Of a DNA stretch of 38,692 nucleotides, positions 1-38,692 are shown piece by piece (position 1 is the first letter of the stretch; every line of letters begins with the position of its first letter). Source of the DNA: Rubrivivax sp. GTDB taxonomy: Bacteria > Pseudomonadota > Gammaproteobacteria > Burkholderiales > Burkholderiaceae_C. Under the pieces are notes generated by a model that was not told where the DNA came from, did not search any database, and saw only the letters and a program-made list of their open reading frames with translations. The stretch lies in NCBI GenBank assembly GCA_016790425.1, contig JAEUPF010000139.1:1-38692 (forward strand). The letters run 5' to 3'. Position numbers and translations under genes: made by a program.

Positions 1-495
1 ACCGGCAGCGAGGTCAACCGCTCGCTCGCCTTCGACTGGCGCTTCACGCTCGCCGACAACGACCTGCCCAAGGTGCGCGGCACCACCGAGCTGGCCGGCG
101 TCGACGTGCGCTTCCCGTTCCTCGCCGACGAGCTGCTGGCGTTGTCGCTGAAGCTGCCGGCCGGGTACAAGCTCAGGGGCCTGAAGCTGCGCTGGTTCTT
201 CAAGGAAGCGCTGCGCGGCTTCCTGCCCGACGAGATCCTCACCAAGAAGAAGCAGGGCTTCGGGCTGCCGTTCGGTGTCTGGGCCACGCAGCACGCGGGG
301 CTGAAGGCGCTGGCGGGCGATTCGCTGTCCAGCCTGGCCGGGCGCGGCATCGTGCGGCGCGAGTTCATCGGCGCGCTCATCGACCAGCGCCTGCCCGAGC
401 ACCCGCACTTCTACGGCGAGATGGTGTGGATCCTCATGATGCTGGAGCAGTGGCTGCAGCGCGCGCGGCCCGGCGGGCGCCCGCTGTTCGACTAG
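1..495 (+). CDS. Asparagine synthase (glutamine-hydrolysing)-like protein, C-terminal fragment
   Basis: The 5' end is cut by the window edge; the frame is open from base 1. About 164 residues remain, matching the end of the C-terminal ATP-pyrophosphatase/asparagine synthetase domain of AsnB-type amidotransferases. Visible family features are the 'VDVRFPFLADELL' segment, the basic 'ILTKKKQGFGLP' loop and the closing 'MVWILMMLEQWL' helix. Full-length members use glutamine-derived ammonia to amidate aspartate or a sugar/peptide acceptor. The N-terminal glutaminase half is outside the window, so asparagine synthesis cannot be told from an exopolysaccharide- or exosortase-associated amidotransferase. 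It ends at TAG, 67 bases before the next gene's start. Confidence 0.85.
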   Translation, partial: TGSEVNRSLAFDWRFTLADNDLPKVRGTTELAGVDVRFPFLADELLALSLKLPAGYKLRGLKLRWFFKEALRGFLPDEILTKKKQGFGLPFGVWATQHAGLKALAGDSLSSLAGRGIVRREFIGALIDQRLPEHPHFYGEMVWILMMLEQWLQRARPGGRPLFD

Positions 496-562
496 CCGCA
501 GCGGCGCCGCCCCGGCGGCGTGCGCGGCACAACGGTTGCCGGGGCTTGCCAAGGAGCACCCG

Positions 563-1876
563 ATGAGCGCGAGCGAGAAGTCCGGCAAGATGGAGAAGCG
601 GTGGCGCCGGCGCCGGCTCGGCGAGCGGCCGCTGGCACCCGAGACGCTGATGATGGGCTATGGCTACGAGCCGCGCCTTTCGGAAGGCTCGCTCAAGGAG
701 CCGCTGTTCCAGACCTCGACCTTCATCTTCCCCTCGGCGCAGGCGGGCAAGGACTTCTTCGCCACGATGCAGGGCCGGCGCAAGCTCGGCCCCGACGAGG
801 AGCCCGGCCTCGTCTACTCGCGCTTCAACAACCCCAACCTCGAGGTGCTGGAGGACCGCCTGGCGCTGTGGGACGGCGCCGAGGCGAGCCTCGCCTTCGC
901 CTCGGGCATGGCGGCGATCTCCACCTGCCTGTGGGCTTACCTGCGCCCCGGTGACGTGGTGCTGCAAAGCCAGCCGATCTACGGCGGCACCGAGACGCTG
1001 ATCCACTCGATCCTGCCAGAGTTCGGCGTGCGCCAGGTCGGCTTCGAGGTCGAAGGCGGCGTCGAGGCGATGCGCGCCGCCGCAGCGCAGGCCGAGGCCC
1101 TCGGCCGCGTCGCGGCGGTCTACATCGAGACGCCGGCCAATCCGACCAACGGCCTGGTCGACATCGGGCAGGCGCGCCGCATCTCCGAGGCCCTCGGGGC
1201 GGCGGCCGCCGAAGGCAAGCGGCCGCCGGTGATCGTCGACAACACGATGCTCGGGCCGCTGTACTGCCAGCCGCTGGCGCACGGCGCCGACCTCGTCGTC
1301 ACCTCGCTGACCAAGTACGTCGGCGGCCACTCCGATGTGATCGCCGGCGGTGCCAGCGGCGCCCGGGCGATGCTGGCGCCGGTGCGGCGCATGCGCAGCA
1401 CGCTCGGCACGATGTGCGACCCCCACACCGCGTGGCTGCTGATGCGCTCGCTGGAGACGCTGAAACTGCGCATGACCGCTGCGGCCGAGGGCGCGCGCCG
1501 CGTCGCCGCGTTCCTGCGCGACCACCCGAAGATCGACAACGTCTGGTTCCTCGACTTCCTGCCCGAAGACCACCCCGACCGCGCGCTGCACCTGCGCCAG
1601 AACCAGTGTGCCGGCTCGACCTTCTCGTTCGAAGTGAAGGGCGGCGAGGCGGGCGCCTTCGCGATGCTCGACCGGCTGGAGGTGATCAAGCTCGCGGTGA
1701 GCCTGGGCGGCACCGAGACCCTGGCGTCGCACCCGGCGTCGACGACGCACTCGGCGATGCCGCCCGAGGAGCTGAAGCGCTTCTCGATCACGCCGGCGCT
1801 GATCCGCATCTCGATCGGCGTCGAGGATCCGGACGACCTCATCGCCGACCTGGCGCAGGCGCTCGAAGGGGTCTGA
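563..1876 (+). CDS. Cystathionine gamma-synthase family PLP enzyme
   Basis: A 437-residue Cys/Met-metabolism PLP enzyme (fold type I, AAT-like). Recognisable parts are the 'YSRFNNPN' substrate/PLP loop (about residues 85-95), 'FASGMAAI' and the Schiff-base lysine K251 in 'TSLTKYVGGHSDV'. 'LASHPASTTHS' and 'IRISIGVEDPDDL' near the end are typical of the family. The ATG at 563 is chosen because GGAG lies just upstream; an in-frame ATG at 536 would add nine unlikely residues. The basic stretch 'KRWRRRRLGERPLAPETL' gives a longer N-terminus than E. coli MetB. The likely role is gamma-replacement or gamma-elimination on an activated homoserine or cystathionine. It lies 27-36 bases upstream of a MetY-like gene, suggesting joint work in sulfur amino-acid metabolism; exact substrate not resolved. 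Confidence 0.88.
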   Translation: MSASEKSGKMEKRWRRRRLGERPLAPETLMMGYGYEPRLSEGSLKEPLFQTSTFIFPSAQAGKDFFATMQGRRKLGPDEEPGLVYSRFNNPNLEVLEDRLALWDGAEASLAFASGMAAISTCLWAYLRPGDVVLQSQPIYGGTETLIHSILPEFGVRQVGFEVEGGVEAMRAAAAQAEALGRVAAVYIETPANPTNGLVDIGQARRISEALGAAAAEGKRPPVIVDNTMLGPLYCQPLAHGADLVVTSLTKYVGGHSDVIAGGASGARAMLAPVRRMRSTLGTMCDPHTAWLLMRSLETLKLRMTAAAEGARRVAAFLRDHPKIDNVWFLDFLPEDHPDRALHLRQNQCAGSTFSFEVKGGEAGAFAMLDRLEVIKLAVSLGGTETLASHPASTTHSAMPPEELKRFSITPALIRISIGVEDPDDLIADLAQALEGV

Positions 1877-1912
1877 GCGGGCCGGGCCCGGGGGCGCGGC
1901 AGAATGCCCGCC

Positions 1913-3211
1913 ATGGCCGACCACGCCTACCAGCCCGAGACGCTGGCCATCCACGCCGGCCAGATCCCCGACGCCGCCACCGGCGCGCGCGCGCTGCCGA
2001 TCTACCAGACGACGAGCTTCGTCTTCGACAGCGCCGAGCACGCCGCGAACCTGTTCAACCTGGCGACGTTCGGCAACGTCTACTCGCGGCTGTCCAACCC
2101 CACGGTGGCGGCGCTGGAGGAGCGCGTCGCCGCCCTCGAAGGCGGCCGCGCCGCGGTGGCCAGCGCCTCGGGCATGGCGGCCGAGTCGATGGCGCTGATG
2201 ACGATGCTGCAAGCCGGGGACCATGTCGTCGCCGCCGGCGCGCTCTACGGCGGCAGCGTGACGATGCTGGCTGTGAACCTCAGGAAGTTCGGCATCGAGA
2301 CGACCTTCGTCGACGCGACCAAGCCCGAGGCCTTCGCCGCGGCGATGCGCCCGGGCACGCGCGCCGTCTTCGCCGAGACGCTGGGCAACCCGAGCCTCGT
2401 CGTGCTCGACATCGCCGCCGTCGCCGCCGTGGCGCACGCGCACGGCGTGCCGCTGGTGGTGGACAACACGGTGCCGAGCCCGGCGCTGTGCAACCCGATC
2501 GCGCACGGCGCCGACATCGTCGTGCACAGCGCCACCAAGTACCTCGGCGGCCACGGCACCACGCTCGCCGGCATCGTCGTCGAGAGCGGCCGCTTTCCCT
2601 GGGACAACGGCAAGTTCCCGGGCATGACCGAGCCCTCGCCCGGCTACCACGGCGTGAAGTTCTTCGAGACCTTCGGCGACTTCGGCTTCACGATGCGCTG
2701 CCGCATGGAGACGCTGCGCGTGTACGGCGCGGCGCTGTCGCCGATGAGCGCGTGGCTCGTCCTGCAAGGCGTGGAGACGGTGCCGTTGCGCATGGAGCGG
2801 CACTGCGCCAACGCGCTGGCGGTGGCGCGGTTCCTGCGCGAAGACAAGCGGGTGAGCTTCGTCAACTACCCCGGCCTGCCCGACCACCCGCAGCACGCGC
2901 TGCTGGCGCGGCAGATGAAGGGCGCCTCGGGCCTGCTCGCCTTCGGTGTCAAGGCGGCCGGCAGCGGCGAGGCGGCGGCCGCCGGCGTGAAGTTCATCGA
3001 GAGCGCGCAGTTCATGAGCCACCTCGTCAACATCGGCGACACGCGCACGCTGATCAGCCACCCGGCCAGCACCACGCACCGCCAGCTCGACGAAGCGCAG
3101 CAGCGCGCCGCCGGCGTGACGCCGGAGATGGTGCGCATCTCGGTGGGGCTGGAGCACATCGACGACATCCTGTGGGACATCGACCAGGCGCTGGCGGCGG
3201 CGACCGCGTAG
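1913..3211 (+). CDS. metY: O-acetylhomoserine sulfhydrylase / aminocarboxypropyltransferase (MetY-like)
   Basis: About 432 residues closely following the O-acetylhomoserine (thiol)-lyase pattern: 'PETLAIHAGQIPDAATGA' at the N-terminus, 'PIYQTTSFVFD', 'YSRLSNPT', 'ASASGMAA', the PLP lysine K209 in 'HSATKYLGGHGTTLAG' and 'LISHPASTTHRQL'. The family makes homocysteine from O-acetylhomoserine and sulfide in the cytoplasm. Start is ambiguous: ATG at 1913 gives a terminus like homologues, while ATG at 1904 adds three residues; neither has a strong Shine-Dalgarno. With the upstream paralogue it forms a two-gene sulfur-assimilation unit. Its 3' end probably overlaps the start of the small protease gene that follows. 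Confidence 0.9.
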   Translation: MADHAYQPETLAIHAGQIPDAATGARALPIYQTTSFVFDSAEHAANLFNLATFGNVYSRLSNPTVAALEERVAALEGGRAAVASASGMAAESMALMTMLQAGDHVVAAGALYGGSVTMLAVNLRKFGIETTFVDATKPEAFAAAMRPGTRAVFAETLGNPSLVVLDIAAVAAVAHAHGVPLVVDNTVPSPALCNPIAHGADIVVHSATKYLGGHGTTLAGIVVESGRFPWDNGKFPGMTEPSPGYHGVKFFETFGDFGFTMRCRMETLRVYGAALSPMSAWLVLQGVETVPLRMERHCANALAVARFLREDKRVSFVNYPGLPDHPQHALLARQMKGASGLLAFGVKAAGSGEAAAAGVKFIESAQFMSHLVNIGDTRTLISHPASTTHRQLDEAQQRAAGVTPEMVRISVGLEHIDDILWDIDQALAAATA

Positions 3212-3669
3212 CGCAGCGGCGCCCGGGGCACGCCGCCTGGCTCGCCGTCGTCGCCCTCGGCGCGGTGCCGGTGGCGTGGGCCGCCGCGGCGCTGGGGGCG
3301 GGCATCGTGGCGAGCGATTGGCCGCTGCGTGACGTTGCGGGCCTCGTCCTCTGGTCGGTCAGCGAGGAGGTCGTGTTCCGCGGCGGCATCCAGACCGCGC
3401 TGGCCAGGGTGCCGGCGATCGCGAAGCGCCATCTCGCCGGGCCGGGCGGGAGCGCCGGCACGGTGACGCTGGCCAACGCGCTGACCAGCGTCCTGTTCGC
3501 CACCGCTCACCTGTGGCACAAGAGCGCGCTGGTGGCCGCGGCGGTGTTCCCGGTCTCGCTCGTCCTCGGCGCGAGCCTGGAGCGCACCGGCTTGCTGCGC
3601 GTGCCGGCGGCGCTGCACACCTGGTTCAACCTGCTGCTGTACGCCGCGAGCGCCTGGCACGCGGCGTGA
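3172..3669 (+). CDS. mrtJ: JDVT-CTERM system glutamic-type intramembrane protease (CPBP/CAAX-like), MrtJ-type
   Basis: A small hydrophobic protein with the three CPBP/ABI glutamic protease motifs. Numbered from GTG 3172 these are 'SEEVVFRGG' (E65, E66, R70), 'LFATAHLWH' (H113) and 'HTWFN' (H149, N153). 'LANALTSVLFATAHL' and four or so membrane segments fit the MrtJ subgroup that processes JDVT-CTERM proteins. The adjacent convergent gene encodes a protein with such a C-terminal tail, and the two genes overlap by 44 bases at their 3' ends. The start is unresolved: the only upstream in-frame candidate is GTG 3172 inside metY, without a clear ribosome site; GTG 3265 or 3271 would cut into the first membrane segment. 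Expected role: cleavage of the JDVT tail in the inner membrane after export. Confidence 0.75.
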   Translation: MGHRPGAGGGDRVAQRRPGHAAWLAVVALGAVPVAWAAAALGAGIVASDWPLRDVAGLVLWSVSEEVVFRGGIQTALARVPAIAKRHLAGPGGSAGTVTLANALTSVLFATAHLWHKSALVAAAVFPVSLVLGASLERTGLLRVPAALHTWFNLLLYAASAWHAA

Positions 3670-5575
3670 GCCGGGCGGCGCGCCGGCGCCAGCCGAGCAC
3701 GAAGGCCGCCAGCAGCGTCATCGCCGGCAGCACGGGGTCGATGCCGCTCGTCGCGCGGCCGATCGTGCAGCCGCCGCCGCCGCCGTCCTGCGCTGCATCC
3801 GCGCTCGGCGCGGGGCTGGGGCTGGGTGAAGGGCTCGGTGAAGGGCTCGGTGAAGGGCTCGGTGAAGGGCTCGGTGAAGGGCTGGGGCCGGGGCTGGGGC
3901 TGGGGCCGGGGCTCGGCGAAGGGCCCGGGCTCGGCGCGGGCGCGGTGTTCGCCACCGTCACGGTCACCGGCGACGAGGTGGTGGTATTGCCTGCCGCGTC
4001 GCGCGCCACTGCGCTGAGCGTGTGCGCGCCGTTGCTGGCCGAGGTGGTGTTCCAGCTCAGCGCATAGGGCGGCGCGGTCACTTCCGCGCCGAGGCTGGCG
4101 CCGTCGAGCCTGAACTGCACGCCGGCCACGCCGACGTTGTCGGCCGCCGCGGCGGTGACCGTGACGCTGCCCGAAACCGTGCCCGCGCCGGGCGCCGGCG
4201 CGGTCAGCGAAACGCTCGGCGGCGAAGTGTCGCCACCACCGCCCGTTGCGCCGCCGGCGACCTTGAATCCGGAGACGATGCGCCAGCCGGGGTTCGCGGC
4301 GGCGCCGAGCGCCTCGTAGGCGCCGACATCGAACGGCGCCGAACGTGCCGAGCGGTTGAAGTCGCTGCCGGGGGCGTGCGCGGCCACGGCGCGATCGATC
4401 AGCGGCGAGCCGGCGCGCGGCCAGAAGTCCTTGTTCGCCGCGTCGACGAACGCGTTGGCCGCCGTGCCGCCGTCGATGAAGCGGGTGCCGTCCAACGCGA
4501 TGCTGCTGCTGCCTTGCACGAGGTTGCCGAGCACGGTGGCGCCGGCCGCGAAGCTGCCGCCGGCATTCACGGCCGCCTTGCCCGGCGAGTAGACGGCGTT
4601 GTTGGCGAGCACCATGTTCGCGACGCTGCCGCCCCAGCGCACGTACAGGCCGTCGTCGTTTCCGTACAGCGTGTTGTTGACGGCGGTGACGTTCTTCATC
4701 TGCGCCACCTGCACGTGGCTGTAGAGCGAAAGCCCCGTGCCGCTGGTGATGACGATGTTGTTGCGCACCACCGCGTCGGCGACGGCGTAGATGCCCTCCA
4801 GGCAGTTCCAGATGACGTTGCCCTCGACCACGTTGACCGGGTTGGCGCCCGTGCCGTAGACGAAGATGCCGGGGTACGGCATGTCGTGGATGACGTTGTC
4901 GCGGATCGTGATCGAGTGCGAGCCGACCTTGACCTCGATGCCGTCGCCTTGCGTCGTGCCGGGCAGCGCGTCGTGGATCCAGTTGTTCTCGATCAGCGAG
5001 CTGTGCACGATGCAGGTGGCGTCGTTGCAGCCCACATACATGCCTTCGCCGGTGCCGCCGCCGATGCCGGTGCGCCGGATCTGGTTGCGGCGCACGGTGA
5101 TGTTGCTCATCGAGCTGCGGAAGTTGATGCCGACGTCCACGTCGTGGATGTCGAGGTCTTCCAGCGTGATGAACGACGGGCCGCCGCTCATGTTGATGCC
5201 GTCGCCGCCGTTGCCCACGATCTCCAGCCCCCTGATCGTCAGGTAGGTGGCGCCTTCGATGTTGATCGTGTTCTGAATCGCCGCGCCCGCCGGGCGCGTG
5301 ATGACGGGGCGCGCTTCCCCGTCGGCGGCCTTGACGACAACCGGCAGCGCCGCGGTGCCGCGCACCGAGATGCCGATGCGGCCACTGTCGGCATAGGTGC
5401 CGGCGTGCACGATCAGCGTGTCGCCGGGCTGCAGCGACTCCACCGCCGCCTCGAAGCTCGAGCCGGGCATCAGGTGGATGGTGCGCCCGCCGGACTGGGC
5501 CCACAGCGGGCCGGCGGCAGCGCAAAGGAGCAGCACCGTGGTGCGGCGGCAGAGGGAGCGGGTCGGCTTCGGCAT
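3626..5575 (-). CDS. Secreted right-handed parallel beta-helix protein with JDVT-CTERM sorting tail
   Basis: 649 residues. Residues 1-26 form a Sec signal peptide ('VLLLCAAAGPLWAQ'). Residues about 30-425 are a right-handed parallel beta-helix of the pectate-lyase/NosD type, with repeating strand-turn units such as 'NITVRRNQIRRTGIGGG' and 'SITIRDNVIHDMPYPG'. Residues about 450-545 are a bacterial Ig-like domain ('DTSPPSVSLTAP', 'NVGVAGVQFRLDG'). A Pro/Ser linker follows (about 547-595), then a glycine run, C603, 'IDPVLP' (I612-D613), a membrane segment and 'WRRR': the JDVT-CTERM arrangement. The tail runs about 17 basic residues past the usual end. No catalytic residues could be assigned to the helix; a polysaccharide-binding or lyase role is possible but unproven. 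The product is expected at the cell surface after processing by the adjacent protease. Confidence 0.88.
   Translation of the reverse strand: MPKPTRSLCRRTTVLLLCAAAGPLWAQSGGRTIHLMPGSSFEAAVESLQPGDTLIVHAGTYADSGRIGISVRGTAALPVVVKAADGEARPVITRPAGAAIQNTINIEGATYLTIRGLEIVGNGGDGINMSGGPSFITLEDLDIHDVDVGINFRSSMSNITVRRNQIRRTGIGGGTGEGMYVGCNDATCIVHSSLIENNWIHDALPGTTQGDGIEVKVGSHSITIRDNVIHDMPYPGIFVYGTGANPVNVVEGNVIWNCLEGIYAVADAVVRNNIVITSGTGLSLYSHVQVAQMKNVTAVNNTLYGNDDGLYVRWGGSVANMVLANNAVYSPGKAAVNAGGSFAAGATVLGNLVQGSSSIALDGTRFIDGGTAANAFVDAANKDFWPRAGSPLIDRAVAAHAPGSDFNRSARSAPFDVGAYEALGAAANPGWRIVSGFKVAGGATGGGGDTSPPSVSLTAPAPGAGTVSGSVTVTAAAADNVGVAGVQFRLDGASLGAEVTAPPYALSWNTTSASNGAHTLSAVARDAAGNTTTSSPVTVTVANTAPAPSPGPSPSPGPSPSPGPSPSPSPSPSPSPSPSPSPSPSPSPAPSADAAQDGGGGGCTIGRATSGIDPVLPAMTLLAAFVLGWRRRAARLTPRARRSRRTAAG
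3825..3884. repeat. 12-bp tandem repeat (5 copies) encoding the Pro/Ser linker
   Basis: Five consecutive copies of GGTGAAGGGCTC (last copy ends in G) inside the minus-strand beta-helix gene, where they read as alternating Ser-Pro. The repeat continues as degenerate GGGGCTGGGGCC units up to about 3930. Copy-number change would lengthen or shorten the linker in frame. Confidence 0.9.
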
Positions 5576-5803
5576 GGGGGAACTCGGGCGCTGGGTGTCG
5601 GGGCTTGGCGTCGGGATGAAGGCGCCGCGACGAACCCGCCGAGCCTAGAGGTGCCGGCAGCCCCCGCCGCCGGCAGCGGCGAATCGCTCTGTAAGAAACG
5701 TCATGGAAGGGCTGCGGCAGGCGTCGTGCAGAATCCGCTCCTCACTGCTCTTTCCCCTTATTCCGCTCTCTCTCAAGCGAGCCACCCACGGAGTCAAGCC
5801 CCC

Positions 5804-6784
5804 ATGTCCCGATCCGCTTCTTCGCGTCGTGCTGTCCTTGCCGCGTTCGGCGCTGTCGCCACTGCTGCCGCCTTTGTCGCGCTGCCGGCGCAGGCGCAGC
5901 AGTTCTTCCGCATCGGCACCGGCGGCACTGCAGGCACCTACTACCCGGTGGGCGGCATGATCGCCAACGCGGTGAGCCAGCCGGGCAAGATCGTCGTCAC
6001 GGCGCAGGCGAGCAACGGGTCGCTGGCCAACGTCACCGGCATCGCCGGCGGCGCGATGGAGTCGGGCTTCTCGCAGGCCGACGTCGCCTCGTGGGCCTAC
6101 AAGGGCAACGGCATCTTCGAAGGCAAGCCCAGCGTTCCGGGGCTGCGCCTGATCGCCAACCTGTACCCCGAGAGCGTGCACGTGGTGGTGAAGAAGGGCA
6201 GCGGCATCAAGAGCGTGGCCGACCTGAAGGGCCGCCGCGTCGCGCTGGACGAGCCGGGCTCGGGCACGCTGGTCAATGCACGCGCCATCCTCGCCGCCTA
6301 TGGCGTCAAGGAGTCCGACCTCAAGGCCGAGTACATCAAGCCCAACCAGGCCGGCGACAAGCTCAAGGACGGCGCGCTCGACGCGTTCTTCTTCACCGGC
6401 GGCGCGCCGGCCGGCGCCATCGCCGAGCTGGCCAGCGCCGGCACCGGCATCGAGATCCTGCCGATCGACGGCGCCGCGGCCGAGCAGCTCAAGAAGACCA
6501 GCGGCTTCTTCGCCGACGACGTGATCGCCGCCGACACCTACAAGGGCGTGGGCCAGGTGAAGACGCTCGCCGTCGGCGCGCAGTGGGTCACCAGCGACAA
6601 GGCCGACGCGGCCACGGTCTACGAGCTGACCAAGGCGCTGTTCAGCGAGGCGGCGCAGAAGTCGCTGGCCGCCGGGCACGCCAAGGGCAAGTTCATCACC
6701 AAGGAGAACGCGGTCAAGGGCGCGGGCATCCCGTTCCACCCCGGCGCCGAGCGGTTCTACAAGGAAGCCGGGCTGCTGAAGTAG
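5804..6784 (+). CDS. TAXI family TRAP transporter solute-binding subunit
   Basis: 326 residues. The ATG at 5804 is preceded by GGAG and starts a signal peptide with an alanine-rich core and a cleavage site after 'LPAQAQ'. The mature protein begins with 'FFRIGTGGTAGTYYPVGG', the hallmark of the TAXI (TRAP-associated extracytoplasmic immunogenic) binding proteins. 'VVVKKGSGIKSVADLKGRRV' and 'LDEPGSGTLVNARAIL' line the ligand cleft in this family. It captures a small anionic or zwitterionic solute in the periplasm and delivers it to the fused permease encoded 95 bases downstream. Ligand unknown; TAXI proteins are generally linked to glutamate/glutamine or other organic acids. A hairpin and T-run lie directly after it and may favour the binding protein over the permease. 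Confidence 0.93.
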   Translation: MSRSASSRRAVLAAFGAVATAAAFVALPAQAQQFFRIGTGGTAGTYYPVGGMIANAVSQPGKIVVTAQASNGSLANVTGIAGGAMESGFSQADVASWAYKGNGIFEGKPSVPGLRLIANLYPESVHVVVKKGSGIKSVADLKGRRVALDEPGSGTLVNARAILAAYGVKESDLKAEYIKPNQAGDKLKDGALDAFFFTGGAPAGAIAELASAGTGIEILPIDGAAAEQLKKTSGFFADDVIAADTYKGVGQVKTLAVGAQWVTSDKADAATVYELTKALFSEAAQKSLAAGHAKGKFITKENAVKGAGIPFHPGAERFYKEAGLLK

Positions 6785-6823
6785 AGACAGAGCCCCGCCG
6801 TCCTGCCGCAGGACCGGGCCCGA

Positions 6824-6857
6824 GGGCGGCTGCCGTCGACTGGCAAGCCGCCCTTTT
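6824..6857 (+). terminator. Intrinsic terminator-like hairpin between TRAP binding protein and permease
   Basis: GGGCGGC-TGCC (6824-6834) pairs with GGCAAGCCGCCC (6842-6853) through a one-base bulge around a 7-base loop, followed at once by TTTT (6854-6857). It lies 40 bases after the binding-protein stop and 23 before the permease start. A partial terminator or 3'-stabilising stem giving excess binding protein is the likely role; found by eye, no energy calculated. Confidence 0.6.
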
Positions 6858-6879
6858 CACTTGCGCCGACGCCGTCCCG

Positions 6880-9069
6880 ATGACCACCGCCACGCTCGAC
6901 GACAAAGCGCTCGACGAACTCGAGCGCAAGTACGACCCCGAGATGCGCTTCCGCCCGCTCACCGCGGCGGCGGCGACGCTGGTCGGCGCGCTGCTGATCG
7001 CGCTGTCGTGCTTCCACTACTACACCGCCGGCTTCGGCCTGCTGCAGGAGATCACGCACCGCGGCGTGCACCTGGCGTTCGTGCTCGGGCTGATCTTCCT
7101 CGTCTTCCCGCACCGGCACGCGCTGCTCGAGCGCGCCGCGCAGCACCGCTGGTGGGCGCCGGGCAACGTGCCGTGGTTCGACTGGCTGCTGGCGGTGGCC
7201 ATCGCCGCTGCGGTGCTGTACATCCCGTGGATCTTCGACGACCTCGCGTTCCGGGTCGGCAACCCCGGCCCGCTCGACGTCGCGATGGGCTCGATCCTGC
7301 TCGTGGCGCTGCTGGAGGCGACGCGCCGCGCGATGGGCTGGCCGCTGCCGCTGATCGCCATCGCCTTCATGTTCTACGCGCTGGCGGGGCCGGTGTTCCC
7401 GGGGCTGCTGAAGCACGCCGGCGCCAGCTGGAGCCAGCTCGTCAACCACCAGTACCTCACCAGCCAGGGCATCTACGGCGTCGCCGTGGGCGTCGTCGCG
7501 ACGTACGTCTTCCACTTCGTGCTCTTCGGCGTGCTCGCCACGCGCATCGGCCTCGGCCAGCTCTTCCTCGACATCGCCAGCGCCATTGCCGGGCGCTACG
7601 CCGGCGGGCCGGCCAAGGTGAGCGTGTTCGGCTCGGCGATGTTCGGCATGCTCTCGGGCAGCTCGGTGGCCAACGCGGTGACGGTGGGCTCGCTGACCAT
7701 TCCCGCGATGATCCGCGTCGGCTACAAGCGCGAGTTCGCCGGCGCCGTCGAAGCGGCTTCGTCCACCGGCGGCCAGATCACGCCGCCGGTGCTGGGCGCG
7801 GCGGCGTTCCTGATGATCGAGTTCCTCTCGGTCCCGTACCAGACGATCATCGCCGCGGCGGCCATTCCCGCCTTCATGCATTTCTTCGGCGTCTTCATGC
7901 AGGTGCATTTCGAGGCCAAGCGCTTCGGGCTGCGCGGCCTCACCGAAGAGGAGATGCCACGGCTGCGCGAAAGCCTGCGCCAGCGCTGGCCGACGCTGAT
8001 CCCGCTGGCGCTGCTGATCTTCATCCTCGTCACCGGCCGCACGCCGTACATGGCGGCGTTCGCGGGCATCAGCTCGTGCGCCATCGTCGGCCTCACCACG
8101 CGCGCGGCGGGCAACACCGCGCGCCACTGGGGGCTGCTCGCCTTCGGGCACGCGCTGCTGGCGGTGCTGGTGTTCGGCGGCATCCACAGCGACGCCGTGC
8201 GCCTGGCCGTCTTCGCCGCCGGCCTCGTCGCCATCCCGCTGGCGGTGCGCGCGTGGAGGCTCGAAGGCCGCATCGCGCCGCACGCCTTCATCGAGGCGTT
8301 CAGCACCGGCGCCAAGTACGCGCTGGCAGTGGGCGCGGCGGCAGCGACGGTGGGCATCGTCATCGGCGTGGTCACGCTCACCGGCGTCGGCTTCAAGCTC
8401 AGCATGCTCATCACCGGCGCGGCGCAGGCGGTGGCCGGCGGCGTGGGTACGCTGGTGCCGGCGGCGCTCATGAGCCAGCAGGCGATGACGCTGTTCGTCG
8501 CGCTGGCCATGACCGGGCTCGTGTGCATCCTGCTCGGCTGCGGCATCCCGACCACGGCCAACTACATCATCATGGTGACGGTGGCCGCGCCGACGCTCGT
8601 GCAGCTGGGCGTCGAGCCGCTGGTGGCGCACTTCTTCGTCTTCTACTACGGCGTGCTCGCCGACATCACGCCGCCGGTGGCGCTGGCCGCCTATGCCGCA
8701 GCCGGCATGGCCGGCAGCGACCCGTTCCGCACCGGCAACACGGCCTTCCGGCTCGGCATGGCCAAGGCGCTGGTGCCGTTCGTGTTCGTCTTCTCGCCCT
8801 CGCTGCTGATCGTGGCCAAGGGCTTCACGGGCTATGACTTCGCGATCACCTTCGTCGGCTGCGTGCTGGGCATCGTGATGCTGGCGGCGGCGCTGTCGAA
8901 GTTCTTCCTGGTCGAGATGACCCGCGCCGAGCAGGGCCTGTGCCTGGCCGGCGCGCTGCTGCTCATCGCGCCAGGACTGTTGCCGACGCTGCTCGGCGCG
9001 GCCTGCACGGTGCCGATGGTGCTGCGGCATCTGGCCGCCTGGCGGCGGCCCGCGGCGGCGCCGTCCTGA
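6880..9069 (+). CDS. TRAP transporter fused permease (4TM small + 12TM large subunit)
   Basis: 729 residues, almost entirely hydrophobic helices. The N-terminal part (to about residue 190) corresponds to the DctQ-like four-helix subunit; the rest is the DctM-like ion-coupled transporter. Characteristic signatures are 'SVFGSAMFGMLSGSSVANAV' (about 245-265), 'ASSTGGQITPPVLGAAAFLM' (about 290-310), 'GCGIPTTANYIIM' and 'ITPPVALAAYAAAGMAGSDP', the repeated GxxTPP elements of the TRAP fused-permease family. It imports the solute handed over by the TAXI protein using a cation gradient. The start ATG 6880 gives 'MTTATLDDKALDELERKYDP', an ordinary amphipathic cytosolic head. The fused form normally pairs with TAXI binding proteins, as here. 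Confidence 0.94.
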   Translation: MTTATLDDKALDELERKYDPEMRFRPLTAAAATLVGALLIALSCFHYYTAGFGLLQEITHRGVHLAFVLGLIFLVFPHRHALLERAAQHRWWAPGNVPWFDWLLAVAIAAAVLYIPWIFDDLAFRVGNPGPLDVAMGSILLVALLEATRRAMGWPLPLIAIAFMFYALAGPVFPGLLKHAGASWSQLVNHQYLTSQGIYGVAVGVVATYVFHFVLFGVLATRIGLGQLFLDIASAIAGRYAGGPAKVSVFGSAMFGMLSGSSVANAVTVGSLTIPAMIRVGYKREFAGAVEAASSTGGQITPPVLGAAAFLMIEFLSVPYQTIIAAAAIPAFMHFFGVFMQVHFEAKRFGLRGLTEEEMPRLRESLRQRWPTLIPLALLIFILVTGRTPYMAAFAGISSCAIVGLTTRAAGNTARHWGLLAFGHALLAVLVFGGIHSDAVRLAVFAAGLVAIPLAVRAWRLEGRIAPHAFIEAFSTGAKYALAVGAAAATVGIVIGVVTLTGVGFKLSMLITGAAQAVAGGVGTLVPAALMSQQAMTLFVALAMTGLVCILLGCGIPTTANYIIMVTVAAPTLVQLGVEPLVAHFFVFYYGVLADITPPVALAAYAAAGMAGSDPFRTGNTAFRLGMAKALVPFVFVFSPSLLIVAKGFTGYDFAITFVGCVLGIVMLAAALSKFFLVEMTRAEQGLCLAGALLLIAPGLLPTLLGAACTVPMVLRHLAAWRRPAAAPS

Positions 9070-9101
9070 CCGAACGCCGGCGCGCGCCGGGTTCGCGAAC
9101 C

Positions 9102-9107
9102 GGGGAG
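9102..9107 (+). promoter_or_regulatory. Ribosome binding site fixing a TTG start
   Basis: GGGGAG seven bases before TTG at 9115. No in-frame ATG gives a complete N-terminal strand for the racemase-like protein, so this site supports the TTG. Confidence 0.6.
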
Positions 9108-9114
9108 AAGACGC

Positions 9115-9774
9115 TTGCCGCGGATCGCCCTCATCCATGCGCTGGCGCACTCGCCGCCGCCGATCAACGCGGCGATGGCGCAGCTGTGGCCCGAGGCCGA
9201 GCGCATGAACCTGCTCGACGACAGCCTGTCGGCCGACCTGGCGCGCGCGGGCACGCTCGATGCGGCGATGACGGCGCGCTTCTTCGCGCTGTCCGACTAC
9301 GCGGTGGCCACCGGCGCCGACGCCATCCTCTTCACCTGCTCGGCGTTCGGGCCGTGCATCGACGCGGTCAAGCGGCGCCACGCCGCGCGGCCGGTGCTCA
9401 AGCCCAACGAGGCGATGATCGACGAAGCGGTGGCGTTTGCCGGCGCACAGGCTGCGCCGGGCCCGATCGGCCTGGTGGCCACCTTCGCACCGACGCTGGC
9501 GTCGATGCCGGCCGAGTTCCCGCCCGGCGTGCCGGTGCAGGTGGCGCTGGCCGAAGGCGCGCTGGCGGCACTGGAGCGCGGCGACGGCGCGGCGCACGAC
9601 GCCGCCATCGTGCGGGCCGCGCAGGCGCTGGCCGGGCAGGGCTGCCGCCTCATCGCGCTGGCGCAGTTCAGCATGGCGCGGGCGCAGGGTGCCGTGCGCA
9701 CGGCCACCGGGCTGCCGGTGCTGACGACGCCCGAGTCGGCAGTGCGGCGGCTGCGCGCGCTGCTCGCCGCCTGA
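9115..9774 (+). CDS. Aspartate/glutamate racemase superfamily protein
   Basis: 219 residues beginning at TTG with a good upstream GGGGAG. 'RIALIHALAHSPPPIN' and 'GADAILFTCSAFGPCID' match the Asp/Glu/hydantoin racemase fold; C75 is the first catalytic cysteine position. At the second canonical cysteine site the segment is 'LIALAQFSMA', with Gln184 where racemases have Cys. A two-base racemase mechanism is therefore unlikely; one-cysteine relatives such as arylmalonate decarboxylase, or an as yet unassigned lyase/isomerase, fit better. It lies 45 bases after the TRAP permease and is probably co-transcribed, so its substrate may be what the transporter imports (inference). Confidence 0.82.
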   Translation: MPRIALIHALAHSPPPINAAMAQLWPEAERMNLLDDSLSADLARAGTLDAAMTARFFALSDYAVATGADAILFTCSAFGPCIDAVKRRHAARPVLKPNEAMIDEAVAFAGAQAAPGPIGLVATFAPTLASMPAEFPPGVPVQVALAEGALAALERGDGAAHDAAIVRAAQALAGQGCRLIALAQFSMARAQGAVRTATGLPVLTTPESAVRRLRALLAA

Positions 9775-9816
9775 GCGGTGTGGGGCCGTCGGGGCCGCCC
9801 GGGCGCCCCTCGGCGC

Positions 9817-9862
9817 AACCTTGGCGGAACCCTGGTGGAACCCTGGTGGAACCCTGGTGGAA
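9817..9862. repeat. 11-bp intergenic tandem repeat (4 copies)
   Basis: AACCTTGGCGG followed by three identical AACCCTGGTGG units and a trailing AA, in the 150-base gap between the racemase-like gene and the acyl-CoA synthetase. Not coding in any convincing frame. Confidence 0.9.
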
Positions 9863-9924
9863 GCGCGGCTGCCGCGGCGAATCATTGCCGCTACCCTTGC
9901 AGTCCTGCACCGGAGCGCACTGCC

Positions 9925-11577
9925 ATGGCCGCGAGCATCTACGAACAGGACCTGGACAAGAACGGCGCCAACTTCGTCGCCCTGAGCCCGGTGAGCTTCG
10001 TCGAGCGCAGCGGCGAGGTGTTCGCCGATCTGCCGGCCGTGATCCATGGCCGGCGCCGCCTCAACTGGGCCCAGGTGCGCGAGCGCTCGGCGCGGCTGGC
10101 GGCGGCGTTGCGGTCGCTGGGCGTGCAGCGCGGCACCACGGTGAGCGCGATGCTGCCCAACACGCCGGAGATGGTGGAGGCGCACTACGCGGTGCCGGCG
10201 CTCAACGCGGTGCTCAACACGCTCAACACGCGGCTCGATGCGCCGCTGCTGGCCTGGCAGATGAACCACTGCGAAGCCGCGGTGCTGCTCACCGACCGCG
10301 AGTTCGCGCCGGTGGTGCGCGAGGCGCTGGCGATCCTGGCCCGCGAGCACGGGCGCAAGCCGCTCGTCATCGATGTCTGCGACAGCGAGTACACCGGCCC
10401 CGGCGAACGCCTGGGCGAACTGGAGTACGAGGCGCTGCTGGCCGCGCATGCGCCGCTCGCGCGGCTGCAGGGCCCGGCCGACGAATGGGACGCCATCGCC
10501 GTGAGCTACACCAGCGGCACCACCGGCGACCCCAAGGGGGTGGTCACGCACCACCGCGGCGCGTATCTCAATGCGGTGTGCAACGCGGCGAGCTGGACGA
10601 TGCCGCACTTCCCGAAGTACTTGTGGACGCTGCCGATGTTCCACTGCAACGGCTGGTGCTTCCCGTGGACGGTGGCGATGCTCGGCGGCACGCACGTGTG
10701 CCTGCGCCGCGTCGAGGCCGAGGCCATCCTCGGCGCGATGCGCGAGCACGGCGCCGACCACTACTGCGCCGCGCCGATCGTGCACAACCTCGTCGTCAAC
10801 GCGCCGGCGGCGCTGCGCGAGGGGATCACGCAGAAGGTGCGCGGCATGGTCGCCGGTGCCGCGCCGCCGGCGGCGATGATCGAGGGCATGGCCAAGATCG
10901 GCTTCGACCTCACGCACGTGTACGGCCTCACCGAGGTCTACGGGCCCGCGGCGGTGGCGGTGAAGCGCGACGCCTGGGCCGGCCAGCCCTTGTCGGAGCA
11001 GACGCGGCTGAACGGCCGCCAGGGCGTGCGCTACATGCTCGAGGAGGGCATGACGGTGCTCGACCCCGACACGATGCGCGAAGTGCCCGCCGACGGCCAG
11101 GCGATGGGCGAGATCATGTTCCGCGGCAACATCGTCATGAAGGGCTACCTGAAGAACCCCACGGCCACGCAGAAGGCGTTCGCCGGCGGCTGGTTCCACA
11201 CCGGCGACCTGGCGGTGCTCGAGCCCGACCGCTACGTGAAGATCAAGGACCGCAGCAAGGACATCATCATCAGCGGCGGCGAGAACATCAGCTCCATCGA
11301 GGTGGAGGACGCTCTGTACCGCCACCCGGCGGTGCTGGCCTGCGCCGTGGTGGCCAAGCCCGACCCGAAGTGGGGCGAGACGCCGCTGGCTTTCGTCGAG
11401 CTGAAGCCGGGCGCCGCCGTGACCGCGGCCGACCTGGTGGCGCACTGCAAGAGCCTGCTCGCCGGCTACAAGGTGCCGCGCGACGTGCGCTTCGAGCCGA
11501 TCCCGAAGACGAGCACCGGCAAGATCCAGAAGTTCGCGCTGCGCGAGCGCGCGAAGAGCGCTTCGGCCATCGAGTGA
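9925..11577 (+). CDS. Medium/long-chain acyl-CoA synthetase (AMP-binding, ANL superfamily)
   Basis: 550 residues with all adenylate-forming motifs: P-loop 'YTSGTTGDPKGV' (about 195-206), 'YGLTEVYGP' (from 333), 'GWFHTGDLAV' (about 422), 'DRSKDIIISGGENISSIEVE' and the catalytic K533 in 'PKTSTGKIQKFALRER'. It activates a carboxylic acid with ATP and CoA through an acyl-AMP. Overall layout resembles the AlkK/DmdB-like fatty acyl-CoA or methylmercaptopropionyl-CoA ligases. ATG 9925 has CGGAG 10 bases upstream. It is 13 bases before the SDR gene and heads a probable operon of CoA-thioester enzymes; chain-length preference cannot be read from sequence. Confidence 0.93.
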   Translation: MAASIYEQDLDKNGANFVALSPVSFVERSGEVFADLPAVIHGRRRLNWAQVRERSARLAAALRSLGVQRGTTVSAMLPNTPEMVEAHYAVPALNAVLNTLNTRLDAPLLAWQMNHCEAAVLLTDREFAPVVREALAILAREHGRKPLVIDVCDSEYTGPGERLGELEYEALLAAHAPLARLQGPADEWDAIAVSYTSGTTGDPKGVVTHHRGAYLNAVCNAASWTMPHFPKYLWTLPMFHCNGWCFPWTVAMLGGTHVCLRRVEAEAILGAMREHGADHYCAAPIVHNLVVNAPAALREGITQKVRGMVAGAAPPAAMIEGMAKIGFDLTHVYGLTEVYGPAAVAVKRDAWAGQPLSEQTRLNGRQGVRYMLEEGMTVLDPDTMREVPADGQAMGEIMFRGNIVMKGYLKNPTATQKAFAGGWFHTGDLAVLEPDRYVKIKDRSKDIIISGGENISSIEVEDALYRHPAVLACAVVAKPDPKWGETPLAFVELKPGAAVTAADLVAHCKSLLAGYKVPRDVRFEPIPKTSTGKIQKFALRERAKSASAIE

Positions 11578-11590
11578 AGGGGCCGCTGCG

Positions 11591-12502
11591 ATGTTCGAAC
11601 CCGACCTCCTGCGCGGCCAGCGCATCCTCGTCACCGGCGGCGGCACCGGCCTGGGCAAGGCGATGGCCGAGCGCTTCCTCGCGCTGGGCGCCGACGTCGC
11701 GATCTGCGGCCGCCGCAAGGCCGTGTGCGACGAGACGGCGGCCGCCTGGCGCGAGCGCTTTCCCGGCCGCCGCATCGACACCTTCGGGGTCGACATCCGC
11801 GTCGCGCAGGCGGTGCACGAGATGGTCGACGCGCTGTGGAGCGCCGGGAATGGCACGGGCCTCACCGGCCTCGTCAACAACGCCGCCGGCAACTTCATCG
11901 CGCCCACCGAGAGCCTGTCGCCGCGCGCCTTCGACGCCATCGCGGGCATCGTCTTCCACGGCAGCTTCTACGTCACGCAGGCGGTGGGCAAGCGCTGGGT
12001 CGAGGAGGCGAAGGCGCTCACGTGGACGCCCGCCCAGCCGATGCGCAGCGTGATGAGCATCATCGTCACCTGGGTCGACAACGGCAGCCCCTACGTGGTG
12101 CCCAGTGCCATGAGCAAGGCCGGCATCGAGGTGATGACCAAGTCGCTCGCCGTCGAGTGGGCGCGCTACGGGGTGCGCCTGAACGCCGTGGGGCCGGGCG
12201 AGATTCCGACCGAGGGCATGAGCAAGCGCCTGAACCCCGGCGAGGAGCCGGGCGCGCGCAGCCGCCAACGCAACCCGATGGCGCGCACCGGCACGATGGA
12301 CGAGCTCGCCAACCTCGCCACGTTCCTGATGGCGCCCGGCCGCTGCGACTGGCTCACCGGCCAGAGCATCATGATGGACGGCGGCAACGCGCTGGCCACC
12401 GGCGGCAACTTCTACGAGCTGCGCGCCTTCGGCGAAGCCGACTGGCGCGCCGCCCGCGAGCGCATCGAGGCGCAGAATGCCGCCGATCGCGCGCAGCGCT
12501 GA
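11591..12502 (+). CDS. SDR family oxidoreductase, 2,4-dienoyl-CoA reductase-like
   Basis: 303 residues. Rossmann motif 'TGGGTGLGKAMAERF' at the start, 'NNAAGNF' and 'GPGEIPTEGMSKRLNP' are clear. The segment 'PYVVPSAMSKAGIEVMTKSL' (P167 onward) and 'DELANLATFLM...DGG' resemble mitochondrial 2,4-dienoyl-CoA reductase (DECR). The ordinary SDR YxxxK tyrosine is Ser172, with K176 retained, as in DECR. By hand alignment the displaced DECR tyrosine, 15 residues before the lysine, is Trp161 here, so the proton donor is uncertain. It begins 13 bases after the acyl-CoA synthetase with a weak ribosome site and precedes an enoyl-CoA hydratase homologue. Expected substrate is an unsaturated acyl-CoA with NADPH. 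Confidence 0.88.
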   Translation: MFEPDLLRGQRILVTGGGTGLGKAMAERFLALGADVAICGRRKAVCDETAAAWRERFPGRRIDTFGVDIRVAQAVHEMVDALWSAGNGTGLTGLVNNAAGNFIAPTESLSPRAFDAIAGIVFHGSFYVTQAVGKRWVEEAKALTWTPAQPMRSVMSIIVTWVDNGSPYVVPSAMSKAGIEVMTKSLAVEWARYGVRLNAVGPGEIPTEGMSKRLNPGEEPGARSRQRNPMARTGTMDELANLATFLMAPGRCDWLTGQSIMMDGGNALATGGNFYELRAFGEADWRAARERIEAQNAADRAQR

Positions 12503-12550
12503 CACGCGATCCGCCCTCGACGACCTGCGCTTTCCCTGCTGGAGAACCCG

Positions 12551-13351
12551 ATGACGACGACGACCACCGCAACCACCGAAGCGCCGCTGGTGCTGACCGA
12601 GAAGGACGCCCGCGGCGTCGTGCGCCTGACGCTGAACCGCCCGGCGGCGTTCAACTCGCTTTCCGAGGCGATGCTCGAAGCGCTGCAGGCCGAGCTCGAC
12701 CGCGTCGGCGCCGACGCGACGGTGCGCGCCGTCGTCATCGCCGCCACCGGCAAGGCGTTCTCGGCCGGGCACGACCTGAAGGAGATGCGGGCGGCGCCTT
12801 CGCAGGGCTACTACGAGCGGCTGTTCGGCCAGTGCGCGCGCATGATGCTGACGATCCAGAAGCTGCCGGTTCCGGTGATCGCGCGCGTGCACGGCGTGGC
12901 CACCGCAGCCGGCTGCCAGCTGGTGGCGATGTGCGACCTGGCGGTGGCCGCGGCCGAGGCGCGCTTCGCGGTCAGCGGCGTCAACCTCGGCCTGTTCTGC
13001 TCGACGCCGGGCGTGGCGCTGGCGCGCAACCTGTCGCGCAAGTTCGCCTTCGAGATGCTCGTCACCGGCGACTTCATCGGCGCGGCCGAGGCGCGCGACA
13101 AGGGCCTCGTCAACCGCGTCGTGCCGGCGGCGGAACTCGACGCCGAGATCGAGCGGCTGCTCGAGCGCATCGTCCACAAGCCGCGCACCGCCATCGCGAT
13201 GGGCAAGCAGCTCTTCTATCGCCAGCTCGAAAAGGGCATCGAAGCGGCCTACGACGACGCCGCGCACACGATGGCGTGCAACATGATGGACGAAGGCGCG
13301 CTCGAAGGCGTGCAGGCGTTCATCGACAAGCGGCCGCCGAACTGGCGCTGA
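12551..13351 (+). CDS. Enoyl-CoA hydratase/isomerase family protein, ECHDC3-like
   Basis: 266 residues of crotonase fold with a good GGAG before ATG 12551. The oxyanion-hole elements 'FSAGHDLKEM' and 'VHGVATAAGCQLVAMCDLAV' are present. 'VSGVNLGLFCSTPGVALARN' and 'KFAFEMLVTGDFI' are typical of the ECHDC3 branch. At the two glutamate positions that perform hydration in classical enoyl-CoA hydratase, this protein has Gln ('GCQLV') and Gly ('SGVNLG'), so classical hydratase activity is doubtful. Thioester binding should be intact. Neighbours (acyl-CoA ligase, dienoyl-CoA-reductase-like SDR) place it in a lipid or organic-acid CoA pathway, perhaps as an isomerase or an auxiliary thioester-processing protein. 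Confidence 0.9.
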   Translation: MTTTTTATTEAPLVLTEKDARGVVRLTLNRPAAFNSLSEAMLEALQAELDRVGADATVRAVVIAATGKAFSAGHDLKEMRAAPSQGYYERLFGQCARMMLTIQKLPVPVIARVHGVATAAGCQLVAMCDLAVAAAEARFAVSGVNLGLFCSTPGVALARNLSRKFAFEMLVTGDFIGAAEARDKGLVNRVVPAAELDAEIERLLERIVHKPRTAIAMGKQLFYRQLEKGIEAAYDDAAHTMACNMMDEGALEGVQAFIDKRPPNWR

Positions 13352-13401
13352 GGCGGCGCGCGCCACGCTTCCTTGCGCGCCGACCGACAAGCCCGCCGTC
13401 C

Positions 13402-13992
13402 GTGGCTGCACCGCTCGCCAAGCGCGACATCAAGCGCCTGCCGGTGCAGCCCTACGAGACGCTGCGCGCCTCGCTGCGTTCGGGCGACCTCGTCTTCTGC
13501 TCCGGCTCGTACGTCTTCTCGGGGCTGATCCAGCGCTTCACCGGCTCGGTGTGGAGCCATGTGGGCATCGTCTACCGCGACGAGGCGCTCGGGCGCGTCT
13601 TCGTGCTCGAGAGCGAAACCGGCATCGGCGTGCGCCTGGTGCCGTTGTCGAAGTACCTGAAGAACTACCACGGCCGGCGCCGGCCCTACCGCGGGCAGAT
13701 CGTCGTCGGCCGCGTCGAGCCCAGCCTCGGGCCCCAGGAAGTCAAGCGCGCCGTCAGCTTCGGCATGGACATGCTCTCCAAGCCCTACGACAACCGCGAG
13801 ATCCTGCGCATCGCCGCGCGCATCCTGCTGCGCGTGGGCCGGCGCACGCGCGACCGCAAGTTCATCTGCTCGGAGCTGGTCGACGAGTGCTACCACGCGG
13901 TGGGCGTGAAGTTCACGCGAGCCGACAACTACATCAGCCCCGACGACATCTGGCGCAACGCCAACGTGGTGGCGCAGGGGCGCATCCTGTAG
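13402..13992 (+). CDS. YiiX/YebB-like permuted papain-fold cysteine hydrolase
   Basis: 196 residues from GTG 13402, chosen as the first start after the preceding stop; no clear ribosome site is visible, so the start is tentative. 'LRSGDLVFCSGS', 'SVWSHVGIVYRD' (H53) and 'DRKFICSELVDECY' (C156) give the His-before-Cys order of the circularly permuted NlpC/P60-like YiiX group. Such enzymes cleave amide or thioester/ester bonds in lipids, peptidoglycan or isopeptides. No signal peptide is seen, suggesting cytosolic action. It sits 50 bases after the ECHDC3-like gene and just before an HCCA isomerase-like gene, so an acyl-CoA or lipid-amide substrate is conceivable (inference). Confidence 0.82.
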   Translation: MAAPLAKRDIKRLPVQPYETLRASLRSGDLVFCSGSYVFSGLIQRFTGSVWSHVGIVYRDEALGRVFVLESETGIGVRLVPLSKYLKNYHGRRRPYRGQIVVGRVEPSLGPQEVKRAVSFGMDMLSKPYDNREILRIAARILLRVGRRTRDRKFICSELVDECYHAVGVKFTRADNYISPDDIWRNANVVAQGRIL

Positions 13993-14009
13993 CTTGAACG
14001 GGAGCCATC

Positions 14010-14603
14010 ATGGACATCGCTTACTACTTCACTCCCGTCTCACCCTGGGCCTACCTCGGGCACGAGCGCTTGCGGGCCATCGCCAAGGCGGCGGGCGCGC
14101 GCGTGCAGGTGCTGCCGGTGGACTACGGCGTCATCTTCCCCGCCTCGGGCGGGCTGCCGCTGGCCAAGCGGGCGCCGCAGCGGCAGGCCTACCGGCTGGT
14201 GGAGCTGAAGCGCTTCAGCGAATGGCTGAAGGTGCCGTTGAACCTGAAGCCCCGGTTCTTCCCGGTCGATGCGGGCCCGGGAGCGCGCCTGGTCATCGCT
14301 GCCGACATGGCCGCCGGGCCGCCGGCGGCGCTGACGATCGCCGGCGCGCTGATGAAGGCGGTGTGGGCCGAGGAGCGCAACGTCGCCGACCGCGCGACGC
14401 TGGCCGAACTGCTGGCCGGCAACGCGCTGGCCGCCTCGCTGCTGGCCGAGTCCGAGGCGCCGGAAGTCGCCGCGCGCTACGAGGCGAACACGCAGCAGGC
14501 GCTGGCCGCGGGCGTGTTCGGCGCCCCGAGCTATGTCGTCGAAGGCGAGATCTTCTGGGGCCAGGACCGGCTCGAGTTCCTCGAGCGGCGGCTGCGCACC
14601 TAG
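14010..14603 (+). CDS. 2-hydroxychromene-2-carboxylate isomerase-like protein (DsbA/GST-kappa fold)
   Basis: 197 residues with ATG 14010 and GGGAG upstream. 'YYFTPVSPWAYLGHERL' at the N-terminus carries the Ser-Pro in place of the DsbA CxxC, as in HCCA isomerase and kappa-class GST. 'GVFGAPSYVVEGEIFWGQDR' is the conserved C-terminal signature. Characterised members perform glutathione-dependent cis-trans isomerisation in naphthalene degradation, but the family is broad and no aromatic-degradation genes are visible here. It starts 18 bases after the hydrolase gene and is probably in the same transcript. Confidence 0.9.
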   Translation: MDIAYYFTPVSPWAYLGHERLRAIAKAAGARVQVLPVDYGVIFPASGGLPLAKRAPQRQAYRLVELKRFSEWLKVPLNLKPRFFPVDAGPGARLVIAADMAAGPPAALTIAGALMKAVWAEERNVADRATLAELLAGNALAASLLAESEAPEVAARYEANTQQALAAGVFGAPSYVVEGEIFWGQDRLEFLERRLRT

Positions 14604-14647
14604 AGAGCGCGGCACGGCGCAGCCTCTCGCCGAAGGCGGCAGCAACG

Positions 14648-15645
14648 ATGCAACCCAGGCAAGGCCCGACGCGGCGCGCCTGGCTGGCGGCCAAGGGGGC
14701 CGGCCTGCTGGCCCTTGCCGGGCTGCCGACCGCGGGCGCGCCGGCGCGCGCGCAGGGTGCTGCGCCGCGGCCCGGGCCCATCGCGACGCCGCGGCCAACG
14801 CCCGTCACGCGGCCCATTCCGGCCAGCGGCGAAGCACTGCCCGTGGTCGGCCTGGGCACCTGGATCACCTTCAATGTGGGCAACGACGCGCGCGCCCGCG
14901 ACGCCTGCGCCGAGGTCGTGCGTGCCTTCTTCGCGCAAGGCGGGCGCTTGATCGACAGCTCGCCGATGTACGGCAGCTCGCAGCCGGTGATCGGCCATGC
15001 GCTGGCGAAGCTGGCGCGCCAGGGCGAGGCGGCGGCGCTGTTCTCGGCCGAGAAGGTGTGGACCGGCGACGGCGCGGCCGGTGCAACCCAGATCGAGGCA
15101 TCGCGCGCGCATTGGGCGTCGCCGGCACCGGGCGCTTCGACCTGATGCAGGTGCACAACCTGCTCGCCTGGGAAGCGCACCTGCCGCGCCTGCTGGCGAT
15201 GAAGGCCGAGGGGAGGCTGCGCTATGTCGGCATCACCACCAGCGAAGGGCGCCGGCACGGCGAGACCGAGCGGATCATGAGGGCGCAGCCGATCGACTTC
15301 GTTCAGTTCACCTACAACCCGGTGGACCGCGAGGCCGAGCGGCGGCTGCTGCCGCTGGCGGCCGAGCGGCGCATCGCCGTGCTCGTGAACCGGCCGTTCC
15401 GCGAAGGCGCGCTGCTGCGGGCACTGGCGCGGCACCGGCTGCCCGGCTGGGCGGCGGAACTGCACTGCGACGGCTGGGCGCAGGCGGTGCTGAAGTTCAT
15501 CGTCTCGCATCCGGCCGTGACCTGCGCGATTCCCGCGACGAGCCAGGTCGCGCACGTGGTGCAGAACATGGGTGCGGCGCGCAACCCGCTGCCCGACGCG
15601 GCGCTGCGCGAGCGCATCGCTGCCGACATCGCGGCGCTCGCCTGA
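14648..15645 (+). pseudogene. Tat-exported aldo/keto reductase, frameshifted
   Basis: Two partial frames together make one protein of about 332 residues. The first (14648 to TGA at 15145) has a twin-arginine leader ('TRRAWLAAKGAGLLALAG') and the AKR residues 'LIDSSPMYGSS' and 'FSAEKVW'. The second frame resumes near 15110 with 'LGVAGTGRFDLMQVHNLLAW' and runs through 'GRLRYVGITTS' to 'HPAVTCAIPATSQ', ending at 15645. The switch lies around 15095-15115 in a CGCGCGCGC run and corresponds to one lost (or two extra) bases. It may be a true inactivating mutation or a base-calling error in GC-rich DNA. Intact relatives are NAD(P)H-type reductases with a Tat signal. Confidence 0.85.
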
Positions 15646-15674
15646 CGGGGCACGAGCGGCCGGCCGCAGCGGCG

Positions 15675-16400
15675 ATGTCGGCGACCCCCGCGACGCCCGG
15701 CGAAGCGATCGAGCGCTGGCTCGAGTGGCTGGGCGACCTCGCCACCTACCGGCCGAGCGACTTCCTGATGTTCGCGCCGCGCACGTACTGGCGGCTGTTC
15801 GAGCTGCACAACGAGGCGTGGTGGCCGCTGCCGCTGCTGTTGCCGCTCGGCGGGCTGGCGGCGCTGGCGTGGGCCTGGCGCGGAGGCACGGCGGCGCACC
15901 GCGCCTGCGGCGCGGGTCTGGCCGCAGCGGCTGCGTTCGTGGGCGTTGCCTTCGTGCTCGGACGCTACGCGCCGATCAACTGGGCCGCGCAGGGCCTGGC
16001 CGTCCTGTGGGTCGGGCTCGGCCTGTCGCTGCTGGCGCTGGCCGCGGCCGGCGGCGGGCCGGCCGCGCCCGGCGCGCGCCGCAGGATCGTAGCCGCGATG
16101 CTGGCGCTCGCGGCCTTGCTCGGCTATCCGCTGCTGGCGCTGCTCGCCGGCCGCCCTCTGCGGCAAGCCGAAGTGTTCGGGCTCGCGCCCGACCCGACAG
16201 CGATCGCGATCCTCGCCTGGTTGCTCGCGGGGCCGTCGGCGGCTGCGGGCTTGATGCGCTCGCTGCGGCGCGCGACCTCGGCGTTGGTGACGGCCTGCTG
16301 CCTGGCGAGCGCCGCCACGCTGGCGTTGCTCGATGAATGGCCGGCGGCGCTGCTGTTGGCCGCGGCGCCCGCCGTTGCGGCGCGGGCGGCCAGGGGCTGA
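15675..16400 (+). CDS. DUF6064 family membrane protein
   Basis: 241 residues. '[20 protein letters not shown]' followed by '[15 protein letters not shown]' is typical of DUF6064. About six or seven hydrophobic helices follow, with '[15 protein letters not shown]' between helices 3 and 4. Function unknown; an inner-membrane location is clear. ATG 15675 lies 29 bases after the aldo/keto reductase remnant with only a weak ribosome site. No enzyme motif was recognised. Confidence 0.82.
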
Positions 16401-16429
16401 AGGGGACGCAGAAGACGCTGGGAACTGGG

Positions 16430-16465
16430 GACGCAGCGGACGCAGCGGACGCAGGGGACGCAGCG
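16430..16465. repeat. 9-bp tandem repeat (4 copies) in a convergent intergenic gap
   Basis: Four copies of GACGCAGCG (third copy GACGCAGGG), with a degenerate copy near 16404. It fills the 73-base gap between the convergent DUF6064 and lipoprotein genes. Confidence 0.85.
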
Positions 16466-16473
16466 GCCGCCGC

Positions 16474-16884
16474 TCAGGCGCAGTTCACCGTCACCGCGTG
16501 CGAGTGGGCCTCGGTGGTCGAGGAGACGACGGTCACCGTGCCACCGGCCTTCAACGTGGCGCGCTGGGCTGCGGTCAGCGTGACCGTGTGCGTGTGCGTC
16601 GCGGTGCCGCGGATGTCGTAGGCGGTGTCGACCATCGGGTCGTAGCCGGCGCCCGGCTCGAGGTCGCTGTTGGCCAGCACCAGCGCGTGCCCGTGGTTGC
16701 CGGCGATGCCGGCGCCGCAGCTGCTCGCCGCCGGCCCCGCCGCCGGGGACGGCGCAGGGCTGTCACCGCCGCCACCGCCGCCGCAGCCGGCCAGCGTGAG
16801 CAGCGACCACGCCACCAGCACGCGGCCGCACAGATGGCCGCACAGACGGCCACAGAAGTCCTTGCGCGAGAGGGTCTCGTCCAT
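16474..16884 (-). CDS. Small histidine-containing lipoprotein of unknown function
   Basis: 136 residues. ATG at 16884 has GGAGG eight bases upstream on the minus strand. A signal peptide with lipobox 'LTLAGC' (C34) is followed by a glycine and Pro/Ser linker. The C-terminal domain carries '[14 protein letters not shown]', '[19 protein letters not shown]' and '[15 protein letters not shown]', that is, three His-x-His elements. A cysteine near the linker and the penultimate Cys could form a disulfide. Similar HTHTVTLT proteins occur scattered in proteobacteria, without known function to me. Metal binding is a guess from the paired histidines. It converges with DUF6064 and diverges from ahpC. 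Confidence 0.8.
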
Positions 16885-17020
16885 GGCTGGCGCCTCCAGG
16901 CACGGCAGGCCGCCCGAACCGGCCGGGCTGCCCGCCTCGCGGTGTACGGCGGGGCCGGGCTTTCGCTTCCGCCGGGTGGGCGTGCGCAACGGCTTGCCGC
17001 TGCCGGGGCCCGGTCCCGCT

Positions 17021-17050
17021 CCGGGCCGGGCCGGGCCGGGCCGGGCCGGG
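17021..17050. repeat. Pentanucleotide repeat (CCGGG)6
   Basis: Six perfect CCGGG units ending two bases before the candidate OxyR-type site, inside the divergent lipoprotein/ahpC promoter region. The run is extended on the left by degenerate copies. Confidence 0.92.
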
Positions 17051-17052
17051 CA

Positions 17053-17089
17053 ATAGGAAATGGCGATCGCAGGAATCGCCTCAATCAAA
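17053..17089 (+). promoter_or_regulatory. Candidate OxyR-type operator upstream of ahpC
   Basis: ATAG-N7-CGAT-N7-ATCG-N7-CAAA has the four-quarter-site, 7-base spacing of the OxyR consensus ATAG-N7-CTAT-N7-ATAG-N7-CTAT, matching 12 of 16 key bases. The centre is also a perfect inverted repeat, GGCGAT-N7-ATCGCC (17062-17080). It lies 76-112 bases before the ahpC start codon. Hand match only. Confidence 0.4.
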
Positions 17090-17164
17090 CCACTGCATGC
17101 CAGCCGGCGGCCATACTGCCGCTCATCGGATTCACCGATGCAGTAGCTAACCCACGGAGTACCT

Positions 17165-17728
17165 ATGTCCCTCGTCAACACCACCGTCCAGCCCTTCAGG
17201 AACCAGGCCTTTCACAACGGCAAGTTCGTCGAAGTCACCGAGCAGAGCCTGAAGGGCAGATGGTCGGTGTTCATCTTCATGCCGGCCGCGTTCACGTTCA
17301 ACTGCCCCACCGAGGTGGAGGACGCGGCCGAGAACTACGCCGCCTTCCGGGACCTCGGCGCCGAGGTCTACGTCGTCACCACCGACACGCACTTCTCGCA
17401 CAAGGTGTGGCACGAGACGAGCCCGGCGGTGGGCAAGGCGCGCTTCCCGCTCGTCGGCGACCCCACGCACCGGCTGACGCGCATGTTCGGCGTGCACATC
17501 GAGGAAGAAGGCCTGGCGCTGCGCGGCACGTTCGTCGTCGACCCCGAAGGCGTGATCAAGACCGCCGAAGTGCACGACAACGCGATCGCCCGCGACGTCA
17601 AGGAGACGCTGCGCAAGCTGAAGGCGGCGCAGTACGTGGCCAAGAACCCCGGCCAGGTGTGCCCCGCGAAGTGGCAGGAAGGCGCAGCGGCGCTCAAGCC
17701 CTCGCTGGACCTCGTGGGCAAGATCTGA
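17165..17728 (+). CDS. ahpC: Alkyl hydroperoxide reductase subunit C (2-Cys peroxiredoxin)
   Basis: 187 residues, the normal length of the AhpC group. Peroxidatic cysteine C47 is in '[11 protein letters not shown]' and the resolving cysteine C166 in 'GQVCPAKW'. '[15 protein letters not shown]' and '[14 protein letters not shown]' are conserved AhpC segments. It reduces H2O2, organic peroxides and peroxynitrite in the cytosol and is recycled by AhpF, encoded 41 bases downstream. ATG 17165 has GGAG six bases upstream. A candidate OxyR-type site and a CCGGG repeat lie in the leader region. Confidence 0.97.
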
Positions 17729-17769
17729 CGCGGCCGCCATCGGCCAACGCACGGAAAGGAAGCACCGCC

Positions 17770-19350
17770 ATGCTGGACGCCGGCCTCAAGGCGCAGCTCG
17801 CAACCTACCTCGGGCGTGTGACGCAGCCCGTGGCGCTGGTGTCGTCGCTCGACGACCGCCCGGCGTCGCAGGAGATGCGTGCGCTGCTCGAGGAGATCGC
17901 TGCGCTCAGCGACAAGATCACCGTTCGCCACGACGGCACGCATGAGCGCCGGCCGTCGTTCTCGGTCGGCCGCGCCGGGCACGACGCGGGCGTGCGCTTC
18001 GCCGCGGTGCCGCTGGGGCACGAGTTCAGCTCGCTGGTGCTGGCGCTGCTGCACGCCGGCGGCCATCCGCCTAAGGTGGAAGCCGAAGTCATCGAGCAGG
18101 TGCGCTCGCTTGCTCCCGAGTCGGGCGACCTCGTCTTCGAGACCTGGATGTCGCTGACCTGCCACAACTGCCCGGACGTGGTGCAGGCGCTGAACCTGAT
18201 GGCGGTGCTGAACCCGCGCGTGCGCCACGTCGCCATCGACGGCGCCCTGTTTCAGGCCGAGGTCGAGGCGCGGCAGATCATGGCCGTGCCGACGGTGTTC
18301 CTCAACGGCCAGCCATTCGGCTCCGGCCGCATGGAACTGGCCGACATCCTGGCCAAGGTCGACACCGGCGCGGCAGCCCGCGAGGCGGCGAAGCTGGCCG
18401 CCAAGGAGCCCTTCGACATGCTCATCGTCGGCGGCGGTCCGGCCGGTGCGGCTGCGGCGGTGTACGCGGCGCGCAAGGGCATCCGCACCGGCGTCGTCGC
18501 CGAGCGCTTCGGCGGCCAGACGCTCGACACGCTGGGCATCGAGAACTACGTTTCCGTGCCCGAGACCACGGGGCCGAAGTTCGCCGCGGCGCTGGAAGCG
18601 CAGGTGCGCGGCTACGGCGTCGACCTGATGAACCAGCAGCGCGTGACGCGGCTGGAGCCGGCGGCGGATGCGGGCGGCGGTGTCACCGTCGAGCTCGCCA
18701 ACGGGGCAACGTTGAGGGCGCGCTCGCTGGTGCTCGCCCCCGGCGCACGCTGGCGCAACGTCGGCGTGCCCGGCGAACAGGAATACCGCAACAGGGGCGT
18801 GGCCTACTGCCCGCACTGCGACGGGCCGCTGTTCAAGGGCAAGCGCGTCGCCGTCATCGGCGGCGGCAACTCGGGCGTCGAGGCCGCGATCGACCTCGCC
18901 GGCATGGTCGAGCACGTGACGCTGGTCGAGTTCGCCGAGCAGTTGAAGGCCGACGCCGTGCTCGTCGACAAGCTGGGCAGCCTGGCGAACGTGGCCGTGC
19001 ACGTGAACGCGCAGACGACCGAGATCCTCGGCGACGGCGCCAAGGTCACCGGCCTCGTCTTCAAGGACCGCGCCAGCGGCGAAGGCCACCGCGTGCCGCT
19101 GGCCGGCGTCTTCGTGCAGATCGGCCTCGTGCCCAACACCGAGTGGCTGCGCGGCACGGTGGAGCTGACGCGGCACGGCGAGATCGTCGTCGACGAGCGA
19201 GGTGCGACGAACCTGCCCGGCGTCTTCGCCGCCGGCGACGCGACGACCGTGCCGTTCAAGCAGATCGTCATCGCCGCGGGCCAGGGCGCGAAGGCGGCGC
19301 TGTCGGCGTTCGACCACCTGATCCGCAGCCCGGCCGCTGCGGTGGCCTGA
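17770..19350 (+). CDS. ahpF: Alkyl hydroperoxide reductase subunit F
   Basis: 526 residues, close to E. coli AhpF (about 520). The N-terminal tandem thioredoxin-fold domain (1-200) carries the redox pair C131/C134 in 'LTCHNCPD'. The FAD domain begins '[15 protein letters not shown]', the NADH Rossmann motif is '[17 protein letters not shown]', and the second redox pair C347/C350 lies in 'AYCPHCDG'. '[19 protein letters not shown]' closes the FAD site. Electrons pass from NADH via FAD and the two disulfides to AhpC. ATG 17770 has a GGAAAGGA ribosome site; the gene is clearly in an operon with ahpC. Confidence 0.97.
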
Positions 19351-19378
19351 AGCCGGCGCCCCGGCGGCCCGGCTTGCA

Positions 19379-19452
19379 GGCGAAGGCGCGGGCGAAGGCG
19401 CAGGGCGAAGGCGAAGGCGAAGGCGAGGGCGAAGGCGAAGGCGAAGGCGAGG
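19379..19452. repeat. Hexanucleotide GGCGAA tandem repeat in a convergent gap
   Basis: About twelve slightly degenerate copies of GGCGAA/GGCGAG/GGCGCG fill most of the 110 bases between the stop codons of ahpF (plus) and treY (minus). A short stem AAGCCGG/CCGGCTT (19350-19375) directly follows the ahpF stop but has no T-run. Confidence 0.88.
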
Positions 19453-19460
19453 CCGGCGCC

Positions 19461-22448
19461 TCAGCCACCCGGGTCGGGCTGCAGGACGGCGACGCACAAG
19501 CCGCGCAGCACGGCGGCCACCGGCAGGCCGGTGCTGCCGCCTTCGGCCTCGACGCGGCGGCCGCTGAGCACGTCGCACCAGCGGCGCGGCGCGCCTTCGG
19601 GCAGCGGCAACGTCGTGCCGTTCCAGCAGTCGCCGCCGGTGAGGCGCTCGATGCGGCCTTCGCAGGCGGTCCACGCAAGGCGGGGCACGACGGTCAGGCA
19701 GGCCTGCTCGCCGCGCCGGCGCAGGAAGGCGACCACGTTCGCCGCGCGCCGGCCGTCGGCGGCCAGCGGCACGTAGTCGCCCTCGCGCAGCAGGCCGGCC
19801 GCGACATCGCGCCGCCAGCGCAGCAGCCGCGCGGTGACGAAGAGCTTGTGCAGGCCGCCGGCCAGCGGACGCCCGGCCAGCGCCTGGGCACTCATCGCAT
19901 CGGCCGCCTCCAGCCGGCGCCCCAGGCAGCCCCAGTCGACCGCGCGCCGGTTGTCCGGGTCGACCAACGCCTGCTGCCAGTCCTCGTTGCCCTGGTAGAA
20001 GTCGGGCACGCCGGGCGACGTGATCTTCAGCGCCAGCAGCGCCAGGCTGTTGACGCAGCCGAACGGTGCGATGCGATCGACGAAGGCGCGCAGGTCGCTC
20101 AGGAACGGATTGGGTTCGAGCCGCGCCAGCAGCACCTGGACGGCGCGTTCCAGCGCGCGCTCGTGCGCCTCGTCGGTGTCGAGCCAGCTGCTGGCCTGCT
20201 TGGCTTCGCGCGCCGCCTTGAGCATGTAGGCGGCAACGCGCTCGCGCAGCGGCTCGACGCACGCGGCCGCGTCCTCGTGCCCGGCCGGCCACACGCCCAC
20301 GAGCGTCTGGAACAGCAGCAGTTCATCGTTGCGTTCCGCGGGCGGCTCGACGCTGGCGATGTGCCATTGCGCGGCGGCCAGTTCGTGCCAGCGCCGCAGC
20401 GCCTCGGCCCACGCGGCGGGCATCTCCGAGAGCACCGCCAGCCTTGCCCGCACGTCCTCCGAGCGCTTGCTGTCGTGCGTGGAGCTGCCGAGCATCGTGC
20501 GCGGCGTGCGCCGGGCGCGTTCGCCGTTGGCGGCATGGAACGCGGCCGCGTCGAGGCCGAAGCGGCGCGGGTCGCCGCCCACGTCGTTGAGCGCCACCAG
20601 GCGGTGGTGGCGGTAGAACGCGGTGTCCTCCATCGCCTTGGCCATCACCGGTGCGGTGAACTGCTGCCAGCGGCGCACGAAGCGCGTTCGGCAGGCGCGC
20701 TCCTCGTCGCCGGCGGCCGGCGCGGCCGCATCGCCGGGCCGCTCCAGCAGCAGCGCGCGGATGAACGCCACGTGTTCCTGCAGCGAAGGGCGGCAGCGGC
20801 TGCGCGCCAGCGCCGCGCAGCGCTCGATGCGGGCGCGGTCGCCGGGCGTTGCCTCGCCGGCCTCGCCGATGTAGGTGCGGTAGACGTCGAATGCGGCGGT
20901 CAGCTCGACGATCGCCGCGCGCAGGCCGGGCCGCGTGAAGTCGCGGCTGGCACGGTGGCGCAGCGCCAGGTCGTGCGCCAGCTCGGTGAGCAGGCGCAGA
21001 TCGGCGGCCAGCGCGATGGCCATGATCGTGCGCTTGGCCGCGTCGAGCTCGGCGCCGAAGTCGATGGCGCGGCCGACGAAGTCCGCGGTCAGGGCGTCGA
21101 AGGCGGCTTCGTTGGCGCCGTCGACGAACAGCCCGAGCGCCTGGTTGGCGAAGCGGTAGCCGGTATCGCCGTGCACCGCCCAGGCTTCCGGCCATGCTTC
21201 CTCGTCGCCGAGGATCGTCTCGGCGACGACCCACACGGCCCGCGCCGGCGCCTGTGCGCCCTCGCCCGGCGCGTCGCGGCGGGCGCGCGCCGCCGCCGCC
21301 GCGGCGGCGCGCTCCTGCAGACGCCGGAAGTACGCCGGCGGGTCGGCCATGCCGTCGGGGTGGTCGATGCGCAGCGCCTGCACGCGGCCCTGCGCGGTCC
21401 ACTCGAGCAGGCGCGCGTGCACCGCGTCGAAGACCTCGGGCCGCTCGACGCGCAAGCCGGCCAGAGCATCGACATCGAAGAAGCGGCGGTAGTTGAGTTC
21501 GTCGCCGGCGGCGCGCCAGTGCGCCAGGCGCCAGGCCTGCCGCTGCACGAGCGCGTCCAGGCGGTCCCAGCTCGCGCTGTCGCCGGGCCGGCCGGCCAGC
21601 GCGGCGGCGCAGTCGGCCAGCCACTGCGCGGCCCAGCCGGCGTGCGCGTGCAGCTCGGCCAGCGCCCGGTTCAGCGAGGCCACCTCGCGTTGCCGGGTCG
21701 CGCGCGCCACCGCGTCGGGGGTGTCGCGCGGCGGCAGCCGGGCGCAGCCTTCGATGATCGAAGCCACGGCGGCGCGCTCGATGTCGCTGGGCGCTGCGGC
21801 TTGGGGCAGCGGCACGGCGGCCAGCAGCGCGGCGTGGTCGTCCAGCGTGATCGGGAAGCGGTGCTCGAAGTAGTGCAGCGAGAAGGCGCCCCGATCGGCG
21901 TCGAACGCCGGCACGATCTCGCCGGCTTCGAGCGCCCGGCCGTAAGGCTGGCCGAGCACCGGCAGCAGCACCTTGCCGGCCAGCTCGCGCTGCGGCGGCG
22001 ACCACTCGATGTCGAAGAACGGCGCGTGCGCGGCGGCGGGGCCGTTGGCCAGCACGTCGAGCCACCACTCGTTGCCCGCTGCGGCGAGCACGGCCATGTG
22101 GTTGGGCACGATGTCGAGCACCAGCCCCATGCCGTGCGCGCGCAGCACGTCGGTCAGCGCGGCGAACGCCGCCTCGTCGCCCAGCTCGGGGTTCAGGCGC
22201 GTGAAGTCCACGCCGTCGTAGCCGTGCCGGCTGCCGGGCCGCGCCGCCAGCAGCGGCGAGGCGTACAGGTGCGTGACGCCCAGACGGTGCAGATGGCCCA
22301 CGCAGCTGCTCGCGGCGTTCAGGTCGAAGCCGGCGTGCAGCTGCAGCCGGTAGGTCGAAAGCGGCACCTCGGCGGTGGCGAGGAACGCCGCTGCGGCGAC
22401 GTCGGGCGGGCCGGCGGCGGCTTCGGTGGCTTCGGCGGAACGGCTCAC
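19461..22448 (-). CDS. treY: Malto-oligosyltrehalose synthase
   Basis: 995 residues, GH13 family. It isomerises the reducing-end alpha-1,4 bond of malto-oligosaccharides to alpha,alpha-1,1, giving maltooligosyl trehalose. Motifs: 'STYRLQLHAGFDLNAA', 'HGYDGVDFTRLNPELG', 'LDIVPNHMA', nucleophile D362 in 'ALRIDHPDGMADP', acid/base Glu in 'VVAETILGDEE', 'STHDSKRSEDVRARL' and 'GVPDFYQGNEDW'. The start is GTG 22448, overlapping the treZ stop by four bases (GTGA), which fixes the start and implies translational coupling. Length is a little above typical TreY (about 700-950), from alanine-rich insertions. It is the last gene of glgC-glgX-treZ-treY. Confidence 0.95.
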   Translation of the reverse strand: MSRSAEATEAAAGPPDVAAAAFLATAEVPLSTYRLQLHAGFDLNAASSCVGHLHRLGVTHLYASPLLAARPGSRHGYDGVDFTRLNPELGDEAAFAALTDVLRAHGMGLVLDIVPNHMAVLAAAGNEWWLDVLANGPAAAHAPFFDIEWSPPQRELAGKVLLPVLGQPYGRALEAGEIVPAFDADRGAFSLHYFEHRFPITLDDHAALLAAVPLPQAAAPSDIERAAVASIIEGCARLPPRDTPDAVARATRQREVASLNRALAELHAHAGWAAQWLADCAAALAGRPGDSASWDRLDALVQRQAWRLAHWRAAGDELNYRRFFDVDALAGLRVERPEVFDAVHARLLEWTAQGRVQALRIDHPDGMADPPAYFRRLQERAAAAAAARARRDAPGEGAQAPARAVWVVAETILGDEEAWPEAWAVHGDTGYRFANQALGLFVDGANEAAFDALTADFVGRAIDFGAELDAAKRTIMAIALAADLRLLTELAHDLALRHRASRDFTRPGLRAAIVELTAAFDVYRTYIGEAGEATPGDRARIERCAALARSRCRPSLQEHVAFIRALLLERPGDAAAPAAGDEERACRTRFVRRWQQFTAPVMAKAMEDTAFYRHHRLVALNDVGGDPRRFGLDAAAFHAANGERARRTPRTMLGSSTHDSKRSEDVRARLAVLSEMPAAWAEALRRWHELAAAQWHIASVEPPAERNDELLLFQTLVGVWPAGHEDAAACVEPLRERVAAYMLKAAREAKQASSWLDTDEAHERALERAVQVLLARLEPNPFLSDLRAFVDRIAPFGCVNSLALLALKITSPGVPDFYQGNEDWQQALVDPDNRRAVDWGCLGRRLEAADAMSAQALAGRPLAGGLHKLFVTARLLRWRRDVAAGLLREGDYVPLAADGRRAANVVAFLRRRGEQACLTVVPRLAWTACEGRIERLTGGDCWNGTTLPLPEGAPRRWCDVLSGRRVEAEGGSTGLPVAAVLRGLCVAVLQPDPGG

Positions 22449-24262
22449 GCCGCGTTGCTCCAGTGCCAGCGGCCGGACCAGGGGCCGAGCGTCGGCGCGT
22501 GCGCCTGCGCTTGGCCGGCGGCGTGCAGGCACGCGCCCGGCGGCGGCGCGGCGGCCACCGCTTCGGGCCCCAGATTGGCCTGCATCGACCAGACGCCCGC
22601 GCCGGCGCCGCCGAAGCGCCAGCGCACCTCGACGAAGCGCCCGGCGTCGCGGGCCTCGTGGCCTTCTTCGGCGAGCGCGGCCAGGCGCGGCACCAGGTGC
22701 GCCGTGCGCAGCGCCAGCAGCGCGCGACAGAGCGCGCGCCAGGCTGCGGCGTCGGGCCCGGGCTGCACGATCGAGCGCGCGAACGTCCGGGCACTGCACG
22801 GGTCGGGCAGCCGCCCCTGGCGCGCCGCCTCGGCGGTGCGCGGGAAGTGCGCGAACTCCTCGATGCGGCCGCGCCGCACCGCTTCGCGCAGCTCGCCTGC
22901 CCAGTCGGCGAAGTACAGGAACGGCACCGTCGCGCCGTCCTCCTCGCCCATGAACAGCAGCGGCGGCGAAGGGGCGAGCAGCACCACCGCCAGTGCCAGC
23001 CGCAGCGCCGCCGGCTCGGCCAGTGTCGTCAGGCGCTCGCCGAAGGCGCGGTTGCCGATCTGGTCGTGGTTCTGCAGGAAGTTCACGGTGGCCGACAGCG
23101 GCACGCGGCCTTGCGCGGCGCGCCGCGGCGGCGCGCCTTCGGCGTTGTGCGGGCCGCCTTCGCGCGCGAAGCCGTGCGTCAGGCAGCGCGCCAGCTGCGC
23201 CACCGGCGCGTCGTACTCGGCGTAGTAGCCGTCGTGCTCGCCGGTGAGCAGCACGTGCAGGCAATGGTGCACGTCGCCGTTCCACTGGCCGTCGAAGCGA
23301 CCGCTCGTGCGCGGCGCGGCCAGGCGGGTGCCGTCGTTGCTGTCGTTCTCGAGCACGAGGTGCACGTGGCGGTCGGTGAACGCGGCGCGAACGCGCCCGG
23401 AGATCTCCTCCAGGATGTGCGGTGCGCCGTCGTCGCGGATGGCGTGCACGGCGTCGAAGCGCAGGCCGTCGAGGTGGTACTCGCCGAGCCAGTACAGCGC
23501 GTGCTCGGTGTAGAAGTCGCGCACCTCGGGGCGGCCGAAGTCGATGGCCGCGCCCCACGCGGTGCGGTGGCGTGCGGTGAAGAAGCCGCCCGCGTAGGCG
23601 TGCAGGAAGTTGCCGTCGGGGCCGAAGTGGTTGTCGACGACGTCCAGCAGCACCATCAGGCCGAGCGCGTGCGCCGCGGCGACGAAGCGCTTGAACGCCG
23701 CCGGCTCGCCGTAGCCGTGGAACGGCGCGAACGGCAGCACGCCGTCGTAGCCCCAGCCGAAGCGGCCGGGCCAGTCGGCCACCGGCATCACCTGCAGCGC
23801 GGTGATGCCGAGCTCGGCCAGGCGGGGCAACTGCTCGCGCGCCGCGTCCCAGGTGCCCGCGGTGGTGAAGGTGCCGATGTGCAGTTCGTACAGCACCGCT
23901 TCGTGCCAGGGCCGGCCACGCCAGCCGGCGTCGGGCCAGTCGAAGGCCGCGGGGTCGACGAGCACCGAGTCGCCGTGCGGGCCTTCGGGGTTCCAGCGCG
24001 AAGCGGGGTCGGGAACGTCCAGCCGATCGTCGATGCGCCAGCGGTAGCGCGCGCCGGGGCGGGCGTGGCCGGCGCGCACGGTCCACCAGCCGCCCGTGCC
24101 GTCGCGCGGGTCGCGCTCGGCGGCGACGGTGCCGCCGTCCAGGCGCAGCGAGACCTGCGTGGCGTCGGGTGCCCAGAGGCGGAACGCGGCGCCGCCGCCT
24201 TCGCCGCCTTCGCCGCCCGCCAGCAGCGTTGCGCCCCAGCGCATCGGGTGGCGGCGCTTCAT
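22445..24262 (-). CDS. treZ: Malto-oligosyltrehalose trehalohydrolase
   Basis: 605 residues, GH13. It releases trehalose from maltooligosyl trehalose made by TreY. An N-terminal CBM48-like domain ('FRLWAPDATQVSLRLDGG') precedes the barrel with 'YELHIGTFTTAGTWDAA', 'GYDGVLPFAPFHGYGEP', nucleophile D270 in 'GLRFDAVHAI', E305 in 'LVLENDSND' and D400 in 'FLQNHDQIGNRA'. Start ATG 24262 overlaps the glgX stop as ATGA. The stop overlaps treY's GTG, so the three genes are chained by 4-base overlaps. Confidence 0.96.
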   Translation of the reverse strand: MKRRHPMRWGATLLAGGEGGEGGGAAFRLWAPDATQVSLRLDGGTVAAERDPRDGTGGWWTVRAGHARPGARYRWRIDDRLDVPDPASRWNPEGPHGDSVLVDPAAFDWPDAGWRGRPWHEAVLYELHIGTFTTAGTWDAAREQLPRLAELGITALQVMPVADWPGRFGWGYDGVLPFAPFHGYGEPAAFKRFVAAAHALGLMVLLDVVDNHFGPDGNFLHAYAGGFFTARHRTAWGAAIDFGRPEVRDFYTEHALYWLGEYHLDGLRFDAVHAIRDDGAPHILEEISGRVRAAFTDRHVHLVLENDSNDGTRLAAPRTSGRFDGQWNGDVHHCLHVLLTGEHDGYYAEYDAPVAQLARCLTHGFAREGGPHNAEGAPPRRAAQGRVPLSATVNFLQNHDQIGNRAFGERLTTLAEPAALRLALAVVLLAPSPPLLFMGEEDGATVPFLYFADWAGELREAVRRGRIEEFAHFPRTAEAARQGRLPDPCSARTFARSIVQPGPDAAAWRALCRALLALRTAHLVPRLAALAEEGHEARDAGRFVEVRWRFGGAGAGVWSMQANLGPEAVAAAPPPGACLHAAGQAQAHAPTLGPWSGRWHWSNAA

Positions 24263-26493
24263 GCGCCGGCTCCGGCCGCTGGCACTGCGACCGCTTGCGT
24301 CAGCAGCACGATCGAGCGCGGGCTCACCAGCGCCTGGCCGCTCAGCGCCGCGCTGCCGCCGGCCGGCAGGCCGGCGGCGGTGCAGGTGTCGATGCGCGGT
24401 GTCCACGGCCCTTCGGGCAGCGCGAAGCCAAGTGCCTCGTCGCCGCCGTTGACGATCAGCAGCGCGCTTTGCGCCGGCGGCGCGGGGTCCGGTTGCGTCT
24501 CGCTGCCGTCGTGGCCGGCGGCGCGGCCGTCGAGCAGCGCGCCGACGCAGGCGGTCTCGTGCCAGCGCTCGCCAACGACTTCGCTGCCGTCCGGGTGGCG
24601 CCAGACGATGTCGCGCACGCCGCTGCCGCTGCGGCTGTCACCGCTGCCCGCTCCCGTGCTCGCGCCCGTGCCGGTGCCCGTGCCCGTGCCAGCGCGCGTG
24701 CCCGTGCCCAGGCTGGCGCCCCCTTCGCCGAACCAGCGCGCGCGGCGCAGCACCGGTAGTTCGCGGCGAAGTGCCGCCAGCGCGCGCACGAAGGCGAGCA
24801 GGCGCTCGCCCGCCGGCGTGGTCGTCCAGTCGACCCACGAGATCTCGTTGTCCTGGCAGTAGCCGTTGTTGTTGCCGCGCTGCGTGCGGCCGATCTCGTC
24901 GCCCACCAGCAGCAGCGGCGTGCCTTGCGAGAAGAACAGTGTGGCCAGCAGGTTGCGCTTGCTGCGGGCGCGCTGCGCGAGCACCAGTTCGTCGGCGGTC
25001 TCGCCCTCGACGCCGCAGTTCCAGCCGCGGTTGTGGTTCTCGCCGTCGCGGTTGTCCTCGCGGTTGGCTTCGTTGTGCTTGACGTTGTAGGTGACCAGGT
25101 CGTGCAGCGTGAAGCCGTCGTGCACGGTGACGAGGTTGACGCTGTCGGTGGGCGCGCGGCCGCTGTGCTGGAACAGCTGCGCCGAGCCGGCCAGGCGCTC
25201 GACCAGGTGCGCCAGCGGCGCTTCGCGCTGGCACCAGAAGGCGCGCACGGTGTCGCGGTAGGCACCGTTCCATTCCGCCCAGCCGGGCGGAAAGCCGCCG
25301 ACGCGGTAGCCCTCCGGGCCGAGGTCCCACGGCTCGGCGATGAGCTTGACGTCGGCCAGCGCCGGCTCCTGCGCCACGGCGCCGAAGAAGGCGCCGTGCG
25401 CGTCGAAGGCCTCGCGGCCGCGCCCGAGCGCCACCGCGAGGTCGAAGCGGAAGCCGTCCACCCGCATCTCGCCGGCCCAGTAGCGCAGGCTGTCCATCAC
25501 CAGGCGCAGCGCCGCCGGGCGCGTCATGTCCAGCGAATTGCCGCAACCGGTGTAGTCGACCATGTAGCGGCGGTCGTTCGGGCTCAGGCGGTAGTAGGCG
25601 CGCTGCTCGATGCCCTTCAGGCTCAGCGTCGGCCCGAGGTGGTTGCCTTCGCAGGTGTGGTTGAAGACGACGTCGAGGATGACCTCGAGGCCGGCCTCGT
25701 GCAGCGCCTTGACCATCTGCTTGAACTCGCGCACGGCGCTGCCCGGCGCGCTGTCGCTGGCGTAGCGCGCCTCGGGGGCGAGGAAGCCGAGCGTGTTGTA
25801 GCCCCAGTGGTTGGCGAGGCCGAGCTCGACGAGGCGGTGGTCGTCGACGAACGCGTGCACCGGCAGCAGCTCCACCGCGGTGATGCCGAGCTGTTGCAGG
25901 TGCGCGATGACCGCCGGCTGCGCCAGGCCGAGGTAGGTGCCGCGCAGCGGCTCGGGCACGCCGGGGTGGCGCATCGTCAGGCCCTTGACGTGCACCTCGC
26001 CGATGACGGTGGCGTGCCACGGCGTGTGCGGCGGCGCGCTGGTGCCCCAGTCGAAGGCGCTGTCGACGACGACGCCCTTGGGCATCGCCGCGGCGCTGTC
26101 TTCGAGGCTGCACGAGAGGTCGGCGTCGTCCCCGGCGCCGCTGAGGTGGCCGTACAGCGCCGGCCCCCACTGCGGCTGGCCGTGCACGGCGCGCGCGTAG
26201 GGGTCCAGCAGCAGCTTGTGCGGGTTGCAGCGCAGGCCCGCGCCGGGGTCGCAAGGCCCGTGCACGCGGTAGCCGTAGAGCTGGCCGGGGCCGATGTCGG
26301 CAACGTAGCCGTACCACACCTGGCCGCGATGGCGCGCCAGGGGCAGCTGCCGCTCGTTGCCGCCGTCGCCATCGAACAGGCACAGCATGACCTCGCTCGC
26401 CGCGCCGGCGTGCAGCGCGAAGTTGACGCCGGCGCCGTCCCACGTGGCACCCAGCGGGTACGGGCGGCCGAGGCGGACGCGCGGCTTGGCCAT
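24259..26493 (-). CDS. glgX: Glycogen debranching enzyme GlgX/TreX-type
   Basis: 744 residues, GH13 isoamylase-type. It hydrolyses alpha-1,6 branches of glycogen or limit dextrin to linear malto-oligosaccharides, the substrate for TreY. CBM48-like N-terminus 'GATWDGAGVNFALHAG', then 'NHWGYNTLGFLAPEARYAS', 'DVVFNHTCEGN', nucleophile D351 in 'GFRFDLAVAL', E387 in 'LIAEPWDLG' and D459 in 'VTVHDGFTLHDLV'. Residues about 588-620 are a Gly/Thr/Ser-rich insertion with GTGTGTG character, encoded by a GTGCCC repeat, just before the C-terminal beta domain. ATG 26493 is 16 bases after the glgC stop. In this operon it plays the TreX role. Confidence 0.95.
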   Translation of the reverse strand: MAKPRVRLGRPYPLGATWDGAGVNFALHAGAASEVMLCLFDGDGGNERQLPLARHRGQVWYGYVADIGPGQLYGYRVHGPCDPGAGLRCNPHKLLLDPYARAVHGQPQWGPALYGHLSGAGDDADLSCSLEDSAAAMPKGVVVDSAFDWGTSAPPHTPWHATVIGEVHVKGLTMRHPGVPEPLRGTYLGLAQPAVIAHLQQLGITAVELLPVHAFVDDHRLVELGLANHWGYNTLGFLAPEARYASDSAPGSAVREFKQMVKALHEAGLEVILDVVFNHTCEGNHLGPTLSLKGIEQRAYYRLSPNDRRYMVDYTGCGNSLDMTRPAALRLVMDSLRYWAGEMRVDGFRFDLAVALGRGREAFDAHGAFFGAVAQEPALADVKLIAEPWDLGPEGYRVGGFPPGWAEWNGAYRDTVRAFWCQREAPLAHLVERLAGSAQLFQHSGRAPTDSVNLVTVHDGFTLHDLVTYNVKHNEANREDNRDGENHNRGWNCGVEGETADELVLAQRARSKRNLLATLFFSQGTPLLLVGDEIGRTQRGNNNGYCQDNEISWVDWTTTPAGERLLAFVRALAALRRELPVLRRARWFGEGGASLGTGTRAGTGTGTGTGASTGAGSGDSRSGSGVRDIVWRHPDGSEVVGERWHETACVGALLDGRAAGHDGSETQPDPAPPAQSALLIVNGGDEALGFALPEGPWTPRIDTCTAAGLPAGGSAALSGQALVSPRSIVLLTQAVAVPAAGAGA
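24652..24710. repeat. GTGCCC-type hexanucleotide repeat inside glgX
   Basis: Degenerate CCCGTG units encoding the Gly-Thr run at residues about 595-614 of the debranching enzyme. Sequence simplicity and position between the catalytic barrel and C-terminal domain suggest a slipped-strand expansion. Confidence 0.85.
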
Positions 26494-26509
26494 CGGCGCC
26501 GGGAGCGCG

Positions 26510-27766
26510 TCAGTTCGGCCGGGGTGCCGCGAAATGCGAAGGCGGCACGACAACCAGGCCGTCTGGCGTGACCGGGAAGCGCCGGCGGTCGGCTTCGAGG
26601 TCCCAGCCGATGCGCTCGCGCGGCGGAATCGCGTTGTCCTCGGCGACGATGGCGTGGCGGATGCGCGCCTGGCTGCCGATGTGCACGCCGGGGAAGACGA
26701 TGCTGTGCTCGACGACGGCGCCCTCGTCGATGCGGGCACCGCGGCCGATCACCGCCCGCTGCAGGTGTGCTCGCTGCACCTGCGCGCCGGCGCCGATGCG
26801 CGCCGCCTCGGTCTGCGAGTCCAGCACCTGTGCCGGCGGCGCCTCGGGGCGCAGCAGCGGGCCGGCCACGGCCTCGGGCTCGAAAAGCGGCGGCGCGCCG
26901 AGGGTGTCCATGTGCGCGTCGAAGTAGGCGGCCAGCGTGCCCACGTCGCGCCAGTAGGGCGGCGCGGCTGCGTCGCGGGCCGCGCCGGACGCCGCTGCCG
27001 GTGCCGGCGGCGCGGCGCCCGGGGGAGCGCTTTCGCGGCGGAAGTCGTAGGCCATCACGCGAAGTTCGGCAATGAGCCGCGGCAGCAGGTGCTGGCCGAA
27101 GTCGGTCTCGGCCGCGCTGCAGCGGGCCAGCTCGCGCCGCAAGACGTCGGCGCTGAAGACGTAGTTGCCCATCGAGGCCAGCGCCAGGCCGTCTTGGCCA
27201 GGAATGGCTGGCACCCGCGCGCGCGGCGGCTTCTCGCGGAAGCTGCGCACGCGGCCTTCGGACTCGACCTCGAGGATGCCGAAGGCCGAGGCTTCGGCCA
27301 GCGGCACCGGCAGCGTGGCGATGGTCACCTCGGCGCCGCTGGCCCGGTGGAAGTCGACCATCTGTGCCACGTCCATGCGGTAGACGTGATCGGCGCCGAA
27401 GACGAGCACCACCTCGGCGTCGGCAGCGACGCGGCCGAGGTTGCGCGCCACCGCGTCGGCGGTGCCGCGAAAGCGCGCCGTCCCGGGCCCCACCGTCTCG
27501 GCGAACGCGTGTCCCGCAGTGAAGCCCGGCAACGCGTGCCGCCACATCTGCCGGACGTGCTCGACCAGCCCCTCGGGCTGGAACTGCACCAGCACGTCGA
27601 CCTGCGGCGCGCCGCTGGCGTGCAGGCTGCCCAGCACGAAGTCGATCACGCGGTGATTGGCGCCGAAAGGCAGTGCCGGCTTGCACTGGCGCTCGGTCAG
27701 CGGCGAAAGGCGCGAGCCGTTGCCGCCCGCGAGGACGAAGGTGTGGGCTTTGCAGGCAAGGGGCAT
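26510..27766 (-). CDS. glgC: Glucose-1-phosphate adenylyltransferase (ADP-glucose pyrophosphorylase)
   Basis: 418 residues. Nucleotidyltransferase signature 'VLAGGNGSRLSPLTERQCKP' (residues 11-30), 'FRGTADAVARNL', metal/substrate region 'VFGADHVYRMDVAQM', 'FREKPP' and 'YWRDVGTLAAYFDAHMD'. A C-terminal left-handed beta-helix follows ('VIGRGARIDEGAVVEHSIVF'). It makes ADP-glucose from Glc-1-P and ATP in the cytosol. A Pro/Ala insertion (about 250-275) before 'YWRDVGT' is not usual. The start ATG 27766 has only a weak GAAAG upstream. First gene of the glgC-glgX-treZ-treY unit; neither glgA nor glgB is in the window, so the ADP-glucose consumer lies elsewhere. Confidence 0.93.
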   Translation of the reverse strand: MPLACKAHTFVLAGGNGSRLSPLTERQCKPALPFGANHRVIDFVLGSLHASGAPQVDVLVQFQPEGLVEHVRQMWRHALPGFTAGHAFAETVGPGTARFRGTADAVARNLGRVAADAEVVLVFGADHVYRMDVAQMVDFHRASGAEVTIATLPVPLAEASAFGILEVESEGRVRSFREKPPRARVPAIPGQDGLALASMGNYVFSADVLRRELARCSAAETDFGQHLLPRLIAELRVMAYDFRRESAPPGAAPPAPAAASGAARDAAAPPYWRDVGTLAAYFDAHMDTLGAPPLFEPEAVAGPLLRPEAPPAQVLDSQTEAARIGAGAQVQRAHLQRAVIGRGARIDEGAVVEHSIVFPGVHIGSQARIRHAIVAEDNAIPPRERIGWDLEADRRRFPVTPDGLVVVPPSHFAAPRPN

Positions 27767-27840
27767 CGGGCGGCTTTCGGGCGCCCGGCTTCGCGGCGCG
27801 CGAAGCCCCGGGGGCGCCAAAGCGCACCGACAGCAATCAG

Positions 27841-27906
27841 CATTCCCGCGTCATTCCCGCGCCGTTGCCGTGCCGTTGCCGTGCCATCCCCGCGCCACTC
27901 CCGCAC
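27841..27906. repeat. 11-bp degenerate tandem repeat (6 copies), intergenic
   Basis: Six contiguous 11-base units: CATTCCCGCGT, CATTCCCGCGC, CGTTGCCGTGC twice, CATCCCCGCGC, CACTCCCGCAC. They lie in the 218-base gap upstream of glgC and downstream of the ETF-QO gene (both minus strand), where the glgC promoter would be expected. Confidence 0.9.
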
Positions 27907-27984
27907 CGGGAGGCCGCACACCGGTTTGCCCCCGGGCACCGTGCCGGACGGCGCCGCACCGGCGCGGCGAAGTCGCGCCGCTGC

Positions 27985-29655
27985 CTACATCCCCGCGTAG
28001 TTCGGCCCGCCACCGCCTTCGGGCGTGACCCAGACGATGTTCTGCGTCGGGTCCTTGATGTCGCAGGTCTTGCAGTGCACGCAGTTCTGCGCGTTGATGA
28101 CCAGGCGCTCGTCGCCTTCGGTCTCGACGAACTCGTAGACGCCGGCCGGGCAGTAGCGGCTCTCGGGCCCGGCATAACGGGCCAGGTTCACGGCCACCGG
28201 CACCGCCGCGTCCTTCAGCGTCAGGTGCGGCGGCTGGTTCTCCTCGTGGTTGGTGTTGCTGATGAACACCGAGGAGAGGCGGTCGAAGGTGAGCTTGCCG
28301 TCGGGCTTGGGGTAGCGGATCGGTGCCACCTGGCCGGCGGCGTGCAGCCGCGCGTGGTCGGGCGTGTGGCGGTGCTTCGTCCACGGCGGCGCCTTGAAGC
28401 CCAGGCGCGGCAGCAGCCACTGCTCGACGCCGGTCATCACCGCGCCCACCGTGTTGCCCTGCTTGAACCAGTGCTTGAAGTTGCGCGTGGCGTGCAGCTC
28501 CTCGTGCAGCCAGCTCGCCTCGAATGCGGCCGGGTAGGCTTGCAGCTCGTCGTGCGAGCGGCCGGCCTTCAGCGCCGGCGCAATGGCCTCGGCGGCCAGC
28601 ATGCCGCTCTTGAGGGCCGCGTGGCTGCCCTTGATGCGCGCCGCGTTCATCGTGCCGGCATCGCAGCCGACGAGCACGCCGCCGGGGAACACGAGCCGGG
28701 GCAGGCTCTGCGGGCTGCCGTTGTTGATGGCGCGCGCGCCGTAGCCGATGCGCTTTCCCCCTTCGATGTGCGAGCGGATCGCCGGGTGCGTCTTCCAGCG
28801 CTGCATCTCCTCGAACGGACTCAGCCACGGGTTCTGGTAGTCCAGCCCGACGACGAGCCCGAGCGTGACGCGGTTGCCTTCGAGGTGGTACAGGAACCCG
28901 CCGCCGAAGGTCTGCTCGTCCATCGGCCAGCCGGCGGTGTGCACGACGAGGCCGGGCCTGGCCTTCTCCGCCGGCACTTCCCACAGCTCCTTGATGCCGA
29001 TGGAAAAGCTCTGCGCGTCGCGCCCGGCCAGCAGGTCGAAGCGGTCGATCAGCCGGCGGCCCAGGTGCCCGCGCGCGCCTTCGGCGAAGACGGTGTACTT
29101 CGCGGTCAGCTCCATGCCGAGCTGGAAGTTCTCGGTCGGCTGGCCGTCCTTGCCCACGCCCATGTTGCCGGTGGCCACGCCGCGCACCTTGCCGTCTTCG
29201 GTGAAGAGCACTTCGGCGGCGGCGAAGCCGGGGAAGATCTCGACGCCGGCCGCTTCGGCCTGCTCGGCGAGCCACTTCACGACGTTGCCGAGGCTGACGA
29301 CGTAGTTGCCTTCGTTGTGCAGGATGCCGGGCACCAGCCAGTCGGGCGTGCGGGTGGCGCTGTCGGCGCGCAGGAACAGGACGTCGTCGGCGGTGACCGG
29401 CTGGTTCAGCGGCGCGCCGCGTTCCTTCCAGTCGGGCACGAGCTCGGTGATGGCGCGCGGGTCCATCACCGCGCCCGAGAGGATGTGCGCACCGGGCTCG
29501 CTGCCCTTCTCGATGACGACGACGCTGATGCCGGGGTCGAGCTGCTTCAGGCGGATCGCGGTGGCCAGCCCCGCCGGCCCGGCGCCGACGACGACCACGT
29601 CGTACTCCATCGCCTCGCGGGGGCCGAATTGTTCGAGGATTTCCTGGGGGGTCAT
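27985..29655 (-). CDS. Electron transfer flavoprotein-ubiquinone oxidoreductase
   Basis: 556 residues, the usual ETF-QO length. FAD motif 'YDVVVVGAGPAGLATAIRLK' near residue 18, 'GAHILSGAVMDPRAI', 'FAEGARGHLGRRL', the quinone-site/membrane surface segment 'GGGFLYHLEGNRVTLGLVVG' and a C-terminal 4Fe-4S ferredoxin-like motif 'NCVHCKTCDIKDPTQNI' with an earlier Cys in 'YCPAGVYEF'. It passes electrons from ETF, reduced by acyl-CoA dehydrogenases, to ubiquinone at the inner membrane. The ATG at 29655 is chosen for its AGGAG site; in-frame extension to 29796 is unlikely. Function fits a fatty/organic-acid oxidation lifestyle suggested by the acyl-CoA genes at 9.9-13.4 kb. Confidence 0.97.
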   Translation of the reverse strand: MTPQEILEQFGPREAMEYDVVVVGAGPAGLATAIRLKQLDPGISVVVIEKGSEPGAHILSGAVMDPRAITELVPDWKERGAPLNQPVTADDVLFLRADSATRTPDWLVPGILHNEGNYVVSLGNVVKWLAEQAEAAGVEIFPGFAAAEVLFTEDGKVRGVATGNMGVGKDGQPTENFQLGMELTAKYTVFAEGARGHLGRRLIDRFDLLAGRDAQSFSIGIKELWEVPAEKARPGLVVHTAGWPMDEQTFGGGFLYHLEGNRVTLGLVVGLDYQNPWLSPFEEMQRWKTHPAIRSHIEGGKRIGYGARAINNGSPQSLPRLVFPGGVLVGCDAGTMNAARIKGSHAALKSGMLAAEAIAPALKAGRSHDELQAYPAAFEASWLHEELHATRNFKHWFKQGNTVGAVMTGVEQWLLPRLGFKAPPWTKHRHTPDHARLHAAGQVAPIRYPKPDGKLTFDRLSSVFISNTNHEENQPPHLTLKDAAVPVAVNLARYAGPESRYCPAGVYEFVETEGDERLVINAQNCVHCKTCDIKDPTQNIVWVTPEGGGGPNYAGM

Positions 29656-29763
29656 CGCGCTCGCTCCTGCGCTGCTCGAGGCTGGGTGTGGCTCGCCGTT
29701 TGAAAGGCGATGCATTCTAAGGAGCGCCGCCTGCACGGCTGCGCCGCGCGCCGGCGCAGCACC

Positions 29764-29811
29764 CCGGTGCAGCCCCCGGTGCAGCCCTCGGTGCAACCTT
29801 CGGTGCCGCCC
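29764..29811. repeat. 12-bp tandem repeat (4 copies) at the 3' end of the GST gene
   Basis: CCGGTGCAGCCC twice, then TCGGTGCAACCT and TCGGTGCCGCCC, ending exactly at the base before the GST stop codon (29812). It lies between GST and ETF-QO, both minus strand. Confidence 0.9.
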
Positions 29812-30513
29812 TCAGCCGTAGTAGCGCGCCTTCATGCGCAGGCAATACGCCTCAAGCGTCGGCCGGGTCTCGGCATGCCTGCGGATCGGCGAATCGAGCG
29901 GCGCCCACAGGAGGTTGGCGAGGAACGCATAGGCGGTGGCGTCCAGCGTGCTCGGCGCCGCGCCGAGCATGAACGGCTTGTCGGCCAGGAAGTCGGCCAC
30001 GGCGGTCACGTCGCGGCAGGCGATGGCATGGATCTGCGCCACCGTGTGCCGGCCCATGCCGTGGCCGCGCAGCTGGGCGCGCAGGCCGCGCCGCGCCACG
30101 GCCGGCACGAACCAGCGCAAAGGCAGCGGCAGCGTGCCGAAGAACGCCTCGCGCGTGCGCGGCCAGGCTTGCTCGTCGATCCAGCGGCTGTGCAGCAGCG
30201 CCCAGTACAGGTTCTCCTCGAACAGGCGCTGGAAGGCGGTGGCCACCGCGCGCTCGGCGGCGCCGAGCGCGCCGTCGAGCCGGTCGCCGTGGCGGCGCTG
30301 CAGATGCTCGACGATGAAGGTGGAATCGGCGACGACGACGCCGTCGTCGTCGATGAAGGGCAGCTTGCCCTTGGGCGCCTTCAGCACGCGCAGGCCGTCG
30401 TTGACCAGCTCGTGCGGCAGGCCGGCCATGCGCAGGTACGTCTGCACCTTCATGCAGAAGGGGCTGGCGTTGGGCAGCCCGAACGCGGGCGCGAACTGGT
30501 ACAGCTTGATCAC
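29812..30513 (-). CDS. Glutathione S-transferase family protein (metaxin/Faxc-like)
   Basis: 233 residues. N-terminal thioredoxin-like domain 'IKLYQFAPAFGLPNASPFCM' and 'APKGKLPFIDDDGVVVADST', then a helical C-terminal domain ending 'DATAYAFLANLLWAPLDSP' and 'LEAYCLRMKARYYG'. This matches the GST/metaxin-like group common in proteobacteria; the substrate is unknown. Start is GTG 30513; a GGAGGGG ribosome site lies within the last codons of the response regulator upstream, seven bases separating the two genes. Translation is therefore probably coupled to the regulator. Confidence 0.88.
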   Translation of the reverse strand: MIKLYQFAPAFGLPNASPFCMKVQTYLRMAGLPHELVNDGLRVLKAPKGKLPFIDDDGVVVADSTFIVEHLQRRHGDRLDGALGAAERAVATAFQRLFEENLYWALLHSRWIDEQAWPRTREAFFGTLPLPLRWFVPAVARRGLRAQLRGHGMGRHTVAQIHAIACRDVTAVADFLADKPFMLGAAPSTLDATAYAFLANLLWAPLDSPIRRHAETRPTLEAYCLRMKARYYG

Positions 30514-30520
30514 GATGGCA

Positions 30521-31219
30521 TCACCCCTCCAGTTCGCCGGCCGCCTTGGCTTCGAAGACGCGGCACAGCGCGTCGGTGCGGTTGCGGGCGCCGAGCGCGC
30601 GGTAGACCATCGACAGGTGCACCTTCACCGTGCCCTCGGCGATGCCGAGCTCGCGCGCGATCAGCTTGGCCGGCGTGCCGCGGATGGCCAGCGCCAGCAC
30701 CTGGCGCTGCCGCGGCGACAGCTCGGCGCTGAGGAAGCGGCCCAGCTCCTCGCGCGGCACGGCGTGGGCCGCCTCGGCGGCCTCGGCGTCGATGTCGCGC
30801 GTGGCGGCGTCGGCCACCAGGAACTCGGCGGGCAGGTAGATGCGGTGGCGCAGCACCACGCGCAGCGCCGCCTCCATCTCCTCGAGCCCGTACGACTTGG
30901 GCACGAAGCCGGCGGCGCCGTGCTCGATCAGCTCGCGCACGCGCTGCGGCGTGGTCTCGGCCGACTGCATGCACACCGGCGTCGCTTCGAAGTGGCCCTT
31001 CACCGCGGCCAGCGCCGGCAGGCCCGACAGGCCGGGCAGGTGGTAGTCCAGTAGCACCAGGTCGAAGCCCTGCGCCGGCAGGGCCAGCGCCGCGGCCACG
31101 TCGCGCACGGCGTGGAACTCGAACGCCTCGCCCGGCTTCAGTTCGCCGGCCAGCCGCTCCAGCAGCCGGTGCGTTCCGCTCCAGACGATCTCGTGGTCGT
31201 CGATCAGCAGCACCTTCAA
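30521..31219 (-). CDS. LuxR/NarL-type response regulator
   Basis: 232 residues. Receiver domain (1-120): acidic pair D7-D8 in 'VLLIDDHEIVWSG', phosphoacceptor D58 in 'LVLLDYHLPG', 'CMQSAET' Ser at the switch position and Lys in 'GFVPKSYG'. C-terminal LuxR HTH: 'LSPRQRQVLALAIRGTPAKL', 'LGIAEGTVKVHLSMVYRALG'. The TTG at 31219 is selected because AGGAG sits five bases upstream. An upstream in-frame extension to 31249 adds ten unsupported residues. No adjacent partner kinase; the hybrid kinase 1.3 kb away has its own receivers. The downstream GST is coupled. A divergent DUF4148 gene shares the upstream region. Confidence 0.95.
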   Translation of the reverse strand: MKVLLIDDHEIVWSGTHRLLERLAGELKPGEAFEFHAVRDVAAALALPAQGFDLVLLDYHLPGLSGLPALAAVKGHFEATPVCMQSAETTPQRVRELIEHGAAGFVPKSYGLEEMEAALRVVLRHRIYLPAEFLVADAATRDIDAEAAEAAHAVPREELGRFLSAELSPRQRQVLALAIRGTPAKLIARELGIAEGTVKVHLSMVYRALGARNRTDALCRVFEAKAAGELEG

Positions 31220-31525
31220 GGCGTCTCCTGTCGTTCGCGTTCGGAGCAACGGGCCGCCGAGGCTAACGCAGTTTGGTCCCGGGGCCGCTGCGGCTTCGCC
31301 TTCGCGCGTCGCCGGGCGTCGTAGTCCCGCGGGATGACGCCGCTAGGTCCGCCGTGCAATGGCGCGGCGCCGCCGCACGACCGACAGTGCGGCCCATGCC
31401 CTCGCGGCTCGAGCGAAGGCAGCGGAAGGCAGCAGCGCAAGAGGCATCCAGCGCCTGCCGACCGGACCGCCCAGCCCACGGATGCCTGGCCCTCGTACCC
31501 ACTGCCCTTCAGGGAGAAGCTCACC
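31220..31525. other. Divergent intergenic region between response regulator and DUF4148 gene
   Basis: 306 bases without a convincing gene. It must contain the promoters for both divergent genes and the two ribosome sites (AGGAG on the minus strand, AGGGAGAAG at 31511-31519 on the plus). No sigma-70 boxes, riboswitch or long repeat could be recognised. Confidence 0.6.
31225..31229 (-). promoter_or_regulatory. Ribosome binding site fixing the response regulator TTG start
   Basis: AGGAG on the minus strand, five bases before TTG 31219; it decides between this start and the ATG at 31249. Confidence 0.7.
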
Positions 31526-31906
31526 ATGAATGCCAAGCGCATCACCTTCGTCGCCGCCGCCGTCCTCGCCAGCCTGATGGGCGCCGCGCGGGCCGACGAC
31601 ATCACCCCCGACCCGTACCGCGACTGGGTCTCGACGCGCACGCGCGCCGAGGTCCAGGCCGAGGTGCTGGCGGCGCGCGCCAGCGGCGAACTGGCCCGCG
31701 CGCACGGCGAGGACGGCGGCTCGTTCGCCTTCGCGCAGGAGGTCTACGTCGCCACGCGCACGCGCGCCGACGTGCTGGCCGAGGTGCTGGCCGAACGCGC
31801 CAGTGGCGCCTTGCTGGCCTTCACCGGCGAGGACAGCGGCAGCGCCTGGCTCGCCCGCGCCGGCCAGGCGGCCGAAGCGATGCGCTTCGCGGCGCTGAAG
31901 CGCTGA
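31526..31906 (+). CDS. DUF4148-like periplasmic protein with internal duplication
   Basis: 126 residues. ATG 31526 has an AGGGAGAAG ribosome site. Signal peptide 'FVAAAVLASLMGAARA' is followed by a small domain built from two similar halves: 'STRTRAEVQAEVLAARASGE' and 'ATRTRADVLAEVLAERASGA', each with a 'GEDSGS'/'GEDGGS' segment after or between. The TRAEVxAE signature is that of DUF4148, abundant small exported proteins of Burkholderiales with no known function. A perfect 8-bp stem lies just after the stop. Confidence 0.85.
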   Translation: MNAKRITFVAAAVLASLMGAARADDITPDPYRDWVSTRTRAEVQAEVLAARASGELARAHGEDGGSFAFAQEVYVATRTRADVLAEVLAERASGALLAFTGEDSGSAWLARAGQAAEAMRFAALKR

Positions 31907-31919
31907 AGCCGCCGGCAAC

Positions 31920-31940
31920 GCCGGCGCAGCGAGCGCCGGC
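31920..31940 (+). terminator. Hairpin after the DUF4148 gene
   Basis: GCCGGCGC (31920-31927), loop AGCGA, GCGCCGGC (31933-31940): a perfect 8-bp stem 13 bases after the stop. There is no T-run, so it is at best a weak or factor-assisted terminator between convergent genes. Confidence 0.4.
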
Positions 31941-32039
31941 CGCACGCCGCGCCTCCCTCGGGCACCACGCCCGGCGGCAGGCGCGGCGCTTTGCCTTTCG
32001 CCTCCTCGCGTTGGCGCGCCGGGGTGCGGTGCCTTCGCC

Positions 32040-32459
32040 TCAGCGGCCGCGCAGCAACGCCGGCGTCGCCAGCCCCGCCAGCGTCATCGCCAGCGAGCCC
32101 AGCACGTGCGTGGCCACGGTGGCCAGCGCCCAGCCGAAGCGGCCGTGCTGCAGCAGGCCCACCACTTCGGCCGAGAAGGTGGAGAAGGTGGTCAGCGCAC
32201 CGAGGAAGCCGGTGATGACGAACAGCCGCCACTCCGGCGGCAGCGAAGGGATCGCGGCCAGCAGCGCGATCGCCAGCCCGACGAGATAACCGCCGGCCAG
32301 GTTGACCAGCAGCGTGCCCGGCGGCAGCGAGGGGAACTGCGCGTTCAGCCACACCGCCAGCGCCCAGCGCACCCAGGCGCCGAGCACCGCGCCGCCGGCC
32401 ACCGCCAGCGCCGCCGACAGGGTGAACGGCGACAGGTGCTGCGCGGCTTGCGAAGGCAT
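32040..32459 (-). CDS. crcB: Fluoride efflux channel CrcB/Fluc
   Basis: 139 residues with four membrane helices. Family signatures are '[13 protein letters not shown]', '[14 protein letters not shown]' and '[13 protein letters not shown]', the last holding the Phe-box and Na+-site residues. Fluc proteins form dual-topology dimers that export fluoride across the inner membrane. ATG 32459 is used because the in-frame extension to 32546 runs through a repeat array. No fluoride riboswitch was recognised in the 108 bases upstream, which instead hold an 11-12 bp repeat. Confidence 0.94.
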
Positions 32460-32507
32460 GGCGGGCGCGGATGTTATCCGCCGCGCCCGGATACGGCGCC
32501 CCGACAC

Positions 32508-32553
32508 GACACCGGCCGCGACACCGGCTGCGCACCGGCCGCGCATCGGCCGC
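32508..32553. repeat. 11-12 bp tandem repeat (4 copies) upstream of crcB
   Basis: GACACCGGCCGC, GACACCGGCTGC, GCACCGGCCGC, GCATCGGCCGC in the gap between the hybrid kinase stop and the crcB start. Confidence 0.85.
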
Positions 32554-32567
32554 CGTTCGGCCCGCGC

Positions 32568-35500
32568 TCAGGAAGGCGGCGCAGCGCGCCCCCGCGCCAG
32601 CATCTCCAGCAGCGCCGGGAAGTCCACCGGCTTGACGGCATGGGCATCGCAGCCGGCTTCGAGCGCCAGGCGCCGGTCCTCGGGGCGGCCGTAGCCGGTG
32701 AGGGCGACGATCGTCATCGAACGGCCCCAGGGCTCGCCGCGGATGCGCGTGGTCACCTCATAGCCGTTGAGCCCCGGCATGCTGATGTCCAGCAGCAGGA
32801 CATCGGGCCTGAACTCGGCGGCCGCCTGCAGGGCCAGCAGGCCGTCGCTGGCGGTGCGCACCTCGTGCCCCAGCAGCGACAGCAGTGCTGCCGAGCTGCT
32901 GGCCGAGTCGGCGTTGTCGTCGGCCACGAGGATGCGCCAGCGCGGTGTCGCCGTGCGGCCGCCGGGGTGCGCCACGGCTGCCAGCTCGCGCGCCGCGGCG
33001 GCCAGCGGCAGGCGCACGATGAACTCGCTGCCTCGGCCGGGGCCCTCACTCCTGGCCTCGACCCGGCCGCCGTGCATCTCGACCAGACGGCGCACCAGCG
33101 TCAGCCCGATGCCCAGGCCCCCCTGGGTGCGTTCGAGCGAACTGTCGACCTGCGTGAAGAGCTCGAAGATGCGCTCCAGCATGTGCGGCGGAATGCCGCT
33201 GCCGTTGTCGCTGACGCTCACCACCACCTCGCCGGCGCCGCCCTGGCCGCCATCCCCGCCCTCGCCGCCATCACCGCCATCACCGCCCTCACCGCGACGG
33301 CCCCCTTCGCGCGCCGCGGCGATGCGGACGCGCCCGCCGTGGGGCGTGTAGCGCGCGGCGTTGTTCAGCAGGTTCGAGAACACCTGCGCCAGGCGCGCCG
33401 CATCGGCGTCCAGCAGCAGCGGCTCGCGCGGCAGCGCCACGGCGAGGTCGTGGCCGCGCTCGCCGAGCAACGGGCGCGAGGTCTCCACCGCGGCGTCGAT
33501 CACCGCCGCCAGCGTGACGCGTTCGCGCTTGAGTTCGAGCTGGCCGCGGCTGACGCGGCTCACGTCGAGCAGGTCGTCGACCAGGCGCACCATCTGCGCC
33601 AGCTGCCGCCGCATGATGCCCAGGGCCTGGGCGCTGGCGGCGGCGTCGGTGCCGTGCAGGCGCAGCACTTCGAGGCCGTTGCGCAGCGGCGCCAGCGGGT
33701 TGCGCAACTCGTGCGCGAGCGTGGCCAGGAACTCGTCCTTGCGGCGGTCGGACTCGCGCAGCTGCGCCGCCTGCTGCCGCAGCGCCTGCTCCAGGCCGGC
33801 GCGCTGCACCGCTTCCCAGGTGCGCTCGGCGGTGGCCTCGACGAGCGAGACGTCGCTGTCGCTCCAGTGCCGCGGCGCGCTGTCCACGACGGCGACGCCG
33901 CCGCTGTACTGCCCGCCCTTGATCAGCGGCACGGCGATCACGGCCTGGATCTCCAGCGTCCGATAGCGGGCCAGCTCCGCCGGCGCCAGCGCGCGGCTCA
34001 CGTCGTCCACCGCCAGCACCCGCCCGGCGGCGAGGTGCTCGAAGAACGACACGCCGTAGGCGCCCTGCGGGTAGCGGCCGAGGAGGCTGCGCATGCCCGG
34101 CCGGCTGAAGTACTCCACCTCCAGCACGTGCACGAGGCCGGCACCGTCGCGCTCGACCTTGTAGTAGTAGGCGCGCGCGGCGCGCAGCTTCTCGCCGAGC
34201 AGGCGCATCGCCTCGCGCTGCATCTGCAGCGGGTCGGCCAGCGGCCGTAGTGCGTCGGCCAGCGCCAGCGCGAAGGCCTGCCGTTCCTCGGCCAGCTTGC
34301 GCTCGTGGATGTCGGTGGTCGAGCCCAGCCACTCGACGATGCGGCCGCCGGCGTCGCGCACCGCGGTGGCACGGGTGAGGAACCAGCGGTACTCGCCGTC
34401 GTGGCGGCGGTTGCGCACTTCGATCTCGTAGTCGCTGCCGCTGGCCAGTGCGGCGCTCCAGGCGGCAACGCAGCGATCGAAGTCGTCGGGGTGCAGCACG
34501 CGGCGCGGCCAATCGGTGGCGTTGGCCTCGGGGGTGAGGCCGGTGTAGTCGAGCCAGCGCCGGTTCTGGAAGGTGATGGTGCCTTCGGCGTCGGCGCTCC
34601 AGATCATCGACGGCGCGGTGTTGGCCATCTGCCGGAAGCGCTCTTCGCTGGCGCGCAGCGCCTCGTGGGCCTGGCGCCGCAGCCGGCCCATCTGCACCTG
34701 GGCGCTGACGCGGGCCAGCAGCTCGCGGGCGCTGAAGGGTTTGACGAGGTAGTCGTCGGCGCCGGCAGCGGCGCCTTCGATGCGCGCTTCCTCGCCGGCG
34801 CGCGCCGACAGCAGGATCACCGGGCAGGCGGCTGTGCGCGGATCGGCGCGCAGCTCGCGCAGCAGGCCGAAGCCGTCCAGGCCCGGCATCATCACGTCGC
34901 TGAGCACGAGGTCGGGCGGCTCCTCGCGCGCCGCGGCCAGCGCGCCTTCGCCGTCGGGCACGGCACGCACCCGGAAGGCGCCGGCCAGCAGGCGCGCGAC
35001 GTACTGGCGCATGTCGGCGTTGTCGTCGGCCAGCAGCACCAGCGGCGCGCGGGCGGCAGCGGCGCCGTCCTCGGCGTCGGCGGCCGCTTCGGGCGGCAGC
35101 GTGTCGTGCCAGGGCAGCGCGTCGTCGTCGGCGGCGGCCTCTTGCGCGAGGGCTTCGTCGCCCAGGCGCAGCTTCAGGCTCGCTGCCTCGGGCAGCCAGC
35201 GCAACGCTTCCTCGACGAACGGCGCGGCGCTGCCGCTGCTGCCTGCCGCGGCGCCGGCGGCGCCGGCGGCGCCTTCGACGGTCTGCGCCGGGTCCAGGTG
35301 CGCGCGGCCCAGCGGCACGCGCACCGTGAAGGTGGTGCCGCGGCCCGGTGCGCTCTCGGCACCGACGCTGCCGCCGTGCACCTTCACCAGTTCATGCACC
35401 AGCGCCAGGCCGATGCCGCTGCCCTCGTGCGTGCGCGCGCGGGCGTTGCGGATGCGGTGGAAGCGCTCGAAAAGCCGCGGCACCTCTTCGGCCGGGATGC

Positions 35501-37109
35501 CGGTGCCGGTGTCGGCCACGCGGAGTTCGGCAAAGGCGCCGGCGCGTGCCAGGCTCACCGCGATGCCGCCTTCGAAGGTGAACTTGAAGGCGTTGGAAAG
35601 GAGGTTGAGCACCACCTTCTCCCACATCTCGCGGTCGACATACACCGGCTCGGGCAGCGGCGGGCAGTCGACGGTCAGGCGCAGGCCGGCGCGCTCGACG
35701 GCGGCGCGAAAGACGCTGGCCAGGCCCTCGGTGAGCGCGGCGAGGTCGGTGGGCTGGAACAGCGCGCGCACACGGCCGGCCTCGATGCGCGAGAAGTCCA
35801 GCAGCGTGTTGACCAGCCGCAGCAGCCGGCGGCCGTTGCGGTTGACCATCTCCAGCTGCGCGGCGGCCGCCGCCGGCAGCTCGCCGGGCCGCTGCGCGAG
35901 CAGCTCCTCCAGCGGCCCCAGCATCAGCGTCAGGGGCGTGCGGAATTCGTGGCTGACGTTGGAGAAGAAGGCGGTCTTGGCGCGGTCGAGCTCGGCCAGC
36001 GCTTCGGCGCGCCGGCGCTCTTCTTCGTAGGCGCGCGCGTTGCCGATGGCGGTGGCCACGTGGCCGGCCAGCAGCTCGACGAAGCCCCGGTACTCGTCGG
36101 TGAGCACGAGCCGCGGGCTGAGGCCGGCGACGAGAAAGCCGGCCGGCCGCGGCTGCCCCGGCCGCGCCATCGGCACGATGGCGGCGCGCGCCGGCGGCTC
36201 GGGCCAGATGCCGCAGCGCAGCGGGCCGAAGCGCTGCCCGAGGTCTTCGATGATCTCGGTGCGGCCGCCGGCCAGCACCGCGTCCAGCGGCCAGCGGCCG
36301 GCACCGGCGCCCGCAGCCGCGCCCGCAGCCGCACCCGCAGCCGCACCCGCAGCCGCCGAGAGGTCCACCGCGGCCGGCGCCGCGCCCGAGCCGGCTTCGA
36401 GCCCGGTGGCGCCGGCCAGGCGCGCGACCTCGGCGGTGTCGTCCAGCAGGTACACCAGCGCGAAGGGCAGGTCCGCGCGGTTGGCCGCCAGCGTGCGCAC
36501 GGCGGCCTCGCAGGCGTCCTGGACCGACAGCGCTTCCTCGGTGGTGCGCTCGGCCAGCTCGCGCAGCGTGCGCAGCCGCCGTTCGCCCAGGGTGCGCTCG
36601 GTGTCCTCGGTGACGACGCACAGCATGCCGCCGACACGGTCGCCTTCGCCGTCGGCCGGCAGCGGGCTGTACGAGAACGTGTGGTAGGTCTCCTCGGGGA
36701 AGCCGCGCCGTTGCAGGAACAGCAGCAGCCCTTCGTCCCAGGTGGCTTGGCCGCTGGCGATGACGCGCTCGGCGCGCGGGCCGATGTCGGCCCAGATCTC
36801 GGCCCACACCTCGCGCGCCGAACGGCCCAGCGCCCACGGGTGCTTGGCGCCCAGCGTCATGCGCGCGTAGGCGTCGTTGTAGAAGAAGGTGAACTCGGGG
36901 CCCCAGCCCAGCCACATCGCGTAGCGGCTGTCGAGCATGATGCGCACGGCGATGCGCAGGCTCTGCGGCCAGGCGTCGATCGGCCCCACCGGCGTGCGCG
37001 ACCAGTCGAAGGCGCGGGTCAGTTCGGCGAGTTCGCCCGGCTGCCCGGTGCCGCGGCGGCCCGCTGGCGCAGCCGCGCCTTCGGCGGGCGGGTGGGGGCG
37101 GGATGGCAT
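32568..37109 (-). CDS. Giant hybrid histidine kinase with two kinase cores and two receivers
   Basis: 1513 residues from ATG 37109, no signal peptide or membrane helix, so cytosolic. Order by motif: PAS (about 30-155, '[20 protein letters not shown]'), GAF (about 180-350), HisKA with H387 ('[11 protein letters not shown]'), HATPase ('NLLSNAFKF', 'VADTGTGIP', 'GSGIGLAL'), receiver 1 with D738 ('[13 protein letters not shown]'), PAS (about 820-940), GAF (about 955-1100), second HisKA with H1133 ('[13 protein letters not shown]'), second HATPase ('NLLNNAARY', 'SDNGSGIP', 'GLGIGLTL'), receiver 2 with D1441 ('[12 protein letters not shown]'). Both cores keep all catalytic boxes. No HPt or DNA-binding output domain is present, so a separate partner is needed. 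A diguanylate cyclase gene lies 206 bases upstream on the same strand. In-frame repeats expand GAF1 and HATPase2. Confidence 0.95.
33247..33300. repeat. 9-bp tandem repeat in the second HATPase domain
   Basis: Five good copies and one degenerate copy of CCGCCATCA/CCGCCCTCG, encoding a Gly-Gly-Asp/Glu run (residues about 1270-1287) between the N box and the 'SDNGSGIP' box. Confidence 0.88.
36309..36356. repeat. 12-bp tandem repeat (4 copies) in the first GAF domain
   Basis: GCCCGCAGCCGC twice and ACCCGCAGCCGC twice, encoding Ala-Ala-Ala-Gly repeats at residues about 252-267 of the hybrid kinase. Confidence 0.9.
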
Positions 37110-37315
37110 GGGCTTGTCGCTTCGCGGCTGCGGCCCGAAGCGATGCGGCCGTCCCGTACGGGCACTGCGCGTCGGCTCATGTCCGCGCGGCGGCGATTGT
37201 TCAGTGCCACGACGAGCGCCGCCAGCCCGGCATAACCCGAGGCGTGCGCAGGGGCAAGCGGGAACGCTGTTTGCCGGGGCCGCCGAATGGCCGCCGCGCT
37301 GACCGGACCAGCGCG

Positions 37316-38524
37316 TCAGGCCGCGCTGAGCCCCAGGCGCTGGCTCTCGCTGAACACCGGGCTGTCTTCGTCGCCTTCGGCCGAGACGGCGCAGTTGCGC
37401 CCTTGCCGCTTGGCTTCGAACAGCGCCTGGTCGGCGCGGCGCAGCGCGTGCGCCAGGCTCTCGTGGCCGGCCACCCGCACGACACCGAAGCTCAGCGTCA
37501 GCGGCGGCAGTTCGTCGAGCACCGCGTGCCGCTGCACCGCCTGCACGATGCGCGAAGCCACCGCGATGGCCGCGGGCACGCCGGCGCCGCGCAGCAGCAG
37601 CGCGAACTCGTCGCCGCCCAGGCGCCCGGGCACGTCTTCGGCGCGCAGGTGCTCCAGCATGCTGCCCGAGACGAGCGTCAGCGCGCGGTCGCCGGCGGCG
37701 TGGCCGAAGCGATCGTTGATGCCCTTGAAGTGGTCGAGGTCGAACATCAACAGCACGGCGCTGCCCGGCAAGTCGCGCCGCAGCGCCAGCGTCGCCAGTT
37801 CGTGGAAGTGGCGCCGGTTGGGCACCTGCGTCAGTGCGTCCATGTTGGCCAGCGTGCGCAGGCGCCGGCGCGAATCGCGCAGCTGCTGCTCGGTGCGCTG
37901 GCCGACCATCGTCAGCACCACGAAGGCGGCAACCAGCACGCCCAGCGCGGCGGCCACCGCGCGCACAGCGAACGGGTCTTCGGCGCCCGGCGCGAACAGC
38001 GCCGACAGCGGCAGGAAGGCCAGCAGGCATTGCGCCGCGGCCAGCGCCTGCAACGGTGGCGAGGCATGGCCCGCGGGCGTGCCCAGCGCCACCAGCGCCG
38101 CGTACAGCAGCGCGCCGGTGCCCGCGGCGGCGGCCACCCATGGCGCCTGTGCCGGCGTGGCCGCGAAGGCCAGCGCCAGCACCGGCAGCGCCAGCAGCAG
38201 CAGGCCGAAGTCGACGCTCGCGTGCAGCGGCAGCGCGTCGCGGGCGTGGAAGCGGCGCAGCCCGATGAGCAGCGTCAGCGGCCATTGCAGCAGCAGCATC
38301 TCGGCGGCGAAGCGCGCCAGCAGCGCAGCCGCGTCCGCCGGCTGAGCCGGCGGCGGCAGCAGCGACGCCAGCGCGCCGCCGAGCGCGGCCAGCCACACCG
38401 AGCCCATCCACCAGCGCCAGCCGCGCTGCGGCGCGTGGCGAAGGCCGAAGCCGGTGAGCGAGGCCGCGGCCACGCCTGCCGAGGCGGCGGCCACCTGCAT
38501 CGCGTCGAGCATCAGGGCGGGCAT
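37316..38524 (-). CDS. Membrane diguanylate cyclase (GGDEF)
   Basis: 402 residues. An N-terminal half with about six membrane helices serves as sensor or anchor. A short coiled-coil linker ('EQQLRDSRRRLRTLANMDAL') leads to a complete GGDEF domain: 'DALTQVPNRRHF', 'LMFDLDHFKGINDRFGH', 'GRLGGDEFALLL' (GGDEF at 303-307). An RxxD inhibitory site ('RAED', 294-297) lies five residues before it. It should make c-di-GMP from GTP with product inhibition. No EAL domain. ATG 38524 is preferred; an ATG at 38599 would add 25 residues of no obvious character. It may be co-transcribed with the hybrid kinase downstream. Confidence 0.94.
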   Translation of the reverse strand: MPALMLDAMQVAAASAGVAAASLTGFGLRHAPQRGWRWWMGSVWLAALGGALASLLPPPAQPADAAALLARFAAEMLLLQWPLTLLIGLRRFHARDALPLHASVDFGLLLLALPVLALAFAATPAQAPWVAAAAGTGALLYAALVALGTPAGHASPPLQALAAAQCLLAFLPLSALFAPGAEDPFAVRAVAAALGVLVAAFVVLTMVGQRTEQQLRDSRRRLRTLANMDALTQVPNRRHFHELATLALRRDLPGSAVLLMFDLDHFKGINDRFGHAAGDRALTLVSGSMLEHLRAEDVPGRLGGDEFALLLRGAGVPAAIAVASRIVQAVQRHAVLDELPPLTLSFGVVRVAGHESLAHALRRADQALFEAKRQGRNCAVSAEGDEDSPVFSESQRLGLSAA

Positions 38525-38692
38525 GGAGGGTGATTGTTGGCCCTCGGAGGCCCTCCTGTGGAGGCCTGGGGTTAGGAGCGGGTACTCAATGCAACCCATT
38601 GCTACGGCGGCGGGTTCTTCTCAGGGACGTGGATGCGACCGAAACACGCTTGGAACCTCGTTGGACGGGCGGAAACGCGCCCCGGAAGAGGG

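Follow-up and report, generated by a model that had tools for sequence, protein, structure and literature searches.

Convergent, 3'-overlapping genes for a MrtJ-like intramembrane protease and a JDVT-CTERM protein in Rubrivivax sp.

A two-gene system made up of the protease MrtJ and proteins with a JDVT-CTERM tail (NF033192 and NF033191) was reportedly introduced by Haft in 2024. Such MrtJ/JDVT gene pairs have already been published, and PMC11980579 gives them as a genome-based prediction, while its work on MrtX, a CPBP relative that cleaves the Cys-bearing MYXO-CTERM tail in Myxococcus xanthus, is experimental. A further system, rhombosortase and GlyGly-CTERM, also combines a C-terminal sorting tail with an intramembrane protease, but as described in PMC3237569 that enzyme is a rhomboid serine protease, whereas the locus analysed here encodes a CPBP glutamic protease. 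With respect to gene layout, PMC2174442 reports phase 123:132 as the most frequent among 1,218 convergent overlaps of at least 5 bp (49%), and proposes loss of a stop codon as the chief source of such overlaps.

In the analysed stretch of 38,692 nucleotides from Rubrivivax sp. (“the window”, from a genome assembly that is 82% complete and consists of 178 contigs), two genes converge. A mrtJ-like gene for a CPBP-family glutamic intramembrane protease of 165 aa occupies 3172–3669 on the forward strand, and a gene for a secreted right-handed beta-helix protein of 649 aa, which carries a JDVT-CTERM sorting tail, occupies 3626–5575 on the reverse strand (ATG at 5575). The first-pass annotation had described this arrangement with correct coordinates and had claimed a 44-base antisense overlap of the 3' ends; the overlap is present by ORF coordinates (3626–3669, phase 123:132) and recurs in two other genomes, and the observation of converging, overlapping genes holds. 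By direct reading, the TGA stop of the target gene (3626–3628, reverse strand) lies opposite TTC AAC, the Phe-Asn codons in the HxxFN motif of the protease, such that the DNA coding for the active site of the protease contains the stop codon of the target gene. At its other end, the protease frame overlaps by 40 bases (3172–3211, ORF coordinates) with a forward gene at 1904–3211, which from its sequence we take to be a Cys/Met-metabolism-like enzyme. There is no ATG start in the protease ORF; it is read from the GTG at 3172, inside the upstream gene (stop at 3211), and the next common in-frame start, a GTG at 3265, lies past the beginning of the first helix. A search of PHROGs gave no match.

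All motifs that had been claimed for a MrtJ-like glutamic protease (EE/R, H, HxxxN) were found on the forward strand: the EExxxR motif (EEVVFR, codons at 3364–3381, with E52, E53 and R57), a catalytic histidine (H100, 3508–3510) and the HxxFN motif (HTWFN, 3616–3630, with H136 and N140). These residues, numbered here by alignment column, are all among the eight columns that do not vary across 16 aligned proteases (alignment A2). MrtJ is the top NCBIfam model (62 bits, E=6.6e-17; 63.2 bits in a six-frame search), ahead of Mrt_core (51.5 bits), MrtP (46.5 bits), MrtC (36.2 bits), MrtS and MrtX (NF040593), the last of which reaches 23.2 bits and is below its cut-off of 180. The Pfam Rce1-like family (PF02517) matches with 44.7 bits, above its gathering threshold of 22.4. 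A better fit to an unrelated CPBP clade had been raised as a possible objection; in the comparison with NCBIfam and Pfam models MrtJ scores highest, although its curated cut-off of 75 is missed by 13 bits. An AlphaFold2 model of the protease from 3211 onwards has five helices of at least 14 residues and a mean pLDDT of 88.2; Foldseek of this model against the PDB gave no match at E ≤ 0.001, and the alignment profile gave none against PDB sequences at E ≤ 0.1.

The target protein begins with an N-terminus that is signal-peptide-like, as judged by eye, followed on the reverse strand by a beta-helix region (residues 101–245, 4841–5275; PF13229, Beta_helix, 70.9 bits), a bacterial Ig-like domain (residues 453–522, 4010–4219; PF17957, Big_7, 62.6 bits), a Pro/Ser/Gly-rich linker with short tandem repeats in the DNA (3812–3936) and the JDVT-CTERM domain (residues 598–633, 3677–3784; Cys603 at 3767–3769). 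In translation the tail reads GGGGGC-TIGRATSG-IDPVLP-helix-WRRR, that is, a Cys motif, a hydrophobic helix and a basic end. In the profile searches that the first-pass annotation had proposed as a check, this tail passes the JDVT-CTERM model NF033191 as claimed (47.6 bits against a cut-off of 27, E=1.1e-12, model positions 1–35 of 35 covered), while the protease scores below the cut-off of its model.

The locus resembles the MrtJ/JDVT-CTERM system in having the same tail, over cut-off, and a protease with MrtJ as its best model beside one target. It differs in that its protease is under the MrtJ cut-off and its genes converge and overlap; the usual layout of linked loci in our family survey is tandem (29 of 33). 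MrtX/MYXO-CTERM, as described in PMC11980579, likewise has a glutamic protease of the CPBP family bearing EExxxR, H and HxxxN, as well as a tripartite tail with invariant Cys, helix and Arg cluster, and by inference it works in a similar way; MrtX, however, is longer (239 aa) and is a single enzyme for dozens of targets. The pairing of MrtJ with JDVT-CTERM is known, but the overlapping layout looks to be new.

A survey of adjacency and convergence, another of the proposed checks, showed that linkage is common and convergence is not. The 299 genomes surveyed in the family yielded 47 JDVT-CTERM loci. A MrtJ-grade gene lies within 6 kb at 33 of them (29 tandem, 1 divergent, and only 3 convergent), and the 14 loci with none within this distance include short contigs (e.g. 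4.7 kb and 7.3 kb). At the level of genomes, with a MrtJ-grade threshold of 63 bits that was chosen to retain the window's own protein, both partners occur in 33, JDVT-CTERM only in 3, the protease only in 3 and neither in 260. The 33 include two genomes added by hand (G115 and G268, 33.7 and 39.1 bits), where the protease adjoins the JDVT gene, and the figures become 31, 5, 3 and 260 when these are left out; the three protease-only genomes (G083, G104, G163) are merely 70–85% complete. Among 14 control genomes, the JDVT-CTERM model at E ≤ 1e-4 matched none, while the MrtJ model at E ≤ 1e-9 matched five, none above cut-off, which indicates that matches near 40–45 bits are ordinary CPBP proteases. 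A class-wide scan of 369 genomes gave 59 MrtJ matches, of which 30 loci were read (1.5 kb on each side where the contig allowed): 8 were tandem with the target first, 22 had no JDVT in reach, and none of these 30 was a convergent pair, the window's own locus being one of the 29 matches outside this reading.

The pair had been called “private”. This is true of the window's genome as far as the 82% complete assembly goes, in which the one JDVT-CTERM protein over cut-off and the one MrtJ-grade protease lie side by side. It fails in relatives, as one genome (G192) has a single MrtJ-grade protease of the clade described below and two JDVT-CTERM proteins, and another (G639) has such a protease without a convergent target and one unlinked JDVT-CTERM protein. 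A strictly private pairing is ruled out by these two genomes. In the genus of G192 (6 genomes), JDVT-CTERM and a MrtJ-grade protease are both present in 4 and both absent in 2.

A tree built from 57 rows and 105 columns places the window's protease among the MrtJ-like rows and unites the three convergent proteases (window, G192 and G266) with one orphan, that of G639, in a clade (support 99/91). MrtJ is the best NCBIfam model for all four, and the other three members score 62.2, 72.7 and 67.2 bits, all below 75. The convergent overlaps are 44, 56 and 50 bases long and share phase and stop site: in all three, the target TGA is antisense to the Phe-Asn codons of HxxFN (at 7951–7953 in locus L070 and 3097–3099 in L071). 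The target bodies vary by genus, with a beta-helix in the window and DUF7948/SBBP/DUF7619 in G192 and G266. In G639 the convergent target gene is reduced to a stub, an assignment that rests equally on its position, a syntenic DNA match and a weak score of 16.1 bits in a lax profile pass (frames of at least 30 aa, at least 14 bits), the stub being below a stricter pass (at least 50 aa and 20 bits). Within the genus of G192, the protease is under purifying selection (dN 0.24–0.34 vs dS 1.02–1.07, 3 pairs), which is less clear in the three pairs that include the window (dN 0.52–0.58, dS 0.76–1.16).

The clade is small. G639 is its one further member among the 6 genomes of the genus of G192. Besides the window there were 2 weak matches among 349 genomes of the order, none of comparable score among 60 genomes of the window's genus (one other match, 45.6 bits), and 16 other matches among 398 relatives, the best with 80.1 bits against 227.8 for the window. 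A pattern scan of genome contigs found 3 loci, two being the contigs of G192 and G266 and the third a locus of 40% identity without a JDVT neighbour. The TRAP-transporter genes to the right of the window's locus have close orthologues at 13 other loci of the genus (L153–L165). The left-hand enzyme gene pair is absent near these, within the at most 1.5 kb available on that side, and also in 6 of the 13 that were widened to 3.4–6.9 kb; a clean empty site was not found among the 13 over these distances, and these loci give no date for the site.

Of several possible explanations, we favour a C-terminal sorting pair of the MrtJ/JDVT-CTERM type in an uncommon tail-to-tail form, with an overlap that arose by stop loss and was then inherited. 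We consider this probable because of the JDVT-CTERM score, MrtJ as the best model, one gene of each kind in the genome and the genome-level co-occurrence, and also because of the invariant catalytic columns, the recurring overlap and stop site, the clade, purifying selection and the MrtX precedent. It is weakened by the 13 bits missing to the MrtJ cut-off, by the lack of PDB matches to the model and the profile at the thresholds given, by the 82% completeness of the assembly, and by 3 of 36 JDVT-CTERM genomes without a MrtJ-grade protease, two of them from the window's own GTDB genus, so that other CPBP proteases may serve or the tail may not need MrtJ. In this reading Sec would export the beta-helix protein, whose C-terminal helix would keep it in the inner membrane while the basic tail stays on the cytoplasmic side; the region around Cys603 would then be recognised, probably once the Cys is lipidated, the protease would cut beside it, and the cut target would be passed on to be anchored on the surface of the cell. 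A single origin of the overlap, in the ancestor of the small protease clade, is most likely: an ancestral target frame may have lost its own stop and continued through the opposite strand of the protease gene as far as the Phe-Asn codons of HxxFN, which in the target's antisense frame always read TGA or TAA. Frame and stop would then have been inherited while the target body came to differ between genera. Stop loss and inheritance account for the overlap without the need of selection. The locus is like the stop-loss overlaps of PMC2174442 in its phase, which is commonest there above all under about 50 bp, and unlike them in that its stop is fixed by the catalytic codons of the partner and that the partners are an enzyme and its probable substrate.

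It seems unlikely, though it deserves some weight, that the overlap itself is under selection and that the protease gene is locked into one cassette with the 3' end of the target gene, which codes for the tail, in which the antisense strand of the last membrane helix of the protease encodes the basic tail and its active-site codons provide the stop. Mutations that remove such a stop would harm the enzyme, and any secreted body spliced upstream would gain both tag and enzyme. Unrelated bodies do occur on the same kind of junction (window vs G192 and G266), and the last 17 codons of 34 MrtJ-like genes (of the 57 in the tree), read antisense in this phase, encode on average 5.47 K/R, with a net charge of at least +3 in 29 of 34; in the two remaining phases, 3 and 12 of the 34 genes reach that charge. 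However, this phase is also the one most often closed, being stop-free over 17 codons in 13 of 34 genes vs 30 and 17, and the clade amounts to one independent origin. Nor can the common phase be taken as proof of selection, as it is anyway the commonest for convergent overlaps of at least 5 bp (PMC2174442) and the tree permits a single origin. That the lock might constitute a mobile sorting cassette, with Phe-Asn as an antisense stop that cannot be lost and bodies placed upstream of it in different lineages, appears rather unlikely.

An accidental overlap of two independent genes is quite unlikely; in that case the protease would be a CPBP enzyme of general function, and an enzyme encoded elsewhere in the genome would sort the target. 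The missed MrtJ cut-off and two weaker CPBP matches elsewhere in the window's genome (38.5 and 32.4 bits) would fit this, as would the three JDVT-CTERM genomes without a MrtJ-grade protease. Against it are MrtJ as best model throughout the clade, the linkage within 6 kb at 33 of 47 loci and the strong co-occurrence. The suggestion that the antisense 3' ends regulate each other, by convergent transcription, RNA duplex or polymerase collision, and so tie enzyme and target levels, is permitted by the geometry and by collisions of sense and antisense transcription reported in bacteria (PMC10349824), but found no support and is very unlikely, as a scan of 2900–5900 gave neither terminator-like nor promoter-like sites (a weak test in DNA of 73% GC) and the G639 protease persists without its partner.

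In the favoured reading as a sorting pair, a 165-aa enzyme is interlocked at the DNA level with the sole apparent target of its genome, which makes a small two-gene test system for cleavage and lipidation, and the sharing of stop and active-site codons is an example of an enzyme and its probable substrate constraining each other's sequence. The target had also been credited with about 17 extra basic residues after the usual end. An extension does exist, as the protein runs on for 16 residues beyond the end of the JDVT-CTERM model, but the long basic tail is rejected as a special feature: in 29 tails measured by eye (from 30 seed loci, one dropped as its frame continues into another domain), extensions of at least 16 residues occur in 6, the window's included, and its length is thus not unusual.

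The glutamic intramembrane protease gene (3172-3669, plus strand) and the gene opposite it (3626-5575, minus strand), which encodes a secreted beta-helix/Ig-like protein, overlap convergently at their 3' ends by 44 bases, bearing out the first-pass annotation. The layout is not peculiar to this contig. A survey of 299 genomes from this GTDB family found proteins with a JDVT-CTERM tail over the model cut-off in 36, at 47 loci: 16 tandem with the target first, 13 tandem with the enzyme first, one divergent, and three convergent (the window, G192 and G266). The remaining 14 showed no MrtJ at a distance of up to 6 kb, and some of them lie on short contigs. The line for an MrtJ-grade match (at least 63 bits) was picked so that the window's own protein counts in, and two weaker proteases beside JDVT genes (G115, G268) were added to the set. 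G192 and G266 share a genus of this family, different from that of the window, and the recurrence of one layout in separate assemblies argues against an assembly artefact. In a class-wide sample with flanks of up to 1.5 kb, the 30 matches read out of 59 comprised 8 tandem and no convergent arrangements, with no JDVT-CTERM seen for the other 22. Titles and abstract openings from a mostly open-access literature yielded no mention of a convergent or overlapping MrtJ/JDVT-CTERM layout, which is weak evidence of novelty.

In all three convergent pairs the target TGA is read antisense from the TTC-AAY (Phe-Asn) codons of the protease catalytic motif HxxFN. By the genetic code, a Phe-Asn pair reads as TGA or TAA on the opposite strand in this frame whichever synonymous codons are used, which fixes the stop for as long as the protease keeps these two residues. 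The overlaps (44, 56 and 50 bases) vary because the protease C-terminus beyond the motif varies; the phase is identical in all, 123:132, where third codon positions of the protease coincide with second positions of the target.

Could the overlap and its phase have been selected? Antisense tails of 17 codons, derived from each of 34 MrtJ-like genes, carry a mean of 5.47 Lys/Arg in the used phase against 2.59 and 2.53 in the others, and those of 29 genes reach a net charge of at least +3, as opposed to 3 and 12 in the other phases. An overlap in this phase is thus one that a target in need of a basic tail can bear, and the bias lends the selective reading some support. Against it, only 13 of the 34 genes are stop-free over these codons in the used phase, compared with 30 and 17 in the others; the three convergent proteases fall into one clade (support 99/91 in a tree of 57 rows and 105 columns); and this phase is anyway the commonest among prokaryotic convergent overlaps (49% of 1,218; PMC2174442). 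On these grounds we read the convergent overlap as a single event rather than a product of selection: the target frame would have lost its stop once, the overlap being inherited thereafter.

A fourth protease of this clade, in G639 (92% complete, 6% contamination; same genus as G192 and G266), lies in unchanged surroundings that have lost the target gene. A stub (locus L099, about 8001-8096, contig C57) persists next to the intact protease gene; it reads DASLPLFVILAAGVLFIGRWQGALRRRKAEG, with a membrane helix and basic tail still recognisable, its stop at the same Phe-Asn site and the Cys motif lost. The one JDVT-CTERM protein of G639 is encoded on a different contig; G192 has a homologue (58% identical, in syntenic DNA), also on a separate contig, and no MrtJ was found beside either gene in 14-15 kb of DNA. 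The simplest reading is that the clade protease can act in trans on the unlinked protein, and would therefore not be strictly private. The claim of a private couple fits the window genome, an 82%-complete assembly of 4.3 Mb in 178 contigs, which has one JDVT-CTERM protein over the cut-off and one MrtJ-grade match (next-best CPBP matches, 38.5 and 32.4 bits), but strictly private pairing is rejected on the evidence of G639 and G192. The genus of these two has both parts in four genomes and neither in two. JDVT-CTERM proteins also occur without an MrtJ-grade protease in G195, G269 and G046 (L072, L073, L076), the first two belonging to the window's own GTDB genus and scored 99-100% complete.

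The assignment of the protease as MrtJ-like stands in part: MrtJ is its top NCBIfam model and Pfam Rce1-like is passed, but its 62 bits fall short of the curated cut-off of 75, as do the 62.2, 72.7 and 67.2 bits of the other clade members. Modelling with AlphaFold2 on an alignment of 16 proteases gave a confident, helical structure (mean pLDDT 88.2); a PDB search with it gave no significant match. Selection acting on the window's own protease is not clear-cut from codon comparison with the other three (dN 0.52-0.58, dS 0.76-1.16). Its start codon is uncertain: GTG 3172 is the closest ahead of the first helix, the following common start is GTG 3265, and others lie upstream within the neighbouring gene. 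Directly upstream, overlapping the protease start, are two adjacent genes (566-1876 and 1904-3211; 33% mutual identity) for what we take, by eye, to be PLP-type Cys/Met-metabolism-like enzymes; this pair was not found beside the conserved TRAP-transporter genes in any of the six relatives read over a wider region (3.4-6.9 kb).

The predicted sorting tail of the target passes the JDVT-CTERM model (47.6 bits, cut-off 27), and a choice-of-anchor Q match slightly below its cut-off (21.6 against 25 bits) fits a surface-anchored protein. G192 and G266 have convergent targets with 60% mutual identity (domains DUF7948, SBBP, DUF7619), to which the window's beta-helix protein showed no similarity by blastp at E <= 1e-3. 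The body may have been swapped while tail and protease were retained, or the pair may have come together independently in each genus. G266 holds two complete systems, convergent (L071, contig C145; motif CTIG) and tandem (L148, contig C408; motif CSIAR), a possible natural test of specificity. Preceding the tail in the window, short tandem repeats (3812-3936; units of 6, 12, 18 bases and longer) encode a Pro-Ser-Gly-rich stalk that may vary in length. In G091 (L081, 9581-12364, minus strand; also L046) a JDVT-CTERM tail is followed in frame by about 160 residues, by eye a signal-peptide-like stretch and a thioredoxin-like (WCGPC) domain, so that the sorting signal would be internal.
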